Source of the DNA: Alphaproteobacteria bacterium
GTDB taxonomy: Bacteria; Pseudomonadota; Alphaproteobacteria; Ferrovibrionales; Ferrovibrionaceae
Direction of reading: 5' to 3'
Assembly (NCBI GenBank): GCA_017307375.1
Contig: JAFKFH010000010.1
Location: forward strand, 248,001-312,000
DNA length: 64,000 bases
Both the position numbers and the translations under genes were made by a program. Below, in pieces: positions 1 through 64,000 of this stretch. How positions within the stretch are numbered: the first letter of the stretch is position 1; each line of letters begins with the position of its first letter. The notes under the pieces were generated by a model. That model was not told the origin of the DNA and made no database searches. It saw only the letters and a program-made list of their open reading frames with translations.

Positions 1-551
1 AGGACCAGGCCGACGTCGCCAAGGCCAACACCTATCTGAACGACGTCCGCACCCTGACGGCGAAGTTCCTGCAGGTCGCCCCGGACGGCTCGCTGTCGGA
101 AGGCCAGCTCTACATGCGGCGGCCCGGGCGCATCCGCTTCGAATACGCCCCACCGTCACCGCTGCTGATCGTGTCGGACGGCATCCTGCTGACCTATCTC
201 GACAAGGAGTTGAAGCAGGTCGAACGCGTGCCGATCGGGTCGACCCCGCTCGACATCTTCGTCCGCGACAAGGTGACGCTGGATTCGGGCGATGCCGCCA
301 TCACCCGCATCGAACGCCAGCCCGGGTCGCTGCGCATGACGATGATCGACCCGAAGAAGCCGAAGGAAGGCGCGCTGACCCTCGTCTTCACCATCGCGCC
401 CTTCGCGCTGAAGCAATGGGAAGTGACCGATGCCCGCGGTCAGGTCACGACGGTCGCCTTGAGCGACGTGGTCACCAATATCGAGCTGAAGCAGGGCCTG
501 TTCGTCTTCACCGATTCCGATGCCGCGCGCCTGTTGAAACAGGGCAACTGA
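1..551 (+). CDS. lolA: Outer-membrane lipoprotein carrier LolA, 5' end cut off by window edge
   Basis: LolA is the periplasmic carrier that takes lipoproteins from the LolCDE complex to the outer membrane. The frame is already open at the first bases, so the signal peptide and the first strands lie outside the window; about 182 codons remain. The visible part matches the LolA fold: a stretch reading TLTAKFLQVAPDGSLSEGQL, the turn RPGRIRFEY, then PLLIVSDG, and alternating hydrophobic strands up to a C-terminus ending in AARLLKQGN. The ATG at 114 is internal, because homology continues upstream of it. A downstream GGDEF gene follows after 80 bases. The family call is fairly sure; function is from family knowledge. 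Confidence 0.85.
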   Translation, partial: DQADVAKANTYLNDVRTLTAKFLQVAPDGSLSEGQLYMRRPGRIRFEYAPPSPLLIVSDGILLTYLDKELKQVERVPIGSTPLDIFVRDKVTLDSGDAAITRIERQPGSLRMTMIDPKKPKEGALTLVFTIAPFALKQWEVTDARGQVTTVALSDVVTNIELKQGLFVFTDSDAARLLKQGN

Positions 552-631
552 CCCCCGCGCGATCAAGGTTGCATTTTCAAGAATCTCGGCCATCCTCATT
601 AACCATCCGGCGGGACGGGACGGAGCGGCCG

Positions 632-2041
632 ATGGTTGCGGGGGATATAGATCGCGCCAACGCGGTTTTGGCGCGCGCCTATCTGGGCGCCGACAAGCCC
701 CTGTTGGCTGCAATCACGCCGCTGTTGCGCGCCCGCTCGGGTGGGATCGCCGCCGAACTGACCCGATCGATGCTGCAGGATGAGCGCGCGTTGCCGCTGC
801 TGGACGATTCCGGCGGCGAGGCCAGGCTGACCCGCGGCGTCGCCCGCTGGCTGGACGGGTTGTTTCCCGCCGTGTTGCCCGGCAGCATCGACCGGCTGGT
901 TGCGCGGCAGCGACATCTGGGGGAAATCAATGCCCGCATCGGCGTGCCGATGGCGCTGTCCCACGACGGTTTTGCCGCGATCAAGCGGGCCATCATCCGC
1001 ACCCTCGTCACCTCGACGCTGCCGCGTGACGAACTGGCAGACTCCATCGACCTGACCGACCGCCTGCTGGAGGCGGCCATCGCCCTGGTCGACGAGGTCC
1101 AGCTGCGCGAGCTGCTGGCCAAGAAGCGGACGATCGAGGAATTCCGCGCCAACGAGCTGGCCCAGGGATTCATCGTCGAGATCGAGCGGCTGCGGGCCGA
1201 TCTCTACGACTGGATGCGCGAGGTCGCGAACGCCTTCGTCACCCACGACGAAGTCTCGCTGCGCGGGATCCGGACGCTGCGCTCGTCGAATTTCGGCCTG
1301 TGGGCCGCGCACAAGTCGCGGCTGTTCCTGGGCGATCGCCGCGAATCGGAACTGCTGGCCCGGCTGGTCCAGCAGATCGATTCGGCGCTGGCCCAGGCCG
1401 TCGTCCGCCGCAGCGCCGAGCGGACGACGGAATTCTGGCAGACCGAATGCCAGCGCATCAACGACCTGGTGTCCGAGGCCGCTTGGCTGCTGCAGTCGCT
1501 GTCGGAGGAACTCACCAAGCACGAGAGCAATCTCGACCCGCTGACCCGCGTCTACAACCGCCGCTATCTGACGACGATCCTGCAGCGCGAGATCGAGCTG
1601 GCCAACCAGCACGGCCTGCCCTTCACGCTGCTGATGCTGGATGTCGATCATTTCAAGAAGGTCAACGATGCCCATGGCCATGCCATCGGCGACGCGGTGC
1701 TGCGCGTGGTCGCGCAGGCGGTCAAGGGTTGCCTGCGCCCGACCGACCTGATGTTCCGCTTCGGCGGCGAGGAATTCGCCGTGATCGCGCCCGAGCTGAA
1801 CGAGGCGAACGCGCTGATGGTCGCCGAACGGATGCGCGAGGCGGTCGAACGGGTCCGCCCGCTGGGCGGGCATGAGCGCAAGCTGCCGCGGGTGACCATC
1901 TCGGTCGGCGCCGCCACGCATGACGGCCATCCGGATTTCATGCACCTGCTGAAGCGCGCCGATGCCGCGCTCTATGCTGCCAAGCAGTCCGGCCGCAACC
2001 GGGTGGTGGCAAGCCCGCTGGTCCACCGCCAGACGGCATAA
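632..2041 (+). CDS. Globin-coupled-sensor-like diguanylate cyclase (DosC type) with degenerate heme site
   Basis: Predicted cytosolic c-di-GMP synthase of 469 residues. Residues about 20-125 resemble the sensor-globin domain of DosC-like proteins, including the block RQRHLGEINARIGVP around 92-106; residues about 195-290 resemble the DosC middle domain (LWAAHKSRLFLGD); the GGDEF domain runs from about 300 to the end. The active-site loop is GGEEF (378-382), and an RPTD inhibitory I-site (369-372) lies five residues before it, so synthesis and product feedback are both expected. Where globin sensors normally carry the proximal heme histidine there is Asn100, so heme binding is doubtful. The ATG at 632 has GGAG seven bases upstream; the longer frame from 416 overlaps lolA and is not protein-like. 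No transmembrane segment is seen. Confidence 0.85.
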   Translation: MVAGDIDRANAVLARAYLGADKPLLAAITPLLRARSGGIAAELTRSMLQDERALPLLDDSGGEARLTRGVARWLDGLFPAVLPGSIDRLVARQRHLGEINARIGVPMALSHDGFAAIKRAIIRTLVTSTLPRDELADSIDLTDRLLEAAIALVDEVQLRELLAKKRTIEEFRANELAQGFIVEIERLRADLYDWMREVANAFVTHDEVSLRGIRTLRSSNFGLWAAHKSRLFLGDRRESELLARLVQQIDSALAQAVVRRSAERTTEFWQTECQRINDLVSEAAWLLQSLSEELTKHESNLDPLTRVYNRRYLTTILQREIELANQHGLPFTLLMLDVDHFKKVNDAHGHAIGDAVLRVVAQAVKGCLRPTDLMFRFGGEEFAVIAPELNEANALMVAERMREAVERVRPLGGHERKLPRVTISVGAATHDGHPDFMHLLKRADAALYAAKQSGRNRVVASPLVHRQTA

Positions 2042-2118
2042 GGGCCGCCACCGTCACTGACATGAAAGAAACTTGCGGCTACCTTGGCGCGCGGCGCGAT
2101 GCCGTTCGGAGGGACGCG

Positions 2119-3240
2119 ATGAAGTTCATGGCGGTGGCGGCGGCGGCGATATCGCTGATCCTGGCGCCCGGCGCCCAGGCGGCGGGCAATCAGCCCGCGG
2201 CGCCGGACAAGGTGGTCAACGTCTACAACTGGTCGAACTACATCGACCCGGCCGTGCTGGCCGACTTCACCCGGGAAACCGGCATCAGGGTGCGCAACGA
2301 CGCCCGCTACGACTCATACGATTCCAACGAGGTCGCGTTCTCGCGCGTGATCGCCGGCAACAGCGGCTACGACATCGTCGTCCCGACCAACGAATTCCTG
2401 GCACGCATGATCGACGGCGGGGCGCTGGCCAAGCTCGACAAGACCAAGCTGCCCAACCTCGTCAATCTCGACCCGGCGCTGACGGCGCTGATGGAAAAAT
2501 ACGATCCGGGCAACCAGTACGGCGTGATCTATCTGTGGGGTACGACGGGAATCGGGCTGAACCGCGACAAGATCAGGCAACGCATGGCCAACCCGCCGGT
2601 CGATTCGCTGGCGATGATCTTCGACCCGGCGATCGTCGCCCGCTTTTCCGATTGCGGCGTGGCCATGCTCGATGCACCCAGCGAGATCATACCGGCCGTG
2701 CTGCGCTATCTCGGCGAAGATCCGGACGACAAGGATGCCAGGGCGCTGGCCCGGGCCGAGGCGCAGCTGCTCAAGATCCGGCGGCATATCCGCAAGTTCC
2801 ACTCGTCGCAGTACATCGACGATCTGGCCAACGGCAACATCTGCCTGGCGCTTGGCTGGTCGGGCGACGTCCTGCAGGCGAAGATGCGGGCCGAGCAGGC
2901 CGGCAAGGGGGTCGTCGTCCAGTATCTGATGCCCCGCCAGGGCGCCCAGATGTGGTTCGACAGCATGGCTATCCCAAAGGATGCCCCCAACCCCGCCAAT
3001 GCCCTGGCCTTCATCAATTTCATCCACCGGCCCGAGGTGATCGCCAGGATCACCAACAAGGTGCGGTACCCCAACGCCAACCGTGCCGCCGACGCGTTCG
3101 TCGCCGAGGAGGTCAAGGCCGATCCCGACATCTATCCGACGCCGATGATGCAGAAGAACCTCTACACCATCACCCCCAACAACCAGTCCGAACAGCGGCT
3201 GTTCATGCAGGTCTGGAGCCGGTTCAAGAGCGCCAATTAG
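2119..3240 (+). CDS. potF: Polyamine ABC transporter substrate-binding protein, copy 1 (PotF-like)
   Basis: Periplasmic binding protein for a spermidine/putrescine-type importer, 373 residues. It opens with a signal peptide (MKFMAVAAAAISLILAPGAQA) followed by the PotD/PotF hallmark VVNVYNWSNYIDP. The family blocks YLWGTTGIGLNRDKI and IDDLANGNICLALGWSGD are present. The start at 2119 is preferred over 2062 because GGAGGG lies just upstream and the signal peptide begins there. Copy 2 follows 96 bases later and is very similar along its length; this copy has a short N-terminal insertion around NDARYDSYDSNEV. The two may differ in ligand range (inference). Confidence 0.88.
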   Translation: MKFMAVAAAAISLILAPGAQAAGNQPAAPDKVVNVYNWSNYIDPAVLADFTRETGIRVRNDARYDSYDSNEVAFSRVIAGNSGYDIVVPTNEFLARMIDGGALAKLDKTKLPNLVNLDPALTALMEKYDPGNQYGVIYLWGTTGIGLNRDKIRQRMANPPVDSLAMIFDPAIVARFSDCGVAMLDAPSEIIPAVLRYLGEDPDDKDARALARAEAQLLKIRRHIRKFHSSQYIDDLANGNICLALGWSGDVLQAKMRAEQAGKGVVVQYLMPRQGAQMWFDSMAIPKDAPNPANALAFINFIHRPEVIARITNKVRYPNANRAADAFVAEEVKADPDIYPTPMMQKNLYTITPNNQSEQRLFMQVWSRFKSAN

Positions 3241-3271
3241 CGACCTTCCCGCCACCGGGCCGCATCAGTCA

Positions 3272-3300
3272 TTGACAGCCGGCCCCCCTATGCTTTCATT
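3272..3300 (+). promoter_or_regulatory. Candidate sigma-70 promoter before the second potF
   Basis: A perfect -35 hexamer TTGACA (3272-3277), a 17-base spacer and a weak -10 TTCATT (3295-3300) lie in the 96-base gap between the two potF copies. It could give potF2-potG-potH-potI transcription independent of the first copy. The -10 matches consensus at only three positions, so this is tentative. Confidence 0.35.
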
Positions 3301-3336
3301 CCCCCGAATTACAGGGCGATGACATCGGGGGACGGC

Positions 3337-4434
3337 ATGAAAAAGACGGCGGGCGCGGGTCTGGCGGCGGTGATGGCGGCGATCCTGACGGGCGGCAGCG
3401 CGCTGGCCCAGGAAAAGGTCGTCAACGTCTACAACTGGTCGGACTATATCGACGACAGCGTGCTGGCCGATTTCACCAAGGAAACCGGCATCAAGGTTCG
3501 CTACGACGTCTACGACTCCAACGAGGTCGTGTTCTCCAAGGTGATGGCCGGCAAGACCGGCTACGACATCATCGTGCCGACCAGCTATTTCCTGTCGCGG
3601 ATGATCGCGGCCGGCGCGCTGGCCAAGCTCGACAAGTCGAAGCTGCCCAACCTGATCAACCTCGACCCCGAGCTGACCGGCCGCATGGCCAAGTACGACC
3701 CGGGCAACCAGTACGGGGTGATCTATCTGTGGGGCACGACGGGCATCGGCCTCAATCGCGACAAGATCAAGCAGCGCATGCCCAACCCGCCGGCGAACTC
3801 GCTGGCCATGGTCTTCGACCCGGCCGTCGTGGCGAAGTTCGCCGATTGCGGCGTCACCATGCTCGACGCCCCCGACGAGGTGATCCCGGCGGCGCTGCGC
3901 TATCTCGGCGAGAACCCCGATTCGAAGGATCCCAAGGTCCTGGAGAAGGCCGAGGCGCATCTGATGAAGATCCGCCCCTATATCCGCAAGTTCCACTCCT
4001 CGCAGTACATCAACGACCTCGCCAATGGCGACATCTGCCTGGCGCTGGGTTGGTCGGGCGACGTGCTGCAGGCCAAGACCCGCGCCGACGAGGCCAAGAA
4101 CGGCGTCGTCGTTCAGTATCTGGTGCCCAAGGAAGGGGCCCAGATGTGGTTCGACAACCTGGCCATGCCCAAGGATGCGCCGAACCCCGACAACGCGCTG
4201 GCCTTCATCAACTTCATCCAGCGGCCCGAGGTGATCGCCAAGATCTCCAACAAGGTCCAGTACCCCAATGCCAACCGCGCCGCCGATCGGTTGATCGCCA
4301 AGGAGACCAAGGCGGATCCGGACGTCTATCCGACGCCGGCGATGCTGAAGAACCTCTACACCGTCACGCCCAACACCCAGGCCGAGCAGCGGCTGTTCAC
4401 CAGGATCTGGAACAAGGTCAAGGGCGCGAACTAG
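3337..4434 (+). CDS. potF: Polyamine ABC transporter substrate-binding protein, copy 2 (PotF-like)
   Basis: Second periplasmic binding protein of the same system, 365 residues, with signal peptide MKKTAGAGLAAVMAAILTGG ending SALAQ. Mature sequence starts KVVNVYNWSDYIDD and keeps the blocks YLWGTTGIGLNRDKI and INDLANGDICLALGWSGD, close to copy 1. I chose the ATG at 3337 rather than 3319 because a purine-rich CGGGGGAC run lies at the right distance and the MKK start suits a signal peptide. The stop is four bases before the ATPase gene, so this copy is probably the main partner of PotGHI. Tandem copies suggest a local gene duplication. Confidence 0.88.
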   Translation: MKKTAGAGLAAVMAAILTGGSALAQEKVVNVYNWSDYIDDSVLADFTKETGIKVRYDVYDSNEVVFSKVMAGKTGYDIIVPTSYFLSRMIAAGALAKLDKSKLPNLINLDPELTGRMAKYDPGNQYGVIYLWGTTGIGLNRDKIKQRMPNPPANSLAMVFDPAVVAKFADCGVTMLDAPDEVIPAALRYLGENPDSKDPKVLEKAEAHLMKIRPYIRKFHSSQYINDLANGDICLALGWSGDVLQAKTRADEAKNGVVVQYLVPKEGAQMWFDNLAMPKDAPNPDNALAFINFIQRPEVIAKISNKVQYPNANRAADRLIAKETKADPDVYPTPAMLKNLYTVTPNTQAEQRLFTRIWNKVKGAN

Positions 4435-4438
4435 GACG

Positions 4439-5533
4439 ATGAGCGCGCCGCTCGTCCGGCTGGAGGGCATCGACAAGGGATTCGGCGGCCAGCGCGTGGT
4501 CGACCGGCTGGATCTCGAGATCGGACAGGGGGAGTTCCTGTCCCTTCTCGGCCCGTCCGGCTGCGGCAAGACCACGCTTCTGCGCATGATCGCCGGCTTC
4601 GAGACGCCCGATCGCGGGCGGGTGGTGATCGACGGCATCGACATGACCGGGGTGCCGCCCTATCGCCGGCCGGTCAACATGATGTTCCAGTCCTATGCGC
4701 TGTTCCCGCACATGACCGTGCGCGACAACGTCGCCTTCGGGCTGAAGCAGGACGGCGTCGACCGGCGCGAGATCGAGCGGCGGGTCAGGGAAATCCTCGA
4801 CCTCGTCAAGATGGGCGATCATGCCGATCGCAAGCCGGCGCAATTGTCGGGCGGCCAGCGCCAGCGCGTCGCGCTGGCCCGGGCGCTGGTCAAGCGGCCC
4901 AAGCTGCTGCTGCTCGACGAGCCGCTCGCCGCGCTCGACCGGCGGCTGCGCGAGCATACGCGGCTCGAACTGGTCAACCTGCAGCGCGAACTCGGCATCA
5001 CCTTCGTCATCGTCACCCACGACCAGGAGGAGGCGATGTCGCTGTCCTCGCGCGTCGCGGTGATGAACGGCGGCCGGATCGAGCAGCTGGGGCCGCCGGC
5101 ACTGATCTACGAGCGGCCGGCAAGCCGCTGGGTGGCGCAGTTCGTCGGTGATGTCAACCTGTTCGCCGGTCGGATCACGCAGTGCAACGGCTCGGGACTG
5201 ACGCTCGACACCCCCGACGCCGCCCTGCTGGCCGAGGCCGGCGCCGCGCCGCTTGCGACCGGCTCGGATGCCTGGCTGGCGGTGCGGCCCGAGAAGATCG
5301 AACTTTTCCCCGGCACCGAGCGGCCCGACGGCTTTGCCAATGTCATCGCCGGCGCGCTGGTCGATGTCGGCTATCTCGGCAACCTCTCGGTCTATCGCGT
5401 CGCCGTCGGCTCGGGCGCCACGGTCGTCGCGACACTGGCCAACCGGCGCCCCTATCCCGCCACCGGCCTCGATCGCGGCGCGCCGGTCTGGCTTGCCTTC
5501 ACCCGCGATTCCGGCGTGGTGCTGACGGCATGA
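4439..5533 (+). CDS. potG: Polyamine ABC transporter ATP-binding protein (PotA/PotG family)
   Basis: Cytoplasmic ATPase energising polyamine uptake, 364 residues, the usual family length. Walker [11 protein letters not shown]-loop MFQSYALFPHM, signature LSGGQRQRVALARAL, Walker B LLLLDEPLAALD and the switch histidine in IVTHDQEEA are all present. The C-terminal third is the regulatory TOBE region with VRPEKIELFP. The start at 4439 comes directly after the potF stop with AGGA just upstream. The TGA overlaps the next ATG at 5530, showing translational coupling. Confidence 0.92.
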   Translation: MSAPLVRLEGIDKGFGGQRVVDRLDLEIGQGEFLSLLGPSGCGKTTLLRMIAGFETPDRGRVVIDGIDMTGVPPYRRPVNMMFQSYALFPHMTVRDNVAFGLKQDGVDRREIERRVREILDLVKMGDHADRKPAQLSGGQRQRVALARALVKRPKLLLLDEPLAALDRRLREHTRLELVNLQRELGITFVIVTHDQEEAMSLSSRVAVMNGGRIEQLGPPALIYERPASRWVAQFVGDVNLFAGRITQCNGSGLTLDTPDAALLAEAGAAPLATGSDAWLAVRPEKIELFPGTERPDGFANVIAGALVDVGYLGNLSVYRVAVGSGATVVATLANRRPYPATGLDRGAPVWLAFTRDSGVVLTA

Positions 5534-6411
5534 CCGGCTGGCGGCCGGGCTGGCGCGAGGCGGCGATCCTGCTGCCGCTCGCCTGGCTGGCGCTGTTCTT
5601 CCTGGTGCCGTTCCTGATCGTGCTGAAGATCAGCCTGGCCGAACCGATCCTGGCCCAGCCGCCCTATTCGCCGCTGCTGGTCTGGCCGGAGGGCGGCGGC
5701 TGGCCCGCGCTCGGCGCCAGGCTCGACAATTACCTGGTCGTGCTGCAGGACGATCTCTACGTCCGCTCGCTGCTCAACGCGCTGCGGATCGCGGCGGTCT
5801 CGACCGTGGTGATGCTGCTGATCGCCTATCCGATGGCCTATGCGATGGCCCGCGCGCCGAAAAACTGGCGGCCGGCACTGCTGCTCGCGGTCATCCTGCC
5901 GTTCTGGACATCGTTCCTGATCAGGGTCTATGCCTGGATCGGCATCCTGAAGGACGAAGGCTTTCTCAACCATGCGCTGATGTCGGTCGGCCTGATCGAC
6001 CAGCCGCTGGTGATCATGAACACCGACTGGGCAGTCCATATCGGCATCGTCTACTCCTACCTGCCGTTCATGATCCTGCCGCTCTATGCAACGCTCGAAC
6101 GGCTCGACCTGACCTTGCTCGAGGCTGCCGCCGACCTCGGTGCCCCGCCATGGAAAAGCTTCCTGCAGGTCACGCTGCCGCTGTCGCTGCCCGGCATCGT
6201 CGCCGGCAGCCTGCTGGTGTTCATTCCCGCGGTCGGCGAATTCGTCATCCCCGACCTGCTCGGCGGATCCGATACGATCATGATCGGCAAGACCGTCTGG
6301 ATCGAATTCTTCCAGAACGCCGACTGGCCGCTGGCCTCGGCGATCGCGGTGACGATGCTGGTGGTGCTGGTCGCCCCGCTGGCCCTGCTGCGCCGGGGGC
6401 TGCACGGATGA
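5530..6411 (+). CDS. potH: Polyamine ABC transporter permease (PotB/PotH family)
   Basis: First inner-membrane permease of the polyamine importer, 293 residues with about six hydrophobic spans. The first follows residue 10 (ILLPLAWLALFFLVPFLIV). The EAA-loop that contacts the ATPase is visible as EAAADLGAPPWKSFLQVTLP near the middle of the last third. The ATG at 5530 overlaps the potG stop in an ATGA, and the end overlaps potI in the same way. Much of the longer upstream frame from 5182 is potG read out of frame. Confidence 0.92.
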   Translation: MTGWRPGWREAAILLPLAWLALFFLVPFLIVLKISLAEPILAQPPYSPLLVWPEGGGWPALGARLDNYLVVLQDDLYVRSLLNALRIAAVSTVVMLLIAYPMAYAMARAPKNWRPALLLAVILPFWTSFLIRVYAWIGILKDEGFLNHALMSVGLIDQPLVIMNTDWAVHIGIVYSYLPFMILPLYATLERLDLTLLEAAADLGAPPWKSFLQVTLPLSLPGIVAGSLLVFIPAVGEFVIPDLLGGSDTIMIGKTVWIEFFQNADWPLASAIAVTMLVVLVAPLALLRRGLHG

Positions 6412-7205
6412 AGCTGTCCCCCTTCCTGCTGGTCGCCCTGGCCCTCGGCCTTGCCTTTCTCTATGTGCCGATCGTCCTGCTGATCGTCTACTCGTTCAAC
6501 GATTCCCGTCTCGTGACCGTGTGGGCCGGGTTCTCGACCCGCTGGTACGGCCAGCTGTTCTCGGATTCGGCGTTTCTCGAGGCGGCATGGATGAGCCTGA
6601 AAGTCGCGGTGACCTCGGCCACCATCGCGCTGGTCGTCGGCACGCTTGCCGCCTATGCGCTAGTCCGCCTCGGCCGGTTCCGCGGGCGGATGCTGATGAT
6701 CGGCATGGTCCAGGCGCCGCTGGTGATGCCCGAGGTGATCACCGGCATCTCGCTGCTGCTGCTGTTCGTTTCGCTGAACTTCGATCGCGGTTTCGGCACG
6801 ATCGTGATCGCGCATGCCACGCTGGGCGCTTCCTATGTCGCCGTCGTCGTCCAGGCCCGCCTGGTGACGCTCGAACGCGACATCGAGGAAGCCGCCCTCG
6901 ATCTCGGCGCCACCCCGGCGGCGACGTTCCGCCAGGTCGTGCTACCGCTTGCCGCCCCGGCGATGCTGGCCGGCTGGCTGCTGGCCTTCGCCCTGTCGCT
7001 CGACGACCTGATCCTGGCGTCCTTCGTGTCGGGCCCCGGTTCGACCACCCTGCCGATGAAGATCTACAGCCAGGCGCGGCTGGGCGTGACCCCGATGATC
7101 AATGCGCTGTCGACCATCGTGATCGTCGCCGTCAGCCTGATGGTCGTCATCGCCTCGCTGCTGGCCAAGGGCAGCCTGGTCAGGGGCGACAGCCGGGCCG
7201 GGTGA
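6408..7205 (+). CDS. potI: Polyamine ABC transporter permease (PotC/PotI family)
   Basis: Second permease of the importer, 265 residues and about six membrane spans. It carries the EAA motif EEAALDLGATPAATFRQVVLP and the PotC/PotI hallmark SLDDLILASFVSGPGSTTLPM. It starts inside the potH stop codon (ATGA overlap) and ends the operon; a convergent minus-strand gene stops 16 bases beyond. Imported putrescine could feed GABA catabolism via the nearby gabD (8188-9660), an inference from proximity only. Confidence 0.92.
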   Translation: MKLSPFLLVALALGLAFLYVPIVLLIVYSFNDSRLVTVWAGFSTRWYGQLFSDSAFLEAAWMSLKVAVTSATIALVVGTLAAYALVRLGRFRGRMLMIGMVQAPLVMPEVITGISLLLLFVSLNFDRGFGTIVIAHATLGASYVAVVVQARLVTLERDIEEAALDLGATPAATFRQVVLPLAAPAMLAGWLLAFALSLDDLILASFVSGPGSTTLPMKIYSQARLGVTPMINALSTIVIVAVSLMVVIASLLAKGSLVRGDSRAG

Positions 7206-7220
7206 CGCAGACGCCCGCCG

Positions 7221-7622
7221 TCAGCGCGGGAAGTGCTCGACATGCGTTTCGGCGGTGCGGCCGAAATAGAGCACGCGGCGGCCGGGGAAGGAAACGAGAT
7301 AGCCGGCGCATCCCAGTGCCCTGACATTCCGGCAGAAGGCCGAATAGGAATAATCGGGCGGATTGGCCTGGGCCCATTTGATCTGCGCGGCCACGCCGGC
7401 CGCATCGAAGGCCGCCGCGACGGGCTGGTCGGATGGCCGGTTGTCGAGCACCACGCACCCGCCTTCGGCGAGGTAATAGGTGGTGACGTTGCGGCGATAG
7501 TCGACGGCATAGCCGTCGAACCCGGCGGCGATCAGCATGCCGATGATGTCGGGAAAGGCGAGCGAGCCGTCATAGGCGCCGGCAAGGCATGTCTCGGCAA
7601 TGGCCGTCCGTTGCGCATCCAT
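7221..7622 (-). CDS. DUF1398 (YbcV-like) family protein of unknown function
   Basis: Small soluble protein of 133 residues. It matches the DUF1398 family by overall length and order: an N-terminal helix (ETCLAGAYDGSLAFPDIIGM), a strand pair around GYAVDYRRNVTTYYL, and a C-terminal Cys/Tyr-rich part (YSAFCRNVRALGCAGY) ending with YFGRTAETHVEHFPR. No catalytic residues are assigned for this family. The ATG at 7622 is preferred to the GTG directly before it. It lies convergent to potI and 31 bases downstream of a MarR gene on the same strand, so the two may be co-transcribed. Confidence 0.7.
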   Translation of the reverse strand: MDAQRTAIAETCLAGAYDGSLAFPDIIGMLIAAGFDGYAVDYRRNVTTYYLAEGGCVVLDNRPSDQPVAAAFDAAGVAAQIKWAQANPPDYSYSAFCRNVRALGCAGYLVSFPGRRVLYFGRTAETHVEHFPR

Positions 7623-7653
7623 CACGCGTCGTCCTTCTGTCGCTTGGTCCGTG

Positions 7654-8106
7654 TCAGTCGATCGGGATTTCGGTCAGGTTGCGGCCGGCGGCGATCTTGC
7701 GCAGCAGGCGCCCCAGCTCGTCGCGCTCGGCCGGTGCCAGCACGTCGAAGAAGTCGGCATCGTTGCGATCGGCCAGCGCCGCCAGCCGCGGCACCAAGGC
7801 GCGGCCGGCCCGGGTCAGCGCCAGCCTCTGGCCCCGCTGGCCACGGGCCATCTCGCCGCGTTCGACCAACTGCTTCTCGACCAGGCGGTCGGCAAGCTTG
7901 GAGATCGCACCCTTCGTCATGCCCATGCGTTCGGTCAGCGCCGCCGGCGTGATCGCCCCGGCATCATAGAGCCGGCGCAGGAACACCCATTCGGCGACCG
8001 TCGCCCCCTCTGTCTCCACCTGGCGGGCAAAGCGCAGCGACACGGCGTTCGATACCGTGCGCATCCAGTAGCCGAGGTGGTCGCCAAGGTCAGAGATCAT
8101 CGCCAT
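7654..8106 (-). CDS. MarR family transcriptional regulator
   Basis: Winged-helix regulator of 150 residues, typical MarR length. The recognition region reads ITPAALTERMGMTKGAISKLADRLVEK followed by the wing RGQRGQRLALTRAGRALV. Long helices at both ends fit the dimer interface. Targets are unknown; self-control and control of the adjacent DUF1398 gene are the simplest guess. The upstream gap to gabD carries only the gabD terminator and this gene's own leader. Confidence 0.85.
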   Translation of the reverse strand: MAMISDLGDHLGYWMRTVSNAVSLRFARQVETEGATVAEWVFLRRLYDAGAITPAALTERMGMTKGAISKLADRLVEKQLVERGEMARGQRGQRLALTRAGRALVPRLAALADRNDADFFDVLAPAERDELGRLLRKIAAGRNLTEIPID

Positions 8107-8147
8107 CCTCTATCGCGACCAGGTTTCCTAGTCAACCTTCGGCGAAG

Positions 8148-8177
8148 AAAAAATCCCCGGCGCATGACGCCGGGGAT
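8148..8177 (-). terminator. Rho-independent terminator of gabD
   Basis: A perfect 10-bp stem (ATCCCCGGCG, 8153-8162, pairing with CGCCGGGGAT, 8168-8177) with a 5-base loop. Read on the minus strand it is followed by six T residues. It lies 11 bases after the gabD stop, so it ends the gdh-gabD transcript before the MarR gene. Confidence 0.8.
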
Positions 8178-8187
8178 ATCGCGCCCC

Positions 8188-9660
8188 TCAGGCGATGCCG
8201 CCGAGGCAGAGATACTTGATCTCGAGATATTCCTCGATGCCGTGATGGCTGCCCTCGCGCCCGACGCCCGATTCCTTGACGCCGCCGAACGGCGCCTCGG
8301 CGGTCGAGATCAGGCCGGTATTGATCCCGACCATGCCGTATTCCAGCGCCTCGGCGACGCGGAAGATGCGCGTCACGTCGCGGCCGTAGAAATAGGCGGC
8401 CAGGCCGAACTCGGTATCGTTGGCCATCGCCACGGCATCCTCCTCCCGCGCGAAGCGGAACAAGGGGGCGACGGGACCGAAGGTTTCCTCGCGCGCGACC
8501 TTCATCTGGGTGTTGACGTCGGCCAGCACCGTCGGCTCGAAGAAGGTGCCGCCGAGCGCATGACGCTTGCCGCCGGTCAGCACCCGCGCGCCCTTGGCCG
8601 TCGCATCGGCGATGTGGTCCTCGACCTTGGCGATCGCGGCGTCGTCGATCAGCGGCCCCTGGGCGGTCTCACCCTTCAGCCCGTCCCCGACCGCCAGCGC
8701 CCGCACCTTCTCGGTCAGCTTGGCGGCGAAGGCGTCGTAGACGCCGTCCTGCACCAGCAGGCGGTTGGCGCAGACGCAGGTCTGCCCGGTATTGCGGTAC
8801 TTCGAGATCATCGCGCCCTCGACCGCGGCGTCGATATCGGCGTCGTCGAACACGATGAACGGCGCGTTGCCGCCCAGCTCCATCGACACCTTCTTCACGG
8901 TCTTGGCCGACTGGGCCATCAGGATCTTGCCGACCTGGGTCGAACCGGTGAAGGACAGCTTGCGCACGATGGGGCTGTCGCACATCTCGGTGCCGACCTT
9001 GGGCGCATCGTCGCCGGTCACGGTGATGACGCTGTAGAGGCCGGCGGGCACGCCGGCGCGCGCGCCCAGTTCGGCCAGGGCCAGCGCCGACAGCGGCGTC
9101 TGCTCGGCCGGCTTGACCACCATGGCGCAGCCGGCGGCCAGCGCCGGCCCGACCTTGCGGGTGATCATCGCGGCGGGGAAGTTCCACGGCGTGATCGCCG
9201 CGCAGACGCCGACCGGCTGCTTGAGCACGACGAGCCGCTTGTCCGGCTGGTGCCCGGGGATCACCTCGCCATAGACGCGGCGGGCTTCCTCGGCGAACCA
9301 TTCGAAGAACGAGGCGGCATAAGCCACCTCGCCACGCGCCTCGGCCAGCGGCTTGCCCTGTTCGGCCGTCATCAGGACGGCAAGGTCCTCCTGGTTGGCC
9401 AGCATCAGCTCGGCCCATTTGCGGATGACGGTCGAACGCTCCTTGGCGGTCTTCTTCGCCCACAGCTTCTGCGCCTTCTCGGCCGCCGCAATGGCCCGCC
9501 GGGTCTCGGCCGCGCCCATGTTGGGCACGGTCGCGATCACCGCGCCGGTCGCCGGGTTGGTGACGGGGAAGGTTTCGCCGGAATCGGCGCCGACCCAGAC
9601 CCCGTCGATATAACCCGCCGTCTTCAGAAGGCTCGCATCACGCAACGTGAAAGACATCAT
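8188..9660 (-). CDS. gabD: NAD(P)-dependent succinate-semialdehyde dehydrogenase
   Basis: Oxidises succinate semialdehyde to succinate, the last step of GABA and putrescine breakdown. The 490-residue aldehyde-dehydrogenase fold is full length. Seen: PWNFPAAMITRK (cofactor side), FTGSTQVGK (Rossmann turn), general-base Glu261 in ELGGNAP and the nucleophile Cys295 in TGQTCVCANR, which is the SSADH-type motif. Two in-frame ATGs (9660, 9657) follow a GAGGTGG; either may be used. It lies 9 bases after the glutamate dehydrogenase stop, so glutamate/GABA catabolism is probably one transcript. Glutarate-semialdehyde dehydrogenase is a close alternative. Confidence 0.88.
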   Translation of the reverse strand: MMSFTLRDASLLKTAGYIDGVWVGADSGETFPVTNPATGAVIATVPNMGAAETRRAIAAAEKAQKLWAKKTAKERSTVIRKWAELMLANQEDLAVLMTAEQGKPLAEARGEVAYAASFFEWFAEEARRVYGEVIPGHQPDKRLVVLKQPVGVCAAITPWNFPAAMITRKVGPALAAGCAMVVKPAEQTPLSALALAELGARAGVPAGLYSVITVTGDDAPKVGTEMCDSPIVRKLSFTGSTQVGKILMAQSAKTVKKVSMELGGNAPFIVFDDADIDAAVEGAMISKYRNTGQTCVCANRLLVQDGVYDAFAAKLTEKVRALAVGDGLKGETAQGPLIDDAAIAKVEDHIADATAKGARVLTGGKRHALGGTFFEPTVLADVNTQMKVAREETFGPVAPLFRFAREEDAVAMANDTEFGLAAYFYGRDVTRIFRVAEALEYGMVGINTGLISTAEAPFGGVKESGVGREGSHHGIEEYLEIKYLCLGGIA

Positions 9661-9669
9661 CCACCTCGA

Positions 9670-12600
9670 TCAGAGCGCAACCAGCGCACGCAACTCACGT
9701 CCTGCCACGGTCAGCGCGGCCAGGTCAACCGACGGCAGCGCCCGAAGTTCGGTCAGCAGCGCATCGAACCGGGCCAGCACCGCCCGGCGCTGCTCGGCCC
9801 AGGCCGCCTGCCCGCCATCGACCTTCAGCACCCGGGCCGTCACCTCGGCCTGCTGGGCGTAGAGATCGTCGATCATCGCCTCGACCGCCCGGGCCTGCCA
9901 TCCCGACGCCGCCGGCAGACGCGCCGCGGCATCGTGCAGCCAGTCGAAGCCGAGCCGGGCGCCGAGCGCGAAATAGACCGCGGAGACATCCTCGATGCCC
10001 CGCCCGGCCCCTTCCGCGATCCGCACCAGGTCCGGCGCGGCGATCAGGTCGGAGAGCAGCGCGAAATCGCCGGCCAGCCCCTCCGGCACGCCGTCAGCGA
10101 CCAGCCCGGCGCAGCGGGCGGCGAAGCTTGCCCGCCGCCCCTCGTCGAGCAGCCCGGGCAGCGCCGTGCGCAGCGCCGCCACCGGTCCGGCAAAGCGGCG
10201 GACCGTCTCGGCCACCGGAATCGGTGCCGGCACATGGCGCAGCAGCCAGGCGGTGGTGAAGTCGATCAGCGCGTTGGTCAGACGCAGCATGCGGTACTGG
10301 GTCGCCGCCGGGACCCGGTTGTCGAGGGCCTCGGCGGCGCCCCAATAGTCGCGCAGGCCGAACATCTCGCGCGCAGCGAGATAGGCGCGGGCCAGATCGC
10401 CGGCCGGCAAGCCCGAAGCTTCCTTGAGGTCGTTGACGAAACCGATGCCGGTACGATTGACCAGCGAGTTGGTCACCACCGTCGCGATGATCTCGCGCCG
10501 CAGACGATGGCGCAGCACCGCTTCCTTGTGGCGCTGGCGCAGCGCCTCGGGGAAATAGCGTTCGAGATCGAGTTCCAGCCAAGGTTCGTCGGGCAGGTCC
10601 GATTCGAGCAACTCGTCATACAGCGCCATCTTGGCATAGGCCATCAGCACGGCGAGTTCGGGCCGGGTCAGGCCACGCCCCGCGGCCGCGCGCTCGACCA
10701 GGTTTTCGTCCGGCGGCAGAAACTCGATGGCGCGGTTGAGCCGCCCGGTCCGCTCCAGCGCCTTCATCATCCTGGCGTAGGAATCGAGCGCCCCCGCCCC
10801 GTCGAGTTCGGCGATCGACAGGGCCTGGGTCTGCAGATAGTTGTCGCGCAGCACCAGGCCGCCGACCTCGTCGGTCATTTCTGCCATCAGCTTGTCCCGC
10901 TGCTTGACCGTCATGTCGCCGCGGGCGCAGACGTCGCCCAGCAGGATCTTGATGTTGACCTCGTGATCGGAGGTGTCGACGCCGGCCGAATTGTCAACCG
11001 CGTCGTTGTTGATGCGGCCGCCGGCCAGCGCGTATTCGATGCGGCCGCGCTGGGTGACGCCGAGATTGGCACCCTCGCCCACCACCTTGGCCCGGACGTC
11101 GCGGCCGTCGATGCGCAGCGCATCGTTGGCACGGTCGCCGCATTCGGCATGGCTTTCGGTGGACGCCTTGATGTAGTTGCCGATGCCGCCGAACCACAGC
11201 AGATCGACCTCGGCCTTCAGCAGTACCTGCATCAGCGCGGTCGGGGTCAGCTGCTCCTCGCTGATGCCGAAGCGGCGGCGGATCTCGTCGGACAGCTTGA
11301 TCGACTTGGCCTTGCGGTCGAACACGCCGCCGCCGGCCGAGATCAGCGACGGGTCATAGTCGGCCCAGGACGACCGCGGCAGCTTGAACAGCCGCTCGCG
11401 CTCGGCGAACGAGGCGGCGGCATCGGGCTCGGGATCGATGAAGATGTTGCGATGGTCGAAGGCCGCCACCAGCCGGATATGCCGCGACAGCAGCATGCCG
11501 TTGCCGAACACGTCGCCCGACATGTCGCCGACCCCGACGACGGTGAAGTCGGTCTTCTGGATGTCGGTGCCGATCTCGCGGAAATGACGCTTCACCGCCT
11601 CCCAGGCACCGCGGGCGGTGATGCCCATCGCCTTGTGGTCGTAACCGGCCGAGCCGCCGGAGGCGAAGGCATCGTCGAGCCAGAAGCCGTATTCGCGGCT
11701 GACCGCGTTGGCGATGTCGGAGAAGGTCGCGGTCCCCTTGTCGGCGGCGACGACGAGATAGGGATCGTCATCGTCGCGGCGCACCACGTCGGGCGGCGGC
11801 ACGACGCCGGCCGGCGACAGGTTGTCGGTGATGTCGAGCAGGCCGCGCATCAGCGTCTGGTAGCAATAGATGCCTTCGGCCATGTAGGCGTCGCGCCCCG
11901 CCTCGGGCGCCGGGGGGCGCTTGACGAAGAAGCCACCCTTCGAGCCGACCGGCACGATGACCGCGTTCTTGACCATCTGGGCCTTGATCAGCCCGAGGAT
12001 CTCGGTGCGGAAATCCTCGCGCCGGTCGGACCAGCGGATGCCGCCGCGGGCAACCTTGCCGCCGCGCAGATGCACCGCCTCGACCCGCGGCGAGAACACG
12101 AAGACTTCGTAGAGCGGTCGGGGCAGCGGCAGGTCGTCGATCCGCTGGCTGTCCAGCTTGAACGACAGATAGCTCTTGGGCCGGCCATCGGCGTCGCGCT
12201 GGAAGTGGTTGGTGCGCAGCGACGACTGGATCGCATTGAGGAACCGGCGAAGGATACGGTCCTCGTCGAGGCTGGTGACGCCGTCGAACAGCTTGGCCAG
12301 TTCCGCCACGATCGCCGCCTCGGCCGCGGCGCGGTCGCCGGCGAGCCTCGGGTCGTGCATCGTCAGGAACAGGTCGACCAGGCGCCGCGCGATATGCGGA
12401 TACTTGGTCAGCGTGTCCTCCATGTAGGCCTGGCTGAACGGGATGCCGGCCTGGCGCAGGAAGGCGGCAAAGGCGCGCAGGACCCGCACCTCGGTCATCG
12501 CCATCGCGGCGCCAAGCACGAGGCGGTTGAAACCGTCCGATGCCGCATCGCCGGCAAAGATTTCGGCGAAGGCTTCCTCGAACAGCGGCTTGACCCGCGG

Positions 12601-14499
12601 CAGGTCGATCTCGCGGGCGTCGCGCACGCTCATCTGCAGGTCATGCAGATAGACCGTCGCCTTGCCCTGGGCCAGGGTATCGACACGCGGACGGATGCGG
12701 AACGGGTCTTCGGTCAGGACCTTCAGGCCCATGTTCTCCAGCATCGGCATGACGTCGGACAGCGGCACCGGTGCATCGCGGTGGAACAGCCGCAGGCGCA
12801 GTTCATTGTCCTTCGAATCGACGGTGCGATAGAGGCTCAGGACCAGCCGGTGTTCGCCCGACAGCACGGCATCCAGCGCGCCGATGTCGAGGGCGGCCTG
12901 CTCCGGACTGAAACGCTCGCGATAGGATGCAGGGAACGCATCCTGAAAGCGGCGCAGCTTGGGCAGGCCGTGGGCCTCGCCCAGCGAAGCCAGCAACGCG
13001 TCCTTCAAGCGGTCGCCGAACGAACGCCCGGCCTCGACCAGCTGGCGTTCGACATCCTCGGGCCGCACGTCCGGCACTTCGCCCGGCGTGGTCCCGACGA
13101 TCAGGTGAATGCGTACCAGCGCGGAATCGTCGGCAAGCTGGGTGTAGTAGGCCGAGGTGCGGCCGTTATAGGCCTGGGCCAGGATTTCGTGGAAACGGCG
13201 GCGCAGGTCGGTCGAGAAACGGTCGCGCGGTACGTAGACCAGCGCCGAAACGAAACGGTCGAACGGATCCCGGCGCAGGAACAGGGCGATGCGCTGCCGC
13301 TCCTGCAGGCGGGTGATGCCGATCGTGGTGTCGTAGAGTTCGTCGATCGGGGTCTGGAACATTTCGTCGCGCGGGAAGGTCTCCAGCACATGCTGCAGGT
13401 TCTTCGCCGCATGGCCGCCCGGCGGGAACCCGGCCAGGCCGATGACTGCGCGAACCTTGTCGCGCAACAGCGGGATGTCGGTCGGCCGCTGCATGTAGGC
13501 AGTCGAGGTGAACAGGCCGAGGAACAGTTTCTCGCCGACCACCCGGCCGTCGGCATCGTACTGCTTGATGCCGATCGCATCGAGGTAGGCCGAGCGATGG
13601 ACGGTCGAACGGCGGTTCGCCTTAGCGATGCGCAGCAGTTCGGGGGCACGCACGAACTGTTCCAGCCGCGGCAGCACGGTGACATTGCGCAGCACGTCGA
13701 AGACGACGAAGTCAGGACTGCGCAGCAGGCCCAGGCCGCTCTCGGGCACGACCTCGTGGCGGAACGACGCGCCTTCGCCGAGATAGCGGCTTTCGCGATA
13801 GCCGAGGAAGGTGAAGTTGTCGGTCGCCAGCCAGGAAAGGAAGTCGCGGGTCGAGGCGACCTCGCCTTCGGGCCGCGGCGGCGGGCTCTGCGTCAGCTCG
13901 GCCACCGTCTGGTCGCAGCAGCCCTGGATCGCGCGCCAGTCGTCGACGCAGACTCGGACATCGGCCAGGACCGCCGACAGGGCGGTCTGGACCGCCGCGC
14001 AGGCGGGATCGTCGCCCTGCGCATCGATTTCGATATGCATCCAGCTTTCGCGCTGGCCATCCTCGGCAAGGCCGCCCAGCGCCCCGGCCTGATCACGGGC
14101 GACGCGCAGTACCGGATGGATGACGAGATGGACCGAGATGTCGCGACGGTTCAGCTCGGCGGTGATCGAATCGACCAGGAAGGGCATGTCGTCGTTGACG
14201 ATCTCGACGACGGTATGGGTCGATGCCCAGCCATGTTCGGCAAGGCGCGGATTGTAGACCCGGACCTTGGTGGTCCCGGCCGCGCGCTGGCGGCCGAACT
14301 GCCAGAGCGCGAGGCCGGCGCCATAGAGATCGTCGAGGCCGCGTTCGGCGATGTCTTCGGGGGCGACGTTGGCATAGAACCGCCGCAGGAAGTCGGCCGC
14401 CTGGCTCTGCGCACCGGCATCGGCATCGAGGCGCGATGCGGCGAGCTGGGCAAGACTGTCGATGGTTTCCGCCTTGCGGGCTTCGGTCCTGGCGCTCAT
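9670..14499 (-). CDS. gdhB: Large NAD-specific glutamate dehydrogenase (GDH-180 class)
   Basis: Converts glutamate to 2-oxoglutarate and ammonium with NAD, mainly catabolic. At 1,609 residues it matches the bacterial GDH-180 family in full. The N-terminal two fifths are the regulatory ACT-like region (NDDMPFLVDSITAELNRR early on); the catalytic core carries PVGSKGGFFVKRP and WSDRREDFRTEI, then VVGVGDMSGDVFGNGML. The start has AAGGTGAT eight bases upstream. It is divergent from msrA, with a palindromic CRP-like site between them. The complementary strand is open for over 2,300 codons, a GC artefact. Confidence 0.93.
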   Translation of the reverse strand: MSARTEARKAETIDSLAQLAASRLDADAGAQSQAADFLRRFYANVAPEDIAERGLDDLYGAGLALWQFGRQRAAGTTKVRVYNPRLAEHGWASTHTVVEIVNDDMPFLVDSITAELNRRDISVHLVIHPVLRVARDQAGALGGLAEDGQRESWMHIEIDAQGDDPACAAVQTALSAVLADVRVCVDDWRAIQGCCDQTVAELTQSPPPRPEGEVASTRDFLSWLATDNFTFLGYRESRYLGEGASFRHEVVPESGLGLLRSPDFVVFDVLRNVTVLPRLEQFVRAPELLRIAKANRRSTVHRSAYLDAIGIKQYDADGRVVGEKLFLGLFTSTAYMQRPTDIPLLRDKVRAVIGLAGFPPGGHAAKNLQHVLETFPRDEMFQTPIDELYDTTIGITRLQERQRIALFLRRDPFDRFVSALVYVPRDRFSTDLRRRFHEILAQAYNGRTSAYYTQLADDSALVRIHLIVGTTPGEVPDVRPEDVERQLVEAGRSFGDRLKDALLASLGEAHGLPKLRRFQDAFPASYRERFSPEQAALDIGALDAVLSGEHRLVLSLYRTVDSKDNELRLRLFHRDAPVPLSDVMPMLENMGLKVLTEDPFRIRPRVDTLAQGKATVYLHDLQMSVRDAREIDLPRVKPLFEEAFAEIFAGDAASDGFNRLVLGAAMAMTEVRVLRAFAAFLRQAGIPFSQAYMEDTLTKYPHIARRLVDLFLTMHDPRLAGDRAAAEAAIVAELAKLFDGVTSLDEDRILRRFLNAIQSSLRTNHFQRDADGRPKSYLSFKLDSQRIDDLPLPRPLYEVFVFSPRVEAVHLRGGKVARGGIRWSDRREDFRTEILGLIKAQMVKNAVIVPVGSKGGFFVKRPPAPEAGRDAYMAEGIYCYQTLMRGLLDITDNLSPAGVVPPPDVVRRDDDDPYLVVAADKGTATFSDIANAVSREYGFWLDDAFASGGSAGYDHKAMGITARGAWEAVKRHFREIGTDIQKTDFTVVGVGDMSGDVFGNGMLLSRHIRLVAAFDHRNIFIDPEPDAAASFAERERLFKLPRSSWADYDPSLISAGGGVFDRKAKSIKLSDEIRRRFGISEEQLTPTALMQVLLKAEVDLLWFGGIGNYIKASTESHAECGDRANDALRIDGRDVRAKVVGEGANLGVTQRGRIEYALAGGRINNDAVDNSAGVDTSDHEVNIKILLGDVCARGDMTVKQRDKLMAEMTDEVGGLVLRDNYLQTQALSIAELDGAGALDSYARMMKALERTGRLNRAIEFLPPDENLVERAAAGRGLTRPELAVLMAYAKMALYDELLESDLPDEPWLELDLERYFPEALRQRHKEAVLRHRLRREIIATVVTNSLVNRTGIGFVNDLKEASGLPAGDLARAYLAAREMFGLRDYWGAAEALDNRVPAATQYRMLRLTNALIDFTTAWLLRHVPAPIPVAETVRRFAGPVAALRTALPGLLDEGRRASFAARCAGLVADGVPEGLAGDFALLSDLIAAPDLVRIAEGAGRGIEDVSAVYFALGARLGFDWLHDAAARLPAASGWQARAVEAMIDDLYAQQAEVTARVLKVDGGQAAWAEQRRAVLARFDALLTELRALPSVDLAALTVAGRELRALVAL

Positions 14500-14596
14500 G
14501 AGAGATCACCTTTTCTATGATTTTTACTACCGTCCCTGGACTGGTTTTGTCTTAGAGCATGGGCGGTTGCCTGGCAATTGCGGCGCGGTTGCAGTC

Positions 14597-14614
14597 CCGT
14601 GACGGCCGTCACGG
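14597..14614. promoter_or_regulatory. 18-bp perfect palindrome between gdhB and msrA, CRP/FNR-like core
   Basis: The sequence CCGTGACGGCCGTCACGG is its own reverse complement. Its core GTGACGGCCGTCAC differs by one base from the core of the palindrome at 17829-17854 (GTGACGGCCATCAC), which has the TGTGA-N6-TCACA architecture of CRP sites. It sits 97 bases before gdhB and 80 before msrA, so it could control either or both. Confidence 0.45.
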
Positions 14615-14694
14615 CCACCCGGTTGACGGCGGCTTGAGTTGTCTCGGTGCAATCCCCATGTCAGGCTCTCGCAGAATCCGAGGAGGCTTGAATC

Positions 14695-15360
14695 ATGTGG
14701 ATGTCCGCCGCCAAGAAACTGACCCTGCCGACCCCGGCCGAAGCCCTGCCCGGCCGCGATGCGCCGGTGCGGCTGATCGACCGCCACTATGTCAACGGAC
14801 GCCAGATTCTGCCGCCTTATCCGCAGGGGATGGCCGTGGCCCAGTTCGGCCTGGGCTGTTTCTGGGGCGCCGAACGCAAATTCTGGCAGGTACCGGGGGT
14901 CTGGACCACCGCGGTCGGCTATGCCGGCGGCGTCACCCGCAACCCGACCTACGAGGAAGTCTGCTCGGGCCGGACCGGCCATACCGAGGCCGTGCTGGTC
15001 GTCTACGATCCCGCGGCGGTGTCCTACCAGGCGCTGCTGAAGGTCTTCTGGGAAAGCCACGACCCGACCCAGGGCATGCGCCAGGGCAACGATGTCGGCA
15101 CCCAGTATCGTTCGGCCCTGTACTGGCAGGACGAGGCGCAGGCCGCGGCGGCGACGGCCAGCCGCGACGCCTATCAGGCGGCCCTGACCCGCGCCGGCTA
15201 CGGGGCGATCACCACCGAATTCGGCCCTCAGCCGACGTTCTACTTTGCCGAGGAATACCACCAGCAGTACCTGGCCAAGAATCCCGGCGGATATTGCGGC
15301 CTGGGAGGAACTGGCGTCGCCTGCAGCCAGGAAGAAGCGCCGCTCGTGCGGTTGGGGTAG
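14695..15360 (+). CDS. msrA: Peptide-methionine (S)-S-oxide reductase MsrA
   Basis: Repairs oxidised methionine (S-sulfoxide) in proteins. The 221-residue protein has the nucleophile Cys55 in [13 protein letters not shown], the YAGG turn, the block [13 protein letters not shown] and a C-terminal [13 protein letters not shown] segment that supplies resolving cysteines. No clear signal peptide is seen, so it is probably cytosolic. The ATG at 14695 follows GAGGAGG at the expected distance. It stands alone, divergent from gdhB. Confidence 0.93.
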
Positions 15361-15372
15361 CCCGACAAAACT

Positions 15373-15387
15373 GTTTGGTTGCCAAAC
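15373..15387. promoter_or_regulatory. Candidate operator for the downstream GntR/FadR-type regulator
   Basis: GTTTGGTTGCCAAAC is a perfect 6+3+6 palindrome. FadR-subfamily operators often have a TGG-N3-CCA-like centre. It lies 103 bases before the regulator start and just after the msrA stop, so autoregulation is plausible. It could instead be a weak msrA terminator hairpin, but no T-tract follows. Confidence 0.35.
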
Positions 15388-15410
15388 CGAATTGCTACGA
15401 TAAGGAGAAT

Positions 15411-15443
15411 ATGGACAGAAACCCGCTGCCCGGGCATGAATGA
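15411..15443 (+). CDS. Possible 10-residue leader ORF
   Basis: ATG at 15411 is preceded by a strong AAGGAG at five bases spacing and encodes MDRNPLPGHE before TGA. It ends 46 bases before the GntR-type gene. The ribosome site is better than those of many real genes here, yet the product is tiny. It could be a leader peptide, or a chance match. No attenuator hairpin is obvious after it. Confidence 0.25.
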   Translation: MDRNPLPGHE

Positions 15444-15489
15444 ACCTGCGTCATAAAATCATAAGATCCCAAGCAGGGGGGTGCAGGCA

Positions 15490-16146
15490 GTGGACGCAGT
15501 TCAGAAGGCCTATGAGGCCATCCGGCGCGGCATCGGCGACGGGACGTTTCCGAGCGGCGACCGGCTGGTCGAGCGCCGGTTATGCGATGCGATCGGGGTT
15601 TCGCGCACACCGGTGCGCGAAGCGCTGCATCGGCTGGCGGCAGAGGGATTGCTGGAAGTCGACGAGCGCGGCGGCATGGTGGTGGTCGACACCGCCGGCG
15701 ACGGCGAAGCCGAACTCTACACCATCGGCGCGATGCTCGAAGGGTTCGCCGCCCGCATCGCGTCGCAGAAGATCACCATCGCCGCGCTGAACCGGCTGCA
15801 GGCGATCATCGCGGAAATCGAGGCCCTGCTGCCCGCTGCCGCCGGCGATGGCGACGGCGACGAGCGCGCGGCGGCCCGGGCGCGCATCGCCCATCTCGAT
15901 GCCGACTTCCACGGCATCGTCATCGAGGCGGCGGGGAATGCGCGACTGGTGGCTTTGCTGCGCCAGATGATCGGCGTGCCGTTCCTGCTGCGCGTCTTCC
16001 ACCATTATACCGACGCCCAGCTGGTCCGTTCGAGCAACCATCACCGGGAAATCTGGGAAGCGCTGAACGCGCGCGATGCCGAATGGGCCGAATCGACGAT
16101 GCGCAACCACATCCTGTGGGCGCGCGCCGGCAAGCACTACGGCTGA
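15490..16146 (+). CDS. GntR family (FadR/FCD subfamily) transcriptional regulator
   Basis: Regulator of 218 residues. The N-terminal winged helix reads AIRRGIGDGTFPSGDRLVERRLCDAIG in sequence order, followed by VSRTPVREALHRLAAEG, the classic GntR recognition element. The C-terminal half is an all-helical FCD ligand domain with spaced acidic/His residues (AHLDADFHGIVIEAAGN, later NHHREIWEAL) that usually bind a metal and a carboxylic acid. I chose GTG 15490, because AGGGGG at 15474-15480 is correctly spaced for it and abuts the earlier GTG at 15481. Target genes are not evident. Confidence 0.85.
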   Translation: MDAVQKAYEAIRRGIGDGTFPSGDRLVERRLCDAIGVSRTPVREALHRLAAEGLLEVDERGGMVVVDTAGDGEAELYTIGAMLEGFAARIASQKITIAALNRLQAIIAEIEALLPAAAGDGDGDERAAARARIAHLDADFHGIVIEAAGNARLVALLRQMIGVPFLLRVFHHYTDAQLVRSSNHHREIWEALNARDAEWAESTMRNHILWARAGKHYG

Positions 16147-16152
16147 TCCCGG

Positions 16153-16185
16153 AAAAAAGAGGGGCGGATCCTTGCGGATCCGCCC
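16153..16185 (-). terminator. Rho-independent terminator of the porin gene
   Basis: A perfect 10-bp stem (GGGCGGATCC, 16162-16171, with GGATCCGCCC, 16176-16185) and a 4-base loop. On the minus strand it is followed by a run of six T. It ends the porin transcript 60 bases after the stop; the plus-strand side lacks a T-tract, so it is not evidently used by the GntR gene. Confidence 0.8.
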
Positions 16186-16245
16186 AAGTGGGACTTTCGA
16201 GAGGAACCCCGGAATAAAGCGCCGGGATAAGACGCTTCCGTCAGA

Positions 16246-17544
16246 TCAGAACCGGAGAACGGTACCGACCTGATAGACCCAGCCCGAATTCTCCGAAGCG
16301 GAGAGCGTCGGGTCGGAAGCCGACTTGTACGACTCCCACTTCTGCCATTCCGCACCGGCCGAGACGGTGATCCCCGGCCCGAGGGTGTAGCCACCGCCGA
16401 GCTCGACGCCCTGGTACTTGTCCTTGCCGAGGTTGGCACCGGAGAAGTTCACGGCCTTGATCTCGGAGTTGACGTAGTTCACGCCGACGCGCCAGCGATC
16501 CCACGCGTAGACGAGACCCAGGTTCCAGTTCTGGGCGTCCTTGCCGGCGACCGAGCCGGCGAGCGGGGCGCGGGCGATGCCGTTGTTGTCCTGGCCGTAG
16601 GCGCCGCCGAGCAGGAAGCCGGCGTAGCCGAGGTTGAAGCCCAGGTTCCAGGCCTGCTGGTCCTTGAAGCCGAGCTGCGCGCCCGAAGCCGAGCTCTCGA
16701 CGTTGGCGTGCATGTAGCCGCCGGAGACCGCGACGTCGACCGGGCCGAGCTTGTTGACGTAGTTCAGGCCGAGACCGACGACCTCAGACTGCTGGCCGAG
16801 GTTGTTCTGGTTCGAGGTGCCGTTGAAGATGCCGCAGCCGTAGGGGCCCGACACGGTCGGATAGGCCGCGTTGCCCTGGCCCGAGTTCACGCCGCCCGAA
16901 TTGCCGGTGACGTAGCACCCGTCCGGCGCGAACGACACACCGGCCTGGAAGCCGGCGAAGCGCGGGGTGTAGTAGACGACCTTCTCGGACTTGCCGAGCT
17001 CGATGTACGACGCATGGCCGGCCGAGAGCAGGTTGCCCGACGGAACGGTCATGCCGTTGAAGTCGCCGAAGTTCAGGTTCCAGGGGTCGCCGCCGGCGGC
17101 CTGGATGTCCGGCTGCGCGAAGTGCATGTTGTAGGCCGCACCGCGGGTCTTGCCGAGCTCGAAGCGACCGAACTGGGTGTCGAAGAACAGGTTCGACTGG
17201 TCGATCTGCTCGTTCGAGTTGGCTTCGCCGCGCAGCTGGACGCGGACGCCGACCTTGACGCCGTTGTCGAGGTTGGTCAGGCCGTTGAACTGGATGCGCG
17301 ACTTGCGGAACACGGCGTAGTCGCGGATGCCGTAGCCCGGCTGAGCCGAACGGGTGGCAGTGGCGGCGCCGTCATCCTGGCTGACGCCAGCGAAGTAGCC
17401 GAAGAAGTAGCCGCCGATGCCGATCTGGATCGGGCCTTCCTTCTTCGCCTGGGCGAAAGCGTCCGAGGCGGCGAGCAGCGCCGGCACGGCGATCAGCGAG
17501 GTCGCCGCCAGAAGGCGGGCGCGCCGAGCGAAACGAGTGGTCAT
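16246..17544 (-). CDS. Gram-negative outer-membrane porin
   Basis: Trimeric-type beta-barrel porin of 432 residues. A cleavable signal peptide (MTTRFARRARLLAATSLIAV, ending near SDAFA) is followed by alternating amphipathic strands, e.g. IQIGIGGYFFGYFAGVSQ, and the barrel ends with YQVGTVLRF, the C-terminal phenylalanine that outer-membrane assembly requires. Family blocks FDTQFGRFELGKTRG and AEWQKWESY are seen. The ATG at 17544 has GGAGGTTCC just upstream; the frame from 17604 adds non-signal residues and is not the start. It has its own terminator and a long regulated leader, as expected for an abundant envelope protein. Substrate is unknown. Confidence 0.88.
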   Translation of the reverse strand: MTTRFARRARLLAATSLIAVPALLAASDAFAQAKKEGPIQIGIGGYFFGYFAGVSQDDGAATATRSAQPGYGIRDYAVFRKSRIQFNGLTNLDNGVKVGVRVQLRGEANSNEQIDQSNLFFDTQFGRFELGKTRGAAYNMHFAQPDIQAAGGDPWNLNFGDFNGMTVPSGNLLSAGHASYIELGKSEKVVYYTPRFAGFQAGVSFAPDGCYVTGNSGGVNSGQGNAAYPTVSGPYGCGIFNGTSNQNNLGQQSEVVGLGLNYVNKLGPVDVAVSGGYMHANVESSASGAQLGFKDQQAWNLGFNLGYAGFLLGGAYGQDNNGIARAPLAGSVAGKDAQNWNLGLVYAWDRWRVGVNYVNSEIKAVNFSGANLGKDKYQGVELGGGYTLGPGITVSAGAEWQKWESYKSASDPTLSASENSGWVYQVGTVLRF

Positions 17545-17613
17545 GGAACCTCCGAAAATTCGGTTGCGTGGGTCGGGCCGGACCACCCTGCCGTCGGAAT
17601 GCACGCGGAACGC

Positions 17614-17638
17614 ATGTAATAAGTATTTTTCATTACAT
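17614..17638. promoter_or_regulatory. Inverted repeat in the porin leader/promoter
   Basis: ATGTAAT (17614-17620) and ATTACAT (17632-17638) form a perfect 7-bp inverted repeat with an 11-base AT-rich spacer, 70-94 bases upstream of the porin ATG. The position suits a regulator site overlapping the porin promoter. The cognate protein is unknown. Confidence 0.4.
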
Positions 17639-17828
17639 TAGATCCCGGTATCGCGCGCTTTCTGCCGTTCCTTGGTCCTGCCCGTTATCGGCGGATGTCG
17701 AGGATAAAGACCGCTTCCGCCAGCACGCTTCGCGTTGCCCGCTGCAACACGCTGCCGGTCGCCTGAGGCTCGATTTCGAACCCCGCCCCTCGAATTCCAC
17801 GACGGCAAGCTAGGCGGTGGCAGGGGCC

Positions 17829-17854
17829 AAAAATGTGACGGCCATCACATTTTT
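17829..17854. promoter_or_regulatory. CRP-type operator, perfect 26-bp palindrome
   Basis: AAAAATGTGA, six bases CGGCCA, then TCACATTTTT: both 10-base arms are exact reverse complements. AAATGTGA-N6-TCACATTT is the idealised CRP-family consensus. It lies 285 bases upstream of the porin start and 246 upstream of the TetR start. It could also form an RNA hairpin, but there is no gene ending nearby that needs a terminator. Confidence 0.6.
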
Positions 17855-18050
17855 CGGGCGGCAAGCCGGTTTGAACTGACGCTGTTGCCGGAGGGACACA
17901 CAACCGGCAGGGGAGAACCGTCGATCCCGAGCAGCAGCATTCCGCAGCGGATTTCTGCGGTATTTTGATCAGGACGATTAATGACAGTTGTATTTCAGTG
18001 TCGGACACTCGCGAACCTGGCACCAGTTTTCTGCACCGAACTGGATCTGA

Positions 18051-18067
18051 TTAATCGAAACGATTAA
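18051..18067. promoter_or_regulatory. Candidate operator of the adjacent TetR regulator
   Basis: TTAATCGAAACGATTAA is a perfect 7+3+7 palindrome ending 32 bases before the TetR start codon. A further CGATTAA half site lies at 17975-17981. Size, symmetry and position fit TetR autoregulation. Confidence 0.5.
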
Positions 18068-18099
18068 ATTCGTAGTCCTTACCAGCGGAGAATGCGCAG

Positions 18100-18795
18100 A
18101 TGGATACCGTTGCGGAGCCAAGGGGCGCCAAGCTCACGCTGCTTCTGAAGGCCGAGGAACTTTTCGCCCGATCGGGTGTGGAGGCCGTTTCGCCGCGCGA
18201 AATAGTCATCGCCGCGGGCCTGAAGAACATGTCGGCCGTCGGCTATCACTTCGGTGGCAAGGAAGGGCTGATTCAGGCAATTCTGCGTTATCGGATGCCG
18301 ACGATCAACGAACGTCGCCTGGCTGTCCTGGCGCAGCGCGCCGACGTCATCGCCGGCGACGATACCGCCGCCACCGCCCGCGCCCTGGTCGAAGCGATGG
18401 TCGTGCCACTGGCCGAGACGCTGTCGGTGCCGAACGGCCGCCACTACCTGCGCATGCTGGCCCGGCTGGCGGCGTCGCGCCGGCTGTCGATCGCCCAGAT
18501 CGCCGAGGCGGAGTACGGCACCGGCTGGATGAAGGCGTCGGCCGGCTTGAACCGCCTGCTGAGCGTGCTGCCGAAACCGTTGCGTGACCTTCGCTTCCGC
18601 CTGCTGCTGGTGCTGATCGTGCAGTCGCTGGGCGACTGGTGCGAAGGCGACGCCCGGGACGACCTGGTGGCGCCGGCCCCCCTGATGATCGACGGCCTGA
18701 TCGACGCCGGCGTCGCGCTGCTGGTATCGGATCCGGCGCCGGTCGTGCTGCATCAGGCGGCAACGGCGGCGGCGGCCGACCCGCCGCGCGCCTAG
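18100..18795 (+). CDS. TetR family transcriptional regulator
   Basis: Regulator of 231 residues. The N-terminal helix-turn-helix covers residues 10-55 with EELFARSGVEAVSPREIVIAAG and the recognition helix ending GYHFGGKEGLIQAIL. The C-terminal part is helical and gives no ligand clue. Its start is preceded by GCGGAG. Its TAG stop overlaps the stop of the convergent hmuV gene in the tetranucleotide CTAG at 18792-18795. It may regulate itself, the porin, or both. Confidence 0.87.
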   Translation: MDTVAEPRGAKLTLLLKAEELFARSGVEAVSPREIVIAAGLKNMSAVGYHFGGKEGLIQAILRYRMPTINERRLAVLAQRADVIAGDDTAATARALVEAMVVPLAETLSVPNGRHYLRMLARLAASRRLSIAQIAEAEYGTGWMKASAGLNRLLSVLPKPLRDLRFRLLLVLIVQSLGDWCEGDARDDLVAPAPLMIDGLIDAGVALLVSDPAPVVLHQAATAAAADPPRA

Positions 18796-19559
18796 CCGAG
18801 GGCGATCAGGATCCCGCCGGGCCGGTCGGGATGGGGCAGCACGCGGGCTGTCACCCCGAAAACCCGGGCGATGGTCGCACTGTCGAGCACCTCTCCCGGC
18901 GGCCCGGCGGCGACAAGCCGCCCATCCTTGAGCAGGGCCAGCCGGTCGGCGGCCCGGGCGGCGAGGCCCAGGTCGTGCACGATCGCCAGCACGCCGAAGC
19001 CCTCGTCGCGGGCGAGAGCGCGGGCCAGTTCGAGGACGGCGAGCTGGTGGGCGAGGTCGAGGCTGGCGGTCGGTTCGTCGAGCAGCAGATAGCGCGGGCC
19101 GGCACCGGACCACAGCTGGGCCAGGACACGGGCGAGCTGGACCCGCTGCTGCTCGCCGCCCGAAAGCGTGACGTAGTCGCGCCCGGCCAGATGGGCAACG
19201 TCGGCGCGCGACAGGGCCTCGGCCACCAGCGTGGCCGGCACGGCACCCGATCCGGGCAGCACGCCCATGCCGACGATATCCCGCACCGGGAACGAAAAGG
19301 CCATCCGGCTGGCCTGCGGCAACACCGCGCGACGGCGGGCGAGCTCGCCGCGTGACCAGTCGGCGAGCGGCCGACCGTCAAGCATCGCCGAGCCGGCGAT
19401 CGGCACGAGGTCGCCGCACAGCCCGGCCAGCACGGTCGACTTGCCGGCGCCATTGGGGCCGAGCAGCCCCAGCACCTCGCCGGGCGCGAGGCTCAGGCTG
19501 AGATCTTCGATCAGGACGCGGCGGCCGCGGGCCAGGGTGGCGCGCTCCAGCATCAGCAT
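18792..19559 (-). CDS. hmuV: Heme ABC transporter ATP-binding protein
   Basis: ATPase of the heme importer, 255 residues. Walker A GPNGAGKST, signature LSGGEQQRVQLARVL, Walker B YLLLDEPTASLD and switch His in AIVHDLGLAA are present; the segment between signature and Walker B (LAQLWSGAGPRYLLLDE) is typical of HmuV. The start at 19559 lies one base after the hmuU stop; a longer frame to 19679 adds out-of-frame hmuU. Last gene of the heme operon. Confidence 0.92.
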   Translation of the reverse strand: MLMLERATLARGRRVLIEDLSLSLAPGEVLGLLGPNGAGKSTVLAGLCGDLVPIAGSAMLDGRPLADWSRGELARRRAVLPQASRMAFSFPVRDIVGMGVLPGSGAVPATLVAEALSRADVAHLAGRDYVTLSGGEQQRVQLARVLAQLWSGAGPRYLLLDEPTASLDLAHQLAVLELARALARDEGFGVLAIVHDLGLAARAADRLALLKDGRLVAAGPPGEVLDSATIARVFGVTARVLPHPDRPGGILIALG

Positions 19560-19560
19560 G

Positions 19561-20586
19561 TCAGTACCCGGCCATGCGTGTCTGCCGTACCAGCAGATAG
19601 ACGAAGAACGGCGCGCCGATAAAGGCGGTGACCAGGCCGATCGGCAGTTCGGCCGGCGCAATGATCGTGCGTGCGACAAGATCGGCCGACAGGATCAGCA
19701 ACGCGCCCACCAGCGCCGCCATCGGTAACAGGCGGCGATGGTCGGGTCCCTGCCAGAGCCGCACCAGATGCGGCACGACCAGCCCGAGGAAATTGATCTG
19801 GCCCGACACCGCGATACAGGCCCCGACGATCAGGGCGGCCAGCGCCATGGCGCCGAGCCGCAGGCGGCCGGCATCGACGCCGAGATGCCCGGCCTCGGCC
19901 TCGCCGAGCTGATAGAGATTCAGCAAGCCGCCCAGTCGGCAGGCGACGAGGATGCCGCCACCGACCAGAACCAGCAGCGGCGGCACCATCGGCCAGGTGG
20001 CCCCCCCCAGGCTGCCCATCGTCCAGAACGTCAGGTTGCGCAGCTGGGTGTCGTCGCTGATGAAGGTGAGATAGCCGAGCAAACTCCAGGCGATGGCGTT
20101 CACGGCGACGCCGGCCAGGATCAGGGTCAGTGCCTGGGCCGGCCCGGCCGAGCGCGCGATGCCGAAGACGGCGCAGAACGCGACCAGCGCCCCGGCGAAA
20201 GCCACGGCCGGCAGGGAGAAGCCGCCGGCGACGGCATGGCCCAGCACGATGACCGCGGCGGCGGCCACGGCGGCGCCGGCGGAAATGCCGGTCAGGCCCG
20301 GTTCGGCCAGCGGGTTGCGAAACACCGCCTGCATCAGCGCGCCGGCGACGGCGAGCCCGGCGCCGACCAGCATGCCGACCACGAGCCGGGGCAGGCGGAT
20401 CGACCACAGCACCAGGGCCTGGCCCGCTGCGATCTCCGCCATGTCGAAGGCTCCCAGGCGATGGAGCAGCGACTGCACGACATGGCCCGGTGCGATCGCC
20501 ACCGCGCCGATCGCCGCGTTGGCGACCACCACCGCCACCAGCAGCGCCAGCACCAGCCCCAGGCGCCAGGTCACGGCCTGCCGCAT
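19561..20586 (-). CDS. hmuU: Heme ABC transporter permease (FecCD family)
   Basis: Inner-membrane permease of 341 residues with about ten hydrophobic spans. Family motifs: RLPRLVVGMLVGAGLAVAGALMQ near residue 65, NPLAEPGLTGISAGAA, and near the C-terminus LVVPHLVRLWQGPDHR, the region contacting HmuV. It follows hmuT by 3 bases. Together with HmuT and HmuV it moves heme from periplasm to cytosol. Confidence 0.92.
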   Translation of the reverse strand: MRQAVTWRLGLVLALLVAVVVANAAIGAVAIAPGHVVQSLLHRLGAFDMAEIAAGQALVLWSIRLPRLVVGMLVGAGLAVAGALMQAVFRNPLAEPGLTGISAGAAVAAAAVIVLGHAVAGGFSLPAVAFAGALVAFCAVFGIARSAGPAQALTLILAGVAVNAIAWSLLGYLTFISDDTQLRNLTFWTMGSLGGATWPMVPPLLVLVGGGILVACRLGGLLNLYQLGEAEAGHLGVDAGRLRLGAMALAALIVGACIAVSGQINFLGLVVPHLVRLWQGPDHRRLLPMAALVGALLILSADLVARTIIAPAELPIGLVTAFIGAPFFVYLLVRQTRMAGY

Positions 20587-20589
20587 CGC

Positions 20590-21465
20590 CTAGGGCAGGC
20601 TCGGTTCGCTGACCGCCGGCAGGTCCAGCCCGGGGTGCAGGGCCGCGGCCAGCTGGCGCATCGCCACGGCGATGCGGGGACCGAATCCCAGCATGGTCAG
20701 CATGTCCATCGCCACGACACGATTCGCGCGCACGGCCCGGGTATCCTTCAGGCCGGGCATCGCGGCGAGGGCCTTGACACCGCCCAGCGCATCGATCGCG
20801 TGGGCGGGAACAAGAATGAAATCCGGGTCGGCGGCCAGCGCCGCTTCCGGTGTGAGCGGCTTGTAGCCGTCATAGGCCGAGACGGCATTGATACCGCCCG
20901 ACAAGGTGATCAACGCGTCGGCCGCCGTGCGCCCGCCCGACGCCAGCGGCGTACCGCCGGCGGTGCCGGTCATGAGGAACAGGACGCGCGGCTCGCGCGC
21001 ACCCTTGAGCGCTTCAGCGATGCGGGCGACGTCCTGGTCGACCCGCGCCGCGAGGGCCTGACCCCGGTCCTCCTGGCCGACCGCCTTGGCCACCCCTTCG
21101 ATGCGGGCACGGACCGCGCCGGGCTGGTACCCGCCCGGCAGCAACACCGTACGCAAACCCGCTGCCTGAAGCTGGCGCAGCACGGCGGGCGGCCCGGCCT
21201 CCTCGGTGATCAGCAGCAGGGTCGGGCTCAGGGACAGGACCCCTTCCGCCGACAACTGGCGCATGTACCCGACCTGCGGCAATGTGCGAGCGGCGGCCGG
21301 ATACTGGCTCGTGGTATCCACGCCGACCAGCAGATCGGCCGCCCCCAGCGCGTAGACGATCTCGGTGAGGGCACCGCCGACCGCAACGACACGATCGGCC
21401 GCCTGCGCCCGCGTCGCGGCAACCAGCGCCAGCGCGATCGCCAGGATCCGCAGCAGCGCGGTCAT
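20590..21465 (-). CDS. hmuT: Periplasmic heme-binding protein
   Basis: Substrate-binding protein of 291 residues with signal peptide MTALLRILAIALALVAATRAQA. The mature start RVVAVGGALTEIVYALG and the block GVDTTSQYPAAARTLPQVGY are characteristic; the tyrosine in VGYMRQLSAEG is the expected axial heme ligand in HmuT/ShuT. The ATG at 21465 overlaps the hmuS stop (ATGA), showing coupling; the longer frame to 22188 is hmuS read in another frame. Confidence 0.92.
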   Translation of the reverse strand: MTALLRILAIALALVAATRAQAADRVVAVGGALTEIVYALGAADLLVGVDTTSQYPAAARTLPQVGYMRQLSAEGVLSLSPTLLLITEEAGPPAVLRQLQAAGLRTVLLPGGYQPGAVRARIEGVAKAVGQEDRGQALAARVDQDVARIAEALKGAREPRVLFLMTGTAGGTPLASGGRTAADALITLSGGINAVSAYDGYKPLTPEAALAADPDFILVPAHAIDALGGVKALAAMPGLKDTRAVRANRVVAMDMLTMLGFGPRIAVAMRQLAAALHPGLDLPAVSEPSLP

Positions 21466-22508
21466 GCCGCCCGGTCCGTCCGCGCAAGGCTTTCGGCCAG
21501 GTCGCGCCAGGCGGGCAACTCGGGCTTGCCCGGCTTGCGGGCGCCGAAGATCAGCGCAATGGTCTCGCCGTCGGCGTCGAACAATTCCAGCGCGGTGACG
21601 ACGCCGTCCGCGGTCGGCTTGCGCGTCACCCAGGCCGAGGCCACGCGATCGGCCCGCAGATGCAGGTTGAAGTCCGGGTCGAGCACGTTGAACCACGGCC
21701 CCATCACCTTGAGGTTGGCGACGGGTCCGGTATGGATCTGGATCACGCCGCGCGACCCGACGAACACCATGATCGGCAGTTCCTGTGCCGCGGCGGCCGC
21801 CAGGCAGCGCTCGATCCCATCGGCGCCGACCTCGGTCGCAAAACGCGGGCCGGCAAGCCGCATCGCCTGCAGGCGCTGGACACCGAACTTGCGCAGCAGA
21901 GGAAAGAATTCGTGGGTGTCCTGCATCGCCGCCCAGGCAGCGACAAAGCCGTCGACGTCGATCTCGGCGTCCGGCCTGGCCCCGGCCGGCGGCGGCACCG
22001 GCGTCAGGGCCAGCGGACCGAACGGGCCGACGTCGTGAAAACGGACGACCAGCGCCTCGAAGGCATCCATGTCGGTACCCTCGGTCGAATAGATCTTGTG
22101 CACGGCGACACCATGACCGTCGAAGATCTGCAGCGACAGGCGGGCACCGTGCGGCCCGTCGTCGAGAACGGCAAAGCCGTGCCTCCATTGGCTGAAGAAG
22201 ATGCGCAGGTCGATGTCGGGACCGAGCACCAGTCCCGACAGGCCATTGACCGAGACATCCTCGAAGCGCCCGTAGCGCTCATGCACGCAATGCTCGTTGC
22301 GGGTCAGACACATCACGCGGCCAAGCGCGGGCAGCGCCTTCAGCAGTGCGCCCCAGTCACCGTCCAGCCGGCGCACCGCACCGACGCCGCCGGCCGCGAC
22401 CAGTTCGGCCTCGCTGATGCCGAGTGCCTCGGCCGCTTCCCGCGCGCGCAGCTTGGGGGCGTCGCGGCGCAACTCGGCCAGGCGATCCAGCAAGGGTTTG
22501 TCGGTCAT
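21462..22508 (-). CDS. hmuS: Cytosolic heme-degrading/heme-trafficking protein HmuS (HemS/ChuS family)
   Basis: Handles heme after import, in some members degrading it to release iron. The 348 residues hold two structural repeats: one around CLTRNEHCVHERYGRFEDV and IFFSQWRHGFAV, the second around MQDTHEFFPLLRKFGVQRLQ and ALELFDADGETIALIFGARKPG. His in the second-repeat MQDTHEFF block and neighbours are the likely heme ligands by family. Start at 22508, with a GAGG upstream; overlaps hmuT by four bases. Confidence 0.92.
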   Translation of the reverse strand: MTDKPLLDRLAELRRDAPKLRAREAAEALGISEAELVAAGGVGAVRRLDGDWGALLKALPALGRVMCLTRNEHCVHERYGRFEDVSVNGLSGLVLGPDIDLRIFFSQWRHGFAVLDDGPHGARLSLQIFDGHGVAVHKIYSTEGTDMDAFEALVVRFHDVGPFGPLALTPVPPPAGARPDAEIDVDGFVAAWAAMQDTHEFFPLLRKFGVQRLQAMRLAGPRFATEVGADGIERCLAAAAAQELPIMVFVGSRGVIQIHTGPVANLKVMGPWFNVLDPDFNLHLRADRVASAWVTRKPTADGVVTALELFDADGETIALIFGARKPGKPELPAWRDLAESLARTDRAA

Positions 22509-22542
22509 GTCGGCTGCTCCTCGGATATCGCAATGCGGCCCA

Positions 22543-23460
22543 TCAGCCGCGCAGGTTGAAATGCACCGGAATTTCCACCCAGGCCTCGATCGTGCGCCCG
22601 CCGATCCGGGCCGGCTGGAACAGCCAGTCGCGCGCCGCCGCCACCGCCGCCTCGTCCAGAAGCCGCACCCCGGACGACCGCCACAGCACCACGTCGCGCG
22701 TCTCGCCATCGAGACCGACCAGCGCGCGCACGATCGCCGTTCCCTGCTGGCGCAGGTCGACCGCCCGCCGAGGATAGCTCGGTGGCCGCGGCCGTTCGCG
22801 ATAGGCGACCGTCGTCACCACCGGCGGCCCCTCGGAAACCATCGGTTCCGCCGGCGGGCTCTGCAGCCGACTGGCCTCGGCCGATGCCGGGGTGGCCGAG
22901 CCACCGCCGGCCGGCGGCATCGTCGTGCCGGTTGCGACGGCCATCGCGGTCTCGCGCGCTGCCGCAGCCAGATCGGATGCCGGGCCGGACCTCACCTTTG
23001 CCGTCTCGCGGGGCGCGGGCGGCCGGGGCCTAGGCCGAGGAGGCGGCGCGGGCACGGCGGCCAGTGGCGCCGTCGCCTCGCCCTGCGGCGTCGATCGTGC
23101 CTCGGCCGCCGCATCCGGGCGCGCCGGCGGTGGTGGTGCATCCACCGCCGGCGCAGGGTCGGCCCGCCGAGGAGCCGGGTCCGACCCCGAAACCGGCAAC
23201 GCGCCCCGTGCCACCGCCACGCGATCGACCGCGTCGACCAGCGCCGGCTCGGCCGTCTCCCGGGCGGCGGGCGCGGCCGTCACCAGCGCGACCTCGATCG
23301 CCACCGGTCCGGGATCGAGGATCGCGGGATCGGTGACATGGGCCGCCCAGGCAAGGCCAGCCGCGTGCAGGGCCATCGACCCGATCATGGCCAGCCGGGG
23401 CAGCCGACCGAAACCGGCCGGCGACGCGACGATATCTGGCACAAGACCGGGGCCGTTCAT
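22543..23460 (-). CDS. tonB: Energy transducer TonB
   Basis: Couples the inner-membrane proton-motive force to the heme receptor. The 305-residue chain has one N-terminal membrane segment (LAMIGSMALHAAGLAWAAHV), a long periplasmic Pro/Ala-rich spacer (rich in PPPPRPRPRPPAP-type runs) and a C-terminal TonB domain starting at SYPRRAVDL and ending EIPVHFNLRG. It sits between hmuR (4 bases after its stop) and hmuS (34 bases before), so a dedicated TonB is made with the heme system. No ExbB/ExbD genes are in the window. Confidence 0.88.
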   Translation of the reverse strand: MNGPGLVPDIVASPAGFGRLPRLAMIGSMALHAAGLAWAAHVTDPAILDPGPVAIEVALVTAAPAARETAEPALVDAVDRVAVARGALPVSGSDPAPRRADPAPAVDAPPPPARPDAAAEARSTPQGEATAPLAAVPAPPPRPRPRPPAPRETAKVRSGPASDLAAAARETAMAVATGTTMPPAGGGSATPASAEASRLQSPPAEPMVSEGPPVVTTVAYRERPRPPSYPRRAVDLRQQGTAIVRALVGLDGETRDVVLWRSSGVRLLDEAAVAAARDWLFQPARIGGRTIEAWVEIPVHFNLRG

Positions 23461-23464
23461 CCGC

Positions 23465-25507
23465 CTAGAAGTTCAGGGCATAGGCGACCGACAGCCGGAA
23501 GTCGCGGCCCGGCTCGGGCGTGGTCGCCAGGTTGTTGCGGTAGTAGCGGTCGAAGACGTTGTTGACCGCCGCATCGACCCGCAGGCCGCGCGCCCATTCC
23601 TGCGAAGGCACCCAGGCGACGAACACGTTGCCGATGCCATAGCCGGGGGTGCGCAACGAGGCGGTGCTGACCCGATCCTGCGCGGCGGCGAATTCGCCGG
23701 AGACGCCGGCGACCAGATCCCAGCTGGCCATCTTGGCGCCCAGCGTCGGCACGATCTTGTCGGCCGGGATCGAATCGATCGGGGTATTCGTCGTCTTGTT
23801 GGTGCCGCGGATCGCCGAACCCGCGACCGATGCGAACCAGCGCGGCGCGTCGTAGCGGATCGACCCCTCGAAGCCGTCGACATTCGCCTTGCTGATATTG
23901 CGGTAGGTCGAGGTCGTGGCGGTCACCACGAAATCGATGAAATCCTTCGCGTCGGTGTTGAAGTAGCCGAGCTGGGCGCGCAGCGCGTCGCCGCCGGTGA
24001 CGAGGTCGTCGAACTTGAAGCGCAGGCCGCCCTCGGCCGTCGTCGCCGTCTCGGGCTTCAGGTTCGGGTTCGGGATGAAGCGATTGCCGGGGAAATGCGT
24101 GCCGGCGACGTAGAGCTCGGTCATCGCCGGTGCGCGGAACGCCTGGCCGTACGAACCGTAGACCTGCAACCATCTGGTCGCGTCGAACGACGCGCCGATG
24201 CGGGGCGACGTCTTCGATTCGTTCAGTGCCGCGACGTTGGTCGACGGATCGCGCTTGAACGAATCGTAGCGGACTCCAGGCACCAGCGCGAAGCGGCCGC
24301 CGATCCGGATCTCGTCCTGCAGATAGACGCCGGTGGTGTTCGACTTGGCATCGGGGAATTCGTCGCGGTTGCCGTTGTTGCGGGTGCCGTCCTGCTCGTC
24401 GCGGAAATATTCGACGCCGAGGGTCACGGCGTGCTTGAACCACGATCCGGTCGAGAAGCGCGACGTGTTCCTGACGTCGAGCCCGGTGGTCGACAGGTCG
24501 GTGACGTCGCGGCGGCTGTCCGACACGCGGCGTTCGTTGACGTTGATCGTGTTGCGATAGACGACGACGTTCGGGTTGATCAGCGGCTGGTCGGGATTGT
24601 CATAGGCGTAGGAGGCGGTATAGGTGCGGCGCTGGACCATGCGATCCGCGAGCTCCGACCGCAGCTGGGTCACCGCCTCGGTATTGATCGGTTCGGTCCC
24701 CGATAGATTGACGAGCTGGACCGAGGCCGAGAGCTTGTGATTTTCATTGGGGCGCACGGTGCCCTTGAACAGGCCCGACTTCTGGTTCTCGGCCGAATAG
24801 GGAATGGTCGCGTAGGTCCCGCCCGAGCCCGCGCGGATATTGCCGGAATCGCGGAACGCGCCGTAGGCGACGAGATCGAGCTGATCGACCGGCCGGGCAT
24901 AGGCGGCGATCGTCGCCAGCGGCTCCTTGAAGGCCGAGGAATAGCCCAGGCGCAGCCGCGCGCCGTAGCGCTCGTCACTGTTGAGGAAGTCGGCCGCCTC
25001 CTTGGTGGTCATTGCCAGCACGCCGCCGATCGCGCCAGAGCCGTAGAGGGCCGAGCCAGCACCCTTCAGCACCTCGACCTGCTTGAGCATGTCCGGCTCG
25101 ATGAAGACGCCACCCTTATGGCCGGCATCGAAGTTCTGGCGGGCGCCGTCGATCGTGGTGACCACGCGCTGGCCGCCGAAGCCGCGGATATTCGGGGTCT
25201 GCGCGGTGGCCCGGCTGCCGCCGGCGGCCGACACGCCGGGAATGTCGCGCAGGATATCCTCGAGATTGACCGGCTGCTTGCGCTCGAGTTCTTCCTGGCC
25301 GACCACCTCGACGGTGAACGGCTGCTCGTCGGCGCGCTGGGGCGTCTTGGTCGCGGTGGTGACGATGGGATCGAGCGTCACGACCGGTGCGGCAGCGACC
25401 TGCTGTGGCGCCTGCGGCACCTGCTGCGCCATCGCCGATGGCGCCGCCGCGATCAGCGCGCAGAACGAAACATGACCCGCCAAACGGCGGATGACCCGAT
25501 AGTCCAT
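23465..25507 (-). CDS. hmuR: TonB-dependent heme/hemoglobin receptor
   Basis: Outer-membrane heme receptor of 680 residues. Signal peptide at the N-terminus (ends near SAMA), TonB box-like PIVTTATK, plug block RGFGGQRVVTTIDGARQ, and the paired FRAP (in QAFRAPAMTELY) and NPNL (in IPNPNLKPE) boxes with an intervening His that mark heme receptors. The barrel ends RLSVAYALNF with terminal Phe. Start at 25507 follows a G-rich site and the signal peptide; the frame to 25663 has no support. First large gene of the uptake operon. Confidence 0.93.
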   Translation of the reverse strand: MDYRVIRRLAGHVSFCALIAAAPSAMAQQVPQAPQQVAAAPVVTLDPIVTTATKTPQRADEQPFTVEVVGQEELERKQPVNLEDILRDIPGVSAAGGSRATAQTPNIRGFGGQRVVTTIDGARQNFDAGHKGGVFIEPDMLKQVEVLKGAGSALYGSGAIGGVLAMTTKEAADFLNSDERYGARLRLGYSSAFKEPLATIAAYARPVDQLDLVAYGAFRDSGNIRAGSGGTYATIPYSAENQKSGLFKGTVRPNENHKLSASVQLVNLSGTEPINTEAVTQLRSELADRMVQRRTYTASYAYDNPDQPLINPNVVVYRNTINVNERRVSDSRRDVTDLSTTGLDVRNTSRFSTGSWFKHAVTLGVEYFRDEQDGTRNNGNRDEFPDAKSNTTGVYLQDEIRIGGRFALVPGVRYDSFKRDPSTNVAALNESKTSPRIGASFDATRWLQVYGSYGQAFRAPAMTELYVAGTHFPGNRFIPNPNLKPETATTAEGGLRFKFDDLVTGGDALRAQLGYFNTDAKDFIDFVVTATTSTYRNISKANVDGFEGSIRYDAPRWFASVAGSAIRGTNKTTNTPIDSIPADKIVPTLGAKMASWDLVAGVSGEFAAAQDRVSTASLRTPGYGIGNVFVAWVPSQEWARGLRVDAAVNNVFDRYYRNNLATTPEPGRDFRLSVAYALNF

Positions 25508-25710
25508 AGCCCCACCCCCACGGCGCCGGCGACCGCCATGGGCACGCGACGCTATCAGTGGCTGGCGCACGAGGCCGGGGGACCTCGTCGGCTGGCTAGA
25601 TCTCTGCCTCAATCTTTGCATGACGACGCCCACTCCGTCGCCGGGTAGCAGCGCCGCGCCCACCGGCGGCTAGCCGGCGGCACGGCGCGACGACAACGCA
25701 GCTCTGGCCG

Positions 25711-25884
25711 TCACTTGGTCAGGATCAGCCGACCCTTGGACGTGATGCGCAGCCGGTAGTCCTGCTGATTGTGTTCGAGGAGCACCTCGCGGGCCCCCTT
25801 CATCAGGTCGCGGACGGTGAGGCGGCTCGGCGCGAGCGCCTGGGGCGCCGACGGGCGGGTGGCCTGGAGAGTTTCCCTGGTCAT
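25711..25884 (-). CDS. hemP: Hemin uptake protein HemP
   Basis: Small protein of 57 residues; the C-terminal half QDYRLRITSKGRLILTK is the HemP signature. In rhizobia and Burkholderia HemP is needed for heme uptake and can activate hmuR. An in-frame ATG at 25896 would add MEIG and is a possible alternative start. It lies upstream of hmuR with a 203-base gap that holds no other gene, and directly downstream of a Fur-box-like site. Confidence 0.85.
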   Translation of the reverse strand: MTRETLQATRPSAPQALAPSRLTVRDLMKGAREVLLEHNQQDYRLRITSKGRLILTK

Positions 25885-25905
25885 ACCGATTTCCATCTCT
25901 GCTGA

Positions 25906-25944
25906 CTGCAAATGCGAATGACTCTTAGTTACTGAATTTGCGAA
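25906..25944. repeat. Direct repeat pair in the hemP promoter region
   Basis: CTGCAAATGCGAA (25906-25918) and CTGAATTTGCGAA (25932-25944) match at 10 of 13 positions and are offset by 26 bases. They flank and partly overlap the Fur-box-like sequence. Iron-responsive regulators of alphaproteobacteria may use such sites. Confidence 0.35.
25911..25929. promoter_or_regulatory. Fur-box-like operator upstream of hemP-hmu genes
   Basis: AATGCGAATGACTCTTAGT matches 15 of 19 positions of the classical Fur-box variant AATGAGAATGATTCTCATT. It ends 15-27 bases before the hemP start codons. Iron or heme repression of the operon through Fur, Irr or a similar protein is likely; which of them is not decided by the sequence. 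Confidence 0.5.
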
Positions 25945-26012
25945 CGACTGGCAAGTGCAAAAACACGTCGCGTTCGCGCGAGCGGCTGTCGTCCTTGCCG
26001 CCCCTGGCGGCG

Positions 26013-27167
26013 CTACTCGGCCAGCCAGACCATCAGCGTGCTGTCGGTACGCTCGCCCGCGATGCGGACCCTGCGGCCGGCCGCAACGGACAGAGGCGAT
26101 ACCAGCGGCCAGGACACGAGGCCCCAGCTGGACCCGCGCCCCGGCCGGACCTCGTGAACCGCATCGTCGCTGCCGGAGCGGTCCAGGCCCAGCCGGATCC
26201 ACTGGATGACGGCATTGGCCTCGCCATCCTCCCGGATGGCGAGCGGAACCTCGGCCCGATATCCCGGCCAGCTTTCCGGCACACCGAACGCGAAGCTGAA
26301 CAAGGCTGCCGGATCCGAAAGCAGGCGGAGGCCGGGGGTCTCCGGCGGAAGGATGTGCGACGACGGCGCCAGCTTGTTGAAGGCGGAGAGGTCGAAACCT
26401 TGATGCACGTCCATCCGCGTGCGCGCCAGGGTCGGATCGTGGCCCAGGGCCACGATGATGGCGCCGTCGCCGGGAATGACATGGCCGCCCGGCCGCAGCA
26501 GACGCGGCACGGCATCCCGGTGGGTTGCAAGGACGCCTTCACCCAGCAGGCCATTGTCGACGATCTCCGACACGATGACGTCGGCCCGCCGGTCCAGGTC
26601 CTCGCCCAGGACCAGGTCGTTCGACTTCTTCGCCACGATTCGCAGCCGGTCGGACACGCCGTTCGCCGCGGCGATTGCCGCGGCCATCCGCGCGACCGCC
26701 GGGTTCATCTCGCAGGCCACCACGCGGCCTGCCCCGGCGCGCAGCGCCATCAGCCCCAGCAGCCCGGTGCCGGCCCCGATGTCGAGGACCAGCGTGTCCG
26801 GGCCGACGACGCGGGCGAGTGCCGCCTCATAGGCGGCGTTGCGCGCCGTGTCCCGCACCAGCCGCCAGTGCCATTTCGGCACCCCCTCGTTCAGCACGGC
26901 GCCGGCGATCAGACGATCGCGGTTGCCGCAGTCGGGGTGGTCATAGGCCGCCAGGGCCAGGGCGAGACCCTCGGCCGACTTGCCCTTGTCGAGCAGGACG
27001 CGGGCAAAGGATGCCCAGACACCGGGTCCCTTGCCCTGCAGCATCGGCCATGTCTCGAGGATACGATCCAGTTCCGTCACGATCTTTCCTATCGGAATCG
27101 ACTCTGCAACATATCCCCGGACGCATTGCCGGACCAGCGTATGGGCGTTGTTGAGCCCGGGCTGCAC
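26013..27167 (-). CDS. PRMT7-like class I SAM-dependent (arginine) methyltransferase
   Basis: Predicted soluble methyltransferase of 384 residues. After a helical N-terminal region of about 95 residues comes KWHWRLVRDTARNAAYEAAL, resembling the substrate-loop helix of protein arginine methyltransferases, then motif I VLDIGAGTGLLG (127-138), the acidic end of strand 2 (CEMNP) and the double-E-like loop SEIVDNGLLGEG (200-211, Glu201 and Glu210), closest to PRMT7. The C-terminal third is a beta-rich barrel-like part. The start is GTG 27167, 44 bases from divergent dgt. The substrate is unknown; bacterial PRMT-type enzymes are uncommon. Confidence 0.75.
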   Translation of the reverse strand: MQPGLNNAHTLVRQCVRGYVAESIPIGKIVTELDRILETWPMLQGKGPGVWASFARVLLDKGKSAEGLALALAAYDHPDCGNRDRLIAGAVLNEGVPKWHWRLVRDTARNAAYEAALARVVGPDTLVLDIGAGTGLLGLMALRAGAGRVVACEMNPAVARMAAAIAAANGVSDRLRIVAKKSNDLVLGEDLDRRADVIVSEIVDNGLLGEGVLATHRDAVPRLLRPGGHVIPGDGAIIVALGHDPTLARTRMDVHQGFDLSAFNKLAPSSHILPPETPGLRLLSDPAALFSFAFGVPESWPGYRAEVPLAIREDGEANAVIQWIRLGLDRSGSDDAVHEVRPGRGSSWGLVSWPLVSPLSVAAGRRVRIAGERTDSTLMVWLAE

Positions 27168-27211
27168 CGGCCGCTATCGTGCGGGAAGGGCGTGGAGTCG
27201 GAGGGCACGAT

Positions 27212-28555
27212 ATGACCTGGTACGAGCGGCGCGAGTCCTGGAACAAGCAGGCCGAGGACGCGCGCGACGAAACCGACATCGACTATGCACGCATCGTGCA
27301 TTCCGCCTCGTTCCGGCGCCTGCAGGGCAAGACCCAGATCCTCAATCTCGGCGACAGCGACTTCTACCGCACCCGTCTGACCCATTCGCTGGAGGTCGCC
27401 CAGATCGCCGGCGGGCTGGCCAAACAGTTAGCCCAGGATCACCCCGATCATCCGGCCGGCCCGTGCCTGCCGCAGCTCAGCCTGATCCAGACGATCGGCT
27501 TCTGCCACGATCTCGGCCACCCGCCGTTCGGCCATGGCGGCGAGGTCGCGCTGAACTACTGCATGCGCGACCATGGCGGCTTCGAGGGCAATGGCCAGAC
27601 CTTGCGCCTTCTTGCGAGGCTCGAGAAATTCTCCGACCGGGCAGGGGCTAACCTGACGCGCCGCACGCTGCTCGGCATCCTCAAATATCCGGTACCCTAC
27701 TCGGCAGCGTTCAATCCCCGCCAGACCCCGCGGCTCGACCCGGGCCCCACCGCCATCTCGATCATCGACCGTGCGGCCTCGAAGCCGCCGAAATGCTATC
27801 TCGACTGCGAGGCCGACGTCGTCGAGTGGATCCTGGCACCGCTGGGGCCGTCCGACCGCGACCGCTTCGTCGCCAGCGAACACCACCCGGACCGGCACCA
27901 TCGGTCGCGCCACAAGTCGTTCGACTGTTCGATCATGGATCTTGCCGACGACATCGGATTCGGCGTCCATGACCTGGAAGACGCCCTGGCGCTCGACCTG
28001 ATTTCCGAAGGGCAGTTCCGCCAGGCGGTGCCGGTCGACAGCTGCACGAGCTTCCTTGCCACGCTGAAAAGCCGCAATCCCGCCGAGCCGGATGCCACGA
28101 CCTACGACCGGATGGCCGACGCTCTGTTCGGCGACGGCCACACACGCAAGCGCATGATCGGCAGAATGGTCCGCCACCTGCTGACCGCCTGCGGCATCGC
28201 CCGCGTCGACGGCTTCGACGAGCCGCTGATCGCCTATCGCGCGGTCATGGCCGACGGCCCCGGCATCTTCCTCAAGGCCTTGCAAGGCGCGGTGCGCGAC
28301 CTGGTCATCCTCAGCCCGTCGGTCCAGCACCTGGAGTTCAAGGGCCAGAGGATGGTGGTTTCGGTGTTCGAGGCCTTCGCATCCGAACCGAAATCGTTCC
28401 TGCCGACCGAAACCTATCGGCTGTTCCGCGAGGCCGGGCAGCCGATGCGCATCATCTGCGACCATATCGCCGGCATGACCGACGGCTTCCTGCTGAAGAC
28501 CTACGACCGGCTGTTCAGCCCGCGCATGGGATCGGTATTCGACCGACTGCTGTGA
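27212..28555 (+). CDS. dgt: Deoxyguanosinetriphosphate triphosphohydrolase-like protein (Dgt)
   Basis: Hydrolyses dNTPs to nucleoside and triphosphate, 447 residues. HD-domain metal residues: His58 in RLTHSLEV and the HD pair 99-100 in FCHDLGHPPFGHGGE. Early blocks ARIVHSASFRRLQGKTQ and FYRTRLTH are characteristic. The ATG at 27212 follows GGAGGG; the frame from 27179 is longer but lacks this site. The TGA at 28553-28555 abuts the stop of the convergent IclR-RidA gene with no space between. Confidence 0.9.
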   Translation: MTWYERRESWNKQAEDARDETDIDYARIVHSASFRRLQGKTQILNLGDSDFYRTRLTHSLEVAQIAGGLAKQLAQDHPDHPAGPCLPQLSLIQTIGFCHDLGHPPFGHGGEVALNYCMRDHGGFEGNGQTLRLLARLEKFSDRAGANLTRRTLLGILKYPVPYSAAFNPRQTPRLDPGPTAISIIDRAASKPPKCYLDCEADVVEWILAPLGPSDRDRFVASEHHPDRHHRSRHKSFDCSIMDLADDIGFGVHDLEDALALDLISEGQFRQAVPVDSCTSFLATLKSRNPAEPDATTYDRMADALFGDGHTRKRMIGRMVRHLLTACGIARVDGFDEPLIAYRAVMADGPGIFLKALQGAVRDLVILSPSVQHLEFKGQRMVVSVFEAFASEPKSFLPTETYRLFREAGQPMRIICDHIAGMTDGFLLKTYDRLFSPRMGSVFDRLL

Positions 28556-29722
28556 TCAGCCGAGCACCAGCGGCTTGTGGGCGACGCCCCGCACCATCAG
28601 CAACTGATGGGGATGCGGCAGGCCGGCGACCGCGACGGTCGTGCGTGTCGGCCCGTCGGGGCCGAAGAACTCGGCATAGACGGCGTTGAAGCCGTCGTAA
28701 TCCTCGATGCTGGCCAGATAGGCCTGGACGTCGACGAGGTCGGCGAGCGAGGCGCCGACGCTTGCCAGCATGTCGTTGATGTTCTCGAACACCGCGCGGG
28801 TCTGGCGCCGGATATCGAGCCGCACGCGGCCATCGGGATCGATGCGCACGCCGTCGAAGCTGTCGTCAGGCCGGCGCGCCGAGGTGCCGGAGATGAACAC
28901 GAAGTCCCCGACGCGCTTGAGATGCGGAAAGCTGCCCCGCGGCCGCGCCTTGTTCGGCAGGGTGCGGCTTTCCATGAACAGCCGGCGCGCCACCTGCCCT
29001 GCCCGGGCGGCAAGGTCGTCGCGGCAGCGGGCAATCGCGGTATGGTCGAAGCGCGAGGCCGGGCCCGACACGCCCATGGCCGCCACGACCTGGCCGTGAC
29101 CGTCATGGATCGGCACGGCGACGCCGCGCAGTCCCTCCTCCCACTCCTCGTTGTCGGCGGCATGGCCCTGCAGGGCGATCCGGTCAAGTTCGGCGGCAAG
29201 GCGCGGGCGATCGGCGATGGTCGCGGCGGTATGGCGCTCCAGCTCCAGCCCGGCCAGCACCCGCTCGCGTTCGGCGCCGCGCAAGCCGGCCAGCAGCACC
29301 TTGCCCAGCGCCGAGCAATGCAGCGGGACGACGCCGGCGCCATGGCCCAGCTGCAACGAGCGGTCCGGCAGGCTGTGGGCGACATAGGCCGCCCCTTTGC
29401 CGTTGCGCACGGCGACGTGCGCGGCCTCGCGATAGCGCGCGGCAAGGGCGTCGAGATGCGGCTGGACCGCATCGAGCAGCAGCTTGTTGTGCTCGACCCG
29501 GTCGCCGAGATCGGCCAGCACCATGCCGAGCTGATAGCGGCCATGGGCGTTGCGGGCGACGACGCCGAGTTCCTCCAGCGTCATCAGGAAGCGATGGACG
29601 GTCGCCACGGTCCCGCCGACGGCGCGCGCCACCTCGCTTGCCGTCATGTCGCCGCGCGATCCGGACAGGGTATTGAGGATCTGGAAGGCCTTGGCGACGG
29701 AATTGTTCTTCGGCGTCGCCAT
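28556..29722 (-). CDS. IclR regulator fused to AmnD-like RidA domain
   Basis: One unbroken frame of 388 residues. Residues 1-249 are a complete IclR regulator: helix-turn-helix MTASEVARAVGGTVATVHRFLMTLEELG in register, then the effector domain (HCSALGKVLLAGL, later GLRGVAVPIHDGHGQ). Residues 250-388 are a complete RidA-family domain closely matching the stand-alone AmnD-like protein at 38059-38481 (HLKRVGDFVFISGTSARRPD, ending PHPHQLLMVRGVAHKP). The junction ARRLF-MESRT carries a Met but no ribosome site close before it, so a fused product is the simplest reading. Its start overlaps the LivM-fusion stop (ATGA). The RidA part may sense a pathway intermediate or act as deaminase (inference). 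Loss of one stop codon in a coupled pair is the alternative origin. Confidence 0.8.
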   Translation of the reverse strand: MATPKNNSVAKAFQILNTLSGSRGDMTASEVARAVGGTVATVHRFLMTLEELGVVARNAHGRYQLGMVLADLGDRVEHNKLLLDAVQPHLDALAARYREAAHVAVRNGKGAAYVAHSLPDRSLQLGHGAGVVPLHCSALGKVLLAGLRGAERERVLAGLELERHTAATIADRPRLAAELDRIALQGHAADNEEWEEGLRGVAVPIHDGHGQVVAAMGVSGPASRFDHTAIARCRDDLAARAGQVARRLFMESRTLPNKARPRGSFPHLKRVGDFVFISGTSARRPDDSFDGVRIDPDGRVRLDIRRQTRAVFENINDMLASVGASLADLVDVQAYLASIEDYDGFNAVYAEFFGPDGPTRTTVAVAGLPHPHQLLMVRGVAHKPLVLG

Positions 29723-31719
29723 CAGACCTTGAACTCGACGATCGCGGCACCCGCGCCATAGACCGGGCCATAGCCGTGGACGACGGCAGGCCCGAGCCGG
29801 CCGCCCAGCGCCCCGGCCAGCCAGGCCAGATGCTTCATGCCCATGTCGCCGCGGGCCTCGCGGGCATAGACCGGCAGGTCGGCCAGCGCCTCGTCGCCAC
29901 GCCCCTCGGCCAGCTTGGCCAGCAGGTCGCGGTTCCAGATGTCGTCGATGTCGCGGGCGATGCGGTCGTCGGCGAAATCGACGGCCTCGCGGAACATGGT
30001 GCCGGACAGCCCGCCCACCGCGATCACCGCCACCCGCTTGCCGCGGTTGATGGCCTGGGCCACCGCCAGCTCGCCCAGCCGGCAGGTGGTTTCCCAATCG
30101 TGGTAGATGTTGTTGGCAGCCAGGACATAGGGCACCTCGCCGTGCGGCAGCAGGAAATTCGCCGCGACGATCGTGCCCGTGTCGATGGGGAAGCCGTCGT
30201 AGTCCACCGCCTTCGCCTTGATGCCAGCCTCGTTGCAGGCCTTGACGCAGTCACGGGCAAGCGACACGTCGACCCGCAGATCATAGCGCAGGTTGCCGAG
30301 TTCGTGCCAGTTCTCGTCGACATGCAGGCCGGCCAGCCGCGGCTTGGCCTGCCACAGCTGGTCGAGCACGGCGACCCACTGGGTCGAATAGAGCAGCACG
30401 ACATCCGGCCGCGCCGCCTGCAGCACCTTGCGCGCGGCGGCGAAGCCCTCGACCAGCGGCGCCCAGGCCGGGTTGTCGCGGCCCATCAGCGGCAGCGGGC
30501 TGCCCGGTACCAGCAGGGCCGCGACGACCCCGGGCTGGTCGCGCCGCAAGCCGCCCTGGCGTTCGGAAATGCCGAACAGCAGCGGCCACAACCCGCCCAG
30601 CCGGATCTTGCCCTCGCCGCTGCGCAGATCGTGCAGGATGCCCATCACGCCGCGCGGCATGACCAGCATGATGACGATCGAGGCGGCGCCGAGGATCAGC
30701 AGCCCCTGGTTCAGGACCGGCGCCAGCAGGCGGTCGACGACGACGAAGATCACGGCGCCCACGATCGGGCCGGCCAGCGTGCCCATGCCGCCGGCGACCA
30801 CGATGAAGACAAAATACGCCGACCAGAAGACGCTGAATGCCGCCGGCGGCGTGATGATCACCGCGTCCATGTAGAACAGCCCGGCGGCGAGGCCGGTGAA
30901 GATGCCGGCCGCGAGGAAGACGACCATCTTCATCCGCCGGATGTCGATGCCGACGGTCCGCGCCGCCTCCTCGTCGTCGCGGACCGCAGTCAGCGCCAGG
31001 CCGTAGCGCGAGCGCAGGATGCGCCAGATCACCGCGGTTGCCACGACCAGCAGCACGAGGCCGGCGTAATAGAGCTGCGGCAGCGTCACCGTCGACTTGA
31101 TCTGCATGCCGCCGCCGGCGCCCACCACCTTCCATTCGTTGAAGACCGAGGCCAGCGAGGCGGCGATCAGCCAGGTCGCGACCGCGAAATAGGCGCCCTG
31201 CAGGCGCAGCAGCGGCAGCGCGCCGAGGAAGATCAGCAAGAGGATCAGCACGCGGCGGACATAGGCCGAGCCGAACAGGTCCAGCCCCGGCTGGTAGAGG
31301 ATCGCGGCCTCGTAGATCGCCCAGAGCAGCACGGCGATGCCGACCGGCTTCCACACCGCCCGGCCCTGGCGCCGTTCGTCGACGGGAATGGCAAGCAGGT
31401 AGGCAAGCAGCCCGGCCACGACCCCGCCCCCGATCCAGGCCAGCCAGACATTGACTCCGCCGTAGTAGAACAGGATCGCCAGCGCGAAGCCGCCGACCCC
31501 GACGAAGGCCTGGTTGCCGAACGAAAGCAGCCCGCAATAGCCGGCAAGCAGATTCCAGCCATGGCCGAAGACGGCGAAGACGAAGAAGGTGAAGAACAGG
31601 TACAGCAGATAGCTGGTCGGCGGTAGCACCAGCGGCAGCAAGGCCAGCACGAGGACGATGGCGCCAAGCACGGCGCCGCCGCGCCGGCCGGTCAGCAGAT
31701 GTTCGATCCGGGCGATCAT
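29722..31719 (-). CDS. LivM-type permease fused to 2-aminophenol dioxygenase alpha-like (LigB fold) domain
   Basis: One unbroken frame of 665 residues. Residues 1-375 are a LivM permease with about nine hydrophobic spans, the GHGWNLLAGYCGLLSFGNQAF block and the EAA-like region TAVRDDEEAARTVGI. After a linker (376-397), residues 398-665 are a LigB-fold domain matching the full-length 270-residue protein at 36296-37108 (VPGSPLPL, LLYSTQWVAVLDQLWQA, KAVDYDGFPIDTGTI, HGYGPVYGAGAAIVEFKV). Metal ligands are absent: VPGSP replaces the APHPPH site and STQW replaces SPHW, as in the non-catalytic AmnA alpha subunit. No ATG or GTG precedes the enzyme domain; only a TTG at residue 391. The enzyme subunit would be tethered to the transporter on the membrane. 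Overlaps its neighbours by ATGA. Confidence 0.82.
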   Translation of the reverse strand: MIARIEHLLTGRRGGAVLGAIVLVLALLPLVLPPTSYLLYLFFTFFVFAVFGHGWNLLAGYCGLLSFGNQAFVGVGGFALAILFYYGGVNVWLAWIGGGVVAGLLAYLLAIPVDERRQGRAVWKPVGIAVLLWAIYEAAILYQPGLDLFGSAYVRRVLILLLIFLGALPLLRLQGAYFAVATWLIAASLASVFNEWKVVGAGGGMQIKSTVTLPQLYYAGLVLLVVATAVIWRILRSRYGLALTAVRDDEEAARTVGIDIRRMKMVVFLAAGIFTGLAAGLFYMDAVIITPPAAFSVFWSAYFVFIVVAGGMGTLAGPIVGAVIFVVVDRLLAPVLNQGLLILGAASIVIMLVMPRGVMGILHDLRSGEGKIRLGGLWPLLFGISERQGGLRRDQPGVVAALLVPGSPLPLMGRDNPAWAPLVEGFAAARKVLQAARPDVVLLYSTQWVAVLDQLWQAKPRLAGLHVDENWHELGNLRYDLRVDVSLARDCVKACNEAGIKAKAVDYDGFPIDTGTIVAANFLLPHGEVPYVLAANNIYHDWETTCRLGELAVAQAINRGKRVAVIAVGGLSGTMFREAVDFADDRIARDIDDIWNRDLLAKLAEGRGDEALADLPVYAREARGDMGMKHLAWLAGALGGRLGPAVVHGYGPVYGAGAAIVEFKV

Positions 31720-32636
31720 CGCGCGAACAGCCCCTGCGGCTTCAGCGCCAGCACCGCCAGAATCAGCATGTAGCCGCCGACCAGTTGCGCCGAGGGGCCG
31801 AAATAGGTGCCGGCGAGGATCTGGACCACGCCGAGCAGGATGCCGCCGACCAGGGACCCGGCCAGCGAGCCCATGCCGCCGAGAATGACGACGCCGAAGG
31901 CGACCAGCAGGAACTGGGGCCCGTCGAAAGGCTGGAAGGGGCGCGTCATGCCGACCATGACTCCGGCGACACCGGCGATGGCCAGCGAGATGCCGGAGGC
32001 GGTGGCGTAGATCCTGGCCGGGCGCATGCCCATCAGCGGGGCGATTTCGGCATCGTCGGAGGCTGCCCGGATCGCGCGGCCGACATGGGTTGCGCGCAGC
32101 AGCAGGGCGGTCAGCACCAGGATCGCCACCGCGACGCAGAAGAAGGTCAGCCGCAGGGTCGAGACACTGAGATCCTCGCTGAGCTGGATCGCCGAATAGG
32201 AAAGCTCGTTGCGGATCACCTGGGTGTTGGACGAGAAGCCCGCCAGCAAGCCCTGGGCCAGCACGATCGACATGCCGAAGGTGACGAGGATCGGCGACAT
32301 CAGCCCGAAGCTGGTCGACATGCCCTTCTGCTCCATCGCCTGCACCGACACGCGGTTGAGCAGGAGCCGCTGCAGCGCGTAGCCGACGCCGTACATCACC
32401 GGCACCACGCCGATCAGCGTGTACAGCGGCGAGATCGGCACGAGCGACAGGAAGACCAGCGACAGATAGGCCGAGAACACCAGCCAGTCGCCATGGGCGA
32501 GGTTCACCAGCCGCATGACGCCGAAGGTCAGCGTCAGCCCGATCGCGATGATCGCATAGTAGCCGCCGAGCATGGTGCCCGAGATCAGGCCGTTGGCCAC
32601 GTCGATCAGCGCCCAGTAGACATCGTCGTCCGTCAA
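31716..32636 (-). CDS. livH: Branched-chain-amino-acid-type ABC permease LivH
   Basis: Inner-membrane permease of 306 residues with about eight spans. LivH blocks: GGYYAIIAIGLTLTFGVMRLVNLAHGD near the N-terminus (in overlapping pieces), and the coupling helix RATHVGRAIRAASDDAEIAPLMG. Its end overlaps the LivM-fusion start. In this gene setting the substrate is more likely an aromatic amine, amide or acid than a branched-chain amino acid. Confidence 0.9.
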   Translation of the reverse strand: MTDDDVYWALIDVANGLISGTMLGGYYAIIAIGLTLTFGVMRLVNLAHGDWLVFSAYLSLVFLSLVPISPLYTLIGVVPVMYGVGYALQRLLLNRVSVQAMEQKGMSTSFGLMSPILVTFGMSIVLAQGLLAGFSSNTQVIRNELSYSAIQLSEDLSVSTLRLTFFCVAVAILVLTALLLRATHVGRAIRAASDDAEIAPLMGMRPARIYATASGISLAIAGVAGVMVGMTRPFQPFDGPQFLLVAFGVVILGGMGSLAGSLVGGILLGVVQILAGTYFGPSAQLVGGYMLILAVLALKPQGLFAR

Positions 32637-32646
32637 GCCCGCCCCC

Positions 32647-33405
32647 TCATCGATGCGTCTGGCCGAAATAGGCCGCGGTGATCGCCGCCTCGCTCAGCTC
32701 GGCCGGGCGACCCGACAGCACGATGCTGCCTTCGAGCATCACGCAGACCCGGTCGGCGACCGACAGCGCCCGGCGCATGTCCTGCTCGATGATGATGCAG
32801 GTCACGCCCTGCTCGTGGATCGTCCGGACCTTGCGATAGATCTCCTCGATCACCGCGGGCGCGAGGCCGAGCGACAATTCGTCGAACAGGATCAGCCGCG
32901 GCGACGACATCAGCGCCCGGCCGATCGCCACCATCTGCTGCTCGCCGCCCGACATCTGCGCCACGACCTGCTCGCGCCGCTCGTGCAGCTTGGGGAACAG
33001 CGCATAGATTTCGTCCATCCGCTGGCGCAGCCCGGCGCGGCAGCGCGGCAGGAAGGCGCCGGCGGCCAGGTTCTCCTCGACCGACATCCGCGCAAACAGC
33101 CGGCGCCCCTCGGGCACCATGGTGATGCCGGCGTCGACGATGTCTTCGGTCGCACGGCCGGCGATCCGCCGGCCGGCGAACTCGATATCGCCCTGGATAT
33201 GGGCCGCCGCGCCGCGGTTCATCATGCCGACGATCGATTTCAGCAGCGTCGATTTGCCGGCCCCGTTCGCGCCGATGATCGACAGCACCTCGCCCGTGCG
33301 GACCGACAGCGTGACGTCGTAGAGCGCGCGCAGTTCGCCGTAATAGGCCGACAGGCCCGAGACGGCGAGCAGCGGGGTATCGGCGTCAGGCCCCGAGATA
33401 GACAC
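32647..33405 (-). CDS. livF: ABC transporter ATP-binding protein LivF
   Basis: ATPase of 252 residues. Walker A GANGAGKST, signature MSGGEQQMVAIGRAL, Walker B LILFDELSLGLAP and the loop IEQDMRRALSVADR are LivF-like. The GTG at 33405 has GGAGG at the right distance upstream; the TTG at 33426 lies further into livG and lacks one. The N-terminus overlaps the 3' end of livG by 20 bases. Confidence 0.9.
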   Translation of the reverse strand: MSISGPDADTPLLAVSGLSAYYGELRALYDVTLSVRTGEVLSIIGANGAGKSTLLKSIVGMMNRGAAAHIQGDIEFAGRRIAGRATEDIVDAGITMVPEGRRLFARMSVEENLAAGAFLPRCRAGLRQRMDEIYALFPKLHERREQVVAQMSGGEQQMVAIGRALMSSPRLILFDELSLGLAPAVIEEIYRKVRTIHEQGVTCIIIEQDMRRALSVADRVCVMLEGSIVLSGRPAELSEAAITAAYFGQTHR

Positions 33406-34102
33406 GGCGCACCTCCGGCGAAGCAAAGACGTCCTGCGGCGCGCCGCTGGCCAGCAGACGGCCGGAATGCAGCGCGATCAGCCGGTCGGTGGCGGTCAGC
33501 ATGGTCTTCATCACATGCTCGATCCAGACGACGGTGACCCCGGTCTTGCGGATCGCCTGGATCAGGGCGATGAACTGGTTGACCTCCTCGTCGGTCAGCC
33601 CGGCGGCGACCTCGTCGACCAGCAAGAGACGCGGCCGCATCGCCAGGGCCCGGGCCAGTTCGTGCCGCTTGCGCATCAGCAGCGGCAGCCGGCCGGCGAG
33701 CGTGGCGGCCTCGCGCTGCATGCCGGTCATCGCCAGCACCCTATCGACCCACGGGCCGGCATCGTCGAGGTCGAGCCTGCCGCCGAAGCGGGCGGCGACC
33801 ATCAGGTTCTCGTAGACCGTCATGTGGCCGAACGGGCGCGGGACCTGATAGGTGCGGGCGATGCCGCGGCGCGCCCGTTCATGCGGCGGCAGCGCCGTGA
33901 CGTCCTCGCCCAGGAACTCGATCGCACCGGCCGACGGGACGATGTTGCCGGCGAGCAGGCCGAACAGTGTCGTCTTGCCGGCCCCGTTCGGGCCGATGAC
34001 ACCGAGGATCTCGCCGTCGTTCACGGCGAACGAGACATTGTCGGTCACCGCCAGCGCGCCGAAGGATTTCGAAAGATTGCGGACGGCGAGCGCGACCGGC
34101 AT
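33386..34102 (-). CDS. livG: ABC transporter ATP-binding protein LivG
   Basis: Second ATPase of the importer, 238 residues. Walker A GPNGAGKTT, the LivG element RTYQVPRPFGHMTVYENL, the Walker B stretch LLLVDEVAAGLTDEE, and IEHVMKTML are present. The signature region is changed: LPLLMRKRHELARALA replaces the usual LSGGQ-type sequence, which is degenerate in this subunit. The ATG at 34102 overlaps the hydrolase stop. The frame extending to 36112 upstream is the binding-protein gene read out of frame. Confidence 0.88.
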   Translation of the reverse strand: MPVALAVRNLSKSFGALAVTDNVSFAVNDGEILGVIGPNGAGKTTLFGLLAGNIVPSAGAIEFLGEDVTALPPHERARRGIARTYQVPRPFGHMTVYENLMVAARFGGRLDLDDAGPWVDRVLAMTGMQREAATLAGRLPLLMRKRHELARALAMRPRLLLVDEVAAGLTDEEVNQFIALIQAIRKTGVTVVWIEHVMKTMLTATDRLIALHSGRLLASGAPQDVFASPEVRRVYLGA

Positions 34103-34995
34103 CAGCGGCGCCCCGCCGACGGACGCGCCAGCCCCATCAGCCGCGCCAGCGCCCGGCACAGCACGCTGTCGGCATCGCCCATCCCGTAGAGGGCGGTGAA
34201 GTGATTGGCCTCGGCCTGGCACAGTGGCTCGCCGGGATTGCCGGCGCGCTGCCAGGCGGTCAGGAAATCCTCCGACTGTCGCCGGAATTCGGCCGGCTCG
34301 GCACCCCCCCACGACACGATCACCGGCAGGTCGCGGCGCAGCGGCGGCGACAGCATCGGTGAATTGCGCTGGACCTGGTCGGCGGTCAGCTGCAGCGCCG
34401 GCTGAACGAAGCAATAGGGCAGCGGCCGCAGGTCGTAGAGACCGGAAACCAGCAAGGCCCCCTTGATCGTGTCGTCGGGCAGGCCGTAATCGCCGGCCCA
34501 GTCGGTGGCGAGAGTCATGGCGGCAAGATGGGCACCGGCGGAATGGCCGGCAACAAAAATGCGGTCGGGATCGCCGCCGAAATCGGCGGCATGGGCATGG
34601 GTCCAGGCGACCGCGGCCCGGGCCTGGCGCACGATCTCGTCGATCGTGACCTTGGGGCAGAGGCTGTAGTTGACGTTGGCCACCGCGGCGCCGAGAGCCG
34701 CAGGCCCCAGCCCCGCCATGCTGAAATCCTTGGACGACAGCATGCGCCAGTAGCCGCCATGGAAGAAGACGACCACCGGCGCCGGCCCGCGCCGGGCGGG
34801 AAACAGGTCGAGATGTTCGTCGAGCGTCGGGCCGTACGCGACGTCGAGCCGGCAGTTCAGGCGGTGGCGGGCCAGCTTGCTCTCGTCGATGAAATGACGG
34901 GCGTGGACCATGAAGTCGGGGACCGAGCGCTCGACGTCGTATTCGGCGTCGAGCTCGGCCTGCGTCATGAACCGGCGATAGAGCGGCTGGCCCAA
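34102..34995 (-). CDS. Arylformamidase (AFMID)-like alpha/beta hydrolase, copy 2
   Basis: Predicted amidase/formamidase of 297 residues. The oxyanion motif HGGYW (79-83), nucleophile Ser152 in AGHSAGAH and catalytic His265 in EANHFTALYG match the kynurenine-formamidase-like branch of alpha/beta hydrolases. The frame starts with TTG at 34995 (GGGG upstream); the ATG ten codons in would remove PLYRRF, which aligns with the start of the paralogue at 40531-41454. It lies between the importer's binding protein and livG. It may deacylate the imported compound before ring cleavage (inference). Confidence 0.78.
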   Translation of the reverse strand: MGQPLYRRFMTQAELDAEYDVERSVPDFMVHARHFIDESKLARHRLNCRLDVAYGPTLDEHLDLFPARRGPAPVVVFFHGGYWRMLSSKDFSMAGLGPAALGAAVANVNYSLCPKVTIDEIVRQARAAVAWTHAHAADFGGDPDRIFVAGHSAGAHLAAMTLATDWAGDYGLPDDTIKGALLVSGLYDLRPLPYCFVQPALQLTADQVQRNSPMLSPPLRRDLPVIVSWGGAEPAEFRRQSEDFLTAWQRAGNPGEPLCQAEANHFTALYGMGDADSVLCRALARLMGLARPSAGRR

Positions 34996-35007
34996 GGTCT
35001 GCCCCGA

Positions 35008-36270
35008 TTACTGCTGGTAGACGCGCATTTCGGCGGTCTTCCTGACGTCGGGGTAGACCGCGTTGTAGACGTTGTCCTTGACCCAACGATTGGTCGCGGC
35101 ATCGATCCGCCACTGCGCCCCGCCCAGCGGCTGGACCGAATAATTCTGCGCGTTGAACTTGACGCGGCCGACGATGGTGTCGAGATCGGTCTGCTTCAGC
35201 GCCTCGATCAGCTTGGCCTTGTCGGTCGACTTGGCCCGCACCATCGCGTCGAAAAGGATGTCGTAGGAGGCATCCTCGTAGGCGCCGGTCGGGGTATAAT
35301 AGAGCGGCTTGTTCTCGGCTTCGTAGCGATCGGCGAATTCCTGGCCGGTCCAGCCGCCGAACTTCGAGCGGCCGGGATAGGCCGGCGACCAGAAATTGAC
35401 GCTGAGAATGTCGATGCCCGGCTTGCCGATCGCCTGCATCGCATCGGGATAGCCGGTCCCCTTGTCGATCACGTACATCTTCGGCTTGAAGCCGGCCTGT
35501 GCGGCCTGCTGCAGGTAGTTCTGCAGGTCGGGCGGCGCCAGCACGCCGGTGACGACCTCGACGCGGTTGCGCTTGAACTGGTTGATGATCGCCGAGAAGT
35601 CGGGCAAGCCCTGCTCGAACCGGCCCGGATCGGTCGGGGTCCAGCCCTCGCCCTTGAAGGCCGGGTCGAACAGCGAGGCGAAGACGACGCCATCGGGATC
35701 GTTCGGATAGAGATAGCCGATGCGGCCGTTGAACCCGCCGGGCAGCGACTTGATCATGCCGATATGGTTCTTGACCAGATCGGGCACGCCGAAGAACAGG
35801 TGGAAGGTCGACTTGTAGGTCTTGGGCTTGCCGTCCGGCCCGAACAGCCAGGCCTCGACCGGCGTGTTCGAGGTGATGCAGGGCAGGCCGTAGCGCTCGC
35901 AGAGATCGGCGGGAGCATTGGTCGTGTCGGGCGTGCCCTGCGCCATCAGCACCTCGACCTTGTCTTCGAGGATCGCCCGATTTGCAGCCTCGGCCGAACC
36001 GGCGACGGTCGACTTGGAATCGTAGACCTTGTATTCGATGGCGCAACGCTGGGCGCCGACCTCGATGCCGCCGGCGGCCTTGACGACCTTCATCTTGTTC
36101 TCGTCGACCCACGGCGTCATCTTGCCGACCGAGGCCAGGGGGCCGGTCATCGGTACGATACGCCCGACCCTGACCTTGCAGTCCTGGGCCGCGGCGGGCG
36201 ACGGGGCCGCCAGGAAGGCGGCCAATCCTGCCGCCAGGGTGGAAAACGCGACTACGCCTGCCTTGACCAT
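35008..36270 (-). CDS. ABC transporter substrate-binding protein (LivJ/LivK family)
   Basis: Periplasmic binding protein of 420 residues. The signal peptide MVKAGVVAFSTLAAGLAAFL ends near PAAAQ; the mature protein begins KVRVGRIVPMTGPLASVG, typical of type I periplasmic binding proteins, and contains EDKVEVLMAQGTPDTTNAP and TGAYEDASYDILFDAMVRA. The ATG at 36270 has an excellent AAGGAGG. It presumably delivers the substrate of this catabolic island to LivHM. The amount of protein may exceed that of the permeases, as it starts after a 25-base gap with a strong ribosome site. Confidence 0.9.
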   Translation of the reverse strand: MVKAGVVAFSTLAAGLAAFLAAPSPAAAQDCKVRVGRIVPMTGPLASVGKMTPWVDENKMKVVKAAGGIEVGAQRCAIEYKVYDSKSTVAGSAEAANRAILEDKVEVLMAQGTPDTTNAPADLCERYGLPCITSNTPVEAWLFGPDGKPKTYKSTFHLFFGVPDLVKNHIGMIKSLPGGFNGRIGYLYPNDPDGVVFASLFDPAFKGEGWTPTDPGRFEQGLPDFSAIINQFKRNRVEVVTGVLAPPDLQNYLQQAAQAGFKPKMYVIDKGTGYPDAMQAIGKPGIDILSVNFWSPAYPGRSKFGGWTGQEFADRYEAENKPLYYTPTGAYEDASYDILFDAMVRAKSTDKAKLIEALKQTDLDTIVGRVKFNAQNYSVQPLGGAQWRIDAATNRWVKDNVYNAVYPDVRKTAEMRVYQQ

Positions 36271-36295
36271 TCCGTGCCTCCTTGCCGGTTTTATT

Positions 36296-37107
36296 TCATA
36301 GTCTGAATTCGACCACCGCGGCCCCGCTGCCATAGACCGGGCCATAGGCGTGGATCCGCGCCCCGTAGAAGCGCCCGCCGAGCGCCCCGAGGATGAAGGC
36401 GAGATGCTTGAAACCCATGTCGGCACGCGCCTCGGCCGCAAAGCGCGGCGCCTCGGCCTTGACGCCGGCGACGTCGCCGCGTTCGAGCAGTTCGAGGATG
36501 CGCCGGTTCCAGCGATCGTCCGCGGACGAGGCGACGCGGTCGTCGCGGATGTCGATCGCCTCGCGGAACATCGCCCCGGACAGCCCGCCGACACCGACGA
36601 CGGCGATGCGCCGGCCGGCGCTGCGGGCAACGCCGGCGGCGAGCGCCCCCAGCCGCTCGGTCGCCGCCCAGTCGTGATAGATGTTGTTCGAGGTCAGCAC
36701 GAAGGGCAGCCGGCCGTCGCCGTTGAGGAAACGGCAGGCGGTGATCGTACCACTGTCGATGGGAAATCCGTCATAGTCGACGGCCTTGGCCGAGATGCCG
36801 GCCGCGGCGCTGGCGGCCAGGCATCCGGCCGTCAATTCGGTGTCGATGGCAAGATCGAAGGGCAGATCGCCGTAATCGTACCAGTTGTCGTCGACATGGA
36901 GCCCGGCGACGCGGGGCCGTGCCTGCCAAAGCTGGTCGAGCACGGCAAGCCATTGCGTCGAATACAGCAGGATCGTATCCGGCCTTGCCTGGGCGAGCGC
37001 GCGCCCGGCGCGCTGATAACCGGCCGCGATCCGGCCCCAGGGCGGATTCTCCGGCTTCAGCAGCGGCAGCGGCGAGCCGGGAACCAGGAAGGCGGCGACG
37101 ACCGTCA

Positions 37108-37108
<1 letters not shown>
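36296..37108 (-). CDS. amnA: 2-aminophenol 1,6-dioxygenase alpha subunit-like protein (LigB fold)
   Basis: Probable structural partner of the dioxygenase beta subunit encoded just upstream, 270 residues. It has the class III extradiol fold but lacks the iron-binding histidines (VPGSPLPLL in place of the first site, YSTQW in place of the second), as AmnA does. Blocks KAVDYDGFPIDSGTI, NNIYHDW and HAYGPVYGSGAAVVEFRL are shared with the domain fused to LivM. Start ATG 37108 overlaps the beta-subunit stop by four bases. Assignment to aminophenol rather than another catechol-like ring is by similarity and gene order only. Confidence 0.78.
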
Positions 37109-38058
<950 letters not shown>

Positions 38059-38481
38059 TCAGCGGTCGATCGGCTTGTAGGCGGTAGCCTTCATCTCGAT
38101 GAGCAGATGGGGATGCGGCAGCTGGTGGACGGCCACCGTCGTACGCGTCGGCCCGTCATAGCCGAAGAATTCGGCGTAGGCCTCGTTGTAGCCGGCAAAG
38201 TCGTTCATGTTGACGAGATAGGCCGAGATCTCGACGAGATCGTCGAGGTCGCAGCCGACCGAGGCGAGGATGTCGCGCAGGTTCAGGATCACCGCGCGGG
38301 TCTGCGCCTTGATGTCGAGGCGCGTGGTGCCGAATTCGTCGACCTCGGCCCCGGCGAAACTGTTGTCGGGCCGGCGCGACGACGTACCCGAGACGAAGAC
38401 GAAATCGCCGGCCCGCTTGACGTGGGGAAAACGGCCGCGCGGGGTGGCTTTGTCGGCCAGGACCTTGGCTTCCATCTTCAT
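38059..38481 (-). CDS. amnD: 2-aminomuconate deaminase-like RidA family protein
   Basis: RidA-fold protein of 140 residues resembling 2-aminomuconate deaminases: [43 protein letters not shown] and the ending [10 protein letters not shown]. In the aminophenol pathway this step removes the amino group from 2-aminomuconate after the AmnC dehydrogenase. The start at 38481 overlaps the preceding RidA gene stop. The C-terminal domain of the IclR fusion (28556-29722) is a clear paralogue. Confidence 0.78.
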
Positions 38482-38876
38482 CGCGGATCCTCGCGGTGGA
38501 ACATGAATTCGATCTCGACGCTGGCGCCGAGCGGCAGGGCCGTCACCCCGACCGAGGTGCGCGCCGGCGGCGGTGCCTCGCCATCGGCGAAGACCGCTTC
38601 CCACGCCTCGTTGATCGCCGGGAAACGGTCGAAGGCCGTGGTGTAGATACGGGCCAGCACGAGATCGCCGAGGGTCAGGCCGAGCTCGGCCAGCGCGCCC
38701 CGGAGGTTGACCAGGATCCGCGCCGTCTCCGGACCCGGCCCGCCCGGCTCGAGCCGGCCGGTCGCGGGATCGAGTGCGATCATCCCGGCGAACTGGAAGA
38801 TGCCGCCGGCCCGGATCACCGGGCTGTAGCAGAAGCGCGGCTTGGGCAGGGCGGCGGGGATCAGGGCTTCACGCAT
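38478..38876 (-). CDS. RidA family protein, second type
   Basis: A 132-residue RidA-fold protein ([60 protein letters not shown]). It is less like the AmnD group than its neighbour and may be an enamine/imine deaminase acting on reactive intermediates such as aminomuconate semialdehyde (inference). It starts 6 bases after the dehydrogenase stop and overlaps the next gene by four bases. The window thus holds three RidA domains in one operon. Confidence 0.82.
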
Positions 38877-38882
38877 GACCGC

Positions 38883-40355
38883 TCACAGCTTGACGCAGAT
38901 CGTCGTGGGTTCGGCATAGAACCGCAACGAGTGCAGCCCGCCCTCGCGGCCGATGCCCGACAGCTTGACCCCGCCGAACGGCGTCCGCAGGTCGCGCAGG
39001 AACCAGCAATTGACCCAGACGATGCCGGCTTCGAGGCGACGGCCGAGGCGATGGGCGCGCGACAGGTCGCGTGTCCACAACGCCGCGGCCAGGCCGTACT
39101 CGCTGTCGTTGGCCATCGCCAGCACCTCATCCTCGCCGTCGAACGGCGCGACATGGCAGACCGGGCCGAAAATCTCCTCGCGCACGCAGCGCGCCTGCTC
39201 GCCCAGGCCGGTCAGGATCGTCGGCTGGACATAGGCGCCGTTGTCGCGGTCGTCGCCGAAATGCGGGATGCCGCCGCCGGTGACCACGGTCGCACCCTCC
39301 TCGCGCGCCAGGCGGTAATAGGACAGGACCTTGTCGCGATGCGCCCGGCTGATCAGCGGCCCCATCGTCGCGGCGGGATCGTCGGGGCGCGCCAGGACCA
39401 GCGCCTCGGCCCGCGCCTTCAGGGCGGCGACGAAACGCTCGAAGATCGGGCGCTCGACATAGACGCGTTCGGTGCACAGGCAGACCTGGCCGCAATTGGC
39501 GAAGACCGAGCGGGCGGTGCCCTCGACCGCGGCGTCGAAATCGGCATCGGCGAAGACGATGCCGGCATTCTTGCCGCCGAGCTCGAAGGACAGCGCCTTC
39601 ACGTTCGCCGCGGCGGCGCGCATGATCGCCGAGCCGGTGGCGCTTTCGCCGGTGAAGGTGATGGCATCGATGCCGCGATGGGTGGTCAGGAATTCGCCCG
39701 CCGAGCCTGGGCCAAAGCCGTGCACCAGGTTGAACACGCCGGGCGGCATCCCGACCTCGTCCATCACCTCGGCGAGCAGCGTGGCGGTCGCCGGCGTCTC
39801 CTCGGACGGCTTGGCGATCACGGTGTTGCCGGCGGCCAGCGCCGGCGCCACCTTCCAGCTCAGCAGCAGCAGCGGCAGGTTCCACGGCGCGATGACCCCG
39901 ACCACGCCGAGCGGCTTGTGCACCGTGTAGCTCAGCGCCCCCTGCCCGTCCGGCGTCTCGGTGTGGAAGGTTTCCTCCGGCATGCCGCGCAGCAGATCGG
40001 CGAAGATGCGGAAATTGGCGATGCCGCGCGGCACGTCGATGGCGCGCGCCAGGCTTTCGGGCTTGCCGGTGTCGGCGATCTCGGCACGCAGGAAGTCATC
40101 GAACCGGGCTTCCATCCGGTCGGCGACGCGCCGCAGCAGCGCGATCCGCCCCTCGCTGCCCATGCGGCCCCACGGGCCGCGCAGGGCGGCCCGCGCCGCG
40201 GCGACGGCGCGGTCGACCAGCGCCGCATCGGCCTCGCAGACTTCGGCATGAACATGACCGTCGACCGGATCGACGTCGGGAAATCGCGCGTCGGTCGCGA
40301 CGAACGCGCCATCGACGTAATTGCGCAACAACAGCCGTCCGCCAGCAGCACCCAT
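38883..40355 (-). CDS. amnC: 2-aminomuconate/2-hydroxymuconate semialdehyde dehydrogenase
   Basis: NAD-dependent aldehyde dehydrogenase of 490 residues. General base Glu258 in FELGGKNAG and nucleophile Cys292 in CGQVCLCTERVYV are present; the GQVCLC form and PWNLPLLLLSWK are typical of the muconic-semialdehyde branch (AmnC, DmpC, XylG). It would oxidise the ring-cleavage product before deamination. The ATG at 40355 follows GGGG at about nine bases; the TTG at 40400 is unlikely because it lies inside the operator. It is the first gene after the predicted promoter. Confidence 0.82.
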   Translation of the reverse strand: MGAAGGRLLLRNYVDGAFVATDARFPDVDPVDGHVHAEVCEADAALVDRAVAAARAALRGPWGRMGSEGRIALLRRVADRMEARFDDFLRAEIADTGKPESLARAIDVPRGIANFRIFADLLRGMPEETFHTETPDGQGALSYTVHKPLGVVGVIAPWNLPLLLLSWKVAPALAAGNTVIAKPSEETPATATLLAEVMDEVGMPPGVFNLVHGFGPGSAGEFLTTHRGIDAITFTGESATGSAIMRAAAANVKALSFELGGKNAGIVFADADFDAAVEGTARSVFANCGQVCLCTERVYVERPIFERFVAALKARAEALVLARPDDPAATMGPLISRAHRDKVLSYYRLAREEGATVVTGGGIPHFGDDRDNGAYVQPTILTGLGEQARCVREEIFGPVCHVAPFDGEDEVLAMANDSEYGLAAALWTRDLSRAHRLGRRLEAGIVWVNCWFLRDLRTPFGGVKLSGIGREGGLHSLRFYAEPTTICVKL

Positions 40356-40394
40356 CCCCAATGCCCCTTCGTCCAGCGCGATCTCGGTTCTATT

Positions 40395-40430
40395 TCTCAA
40401 TAAATGAGAATCACCTCATCACTATTGAGA
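40395..40430. promoter_or_regulatory. Nested dyad operator before the catabolic operon
   Basis: TCTCAATA (40395-40402) and TATTGAGA (40423-40430) form a perfect 8-bp inverted repeat with 20 bases between; inside it ATGAG (40404-40408) pairs with CTCAT (40415-40419). It lies at and just after the predicted -10 element, where a repressor would block transcription. The IclR-RidA protein of the same operon is the obvious candidate (inference). Confidence 0.5.
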
Positions 40431-40458
40431 TGTTGCGCGCTAAGGCTTACATTGTCAA
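40430..40458 (-). promoter_or_regulatory. Predicted promoter of the aminophenol-type operon
   Basis: On the minus strand a perfect -35 TTGACA (40453-40458) is followed after exactly 17 bases by CAACAT (40430-40435), a weak -10. A second TTGACG lies just upstream (40463-40468). The start codon at 40355 follows after a leader of about 70 bases. Confidence 0.5.
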
Positions 40459-40530
40459 CGCGTCAATTCCGCGGCACGGGGGCGGCTTCGGGTGGATCGG
40501 GATGCGACAGGACGACCGGCCGACCGCCGG

Positions 40531-41454
40531 TCAGGCGACCGGACCGAAGGTCGGAAAGACCGGCGGCCGGCCCATGCGCGGACGCCGCGGCACCTCGATA
40601 TCGCCGACCATGTCGCGCACCATCCGGCACAGCGGGCTGGCGGCATCCTCGAATCCGTAGATCGCGGTGAAATGATTGCAGCCGGGCTGGTCGACCAGCC
40701 GGCCGCTGTGGCCTGCCGCAGTCCAGGCTTCGAGGTAGCTGCGCGACTGGCGCCAGAATTCGGCCGATTCGTCCCCGCCCAGCGTGACCGTCAGCGGCGC
40801 GGCCCGCGTCGGCAGATTGTATATCGGGCTCTGCCCGCGGATCGTCGCCCAGTCGAGTTGCAGGCGGGGCTGCAGCCAGGAATGGCGCAACGGTTCGAGG
40901 TCGAACAGGCCCGAGATGGCGAGGCCGCCCTTGATCAGGTCGGCCGGCAGGCCGTATTCGCCCTGCCAGTCGGTCGCCATCAGCATGCCGACCTGCTGCC
41001 CACCGGCCGAATGGCCGGCGACATGGATCCGCCCGGCATCGATGCCGAGTTCCGGGGCATGGCGGTGAAGCCAGGCGATCGCCGCGCGCGACTGCCGCGT
41101 GATCTCGGCGATCGTGACCTTCGGGCACAGGCTGTAGTTGGTCACGGCGACATTGATGCCCATCTCGACCGGGCCGCGCGCCACAAGACTGAATTCCTTC
41201 GCGCTCAGCATGCGCCAATAGCCGCCGTGGATGAAGACCAGCAGCGGCGCACCGGGGCGGGCGGCGGGGAAGAAGTCGAGATATTCATCGCGCGTCGGCC
41301 CGAAGCGAAGGTCGAGCCGGGCATCGAGCGAGGCGCGGGCTTCGGCACTGCCGTCGATGAAATGCGCCGCGTAAGGACGAAAATCCGGCACCATCGCCTC
41401 GACGTCGTATTCGCGATCGATTTCTTCCTGCGTTGCGAACTGGCGGTAGAGCAT
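40531..41454 (-). CDS. Arylformamidase (AFMID)-like alpha/beta hydrolase, copy 1
   Basis: Predicted amidase/formamidase of 307 residues, clear paralogue of the enzyme at 34102-34995. HGGYW oxyanion motif, nucleophile elbow AGHSAGGQ, and the His in CNHFTAIYG. The start ATG at 41454 has GGAGG six bases before it; the longer frame to 41511 has none. It is separated from the rest of the island by the promoter region at 40356-40530, so it may form its own transcript. Divergent from flotillin by 80 bases. Different N-acyl substrates may explain the two copies (inference). Confidence 0.8.
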   Translation of the reverse strand: MLYRQFATQEEIDREYDVEAMVPDFRPYAAHFIDGSAEARASLDARLDLRFGPTRDEYLDFFPAARPGAPLLVFIHGGYWRMLSAKEFSLVARGPVEMGINVAVTNYSLCPKVTIAEITRQSRAAIAWLHRHAPELGIDAGRIHVAGHSAGGQQVGMLMATDWQGEYGLPADLIKGGLAISGLFDLEPLRHSWLQPRLQLDWATIRGQSPIYNLPTRAAPLTVTLGGDESAEFWRQSRSYLEAWTAAGHSGRLVDQPGCNHFTAIYGFEDAASPLCRMVRDMVGDIEVPRRPRMGRPPVFPTFGPVA

Positions 41455-41534
41455 GACAACCTCCGTGCGGATACGTGCCGCAAGCCTAGCATCATCCTTT
41501 CCGTTCTCCACCAGATAGGAGCTGGACCGTCATC

Positions 41535-43241
41535 ATGAGCATCGGCCTCGGCAATCTTCTGATCGGCCTGATCATCCTTGTCGTCGCGATCGCGATCGCC
41601 TGGTTCCTGCTGGCGCGGCTCTACGAGCGCTCGTCGACCGAAGTGTCGTTCGTCAGGACCGGATTCCTGGGACAGAAGGTCGTGATCTCGGGCGGTGCGG
41701 TCGTGATCCCGGTGCTGCACCAGGTCATCCGGGTGAACATGAACACGGTCCGCCTGTCGGTGCGGCGCGAGAACGAGCGCGCGCTGATCACCCAGGACCG
41801 GATGCGCGCCAATGTCGAGGCCGATTTCTACCTGCGGGTCGAGGCGACGCGCGAGGCGGTGGCTCTCGCCGCCCAGACGCTGGGCAGCCGCACGATGTCG
41901 CCGGAAGCGCTGCGCGACCTGATCGAAGGCAAGTTCGTCGACGCGCTGCGATCGGCTGCCGCCGAAATGACGATGGAGACACTGCATGAACAGCGCGCCG
42001 CCTTCGCCCGCAAGGTCCGTGACCTGCTGCGCGACGAACTGGCGCAGAACGGCCTGGCGATCGAATCGGCGTCGATCACCCAGCTCGACCAGACCAGCCG
42101 GGAATACTTCAACCCGAACAACGCCTTCGACGCCGCCGGCCTGACCAAGCTGACCGCCGAGATCGAGGACCGGCGGCGCCGGCGCAACGAGATCGAGCAG
42201 GACACCCAGGTCGCGATCCAGCGCAAGAACCTGGAGGCCGAACGCCAGGTGCTGGAGATCGGCCGGGAGGAGGAATATGCCCGGCTGGATCAGGAGCGCG
42301 AGATCGCCGTGCGCCGCGCCCTGCAGGCGGCCGAGGTAGCCGGCGAGAAGGCCGCACGCCAGCGCGAGGCCGAGGAAGCCCAGATCCGCGCCAAGGAGGC
42401 GCTGGACCGGGCGCGGCTTGCCGCCGAAAAAACGGTGGCCGAGGAAAAGCTGACAATCGATCGCGAGATCAAGGCACTCGAGATCGAGCGGGCGCGGGCG
42501 CTGGAGATCGCCGAGATCGAACGCCGCAAGTCGATCGAGCTGGCCGACCAGCGCGCCGAGATCGACGTCGCCGTGCAGGCGACCGCACGGGCCGAGGCCC
42601 AGGCCAAGGCCGAGGCGGCGCGTGCCGCGGTGGTCAAGGCCGAGGAGCAGGTGATCTCGGCCCGCGACATCGAACGGGCCGAGCGCGACAAGACCTTGCA
42701 GCTGATCGCCGCCGCCGCCGAAACCGAGCGCGCCGGCCTGCAGCGCCGCGCCAGCGCCGAGACCGACGGCATCGTCGCCGAGGCCGAGGCCCGCGCCCTG
42801 AAGATCCGCAGCGAAGCCGAGAGCGCCGCCGACAAGCTGCGCGCCGCCAGCACCGAGCTGCGCAACACGATCGAGGCGGCGGCCCGACGCGCGATCAACG
42901 AGGCCGACAACAGCCTGTCGCCGGAAACCGCGGCGCTGCGCCTGCGCCTGGCGACGATCGAACATCTCGAAGGCATCGTCCGCGAAAGCGTGCGCCCGCT
43001 GGAGCGGATCGAGGGCATCAAGATCCTGCAGGTCGACGGCCTGGCGGGCGGCGGCGGTGGCGCGCGCGAGGGCGCGTCAGATGGCGGCAGCCTGTCCGAC
43101 CAGATCGTCAACAGCGCCCTGCGCTATCGCGGCCAGGCCCCGCTGGTCGATCACCTGCTGAAGGAAATCGGCCTGACCGGGTCGGAGATGACCTCGGTGA
43201 CGCGCGCCCTGGCCGGCGGCGGGCGCGGCGCCGAAGGCTGA
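41535..43241 (+). CDS. Flotillin family membrane scaffold protein (YuaG/YqiK-like)
   Basis: Membrane-microdomain scaffold of 568 residues. One N-terminal membrane anchor (residues 8-28), an SPFH/PHB domain from about 30 to 200 (SFVRTGFLGQKVVISGGAVV; EGKFVDALRSAAAEMTMETL), then about 250 residues of Ala/Glu/Arg-rich coiled coil typical of flotillins, and a C-terminal tail with a glycine patch (LAGGGGGAREG). The usual partner NfeD is not adjacent. Transcribed alone, between divergent and convergent minus-strand genes. Confidence 0.88.
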   Translation: MSIGLGNLLIGLIILVVAIAIAWFLLARLYERSSTEVSFVRTGFLGQKVVISGGAVVIPVLHQVIRVNMNTVRLSVRRENERALITQDRMRANVEADFYLRVEATREAVALAAQTLGSRTMSPEALRDLIEGKFVDALRSAAAEMTMETLHEQRAAFARKVRDLLRDELAQNGLAIESASITQLDQTSREYFNPNNAFDAAGLTKLTAEIEDRRRRRNEIEQDTQVAIQRKNLEAERQVLEIGREEEYARLDQEREIAVRRALQAAEVAGEKAARQREAEEAQIRAKEALDRARLAAEKTVAEEKLTIDREIKALEIERARALEIAEIERRKSIELADQRAEIDVAVQATARAEAQAKAEAARAAVVKAEEQVISARDIERAERDKTLQLIAAAAETERAGLQRRASAETDGIVAEAEARALKIRSEAESAADKLRAASTELRNTIEAAARRAINEADNSLSPETAALRLRLATIEHLEGIVRESVRPLERIEGIKILQVDGLAGGGGGAREGASDGGSLSDQIVNSALRYRGQAPLVDHLLKEIGLTGSEMTSVTRALAGGGRGAEG

Positions 43242-43254
43242 GGTCGAGAGCGAC

Positions 43255-44028
43255 CTAAGCGGTCTCGTGCATCGGCCGGACAGCGATGCCGGCGGCCAGC
43301 AGGGCAGCCTTCACCGCACGGGCCATCTCGACAGCGTCGGCGCTGTCGGAATGGACGCAGATCGTATCGACCGAAATCGGAATACGCTTGCCGCCGGCCG
43401 AGCGCAGGGCGCGGTCGGTCACCATCTCGACGACGCGGGCCGCGGCGAAGTCCTTGTCGTGGATCATCGAGCCGGGCAGCTTGCGCGGCATCAACGTGCC
43501 GTCGTCCATATAGGCCCGGTCGGCGAAGATCTCGTTGGCGCAGCGCAGGCCCAGGGCCTCGCCGGCGCGGGCCAGTTCGGTGGCCGGCATCACCACGTAG
43601 ATCAGGTCGCGATCGACCGCCTTGATCGCCCGGCCGATGGCCAATGCCAGGTCGGCCTCGACCGACGCCATGTTGGACAGCGCGCCGTGCGCCTTCACAT
43701 GGGTGACCCGATGCCCGGCCAGCGCGGCTGTCGCCTGCAGCGCGCCGATCTGGTAGGCGATGAACTTCTCGATGTCGGCCGGGCTGTCGCCACGGATCTG
43801 GCGGCGACCGAAGCCCCAGAGATCCATGAAGCTCGGATGCGCGCCGATGGCGACCCCGCGTGCCGCGGCCAGCCGCGCCGTCTCGGTCATGATCACCGGA
43901 TCGCCGGCATGGAAGCCGCAAGCGACGTTGGCCGAGGTGACGATGTCGAGCATCGCGGCATCGTCACCCATCTTCCACGGGCCGAAACCTTCGCCCATGT
44001 CGCTGTTCAGATCGACGCGCAAGCTCAT
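43255..44028 (-). CDS. pxpA: 5-oxoprolinase subunit A (LamB/YcsF family)
   Basis: Part of the ATP-dependent PxpABC enzyme that opens 5-oxoproline to glutamate. The 257-residue protein has the family start VDLNSDMGEGFGPWKMGDD, the metal-site-like block NVACGFHAGDP, VTHVKAHGALSNM and the late LADRAYMDDGTLMPR (ADRAYMDDG). It overlaps pxpC by four bases and ends the operon 13 bases before the convergent flotillin stop. Confidence 0.92.
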   Translation of the reverse strand: MSLRVDLNSDMGEGFGPWKMGDDAAMLDIVTSANVACGFHAGDPVIMTETARLAAARGVAIGAHPSFMDLWGFGRRQIRGDSPADIEKFIAYQIGALQATAALAGHRVTHVKAHGALSNMASVEADLALAIGRAIKAVDRDLIYVVMPATELARAGEALGLRCANEIFADRAYMDDGTLMPRKLPGSMIHDKDFAAARVVEMVTDRALRSAGGKRIPISVDTICVHSDSADAVEMARAVKAALLAAGIAVRPMHETA

Positions 44029-45059
44029 CGGGCATCCTCCGGGGGGTTGATGGCGTCGACCATGCCGCCGACGAGGTTGAGGCTCAACAACCGTTCGCTG
44101 CCGAGATCGCCGCCGGCCGGGCCGGTCAGCGCGGGCAATGCGGCGATGGCGACGCGCCAGGCGCGATGGATGGCGAGCGCGGCTTCGGCGGTGACGGCCT
44201 GGAAGCGCACGACATCGCCCGGCCGGGCCTGGGCCAGGGCAGCGACATCGGGCTTGATGACGCAGGCGATCTTCGGATAGCCGCCGGCGGTCTGCCGGTC
44301 CGGCAGCAGGATGATCGGCTGTCCGGAACCCGGCACCTGCACGGCGCCGAGCGGAATGCCGTCGGAAATGATGTTGAAGCCCTTGGCATGGCCGATCGCC
44401 GGCCCCTCCAGGCGGCAGCCCATGCGGTCGGAATCCCGCCCGATCGTCCAGGCCGCCTCGAGGAAGGCAGCGATCTGGTCCGGGGAAAAATGTCCGTCCT
44501 GCGGGCCCGGGACGACCCGCAGGGCCAGGCTGCGCGGCGGCAGCAGCGCGGGGTCGAGGCTGCGGTCGCCGCCCGGCGGCGCCGCGGGCAGTCGCAGCGG
44601 CAAGCGGTCACCGGGCTTCAGCCTGGCGCCGTCCAGGCCGCCCAGCCGGTTGCGCAGATGGGTCGACACCGAACCGAGCTGGGGCACGAGGGCGAAACCG
44701 CCGGCGACCGCGACATAGCCGCGCAGGCCGGCACGGGCGGCACCGACCTTCAGCACCTGGCCGCGCGCCAGCGTGTGGCTGCGCCAGGGGGCCGCCGCCT
44801 CGCCATCGATCGTTGCCGCGAAATCGCCGGCCAGGGCGATCCGCACCGTATCGGCGCCGACCTCGTAGGTATCGCCGGTCATGGTCAGCTCGATCCCGCC
44901 CTCGTCCGCGGCATTGCCGACCAGCGCATTGGCGGCGGCAAGGTAGACCGGGTCGAAGGCACCGGCGACGGAAACACCGTAGCGCTGATAGCCATGGCGG
45001 CCGCCGTCCTGAACCGTCGAAAGCGGCCCGGCCGCCAGAACCTTGAGGGCGGCGGTCAC
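44025..45059 (-). CDS. pxpC: 5-oxoprolinase subunit C (biotin-carboxylase-like cyclophilin fold)
   Basis: Subunit of the PxpABC 5-oxoprolinase, 344 residues. Starts KVLAAGPLSTVQDGGRHGYQ, has GIELTMTGDTYEVGAD, and the late block RMGCRLEGPAIGH with PDRQTAGGYPKIACVI, all standard for the family formerly annotated as urea amidolyase-related or KipA. Overlaps both neighbours (ATGA type), so all three subunits are co-translated. Confidence 0.92.
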   Translation of the reverse strand: MTAALKVLAAGPLSTVQDGGRHGYQRYGVSVAGAFDPVYLAAANALVGNAADEGGIELTMTGDTYEVGADTVRIALAGDFAATIDGEAAAPWRSHTLARGQVLKVGAARAGLRGYVAVAGGFALVPQLGSVSTHLRNRLGGLDGARLKPGDRLPLRLPAAPPGGDRSLDPALLPPRSLALRVVPGPQDGHFSPDQIAAFLEAAWTIGRDSDRMGCRLEGPAIGHAKGFNIISDGIPLGAVQVPGSGQPIILLPDRQTAGGYPKIACVIKPDVAALAQARPGDVVRFQAVTAEAALAIHRAWRVAIAALPALTGPAGGDLGSERLLSLNLVGGMVDAINPPEDAR

Positions 45060-45784
45060 GCCAGCGCCTCGCTGTCGGGCATCAGATCGCCGGCGGCCGC
45101 CAGGGTCGCAAGTGCCGCAAAACGATCACGGTCGATCGCCATGAACCGCACGCGGTCGCCGGGCGCCAGCAGGAACGGCTGGTCGCGGCGCAGGTCGAAG
45201 GTCATCACCGGCGTCTGGCCCAGGATATGCCAACCCGAGGGCATCGCCATCGGCGAGACGCAGGCCTGGGCGCCGCCCTGCATGATGCTGCCCGCCGGCG
45301 TCGACAGCCGCGGGTTATCGCGCCGCGGCAGGTGCAGTTCGGCGGGCAATCCGCCGAGATAGGCGAAGCCCGGCGAGAAGCCGAGCATGTAGACGCGATA
45401 ATCGGCCGCGCAATGCAGTCCGATCACCTCGGCCTCGCTGCGGCCGGTCCGGCCGGCGACGAAACCGAGATCCTCGCCGAGGTCGCCGCCGAAGCAGACC
45501 GGCAGGAACCAGCGCCGCCCGGCCTGGGTCCCTGCCTGGTCCAGCCCCGCGGCAAGCGCGCGGATCAGCGCGCCGAGCGTGTCGGCATCGGTCAGGCAGG
45601 GATCGAAATGGACCAGCAACGAGCGATAGGTCGGCACCGTCTCGATCAGCCCGGCCGGATTGGCGCCGACCAGCGCCGCGTCGAGCGCCTGCACGGCGTC
45701 GTTCAGTGCGGGATCGATGGCATCGCCGAGTTCGGCGACCAGGGCCGTATCGCCCGCCGGCAGCAGCGTCAGGGGAAAGGTCAT
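45056..45784 (-). CDS. pxpB: 5-oxoprolinase subunit B (KipI-like)
   Basis: Third subunit of PxpABC, 242 residues, first in the operon. Seen: LLPAGDTALVAELGDAIDP at the N-terminus, FGGDLGEDLGFVAGRTG, the loop YMLGFSPGFAYLGGLP and GWHILGQTPVMTFD. The ATG at 45784 is preferred to the frame start at 45820, which lies inside the promoter. The upstream promoter and a small dyad suggest control by the neighbouring MarR-type gene. Confidence 0.92.
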   Translation of the reverse strand: MTFPLTLLPAGDTALVAELGDAIDPALNDAVQALDAALVGANPAGLIETVPTYRSLLVHFDPCLTDADTLGALIRALAAGLDQAGTQAGRRWFLPVCFGGDLGEDLGFVAGRTGRSEAEVIGLHCAADYRVYMLGFSPGFAYLGGLPAELHLPRRDNPRLSTPAGSIMQGGAQACVSPMAMPSGWHILGQTPVMTFDLRRDQPFLLAPGDRVRFMAIDRDRFAALATLAAAGDLMPDSEALA

Positions 45785-45810
45785 CGGGCTCGTTCCGAAA
45801 TCAGCGCTCC

Positions 45811-45839
45811 TCGATAACAAAACGATGATAAATCGTCAA
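45811..45839 (-). promoter_or_regulatory. Predicted pxpBCA promoter with internal dyad
   Basis: On the minus strand -35 TTGACG (45834-45839), 17-base spacer and -10 TATCGA (45811-45816). Between them ACGAT (45822-45826) and ATCGT (45832-45836) form a perfect 5-5-5 inverted repeat, a good repressor position. The region is sharply AT-richer than its flanks. Confidence 0.5.
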
Positions 45840-45851
45840 CGTTTTTCCTCT

Positions 45852-46352
45852 TTAGAGGGAGGCGGCCGAGCGCGCCGCCTGATCGTAGAGCCCGGACAGC
45901 GCCCTGAGCAGCGACGCCGCCTCGCCCAAGGGATGATTGGGCTGGCCGATCAGGGCAAGCGCCTCGAGCAGGCACTGCTCGCGCACCTCGCGATAGCGGT
46001 CGCACAAGCCTTTGCCCTGCGCGGTGGTGATGTAGAACATTTCCTTGCCGCGCTTGGTGCCGCTGACCAGATCGAGGCGCTGCAGCTTCTTCAGCGCATA
46101 GTTGACCGTGTGCGTGTCCTCGATGTTGAGCACGAGGCAGATGTCGACGAGGCGCTTGGCCCGGTCGCGATGGTTCAGGTGATGCAGCACCATCGCGTCG
46201 AGCGCACCGAGTTCGGCCTGACCCGACGCCGCAATGCACCGGACCATCCAGCGATGGTAGGCGTTCACGGTCATGGTCATCGCGAATTCCAGCTCGGAGA
46301 GTTCGGCGAAGCGGTTGCCGGCGAGATGGGCCGACGAGACGATGCGGGACAT
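45852..46352 (-). CDS. MarR-type winged-helix regulator
   Basis: Regulator of 166 residues. A MarR-like winged helix is seen: ELGALDAMVLHHLNHR, DICLVLNIEDTHTVNYALKKLQRLDLV (recognition helix) and the wing TKRGKEMFYITTAQGKGL. Members next to metabolic operons usually sense a pathway compound; control of pxpBCA, 67 bases downstream, is the likely job. Its start follows AGGAAG that falls inside an inverted repeat. Confidence 0.8.
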   Translation of the reverse strand: MSRIVSSAHLAGNRFAELSELEFAMTMTVNAYHRWMVRCIAASGQAELGALDAMVLHHLNHRDRAKRLVDICLVLNIEDTHTVNYALKKLQRLDLVSGTKRGKEMFYITTAQGKGLCDRYREVREQCLLEALALIGQPNHPLGEAASLLRALSGLYDQAARSAASL

Positions 46353-46357
46353 GAAGC

Positions 46358-46383
46358 TTCCTGACGGGAAAGACGATCAGGAA
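46358..46383 (-). promoter_or_regulatory. Inverted repeat overlapping the ribosome site of the MarR-type gene
   Basis: TTCCTGA (46358-46364 on the plus strand) and TCAGGAA (46377-46383) are perfect 7-bp arms with a 12-base spacer. In the mRNA the arm next to the start contains the AGGAAG ribosome site. It may be a DNA operator for autoregulation or a hairpin that hides the ribosome site. Confidence 0.4.
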
Positions 46384-46411
46384 ACCACGATGTCTCGCGG
46401 GCGAACCTTCG

Positions 46412-48274
46412 TCAATTCGCCGGCGTGCTGGTCGGGCCGCGGGCCATCTCGACCCGGTTGCGCCCATGATTCTTCGCGGCGTAGAGCGCGATGTCGGCCC
46501 GCGCAATCACCGCGTCGAGATCCGGGTCGTCCGGCCGCAGCGTCGCCACCCCGATCGAGACCGACAGGGTGACGACCAGCCCCTCCTCCGGCGTGACCGG
46601 GCTTTCGGCGATGCGCCGGCGCAGCCGCTCGGCGACGATCAGCGCGCCGTCCTCGTCGGTTTCAGGCAGCAGCGCGGCAAATTCCTCGCCGCCATGCCGG
46701 CCGGCAATATCGGAGAGGCGCACGGTGGCCATCAGGTGATAGGCGATCGACTTCAGCGCCTCGTCGCCCACGCGGTGGCCGTGACGGTCATTGACCTGCT
46801 TGAAGTGATCGACATCGAGCAGCAGCACCGCCATCGGCCGGGCGTAGCGGCGGGCACGGGCGAATTCCCGCTCGGCCTGCTCGATGAAGTGGGCGCGGTT
46901 GGCTATGCCGGTCAACATGTCGGTCGTCGCCCGCCGGCGCAGCTCGTTTTCCAGCCGCTTGCGGTCGCTGATGTCGTTGACCGCGATCAGCGCCGCCGGC
47001 TCGTCGCCGATGTGAATGCGCGTGCCCGAGACCAGGGCGGTGAAGATCGCCCCGTCGGCCCGCCGCATCTCGTACTCCTGGGCCGCCACCTCGCGCCCGG
47101 CGGCGAGGCGCGAGAACATTTCCTCGCGCGATTCCGGCGAAACATGCAGCGCCTCCGGCATCAGGTTCTGCAGGCGACGGCGATCGAGCCCGAACAGCAG
47201 CGCGAAGGCGTCGTTGGCCAGGATGATGCGGCGGTCGTCCAGGCTGGCCAGAACCAGCGGAAACGGTGCCGATTCGACGATGCGGCTCAGCCGCCCCTCG
47301 CTTTCGCTCAAGGCCGCCGACAGCCGCCGCTCGCGCAGGAAGCCGATCGACAGGGCGACGGCGAGCAGCACCAGCAGCACCGCCCCGATCAGGTAGAGCT
47401 GCAGCTTGGACAGCCAGTCGCCGAGAAAGTCGGCCTGGTCGAGGCTGACGACGACGGTGAAAGGAAATTCGCCGACCTTGCGGAAGGCATGGACCTGGCC
47501 CGAGACGAGGCCGGTCGACGTCGGCTGGCTGCCGATGGTTTCGCCGAGACCGACCCGGGCGGCGACCGGGTCGTTGCCGGGCTTGGAACCGAAGGCATCG
47601 TCGGGCAGCCGGCCGGCAATCAGCTGCCAGCGGCCGTCGCGCAGCACGACGGTGCCGCCCTTGCCGATGCCGACATTGGCGAAGACGTGGGTGAAGGCCT
47701 GGGCCTTGATTTCGGCAACCGCCAACCCCTGGGCCGGGCCGCCGAACGGGTCGAGGCCGACGGCCATGACGAGGCCCGGTTCGCGGGTCGTCGGCGATAT
47801 CGCCGGCCCCGAAAGCGCCAGCGACTTGCCCGACGCGACCGAGCGCCATTGCAGGCCGGGCGCGGTGAAGTCGGCGCCGTGCTGCGCGCGGGCGGCATAG
47901 ACGACCCGCCCCGACTGATCGACCAGCATCAGATCGCCGGCCTGGGGAATGTCGCGCAGGCGTTCGGCAAGATAGCGGTCGATATCGCCGCGAATCGGCG
48001 CTGGCACGCCTTCGGGGTCGGCGATGTCGGCAATGGTTACGGTGTCGCGCATCGCGCGCAGCACCAGCACGACCTCGCGCAGCGCGCCTGAGACCTGTTC
48101 GGCCAGCACCGCGGCCAGCCCTTCGGCCGTCTGGGTGGCCCGCGCCATCTCGCTGTCGTACGAGCGCTTGACCTCGGCCGCGGCGAGGATCGTCACCAGC
48201 AGGGTGAAGACCGCGCAAGCGGCAAGATAGCTACGCGACTGCGCCAGCGAGGCCACGCCTGCTCCCCCTCCCAT
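46412..48274 (-). CDS. Membrane diguanylate cyclase with Cache-type sensor and PAS domain
   Basis: c-di-GMP synthase of 620 residues. Order: membrane span at about 14-33, a periplasmic dCache/PDC-like region of about 250 residues, a second span near 290-315 (LYLIGAVLLVLLAVALSIGF), a PAS domain (RIVESAPFPLVLASLDDRRII onward, in two parts) and a GGDEF domain. The active loop GGEEF follows an RLSD inhibitory site by five residues, so it is probably active and feedback-inhibited. GTG 48277 directly precedes the chosen ATG 48274. It senses an unknown periplasmic ligand. Confidence 0.9.
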   Translation of the reverse strand: MGGGAGVASLAQSRSYLAACAVFTLLVTILAAAEVKRSYDSEMARATQTAEGLAAVLAEQVSGALREVVLVLRAMRDTVTIADIADPEGVPAPIRGDIDRYLAERLRDIPQAGDLMLVDQSGRVVYAARAQHGADFTAPGLQWRSVASGKSLALSGPAISPTTREPGLVMAVGLDPFGGPAQGLAVAEIKAQAFTHVFANVGIGKGGTVVLRDGRWQLIAGRLPDDAFGSKPGNDPVAARVGLGETIGSQPTSTGLVSGQVHAFRKVGEFPFTVVVSLDQADFLGDWLSKLQLYLIGAVLLVLLAVALSIGFLRERRLSAALSESEGRLSRIVESAPFPLVLASLDDRRIILANDAFALLFGLDRRRLQNLMPEALHVSPESREEMFSRLAAGREVAAQEYEMRRADGAIFTALVSGTRIHIGDEPAALIAVNDISDRKRLENELRRRATTDMLTGIANRAHFIEQAEREFARARRYARPMAVLLLDVDHFKQVNDRHGHRVGDEALKSIAYHLMATVRLSDIAGRHGGEEFAALLPETDEDGALIVAERLRRRIAESPVTPEEGLVVTLSVSIGVATLRPDDPDLDAVIARADIALYAAKNHGRNRVEMARGPTSTPAN

Positions 48275-48445
48275 CACGTCCGGGTCCCTGCGGGATCAGT
48301 GTGGCATGTAAGGAGATATAAGAAAATCCCGTCTCGCTGTACGGTCGTGCGAATACTAACGATCGGTCAACCGGATGACGGAACCGAAACCGGTCGTGGC
48401 GGTTTGCTCAGCCGCAGTCCCCCCAAAGCCGCCAGGGGCCCCGCC

Positions 48446-49021
48446 ATGAGCCGCCGCATGCCGATCCGCAAACTGTCCCTCGCCCTTCTGGTAGCCGGCT
48501 GCCTCGCCGCCATGGTCCCCGCGACCTCGCACCGGCCGCCCCTGCTCGGCACCGCGCAGGCCGGCGACAGTTCTGCCCTGGCGGACTACCTGACCACCAT
48601 CGCGCTGGCCGATCGCTTCGAGATCAGGTCGAGCCGGCTGGCCATCGATCGCGCCGACAGTCCCGCGCTGCGGGCCTTCGCCGCCGCGCTGCTGCGCGAT
48701 CAGGCCGAACGGCGGGCCGTGCTGATGCAGGCGGCATCGCGCGACGACCTCGACCTGCCGGTCGACCTCGACCCGGTGCGCCGCCGCCAGCTCGACCGGT
48801 TGCGGGCCACCCGGGGGGCGGAATTCGACCGCCTCTACCGTGACGCCCAGCTGGCCTCGCATCGCGAGATGCTGGACCTGCATCGGACCTTCGCCGAGAC
48901 GGCGACCGATCCGTCCTTGCGCCAATGGGCCGGCGCCTGGGTCCCCGCGACGTCATCGCGGTTGACCCGGCTGGAAACCGGCCTGGTGCCACCGGCGCAC
49001 CTGGTCAGCGCCAGCCCCTGA
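48446..49021 (+). CDS. DUF4142 family periplasmic protein
   Basis: Secreted helical protein of 191 residues. Signal-peptide-like N-terminus (RKLSLALLVAGCLAAMVPA) followed by a four-helix ferritin-like DUF4142 domain: ADYLTTIALADRFEIRSSRLAIDRA, a QAERRAVLMQ helix and SHREMLDLHRTFAETA with the paired His/Asp pattern of the family. Function is unknown. The ATG at 48446 is chosen because upstream residues of the longer frame are not signal-like. Divergent from the diguanylate cyclase. Confidence 0.75.
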   Translation: MSRRMPIRKLSLALLVAGCLAAMVPATSHRPPLLGTAQAGDSSALADYLTTIALADRFEIRSSRLAIDRADSPALRAFAAALLRDQAERRAVLMQAASRDDLDLPVDLDPVRRRQLDRLRATRGAEFDRLYRDAQLASHREMLDLHRTFAETATDPSLRQWAGAWVPATSSRLTRLETGLVPPAHLVSASP

Positions 49022-49025
49022 CATG

Positions 49026-49054
49026 AAAAAGGGGGTGCGGTCGCCCGCACCCCC
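49026..49054 (-). terminator. Rho-independent terminator of the pyrimidine ABC operon
   Basis: GGGGGTGCGG (49031-49040) pairs perfectly with CCGCACCCCC (49045-49054) around a 4-base loop; the minus strand continues into five T. It lies 23 bases after the binding-protein stop. It separates this operon from the convergent DUF4142 gene. Confidence 0.8.
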
Positions 49055-49077
49055 GGCAGCTGCGGCAGTGACGCCGG

Positions 49078-50088
49078 TTACTTGGCGTATTTCTTCGACA
49101 GCTCGAAGACTTCGTTGGTCCAGGCACCCTCGGGCTTCTTGGTGATGACCGGGGTCGACTGCGCCGACAGCAGGATCGCGACGGTCTGGTCGGCCTGGGC
49201 CGGGTCGAGATAGCCGGTGCCGTTCTTCGAGCCGGCGACCAGCTTGGCGACCTCGCCCATCATCCGCTTCTGGTGCTTCTCGGTCTGGGCGCCGGTGGTG
49301 TCGTTCTCGAGCACGATCATCGCGGCGGCATCGGGGTTCTTGACCGCCCAGTCCCAGCCCTTGTTGGAGGCGGCGACGAAGCGCGCGACCTTGTCCTTGT
49401 AGGCGGCGTCCTTCAGCTTGTCGCCATGGGCGTAGAGACCGTCCTCGAGCAGGCCGACCCCCTGTTCCGAGTACTTGAACACGATCAGGTCGTCGGGCTT
49501 GAAACCGGCATCGACAACCTGCCAATACTCGTTGTAGGTCATGGTCGAGATGCAGTCGGCCTGCTTCTGGATCAGCGGGTCGACGTTGAAGCCCTGCTTC
49601 AGCACCTTGACGCCCTTGGCCGAACCGTCGGTCGGGATGTTCAGCTTCGCCATCCAGGCCAGGAACGGATATTCGTTGCCGAAGAACCAGACACCCAGCG
49701 TGCGGCCGGGGAAATCGGCCGGCGACTTGACGCCGGTGGCCTTGGCGCAGGTCAGCATCATGCCCGAGCTCTGGAACGTCTGCGAGACGTTGACCAGCGG
49801 CACGCCCTTCTCGCGGCTGGCCAGCGCCGACGGCATCCAGTCGACGATGACGTCGGCGCCGCCGCCGGCCATCACCTGCGGGGGCGCGATGTCGGGGCCG
49901 CCCGGCTTGACCGTCACGTCGAGATCGACTTCCTTGTAGAAACCCTTGTCCTTGGCCACGTAGTACCCGGCGAACTGCGCCTGGGTCACCCATTTCAGCT
50001 GGACCGTGAACTTGTCGGCCGCCTGGGCCGCGCCCGCGGCCAGCGCCAGCGCCGCGGCAGCCACACCACCCAACAATAGCTTGTTCAT
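49078..50088 (-). CDS. ABC transporter substrate-binding protein, NMT1/THI5-like (probable pyrimidine-type ligand)
   Basis: Periplasmic binding protein of 336 residues with signal peptide MNKLLLGGVAAAALALAAGA ending QAAD. NMT1/THI5 features: VQLKWVTQAQFAGYYVAKDKG, EVDLDVTVKPGGPDI, MPSALASREKGVPLVNVSQ. The group binds pyrimidine-like rings, nitrate-type ions or aromatic acids; here the linked preT/preA and carbamoylase genes argue for a uracil, thymine or hydantoin-like ligand. Start ATG 50088 follows GGTGGAGA. Last gene of the transporter operon, followed by a strong terminator. Confidence 0.87.
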   Translation of the reverse strand: MNKLLLGGVAAAALALAAGAAQAADKFTVQLKWVTQAQFAGYYVAKDKGFYKEVDLDVTVKPGGPDIAPPQVMAGGGADVIVDWMPSALASREKGVPLVNVSQTFQSSGMMLTCAKATGVKSPADFPGRTLGVWFFGNEYPFLAWMAKLNIPTDGSAKGVKVLKQGFNVDPLIQKQADCISTMTYNEYWQVVDAGFKPDDLIVFKYSEQGVGLLEDGLYAHGDKLKDAAYKDKVARFVAASNKGWDWAVKNPDAAAMIVLENDTTGAQTEKHQKRMMGEVAKLVAGSKNGTGYLDPAQADQTVAILLSAQSTPVITKKPEGAWTNEVFELSKKYAK

Positions 50089-50132
50089 CGTCTCTCCACC
50101 TTTCCCTTGTTTGTACGGCTGCGCCGCCCCTG

Positions 50133-51251
50133 TCATGCCCGCTGCCGGAACGACGGATGCCAGAAGGTGAACCGTCTTTCGAGCAGCGCCAGCAAACCGT
50201 AGAAGGCCGAGCCCGCCACCGCCGCGACGGCGATCGTGGCCCAGACCATCGAGATATTCATCCGCCCCACCTCGGTCGAGATGCGGAAGCCCATGCCCAG
50301 AATCGGCGTACCGAAGAACTCGGCGACGATGGCGCCGATCAGGGCGAGAGTCGAGTTGATCTTGAGCGCGTTGAAGATGAACGGCATTGCGGCAGGAAGC
50401 CGCACGCTGACCATGGTCTGGCCATAGGAGGCCGCATAGGTGCGCATCAGGTCGCGCTCGATATGGCTGGTCGCGGCCAGTCCGGCGATGGTGTTCACCA
50501 GCATCGGGAAGAACGTCATGATGACGACGACGGCGGCCTTCGACTGCCAGTCGAAGCCGAACCACATCACCATGATCGGCGCCACCCCGACGATCGGCAG
50601 CGCCGAGACCAGGTTGCCGACCGGTAGCAGGCCGCGTTGCAGGAACGGCGACCGGTCGACCAGGATCGCGACCACGAAGCCCGCGGCGCACCCCATCAGG
50701 TAGCCGGGGATCACCGACTTGACGAAGGTCTGCACGAAATCCTCGGCCAGCGTGCGCTGGGCCTCGACCAGCGCATGGCCGATCATCGACGGCGCCGGCA
50801 GCAGCACCGGCGGAATGGCAAAGCCCTGGGTGATCACCTGCCACAGATAGAGCAGCCAGGCGCCGAACAGCGCCGGCACGGCCAGGTTGGCGGCTTTCGA
50901 GCCGGTCTCGTGGCCGAAGGTCGCCAGCCGTTCCATCGCCCGCCAGGCGAGGAAACCCAGCGCCAGCACCGCGCACCACAACCCCGGTGCATCGACGCCC
51001 CCGGCCCCGGCGCCGATCAGGCGCAACGGCACGAAGGCGGCGACGACCGTCGCGACCAGCGCCAGCCCGGTGGCGACACCGATCGCCGGCGGCAGGATGA
51101 CGAGCCAGGCGGCAATGCCGAGGGCCAGCGCCCACAGGAAGGCCGACAGCCCGTGGGCGGTCCAGGCCGAACCGCCGCCGAGCGGCAGCGCGAAACCGAT
51201 CAGCCCGAGGGCGATGAAGCAGATCAGCGCAAAGTCGCGGCGGGCGCTCAT
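50133..51251 (-). CDS. ABC transporter permease (SsuC/TauC-type), longer subunit
   Basis: Inner-membrane permease of 372 residues. The first 115 residues add three or four extra hydrophobic spans in front of the standard binding-protein-dependent permease domain, which contains LMRTYAASYGQTMVSVRLPAA, the EAA-loop region. The start ATG 51251 overlaps the stop of the partner permease. The extended N-terminus is unusual for TauC-type subunits. Confidence 0.87.
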   Translation of the reverse strand: MSARRDFALICFIALGLIGFALPLGGGSAWTAHGLSAFLWALALGIAAWLVILPPAIGVATGLALVATVVAAFVPLRLIGAGAGGVDAPGLWCAVLALGFLAWRAMERLATFGHETGSKAANLAVPALFGAWLLYLWQVITQGFAIPPVLLPAPSMIGHALVEAQRTLAEDFVQTFVKSVIPGYLMGCAAGFVVAILVDRSPFLQRGLLPVGNLVSALPIVGVAPIMVMWFGFDWQSKAAVVVIMTFFPMLVNTIAGLAATSHIERDLMRTYAASYGQTMVSVRLPAAMPFIFNALKINSTLALIGAIVAEFFGTPILGMGFRISTEVGRMNISMVWATIAVAAVAGSAFYGLLALLERRFTFWHPSFRQRA

Positions 51252-52177
51252 GGCCGGGCCCCCATGTGGCGCAGGGTGATGCGCTCGACCAGCCCGACCA
51301 GCGCGACCGACAGGCCGGCCAGCACGGCGGCACCGATCAGCGCCGCCCAGATCTGGATGGTCTGGCCATAATAGGAACCCGCCAGCAGCCGGGCGCCGAT
51401 GCCGGCCTGGGCGCCGGTCGGCAGTTCGCCGACGATCGCGCCGACCACGGCCAGCGCCACGGCGACCTTGAGGCTGGCGAACAGATACGGCAGCGCCGAC
51501 GGCCAGCGCAGCATGAAGAAGGTCTGGCCGGTCGAGGCCGAATAGGTCCGCATCAGGTCGAGCTGGATCGGTTCGGGCGAGGTCAGCCCCTTGACCATGC
51601 CGATGGTGACCGGGAAGAAGCACAGATAGGCGGAGATGAAGGCCTTCGGCACCAGCCCGACGATGCCGACGGCTGCCAGCACCACGATGATCATCGGCGC
51701 GATCGCCAGAATCGGAATGGTCTGCGACGCGATGATCCAGGGCATCAGCGAGCGTTCGAGGGTGCGGACATGGACGATGCCGACGGCCAGCACGATGCCG
51801 AGCAGCGCCCCCATCGCAAACCCGAGCAGCGCGGAGGAGAGCGTGACCCAGGCGTGGTAGACCAGGCTGCGCCGCGAGGTCGGGTCGATCTGGAAGACGG
51901 TCTTGTTCAGTTCGAACGCCACCTGATGGGGCGCGGGCAGGATCGGGCGTTCCATCGCCCAGGCATCGGCGATCAGCTCCTGGGTGGTGACGCCGGCGCG
52001 GCCGGCGCGCTCGTAGCTGTCGCGCAGCACCGGGGCGTTGAGGAAGATCGCGGCCACATACCAGATCAGCACCACGGCGGCGGCGATCGTCAGGATCGGC
52101 AGGGTCGAACCGGCAACCAAGCGGGCGACGAGGCCGTCTTCGGCCGCGCGCGGCCGGGGCAGCGCCTCAGTCCTCAT
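51248..52177 (-). CDS. ABC transporter permease (SsuC/TauC-type), shorter subunit
   Basis: Permease of 309 residues with about six spans and the coupling region [21 protein letters not shown], paralogous to the neighbouring permease. An unusual periplasmic stretch of about 70 residues follows the first span ([20 protein letters not shown]). Overlaps the ATPase gene by 11 bases and the next permease by four. Together they form a heterodimeric channel. Confidence 0.88.
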
Positions 52178-52997
52178 AGGAATGTCCCGCGCGCAGGCCT
52201 TCGCGCACCCGGTGCGCGATTTCGGCGAAACGCTGGCTTTCGCGGATGTCGAGGGTGCGGTTGGCCGGCAGGTCGGATTCGATGATGTCGATGATACGGC
52301 CCGGACGCGGGCTCATGACGACGATCTTGGTCGACAGGAACACCGCCTCGGGGATCGAGTGGGTGACGAAGACTACGGTCTTGTTCGTGCGCTCCCACAG
52401 GCGCAGCAGCTGCTCGTTCAGATGGTCGCGGATGATCTCGTCCAGCGCGCCGAACGGTTCGTCCATCAACATCAGCTCGGGGTCGAACGACAAGGCGCGG
52501 GCGATCGAGACGCGCTGCTGCATGCCGCCGGAAAGCTGCCAGGGAAACTTGCGCTCGAAGCCCTTGAGGTTGACGAGGTCGAGGACCCGGGCGGCACGCT
52601 CCAGCCGCTCGGCCTTGGCCACGCCCATGATCTCGAGCGGCAGGGTGATGTTGCGCAGCACCGTGCGCCAGGGATAGAGCGCCGCGGCCTGGAAGACATA
52701 GCCGTAGGCCCGGGCGAGGCGGGCGGCTTCGGGGCTGATGCCGTTGACGCGAACGTCGCCGGAAGTCGGCTTCTGCAGATCGGCGATGACCCGCATCAGC
52801 GTGGTCTTGCCGCAGCCGGACGGGCCGATGAAGGAAACGAAGTCGCCCTTGTTGATCGTCAGGTTGACGTCCGACAGGGCGTAGACCGGCGCATCCGCGG
52901 TCTCGAACACGAGGTTGAGCCCCGACACCTCGACGACAGGTCGATCGTAGATCGCCGCGCCAGGGATGCCCGCCTGCATTTTTGCCATCGCCGTCAT
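52167..52997 (-). CDS. ABC transporter ATP-binding protein (SsuB/TauB-type)
   Basis: ATPase of 276 residues. Walker [11 protein letters not shown]-loop [13 protein letters not shown], signature [15 protein letters not shown], Walker [15 protein letters not shown] and switch His in VTHSIPEAV. First gene of the transporter operon. Start ATG 52997 is tentative; ATGs at 52988 and 52979 are possible. Upstream lie a CACAC/GTGTG inverted repeat (53028-53044) and a hairpin, then the carbamoylase gene. Confidence 0.9.
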
Positions 52998-53063
52998 GAT
53001 CCGCGCAATCCGTCCATGCCCAGAGTACACACCAAACCCGTGTGCATTACATCGTTGTTTTAT

Positions 53064-53114
53064 TCCCGAAGCCTCCCCCCGTTGGGGGCAGGGCTCCGGG
53101 TTGGTCCCGAAGCC
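53064..53114. repeat. Hairpin flanked by a 10-bp direct repeat
   Basis: TCCCGAAGCC occurs at 53064-53073 and again at 53105-53114. Between them CCTCCCCCC (53072-53080) pairs with GGGGGCAGG (53084-53092) except for one mismatch, with a 3-base loop. It follows the carbamoylase gene and may act as a transcript end, but no T-tract follows directly. Confidence 0.4.
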
Positions 53115-53129
53115 CTGTCGTCGTCGTGG

Positions 53130-54365
53130 TCAGGCCGAGGCGTGGGCCAGCATTGCCCGCATCAGCACGTTGCACCCGGCGGCGAGGTCTTCCGGCGTCG
53201 CGTTCTCGACCTCGTTATGGCTGATCCCGTCCTCGCAGGGGACGAAGACCATCGCGGTCGGGGCGACCTTGCACAGATAGCCCGCGTCGTGGCCGGCCCC
53301 CGAGACGATATCCATATGGCTGTAGCCGGCTTCCTCCGCCGCCTGGCGGACCGAGGCGATGCAGTCGGGATCGAACGGCGCCGGCGGGTTGTACCAGATC
53401 TCGTGCAGGTCATGGGTCAGGCCGAGTTCGGCGCAGACGTCGTTGGTGGCGGCTTCCAGCTCGGCCTTCATCGCCAGCAGCGTCGCGTCGTCCGGGTGGC
53501 GCAGATCGACCGAGAAGAAGACCGAGCCGGGAATGACGTTGCGCGAATTCGGGTTGACCTTGACGAGGCCGACGGTCGAGACCGCGAACGGCGCATGGCC
53601 CAGCGCGATCTTGTTGATGCGATCGACGATGCGCGAGACGCCGAGCATCGCGTCCTTGCGGCGGTTCATCGGCGTGGTGCCGGCATGGCTCTCGACACCG
53701 GTGACCGTGCATTCGAACCAGCGGATGCCCTGGATGCCCTGGACGATACCGATGGTCTTCTTCTCGGCCTCGAGGATCGGGCCCTGCTCGATATGGGCCT
53801 CGAAGAAGGCCTTGAACGGCCGGCCGCCGACCGCGAGGTCACCCTTGTAGCCGATGCGCTCGAGCTCCTCGCCCATCGTCTTGCCGTCGAGATCGGCACG
53901 GCTGAGCCCGTATTCTTCGGTGAAGACGCCGGCGAACACGCCGGACGCGACCATGGCAGGCGCGAAGCGCGAGCCTTCCTCGTTGGTCCAGACCGAGACC
54001 TCGACGGGGGCGTCGGTCTCGTACTTGTAGTCGTTCAGCGTGCGGATGACCTCGAGCCCGGCCAGCACCCCGAAGACGCCGTCGAACTTGCCGCCGGTCG
54101 GCTGGGTGTCGAGATGCGATCCGCAGACGACGGGGGGCAGGTCGTTGTTGCGGCCGGGGCGGCGGGCGAAGATGTTGCCCATGCGATCGACGGTGATGGT
54201 GCAGCCGGCTTCCCTGCACCAGCGCACGAACAGGTCGCGGCCCTGGCGGTCGAGATCGGTCAGCGCCAGCCGGGCGCAGCCGCCCTTCTCGGTGCCGCCG
54301 ATCTGGGCCATCTCCATCAGGCTGTCCCAGAGCCGTTCCTTGTTGACCTGAATGTTCTTGAGCAC
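53130..54365 (-). CDS. Beta-ureidopropionase / N-carbamoyl-amino-acid hydrolase (M20 metalloenzyme)
   Basis: Zn-dependent hydrolase of 411 residues that splits N-carbamoyl amino acids to amino acid, CO2 and ammonia. Metal ligands: His84 in CGSHLDTQPTGGKFDG, Asp95, Glu129/130 in WTNEEGSRF, the His of EAHIEQGP and the late His of GISHNEVENA. Dimer lid block MNRRKDAMLG is present. The start is GTG 54365 with AGGAGG seven bases upstream. Following preTA, its expected substrate is N-carbamoyl-beta-alanine, the third step of reductive pyrimidine degradation; an allantoate or hydantoin role is less likely. Confidence 0.88.
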   Translation of the reverse strand: MLKNIQVNKERLWDSLMEMAQIGGTEKGGCARLALTDLDRQGRDLFVRWCREAGCTITVDRMGNIFARRPGRNNDLPPVVCGSHLDTQPTGGKFDGVFGVLAGLEVIRTLNDYKYETDAPVEVSVWTNEEGSRFAPAMVASGVFAGVFTEEYGLSRADLDGKTMGEELERIGYKGDLAVGGRPFKAFFEAHIEQGPILEAEKKTIGIVQGIQGIRWFECTVTGVESHAGTTPMNRRKDAMLGVSRIVDRINKIALGHAPFAVSTVGLVKVNPNSRNVIPGSVFFSVDLRHPDDATLLAMKAELEAATNDVCAELGLTHDLHEIWYNPPAPFDPDCIASVRQAAEEAGYSHMDIVSGAGHDAGYLCKVAPTAMVFVPCEDGISHNEVENATPEDLAAGCNVLMRAMLAHASA

Positions 54366-54416
54366 CGGCTGCCTCCTCGAAAAAGAAATTCCCTGCCGTC
54401 GTTATCTATACGCAAG

Positions 54417-54444
54417 CGTCATCCCGGCGAAAGCCGGGATGACG
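54417..54444. repeat. Single REP-like palindromic unit with GAAA loop
   Basis: CGTCATCCCGGC (54417-54428) and GCCGGGATGACG (54433-54444) form a perfect 12-bp stem closed by GAAA. This CGTCAT-CCGGC-GAAA form is a widespread extragenic palindrome in proteobacteria. It lies between preA and the carbamoylase gene and may act as an mRNA-end or stability element. I found no second copy in the window. Confidence 0.65.
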
Positions 54445-54472
54445 GCCTTGACCTTCTCGTACGGCGGCCGGC

Positions 54473-55750
54473 CTACTCGGCCGCCTTCTGGTTCATCGGA
54501 TTGCGCGGGTCGTCCTTCCAGGTCAGGAAGGGCTTGCCGTTGTCGATCTCCTTCATCGTGATGCAGTTCTCGACCGGGCAGACATGGAGGCAGAGATTGC
54601 AGCCGACGCATTCCTCGTCCACCACCTCGTAGCGCCGGGCGCCGTCGACGCGCAGCGCGCTGATCGCCTGGTGCGAGGTATCCTCGCAGGCGATATGGCA
54701 CAGCCCGCACTTGATGCAGCGGTCCTGGTCGATCTGGGCGACGATCTGGTAATTGATGTTCAGGTGCTGCCAGTCGGTCACGTTCGGCACCGCGCGGGCG
54801 CGGAAGTCCTCGATCCGGCGGTAACCCTTCGAATCCATCCAGTTGGCCAGGCCGTCGTTCATGTCGTCGACGATCGTGAAGCCGTAATGCATGGCCGCGG
54901 TGCAGACCTGCACCGTGCCCGCGCCGAGCGCCATGAACTCCGCCGCATCGCGCCAGGTCTCGACCCCGCCGATGCCGGAGATCGGAATGTTCTTGCATTC
55001 GGGATCGCGGGCGATCTCGGCCACCATGTGTAGGGCGATCGGCTTGACCGCCGGGCCGCAATAGCCGCCGTGAGTGCCCTTGCCGTCGACCGTCGGCTCG
55101 GGCGCCATCAGGTCCAGATTGACCGACGTGATCGAGTTGATGGTGTTGATCAGGCTGACCGCATCCGCCCCGCCCCGCACCGCGGCGCGGGCCGAGGACA
55201 GGATGTTGGTGATGTTCGGCGTCAGCTTGACGATCACGGGCATGCGCGAATACTGCTTGCACCAGCGCGCGACCATCTCGACATATTCCGGCACCTGGCC
55301 GACCGCCGCGCCCATCCCTCGCTCCGACATGCCGTGCGGGCAGCCGAAATTCAGCTCGATCCCGTCGGCCTCGGTATCCTCGATGCGCTTCAGGATGTTC
55401 TTCCAGCTGTCCTCGGTGCAGGGCACCATCAGCGAGACGATCATCGCCCGGTCGGGCCAGTCGCGCTTGACCTGCTTGATCTCCTGCAGGTTGACCTCGA
55501 GGGGCCGGTCGGAGATCAGCTCGATGTTGTTGAAGCCGGCGACACGGTTGCCCTTGTAGCCGATGGCACCGTAGCGCGACGACACATTGACGACGGGCGG
55601 ATCCTCGCCCAGCGTTTTCCAGACCACGCCGCCCCAGCCGGCCTTGAAGGCGCGCACGACGTTATAGGCCTTGTCGGTCGGCGGCGCCGAGGCCAGCCAG
55701 TACGGGTTCGGCGACTTGATGCCGATGAAGTTGGTCGATAGGTCAGCCAT
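54473..55750 (-). CDS. preA: NAD-dependent dihydropyrimidine dehydrogenase subunit PreA
   Basis: Catalytic subunit reducing uracil/thymine to dihydropyrimidines, 425 residues. The FMN/pyrimidine domain has the active-site Cys in FGCPHGMSERGMGA and substrate-loop residues NTINSITSVNLD; the C-terminus carries two 4Fe-4S motifs, CIKCGLCHIAC and CVGCNLCLHVCP. Start ATG 55750 has GGGAGGG upstream and begins MADLSTNFIG, typical of PreA; the frame to 55813 is longer without support. It follows preT by 16 bases. Confidence 0.94.
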   Translation of the reverse strand: MADLSTNFIGIKSPNPYWLASAPPTDKAYNVVRAFKAGWGGVVWKTLGEDPPVVNVSSRYGAIGYKGNRVAGFNNIELISDRPLEVNLQEIKQVKRDWPDRAMIVSLMVPCTEDSWKNILKRIEDTEADGIELNFGCPHGMSERGMGAAVGQVPEYVEMVARWCKQYSRMPVIVKLTPNITNILSSARAAVRGGADAVSLINTINSITSVNLDLMAPEPTVDGKGTHGGYCGPAVKPIALHMVAEIARDPECKNIPISGIGGVETWRDAAEFMALGAGTVQVCTAAMHYGFTIVDDMNDGLANWMDSKGYRRIEDFRARAVPNVTDWQHLNINYQIVAQIDQDRCIKCGLCHIACEDTSHQAISALRVDGARRYEVVDEECVGCNLCLHVCPVENCITMKEIDNGKPFLTWKDDPRNPMNQKAAE

Positions 55751-55766
55751 CTGTCGGGCCCTCCCT

Positions 55767-57131
55767 TCAGCCGCGCAGCGCGCGGTCGATCGCCAGCGCG
55801 GCGATCTTGCCATCCTGCACGGCGGCGACGGTCAGGTCCTGCCCGGGCGTGCAGTCGCCGCCGGCCCAGACCTTGTCGAGCGAGGTCTTGCCCTCGGCGT
55901 CGACCGCGATCTTGGCGCCCTTCAGCTCCAGCAGGTCACGCCCGTCCTGGCGCAGCGGATCGGGCACGAAGCTCTGGCCGATCGCCTTGAACACCATGTC
56001 GGCCGGAACGGCGAAATGGTCGCCGGTCCCGATCAGCCGGCCGTCTGCGTCGAGCTGGGTGTATTCGAACACCGCCTCGCGCACCGCGCCGCCCTGGCCG
56101 GTCAGCTTGACGGGCCGGGCCCAATGCTTGATGCGCACGCCGTTGACCTGGGCCAGTTCCTGTTCGTGATGGGTCGCGCCCATTTCCGACGGGCCGCGGC
56201 GATAGACCAGCGTCACGTCCTCGGCGCCGAGGCGGCGGATCTGGATGGCGATGTCGATGGCCGTGTTGCCGCCGCCGATCACCACGACCTTGCGGCCGAC
56301 GGGCAGCCGGCCGAAATCATCGGCCTGGCGAAGGTCGGCGATGTAGTCGACCGCGTTCATCACGCCGGCGAGTTCCTCGCCCTCGGCCTCGAGCGCCTTG
56401 ACCCCGGCCAGCCCCATCCCGAGGAAGACCGCGTCGTAGTCGCGCCGCAGGCCGCTCAAGGTGATGTCGCGGCCGAGCGCCTGGCCGGTCCGGATCTCGA
56501 TGCCGCCGATCTTGAGCAGGAAGTCGACTTCCGCGCGGGCGAAATGATCGGGCATCTTGTATTCGGCGACGCCGTATTCGTTGAGGCCGCCGGGATGGGC
56601 CTTGGCCTCGAAGACCACGACGTCATGGCCCAGCATCGCCAGGCGGTGGGCACAGGACAGGCCGGCCGGTCCGGCACCGACGACAGCGACTTTCCGGCCG
56701 GTCAGCGGGGCGCGGGTGAACGGATGCTCGCCCGTCGCCATCAGATGGTCGGTGGCATAGCGCTGCAGGCGCCCGATCGTCACCGGCTTGTTTTCCTGGG
56801 CGTTTCGCACGCAGGCCTGCTCGCAGAGGATCTCGGTCGGGCAGACGCGAGCGCAGGCACCGCCGAAGATGTTGGCTTCGAGGATGCGGACGGCCGAGCC
56901 GCGCACGTTGTCGGTCGCGATCTTCTTGATGAAACCGGGGATGTCGATGCCGGTGGGGCAGGCCTCGATGCAGGGCGCATCGTAGCAGAAATAGCAGCGG
57001 TTGGCTTCGACCAGCGCCGTCTTGCGGTCCAGCACCGGGACCAGGTCGTCGAAGTTCTCGGTATACTGTTCGGCCTTGAGACGGCCGGTGGCGATGTCGG
57101 GGCGGATGTCGATCTCGGACATGTCGCTCAT
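55767..57131 (-). CDS. preT: NAD(P)H-accepting subunit PreT of dihydropyrimidine dehydrogenase
   Basis: Electron-transfer subunit of 454 residues that passes NADH electrons through FAD and Fe-S clusters to PreA. N-terminal cysteines (CYFCYDAPCIEACPTG and GGACARVCP), FAD fold VAVVGAGPAGLSCA, and NAD fold VVVIGGGNTAIDIA are in order. I prefer ATG 57131; GTG 57140 and ATG 57122 are close alternatives. First gene of the operon, facing rutR across two RutR-like operators. Confidence 0.92.
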   Translation of the reverse strand: MSDMSEIDIRPDIATGRLKAEQYTENFDDLVPVLDRKTALVEANRCYFCYDAPCIEACPTGIDIPGFIKKIATDNVRGSAVRILEANIFGGACARVCPTEILCEQACVRNAQENKPVTIGRLQRYATDHLMATGEHPFTRAPLTGRKVAVVGAGPAGLSCAHRLAMLGHDVVVFEAKAHPGGLNEYGVAEYKMPDHFARAEVDFLLKIGGIEIRTGQALGRDITLSGLRRDYDAVFLGMGLAGVKALEAEGEELAGVMNAVDYIADLRQADDFGRLPVGRKVVVIGGGNTAIDIAIQIRRLGAEDVTLVYRRGPSEMGATHHEQELAQVNGVRIKHWARPVKLTGQGGAVREAVFEYTQLDADGRLIGTGDHFAVPADMVFKAIGQSFVPDPLRQDGRDLLELKGAKIAVDAEGKTSLDKVWAGGDCTPGQDLTVAAVQDGKIAALAIDRALRG

Positions 57132-57245
57132 GGACGACACCCGATCGAGACTGCCGGCAGATTGCCGACGACAGGTGCCGCGACCGGCACCGATGGCTGG
57201 GGACGAGCATGGTCGAGCATGCTTAAGCCTCCCTGGCTTTATGGT

Positions 57246-57337
57246 TTGACCTAGGCTATCCAGAACCTGACCAATCGGTCAAGTGCCTGGGTAATATCCG
57301 GCCATCCTGACCAAACGGTCAAGAAATTTTTTTGACC
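57246..57337. promoter_or_regulatory. RutR operator array between preT and rutR
   Basis: Two full dyads, TGACCAATCGGTCA (57268-57281) and TGACCAAACGGTCA (57308-57321), are offset by exactly 40 bp, about four helical turns. Half sites TTGACC lie outside them at 57246-57251 and 57332-57337. The E. coli RutR site is TTGACCA-N2-TGGTCAA, so these fit the same protein family. Both divergent genes can be controlled from here, with uracil or thymine as the expected inducer. Confidence 0.8.
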
Positions 57338-57386
57338 GAATCAGCGCTCAATTGGTAAGCATTGCAAAGCACAAAGGTTGATCAAA

Positions 57387-58079
57387 GTGAGCAGCAAGCG
57401 AGCAGGCAGCAGCGCCGCGACAGCGGCCCGGAAGACCGCCCCGAGCGCGGCGGAAACGGCCGAGAAACCGGCCGCCGGCTCGATCCGCGAGCGCAATCAG
57501 GCAATTATTCTCAAGGCGGCCGAACAGGTCTTCGCCAAGAAGGGCTTCAACGGCGCCACCACGGCCGAGATCGCGCGCAAGGCCGGGGTGCCCAAGCCGA
57601 ACCTGCATTATTATTTCGGCACCAAGCAGCAGCTCTACGACAGCGTGATCGAGAACATCCTCGATCTCTGGCTCGGGGCGATGGACGAGATCCAGCCCGA
57701 CGCCGATCCCGCCGAAGCGATCGGCCACTACGTCCAGAATAAAATCCGCGCCTCGCGCGACTGGCCGGATTCGTCGCGGCTGTGGGCGATCGAGGTGATC
57801 GGCGGCGGCCGCCATGTCTCGAACTTCATGAAGGGCCGGCTGCGCAACCTCGTCCGGGAAAAGGGGCAGGTGATGGCCCGCTGGGCGGCGGAAGGCAAGA
57901 TGGACCCGGTCGACCCGGCCCATCTGATGTTCATGATCTGGGCGTCGACCCAGACCTATGCCGACTTCGCCGCCCAGATCGCCGCAGTGCTCGACAGGGA
58001 TGCCGTCGACGACGATGTTTTTCGTGTCGCCGAGCAGACCGTCGTGCGCATCATCCTCAAGGGATGCGGGATCGGCTGA
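57387..58079 (+). CDS. rutR: RutR-type TetR family regulator of pyrimidine catabolism
   Basis: Regulator of 230 residues. After a 30-residue Ala/Lys-rich N-terminal tail comes the helix-turn-helix ILKAAEQVFAKKGFNGATTAEIA and VPKPNLHYYFGTKQQLY, followed by the RutR C-terminal domain (SRLWAIEVIGGGRHVSNFM). GTG 57387 is taken as start because AAGG is correctly spaced; the TTG at 57378 is inside it. Divergent from preTA, with matching operators between, which supports the ligand prediction of a pyrimidine base. Confidence 0.88.
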   Translation: MSSKRAGSSAATAARKTAPSAAETAEKPAAGSIRERNQAIILKAAEQVFAKKGFNGATTAEIARKAGVPKPNLHYYFGTKQQLYDSVIENILDLWLGAMDEIQPDADPAEAIGHYVQNKIRASRDWPDSSRLWAIEVIGGGRHVSNFMKGRLRNLVREKGQVMARWAAEGKMDPVDPAHLMFMIWASTQTYADFAAQIAAVLDRDAVDDDVFRVAEQTVVRIILKGCGIG

Positions 58080-58087
58080 TACCGCGA

Positions 58088-58963
58088 TCAGGCTGCGCGG
58101 GCATGCCCGCGCAGTTTCGCCGACACCATCTCGCGCAGCGTGCGCAACTGCATCCCCATCGTCGGCTTGTGGCCCCAGACGCTGGTCGTGCTGGTCGCCA
58201 CCTCCGACCATTCGGCCGGATCGATGCGACCCGACCCGGTGCCGATCTCGAAGTCGAAGCCCGAGGGCGTGCAGCCGTAGAACGAGAACGTGCCGTCCGG
58301 CGCCGGATGCTGGCCGAGGCCGAGGCTCAACGGCACCTTGGCCGCCCGCGCCCGTTCGAACGACTGGCCGACCATGTCGAGGCGCGGCACCTCCAGCATG
58401 AAGTGATGCAGTCGCCGACGCAGCGGCAGGGCGAACAGCGCCAGCGTATGGTGGACCTCGTCGCAATGCAGGAAAATGCCGCGCACGTCGATCGGGCCGA
58501 CCCGGGTCGACAGCCGCTCGGTGACGCGGAAGCCGAGCACATCGACATAGAATCGTTCCATCACCGGCAGGTCGGATACGACCAGCGCGGCATGGCCCAG
58601 CATCGGCAGGGCCGGGGCCGCTTCGTCGGCAGCGGTTCCGACATAGGCGTGGATCGCCAACCCTTCGGGATCGCGGAACGTGACGTCGGGGCCGTCGGCC
58701 GTGACGCCGGCCGCGACCAGCCGCGCCGCAAGCTCGGACAGGGCGACGGTGTCCGGCAATTCCAGCCCGATCTTGGCGACATCGTCACGCGGTCCCTGGC
58801 GCAGGGTCAGGGTCTGGCCGGGCCGGCCGGTCGGGTAGACGACCCCGGCGTCGGGGACGACACTGCCGGCGCCGAGGCCGAGCACGGCGTCGCAGAACTG
58901 GCGCCAGCGCGCGAGGTTGCTGACTTCGAAGGCCAGATGGCCTAGCCTCATCGATGCGGACAT
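58088..58963 (-). CDS. Type I extradiol dioxygenase / VOC family protein
   Basis: Two-module VOC protein of 291 residues. The C-terminal module holds a 2-His-1-carboxylate triad as in ring-cleaving dioxygenases: His124 in MLGHAALVVSD, His187 in RLHHFMLEV and Glu239 in GFDFEIGTG. The N-terminal module (LGHLAFEVSNLARW) appears degenerate. Catechol or biphenyl-diol cleavage is expected but the substrate is open. The ATG 58963 has a perfect GGAGG before it. The divergent TetR gene starts 54 bases away with a shared dyad. Confidence 0.85.
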   Translation of the reverse strand: MSASMRLGHLAFEVSNLARWRQFCDAVLGLGAGSVVPDAGVVYPTGRPGQTLTLRQGPRDDVAKIGLELPDTVALSELAARLVAAGVTADGPDVTFRDPEGLAIHAYVGTAADEAAPALPMLGHAALVVSDLPVMERFYVDVLGFRVTERLSTRVGPIDVRGIFLHCDEVHHTLALFALPLRRRLHHFMLEVPRLDMVGQSFERARAAKVPLSLGLGQHPAPDGTFSFYGCTPSGFDFEIGTGSGRIDPAEWSEVATSTTSVWGHKPTMGMQLRTLREMVSAKLRGHARAA

Positions 58964-58977
58964 GGGATTTCCTCCAA

Positions 58978-58992
58978 AATTGAGAGTCAATT
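58978..58992. promoter_or_regulatory. Operator dyad between VOC dioxygenase and TetR genes
   Basis: AATTGAGAGTCAATT is a perfect 6+3+6 palindrome lying in the 54-bp gap between the divergent genes, adjacent to the ribosome site of the dioxygenase gene. A similar TGAGAG sequence recurs at 58999-59004. Fits control of both genes by the TetR protein. Confidence 0.5.
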
Positions 58993-59017
58993 CAAAAATG
59001 AGAGAAACAGTAATTTT

Positions 59018-59662
59018 ATGACGAAGTCAAGCCGGCAAGCGTTGCCACCGAAACGCGAGCGCACCCGCCGCCAGCTGATCGATGCGGCGATCCGCGTCTT
59101 CGCCGGGAAGGGTGTCGCCAATTCGTCGATCCAGGAAATCGCCGTCGCCGCCGGCGTGGCCAACGGCACGTTCTACAACCACTTCCCGACCAAGGAAGCG
59201 GTCATGGAGGCTGTCGCGGTCCAGACGGCGCGGACCCTGTCGGAACGGATCGACGAGAGCTACCGGCACATCACCGATGCCGCCGAGCGCATGGCCATCG
59301 GCAACCGGCGCTATGTCGGCCTGGCCCTCGACCACCCGGAATGGGCGCGCATGATGATGGACGTCGTGCTGGTCTCGCCCGAACTGATCGAGGTCACCGC
59401 ATCCTATGTCCGGGAAGACCTGCAGCTCGGGATTCGCCAGGGCCGCTTCCGGGTGCCGAGCCAGCTGGCCGCCATGAACGCGATCATCGGCACCTGTACC
59501 GGCGCCATGCGGACGGCGATTGCCGGCACGGTGCCCAAGAACCATGCCCAGGCCACCGCGACCGTGGTGCTGCGCGCCCTGGGCATCGATTTCGACGAAG
59601 CGGCCGAGATCGCCCGCCGGCCGCTGCCGCCGATCCCCGGCGGGCTGGTGCCGCGCGACTAG
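59018..59662 (+). CDS. TetR family transcriptional regulator
   Basis: Regulator of 214 residues: helix-turn-helix from about residue 18 (AAIRVFAGKGVANSSIQEIAVAAG, then ANGTFYNHFPTKEAVMEAV), and a helical C-terminal domain. It probably represses the divergent dioxygenase gene through the dyad between them. Its TAG stop overlaps the stop of the convergent FAD-oxidase gene in the tetranucleotide CTAG (59659-59662). Confidence 0.88.
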   Translation: MTKSSRQALPPKRERTRRQLIDAAIRVFAGKGVANSSIQEIAVAAGVANGTFYNHFPTKEAVMEAVAVQTARTLSERIDESYRHITDAAERMAIGNRRYVGLALDHPEWARMMMDVVLVSPELIEVTASYVREDLQLGIRQGRFRVPSQLAAMNAIIGTCTGAMRTAIAGTVPKNHAQATATVVLRALGIDFDEAAEIARRPLPPIPGGLVPRD

Positions 59663-61059
59663 GGAAAGATCTTGCCCGGGTTGAACAGGCCGTGCGGATC
59701 GAGGGCGGCCTTCACCCGCCGCATCGCCCCGATCGTCGCCTCGCCGCGCATGCGCAGCAAGGCGTCGCGGCGCGAGCGCCCGATGCCATGCTCGGCCGAG
59801 ACCGTGCCGCCCAGTTCGAGCGAGACATCCTCGATCGCCCGTTGCAGCCGAGCCATCAGATCGGGCGTCTGTGCCCCTTGCGGCGCGAGTACATTGAAGT
59901 GGATGTTGCCGTCGCCGAGATGGCCGAACGGCATCGGCGTGCAGCCCGGATCGACCGCGGCGACCGCCGCCCCGGCGCGGACGATGAAGTCGGGAATGGC
60001 GGTCACCGGCACCGCGGTATCGGCCTTGAGGCAGAAGGGCATCGCGATCAGCGTGGCCGGCAGGCCCTCGCGCAGCTTCCAGAACGCCGCGCGCTGGGCC
60101 TCGCTCGTCGCGAGCGCGCCGCCGGTGACCACCCCGTCCTCCATCATCGCGGCCAGCGAGGCTTCGAGGGCGGCAGGCAGGTCGAAGGCCCGGGCGGCCG
60201 TGTCCAGCTCCAGCAGCAGCGTCCACGGCGCCGGCGGGTCGAACGGTTCGCGGGCGCCATCGACATGCCGGCAGACCAGCTCCAGCCCTGCCCGCGGCAG
60301 CAATTCGCAGGCCGAGATCATCTCGCCGAATTCCTCGCGCAGCCGCCGCAGCACGCTGAGTGCATCGGTCACCGCCGCCACGCCGACGCAGGCCGTCGCA
60401 CGCACCACCGGCAGCGGCTGCAGCCGCAAGGTGGCAGCGGTGATCAGGCCCAGCGTGCCTTCCGCGCCCATCAGCAGGTGACGCAGATCGTAGCCGGCGT
60501 TGTTCTTGCGCAGCGGCGCCAGCAGATCAAGGATCGTGCCGTCCGCCAGCACCGCCTCGATCCCCAGCACCTGCTCGCGCGCCATGCCGTAGCGCAGGAC
60601 ATTGTTGCCGCCGGCATTGGTCGACAGATTGCCGCCGATCTGGCTCGATCCGGCCCCGCCGTGATCAAGGCCCAGCAGGCGGCCGGCGTCGCGCGCCGCG
60701 CGCTGGGCATCACCGAGCGTGCAACCGGCCTCCACCGTCATGGTGTTGCCGATCGGGTCGATGGCGCGGATCCGGCGCATCCGCTCGAACGAGACGACGA
60801 TGCTGGCCTGCGACGGCGTCGCCCCGCCCGCGAGACCGGTGCCGCCGCCGCGCGGCACGATGGGAATGCCGGCCCTGGCGCAGGCGGCAACCACGGCGGA
60901 AACCTCGCCTGCCGTGCGCGGCCGCACCGCGCAGACCACATCGGCGCCCTGCGGATAGGCCAGGTCGCCGCGATAGCCGGCGATGTCGCCGGCCATGTCG
61001 AGGACACCGTCCTCGCCGACGATGGCACGCAGTTCGGAAATCAGGGTCACGGACATCAT
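59659..61059 (-). CDS. FAD-linked oxidase / D-2-hydroxyacid dehydrogenase (GlcD family)
   Basis: Flavoenzyme of 466 residues. The N-terminal FAD domain has VPRGGGTGLAGGA and DHGGAGSSQIGGNLSTNAGG in order; the C-terminal cap contains FGHLGDGNIHFNV and SAEHGIGRSRRDAL, residues that hold metal and substrate carboxylate in D-lactate/D-2-hydroxyglutarate-type dehydrogenases. The exact hydroxyacid is not evident. Two adjacent ATGs occur at the start. Convergent with the TetR gene and sharing CTAG with it. Confidence 0.88.
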   Translation of the reverse strand: MMSVTLISELRAIVGEDGVLDMAGDIAGYRGDLAYPQGADVVCAVRPRTAGEVSAVVAACARAGIPIVPRGGGTGLAGGATPSQASIVVSFERMRRIRAIDPIGNTMTVEAGCTLGDAQRAARDAGRLLGLDHGGAGSSQIGGNLSTNAGGNNVLRYGMAREQVLGIEAVLADGTILDLLAPLRKNNAGYDLRHLLMGAEGTLGLITAATLRLQPLPVVRATACVGVAAVTDALSVLRRLREEFGEMISACELLPRAGLELVCRHVDGAREPFDPPAPWTLLLELDTAARAFDLPAALEASLAAMMEDGVVTGGALATSEAQRAAFWKLREGLPATLIAMPFCLKADTAVPVTAIPDFIVRAGAAVAAVDPGCTPMPFGHLGDGNIHFNVLAPQGAQTPDLMARLQRAIEDVSLELGGTVSAEHGIGRSRRDALLRMRGEATIGAMRRVKAALDPHGLFNPGKIFP

Positions 61060-61116
61060 AAGCTCTGACAGCAGCGGAAGCCGCTCAGGCTAGCAGCCCG
61101 CGCCGTCAACGCCAAG

Positions 61117-61143
61117 CCGGGGTGGCGGTCGGAACCACCCCGG
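61117..61143 (-). terminator. Hairpin after the cupin gene
   Basis: CCGGGGTGG (61117-61125) pairs perfectly with CCACCCCGG (61135-61143) around nine bases, 10 bases downstream of the cupin stop. There is no T-tract, so factor-independent termination is unproven; it may only protect the 3' end. Confidence 0.35.
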
Positions 61144-61152
61144 ATCGTCGCC

Positions 61153-61434
61153 TTACGGCAGCAGTTCGACCTCGATGAAGCGGAACGGATAGTCGTTGCC
61201 GTTGATCACGTCATGCTCGACCCCGGCCAGCCGGGTATAGGACACGCCGGTCTTCAGCGGCACCCGGCGCTCGCCATCCGCGTCGCGGATGATCAGGTCG
61301 CCATCGATCACCGGCACGACCACGTAGTCGTGCTCATGCCGGTGAAAGCCGGTGGCGGCACCGGGCTCGAAGCTCCATTCGGTGACGCGGACGCGGTCGG
61401 TTTCGATCTGTACGGTACCGGTGGCAGGCTTCAT
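61153..61434 (-). CDS. Cupin domain protein
   Basis: Single-domain cupin of 93 residues. The first motif is AATGFHRHEHDYVVVPVIDG (metal-binding His pair and Glu/His), the second LAGVEHDVINGN. Such small cupins act as metal-dependent isomerases or oxygenases, or as sensors. The ATG at 61434 has AAGGAGGG upstream; the longer frame to 61485 is not supported. It is 19 bases after the semialdehyde dehydrogenase gene, so it may belong to that transcript. Confidence 0.8.
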   Translation of the reverse strand: MKPATGTVQIETDRVRVTEWSFEPGAATGFHRHEHDYVVVPVIDGDLIIRDADGERRVPLKTGVSYTRLAGVEHDVINGNDYPFRFIEVELLP

Positions 61435-61453
61435 CGCGGTGCCCTCCTTCTGG

Positions 61454-62953
61454 TCAGCGCATGGTGGGGAAGTTGAACTGCGCACCGGTGGCCGGGCCGT
61501 CCGGCCAGCGCGCGGTGATGGTCTTCAGCTTGGTGTAGAACTTCACGCCTTCCGGGCCGTACATGTGCAGGTCGCCGAACAGCGACCGCTTCCAGCCGCC
61601 GAACGAATGATAGGCGACCGGCACCGGCACCGGCACGTTGATGCCGACCATGCCGACCTTGATGCGGTCGGCGAATTCCCGCGCCACCCCGCCGTCGCGG
61701 GTGAAGATCGCGGTGCCGTTGCCGTATTCATGGTCGTTGATCAGCTTGGCGGCGGTCTTGTAGTCGGGCACGCGCATCACCGCCAGCACCGGCCCGAAGA
61801 TCTCCTCCTTGTAGATCGTCATCTCCGGCGTGACGCGGTCGAACAGCGTGCCACCGACGAAGTAGCCGCCTTCGTAGCCCTGCAGCTTGAGCCCGCGGCC
61901 GTCGACGACGAGGTCGGCGCCTTCCTTGACGCCCTGGTCGATATAGCCCTTGACCTTGTCATGATGCGCCTTGGTGATCAGCGGCCCCATCTCGGCTTCG
62001 GGATCGGTGCCCGGCCCGACCTTGATCGCGCGCACGCGCGGGCTCAGCTTTTCGATCAGCGCGTCACCGACCTGGTCGCCCACCGCCACGGCGACCGAAA
62101 TCGCCATGCAGCGCTCGCCCGCCGAGCCGAAGGCTGCGCCCATCACCGCGTCGGTCGCCTGGTCGAGGTCGGCATCGGGCATGACGATCATGTGGTTCTT
62201 GGCGCCGCCCAGCGCCTGGACCCGCTTATTGTGACGGGTACCGGTATGGTAGATGTATTCGGCGATCGGCGTCGACCCGACGAACGAGATCGCCTCGATC
62301 GCGGGATGTTCCAGCAGCGTGTCGACCGCGACCTTGTCGCCGTGGACGACGTTGAACACGCCCTTGGGCAGGCCGGCCTGCAGCAGCAATTCGGCCAGCA
62401 GGTTCGCCGCCGACGGATCGCGCTCGGACGGCTTCAGGATGAAGGTGTTGCCGCAGGCCAGCGCGTTGGGGAACATCCACAGCGGCACCATCGCGGGAAA
62501 GTTGAACGGCGTGATCCCGGCCACCACGCCCAGCGGCTGGCGAACCGCCCAGCTGTCGATGCCGGTGCCCACGCGCTCGGAGAATTCGCCTTTCAGCAGC
62601 TGCGGAATGCCGCAGGCATATTCGACATTCTCGATGCCGCGCTGAACTTCGCCCTCGGCGTCGCCCTTGACCTTGCCGTGCTCGGCGGTGATCAGCGCGC
62701 CGATTTCCTCGCGGTGCTTTTCCAGCAGCTCGACGAAGCGGAACATGGTGCGGGCGCGCTTGAGCGGCGGGGTGTCGGCCCAGGCGGGGAAAGCCGCCGC
62801 CGCCGCGGCGACGGCCTTCTCGACTTCCTCACGGCTGGCCAGCGGCACTTCGCGCAATTTGGCCCCGGTCGCGGGGTTGAACACGTCGGCCTGGCGGCCG
62901 CTGGTGCCCGCGACGAAGGCGCCGTTGATGAAATGCTTGAGCTGTTCAGCCAT
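61454..62953 (-). CDS. mmsA: CoA-acylating (methyl)malonate-semialdehyde dehydrogenase
   Basis: Converts methylmalonate or malonate semialdehyde to propionyl- or acetyl-CoA, 499 residues. Nucleophile Cys282 in [14 protein letters not shown]. The usual general-base Glu of hydrolytic aldehyde dehydrogenases is absent (ALGGAKNH at 247-254), the diagnostic change of the CoA-dependent family. Malonate semialdehyde comes from beta-alanine, itself a product of uracil degradation, so this gene may complete the pathway encoded at 49078-57131; valine or inositol breakdown are alternatives. Confidence 0.92.
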
Positions 62954-62968
62954 GGTCTCTCTCTTGGT

Positions 62969-64000
62969 TCAGGCGGCCAACAGGTCGTCGGCCGGGGTGT
63001 AGTCGAGCGCCAGCGCCTCGGCGACCGCCTTGTAGGTCAAGCGGCCATGGGCGACGTTGAGCCCGTTCTTCAGATGCGGATCCCGGGCCAGCGCCGCCCG
63101 CCAGCCCTTGTCGGCCAGGGCCAGCGTGAACGGCAGGGTCGCGTTGTTCAGCGCGAAGGTCGAGGTCCGCGCCACGCCGCCGGGCATGTTGGCCACGCAG
63201 TAGTGGACGATGCCGTCGACGATATAGGTCGGGTCGGAATGGGTGGTCGGACGCGAGGTCTCGAAGCAGCCGCCCTGGTCGATCGAGACGTCGACCAGCA
63301 CCGCGCCGCGCTTCATCCGCGGCAGCATCGCGCGGGTCACCAGCTTCGGGGCCGCCGCCCCCGGCACCAGCACGGCGCCGATGACCAGGTCGGCTTCCAG
63401 CACCGCATGTTCGACCGCCTCGGCGGTGGCATAGAGGGTCTGGGCCGAATTGCCGAACAGGGCGTCGAGTTCCTTCAGCCGGGCGATCGAGCGATCGAGA
63501 ATCACGACCTGGGCCTGCAGCCCGGCCGCCATGCGCGCGGCATTGGTGCCGACGACCCCGCCGCCCAGCACCGCCACCTTGGCCGGCGCGACGCCCGGCA
63601 CGCCGCCGAGCAGCATGCCGCGGCCGCCTTGCGCCATCTCCAGCGCGTGGGCCCCGGCCTGGATCGACATCCGCCCGGCCACTTCCGACATCGGCGCCAG
63701 CAACGGCAGGCCGCCGCGGGCGTCGGTGACGGTCTCGTAGGCGATGGCGACGGCGCCCGACTTCAGCAACGCCTGGGTCTGGTCGGGATCTGGCGCCAGA
63801 TGGAGATAGGTGAACAGCAGCTGGCCGGGGCGCAGCATCGCGCACTCGGCCGGCTGCGGTTCCTTGACCTTGACGACCATGTCGGCGCGGGCGAACACGG
63901 CCGCCGCATCCGCCACGATCTCGGCACCGGCGGTGATGTAGGCTTCATCGGGCAGGCCGATGGCCGTGCCGGCCTGGGTCTGCACGATCACCTGGTGGCC
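62969..64000 (-). CDS. ald: Alanine dehydrogenase, 5' end cut off by window edge
   Basis: Reversibly deaminates L-alanine to pyruvate with NAD. The visible 344 residues run from [15 protein letters not shown], which is internal in the family, through KEPQPAEC, the Rossmann motif [19 protein letters not shown] and the late [21 protein letters not shown] to the normal C-terminus. About 30 residues and the start lie beyond base 64000. It is 15 bases upstream of mmsA on the same strand, so the two are probably one operon. Confidence 0.92.

Follow-up and report, generated by a model that had tools for sequence, protein, structure and literature searches.

Two RutR-type operators 40 bp apart between divergent preT and rutR-like genes of an alphaproteobacterium, one of them apparently fused with the preT promoter

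The window, by which we mean the whole 64,000-nucleotide stretch of alphaproteobacterial DNA that was analysed, carries a run of minus-strand genes related to pyrimidine degradation and, diverging from them, a plus-strand gene for a RutR-like regulator. Two near-identical inverted repeats, here termed O1 and O2, lie between the two, each with one further copy of the motif TTGACC on its outer side. The features are:

51248-52177, minus strand: ABC transporter permease (Pfam BPD_transp_1)
52167-53030, minus strand: ABC transporter ATPase (Pfam ABC_tran)
53130-54365, minus strand: hydantoinase/carbamoylase-family amidase (TIGR01879, 434 bits against a cut-off of 204)
54473-55813, minus strand: preA, NAD-dependent dihydropyrimidine dehydrogenase subunit (NF006183, 728 bits against a cut-off of 335)
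55767-57131, minus strand: preT-like dihydropyrimidine dehydrogenase subunit (Fer4_20 'Dihydroprymidine dehydrogenase domain II', Pyr_redox_2)
57246-57251, plus strand: left outer TTGACC (GGTCAA on the minus strand), one base past the preT -10
57253-57258, minus strand: predicted preT promoter -10, TAGCCT, 18 bp from the -35
57267-57282, no strand assigned: O1, RutR-type operator CTGACCAATCGGTCAA, a dyad found in 18 of 18 divergent preT-rutR relatives
57277-57282, minus strand: predicted preT promoter -35, TTGACC, the right half of O1 (from the relatives' layout and a promoter model)
57307-57322, no strand assigned: O2, second RutR-type operator CTGACCAAACGGTCAA, 40 bp from O1
57332-57337, plus strand: right outer TTGACC, probable rutR -35 and best plus-strand promoter match
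57356-57361, plus strand: weak candidate rutR -10, TAAGCA, 18 bp from the TTGACC
57387-58079, plus strand: RutR-like TetR-family regulator, GTG start, with AAAGG 9 nt upstream (by eye)

The minus-strand genes fit reductive uracil and thymine degradation. No NCBIfam model was over its cut-off among the matches listed for the preT-like subunit, whose ATG lies at 57131 on the minus strand, nor among those listed for the ABC transporter ATPase and permease (51248-53030), which probably belong to the same operon as the preTA genes. The NF006183 match to preA begins at residue 22, and the likely preA start is near 55750. Because the amidase also exceeded the cut-offs of allantoate-amidohydrolase and Zn-hydrolase subfamilies (e.g. 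NF006769, 680.6 against 452), its substrate is not settled; from the neighbourhood, we infer that it serves the beta-ureidopropionase step. A leader ORF of 30 codons occupies 57128-57220 on the minus strand (ATG at 57220); its ribosome site (CCAGGGAGG) is strong, and its TGA overlaps the preT ATG at 57131 (ATGA). The ribosome site of preT itself is poor, and the overlap suggests that translation of the two frames may be coupled; by eye, the leader ORF is seemingly absent in the nearest relative (locus L088). No Rfam family matched in the window at gathering scores.

The regulator carries TetR_C_3 (PF08362, 165 bits, cut-off 25) and TetR_N (PF00440, 59 bits, cut-off 24), the combination by which RutR-like (YcdC-type) regulators are recognised, and among proteins of solved structure it is closest to E. 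coli RutR (3loc, E 2.6e-46), with 87 of 212 aligned residues identical. Given that it did not reach the cut-offs of the NCBI RutR equivalog models (TIGR03613, 194.2 bits against 368; NF011584, 178 against 230), we name it RutR-like. The accessible part of a study of E. coli RutR assigns DNA contact to K52 and K62 and uracil contact to W77, Y97, W167, Q171, and Q179 (PMC10891134); all seven residues are identical in the regulator, but the alignment does not preserve the E. coli tail residues K7 and K11. The genome holds no second RutR-like match at E 1e-30 or better, and RutR-like matches were present in two of 18 genomes of the organism's order, one of these being its own. A peptide-pattern search for close relatives returned two partial matches (57% and 44% over about 50 residues), which were left unused. 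Another TetR-family gene (59018-59662, TetR_C_40), not of the RutR type, lies 0.9 kb from rutR and overlaps the end of a 466-codon minus-strand ORF at 59659-61059.

A preliminary description of this DNA had reported two nearly identical dyads exactly 40 bp apart, and both are present as described: the cores of O1 (TGACCAATCGGTCA, 57268-57281, centre 57274.5) and O2 (TGACCAAACGGTCA, 57308-57321, centre 57314.5) agree in 13 of 14 letters with centres 40 bp apart, and they are the only zero-mismatch matches of TGACCNNNCGGTCA in the 64-kb window. When the 246-bp intergenic region (57141-57386) was shuffled base by base 20,000 times, TGACCN4GGTCA dyads arose at a mean of 0.00015 per shuffle and two of them never arose together (0 of 20,000); with O1 in place, another perfect dyad at 60 bp or less to either side is expected about 1.3e-4 times. 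Since the shuffles never yield two dyads, the observation of a paired dyad stands, and the pair is far beyond chance. At a tolerance of two mismatches, TGACCNNNCGGTCA is scarcely commoner in the window than in its shuffles (35 matches against a mean of 24, with 5 of 100 shuffles reaching 35). Loose matches of TTGACCNNNNGGTCAA (up to three mismatches) numbered 54 against a shuffle mean of 15 and fell mostly outside promoters, an excess that perhaps stems from codon usage. Weak terminator-like hairpins of 5 pairs occur on the plus strand at 57225-57239 and 57308-57330, the latter made up of O2 and the run of T after it. Dyads of the type TTGACCA-N2-TGGTCAA, which we take to be the RutR operator consensus, stand at pyrimidine genes of this genome (O1, O2, and sites at a dihydropyrimidinase and a Bmp transporter gene, described below), and the earlier identification of the pair as RutR-type operators adjoining preTA and a RutR-like regulator is supported.

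To place O1 and O2 among relatives, we drew on a search for RutR-like proteins in 385 genomes of the class (E 1e-35 or better), which found matches in 54, the window's own genome included. Within the DNA taken around rutR, 17 genomes from this search had divergent preT and rutR genes, and with G013, the nearest RutR relative (same family, RutR 64% identical), these make 18 divergent relatives. Every one of the 18 has an intergenic dyad with at most two mismatches, and in 16 of them, as at O1, this dyad forms TTGAC(C/T)-18 bp-TAnnnT towards preT; at each of the remaining spacers between 10 and 31 bp, TAnnnT occurred in only 0-2 of the 18. A promoter model built without the window gave O1 its best match, with a score of 21.9 against a 99th-percentile null of 11.5 (the null being the best match in random 250-bp stretches of the window). 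From these comparisons, O1 appears to be a conserved, ancestral operator fused with the preT promoter. As the right half of O1 is the predicted preT -35, RutR on O1 would cover the -35 box, and transcription of preT would start at about 57246 if initiation is assumed 7 nt downstream of the -10. A scan for sigma-70 promoters of the E. coli type misses this promoter because TAGCCT is far from TATAAT.

Of all 64 RutR-like matches, a total that takes in paralogues and E. coli, 46 had a dyad of no more than two mismatches in the 900 bp upstream, a few of them apparently by chance, and 18 had none there. The E. coli K-12 rutR gene had one such match in its 900 bp, in agreement with the earlier statement that E. 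coli RutR normally has single sites.

A search of the whole genome (7.54 Mb) for the same motif showed no genome-wide excess, with 24 dyads at one mismatch or less to TTGACCN4GGTCAA and 29 for the reversed-pattern control, which implies that most of the genomic dyads are chance occurrences. For want of an excess, we used the -10 to part likely sites from chance ones, and TAnnnT stood at 18 bp in three of the 24 near-consensus dyads: O1 and two others, O2 not being among them. One of these (C18:314256-314271), the only zero-mismatch TTGACCN4GGTCAA of the genome, reads TTGACC-18-TAGGCT and lies 2.3 kb to the right of the window's end, 75 bp before a D-hydantoinase/dihydropyrimidinase gene, which is the genome's one D-hydantoinase-family match over a curated cut-off (598.9 bits). 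The other (C16:137975-137990), likewise TTGACC-18-TAGGCT, lies upstream of a gene for a Bmp/PnrA-like substrate-binding protein that adjoins an ABC ATPase gene, probably a transporter for nucleoside or nucleobase uptake. A further site (C36) has TAnnnT at 15 bp and was not taken as a promoter. The operator-promoter fusion seen at O1 thus also marks two more probable regulon sites, at the dihydropyrimidinase and PnrA-like genes.

O2 retains 11 of the 12 consensus letters, and no TAnnnT was found near it at spacers of 14-23 bp on either strand. Its centre lies at about -68 relative to the preT promoter, that is, upstream of it, and at about -53 relative to the probable rutR promoter, just upstream. 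The strongest rival to a bare second operator is that O2 belongs to a second, upstream preT promoter, so that two tandem promoter-operator units would face preTA. Leftward from O2, TTGACC (57322-57317), an 18-bp spacer, and GATATT (57298-57293) make the region's only E. coli-type promoter match (9 of 12, where shuffles would give 0.1 such matches), and both the leftward direction and the 18-bp distance to the candidate -10 are those of O1. However, TAnnnT, the hallmark of the genome's preT, dihydropyrimidinase, and Bmp promoters, is missing from this match, which scored 5.4 in the relatives' model, under the 90th percentile of the null (7.5); we therefore judge a second preT promoter to be improbable.

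We surveyed paired operators with a perfect-pair pattern at spacings of 19-49 bp in six overlapping genome sets (385, 398, 15, 9, 377, and 61 genomes; 1,149 distinct by count), in which 8, 12, 1, 1, 20, and 17 genomes, respectively, had a match, and the reversed-pattern control had none in any set. Of the resulting 51 pair loci, 44 adjoin a RutR-like or preT gene (the window and 43 others); the remaining seven (L092, L093, L115, L116, L117, L119, L120) had no RutR match of at least 33% identity and no PreT and were not counted. L027 was left out in favour of L088, which is the same place, and the spacing of 34 bp at L118, where the pair was not at the assumed place, comes from the pair search. 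G873, whose second, overlapping pair is without a locus and uncounted, has three TGACCN4GGTCA dyads in steps of 35-36 bp. Among the pyrimidine-linked loci, the shorter spacings are 22 bp (8 loci), 23 bp (1), and 24 bp (2), and the longer ones 31 bp (2), 32 bp (1), 33 bp (23), 34 bp (3), 35 bp (2), and 36 bp (1); the window alone has 40 bp. These counts are not independent, given that the genomes are related, all eight 22-bp pairs coming from one genus and many of the 33-bp pairs from few families, and the orders of G302 and G180 (15 and 9 genomes) yielded no pairs beyond those two genomes. With 43 such pairs besides that of the window, double operators are common in Alphaproteobacteria. G013, in contrast to the window, has a single dyad, and together with the unique 40 bp this makes both the O2 copy and its distance look lineage-specific.

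The 40-bp spacing bears on the proposal of the preliminary description that the pair, four helical turns apart, acts through cooperative binding or looping. At 10.5 bp per turn, 40 bp computes to 3.81 turns instead of four, and the distance is unique among the 44 pairs, so the conserved, helically phased spacing that would point to looping or cooperative pairs is not seen here; the pairs of relatives at other spacings also indicate that two sites do not need 40 bp. The idea of a cooperative complex, or of a short loop or bridged complex over 40 bp with the outer half sites as auxiliary contacts, does draw on the fact that two near-perfect dyads and two outer TTGACC copies within about 92 bp are not chance, and the 22-24 bp pairs of relatives could permit contact between dimers. 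Against it, the spacing recurs in none of the 43 other pyrimidine-linked pairs, the nearest RutR relative manages with one dyad, and the outer copies, at 21 and 25 bp, share no common register. A length of 40 bp is moreover far below the DNA bending length, which makes a loop unlikely without a tetramer. According to the accessible text on the E. coli protein, RutR elutes as a dimer and binds as one dimer per box (PMC10891134), which leaves no ground for a loop, and we hold this explanation to be quite unlikely.

The orientation of O2 also sets it apart. All nine pairs at 22-23 bp lie in divergent preT-rutR regions, and in all nine the preT-side dyad has TTGACC-18-TAnnnT and the rutR-side dyad, by eye, aims its TTGACC half at rutR. 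O2 of the window, also judged by eye, aims its TTGACC half at preT, and it is therefore not the usual rutR operator.

Where the spacing is 31-36 bp (32 pairs), the neighbours are mostly two rutR-like genes side by side or a carbamoylase gene. A TAnnnT stands between the dyads in 24 of these pairs and faces away from rutR in every case; seven lack it, and one was unparsed. Two adjacent RutR-like genes with such an operator pair, usually with the inter-dyad -10 directed away from rutR, were observed in many Alphaproteobacteria (L091, L094, L110, L113, L118, L121, L123-L126, L128, L130-L142). A sandwiched arrangement is conceivable in the window as well, with O2 placed immediately past the start site of a rutR promoter that reads rightward, and blocking it: on the plus strand, TAATAT (57292-57297) fits TAnnnT at 19 bp from O1. 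This element was not taken as a promoter. Its -35 would be CTGACC and its score is only 6.6, and wherever relatives have a sandwiched -10 (24 cases), the promoter faces away from rutR; despite the inter-dyad -10 in those 24 of 32 pairs, we consider a sandwiched O2 a distinctly poor prospect.

Six of the uncounted loci (L092, L093, L115, L116, L119, L120) have TGACCN4GGTCA pairs at 28, 29, 35, or 47 bp; some adjoin a different TetR and a monooxygenase-like gene, and in the others the 3 kb taken gave neither a RutR nor a PreT match. In G026 and G159, the genes next to pairs of the same dyad are a monooxygenase-like gene and one for a different TetR (about 24% identical), which lends some substance to the notion that O2 serves another regulator of the TetR family, or is a relic no longer in use. 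The genome has no second RutR-like match at the E-value given above, however, and the near-intact consensus of O2 speaks against a relic, so we regard both as very unlikely.

The preliminary description had taken the outer TTGACC copies for flanking half sites. The copies are indeed present, at 57246 and 57332, and base composition would predict only about 0.09 copies outside the dyads on either strand. Their placement is uneven, with TGACC starting at 57247, 57268, 57308, and 57333, hence a step of 21 bp from the left copy to O1 and one of 25 bp from O2 to the right copy, and we reinterpret them. The right copy, followed 18 bp on by TAAGCA, forms a candidate rutR promoter with a score of 12.3, just above the 99th percentile; this score is partly circular, because the model was trained on the TTGACC halves of dyads, and the -10 score is reached at 3-7% of random positions. 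For the right copy, a rutR -35 is the likelier reading and a half site the less likely one, though the call is weak. As for the left copy, GGTCA occurs 1-3 nt past the preT -10 in the window and in three of the 18 relatives (G382, G302, and G210, each at 2-3 nt), in a register that differs from that of the window; G057 has GGTCA 11 nt on but is without the preT -10. The left copy is most likely a partial match at the predicted preT start and not a designed half site, and a third, partial operator is possible.

With moderate confidence, we propose that RutR dimers repress transcription from this region by occupying two operators independently of each other, as at tetO1/tetO2, and that the repression responds to uracil. 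On O1, a dimer would block RNA polymerase at the preT promoter, as its layout suggests, and uracil or thymine would release the repressor, a response consistent with the conserved contact residues. O2 would be a second operator, without a promoter of its own by the TAnnnT test, that adds independent occupancy (assumed to be non-cooperative) and tightens repression, and it may also let RutR damp its own gene. The extra operator looks ordinary and not like a DNA-loop device. A broader and rather doubtful proposal is that the RutR operator serves across Alphaproteobacteria as a ready-made -35 at a fixed 17-18 bp from TAnnnT, to which second copies have repeatedly been added at 22-24, 31-36, or 40 bp for different logic. 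The outcome would then be dimers that abut, a promoter sandwiched between the dyads, or, in the window, a second operator at a distance that would couple control of preTA and rutR by a so far undescribed arrangement. The natural spacings surveyed provide a ready promoter set for probing the effect of a second operator on dimeric TetR-type repression.

Among known systems, the RutR boxes of E. coli at rutR/rutAG and carAB are described, in the accessible part of the source, as palindromes of about 16 bp bound by a TetR-type dimer with uracil as ligand (PMC10891134). As read from its sequence, the window has in common with them the palindrome of about 16 bp, the TetR-type regulator, and the uracil-contact residues, but its neighbour is the reductive preTA route and not rutA-G, and two boxes stand 40 bp apart in one intergenic region. 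The accessible portion of a 2016 comparative study reports that RutR regulates pyrimidine catabolism in several classes of Proteobacteria, with taxon-specific changes of its motif; a table row there (68 (13), 273, 743) seems to us to count 68 regulators from 13 taxa, with 273 sites and 743 genes, and that portion does not describe operator pairs, their spacing, or a built-in -35 (PMC5343134). In the open literature searched, no title or opening of an abstract dealt with paired RutR operators.

The Tn10 tetR-tetA region, as far as the accessible text of PMC3037858 goes, has two operators that overlap divergent promoters, with no cooperativity indicated. By its sequence, the window likewise has two operators between a divergent repressor gene and its target, but the repressor, ligand, and operator sequence differ, and only O1 clearly overlaps a promoter, O2 being without TAnnnT at 14-23 bp yet having an E. 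coli-type -35 match. With the other alphaproteobacterial double operators, the window shares the dyad and the neighbourhoods (rutR, preT, carbamoylase); theirs are spaced 22-24 or 31-36 bp and that of the window 40 bp, and in those nine that lie between divergent preT and rutR genes, the dyad on the rutR side faces rutR (by eye), whereas O2 faces preT. The locus is a modest variant of a known control region, ordinary in kind and unusual in its spacing.
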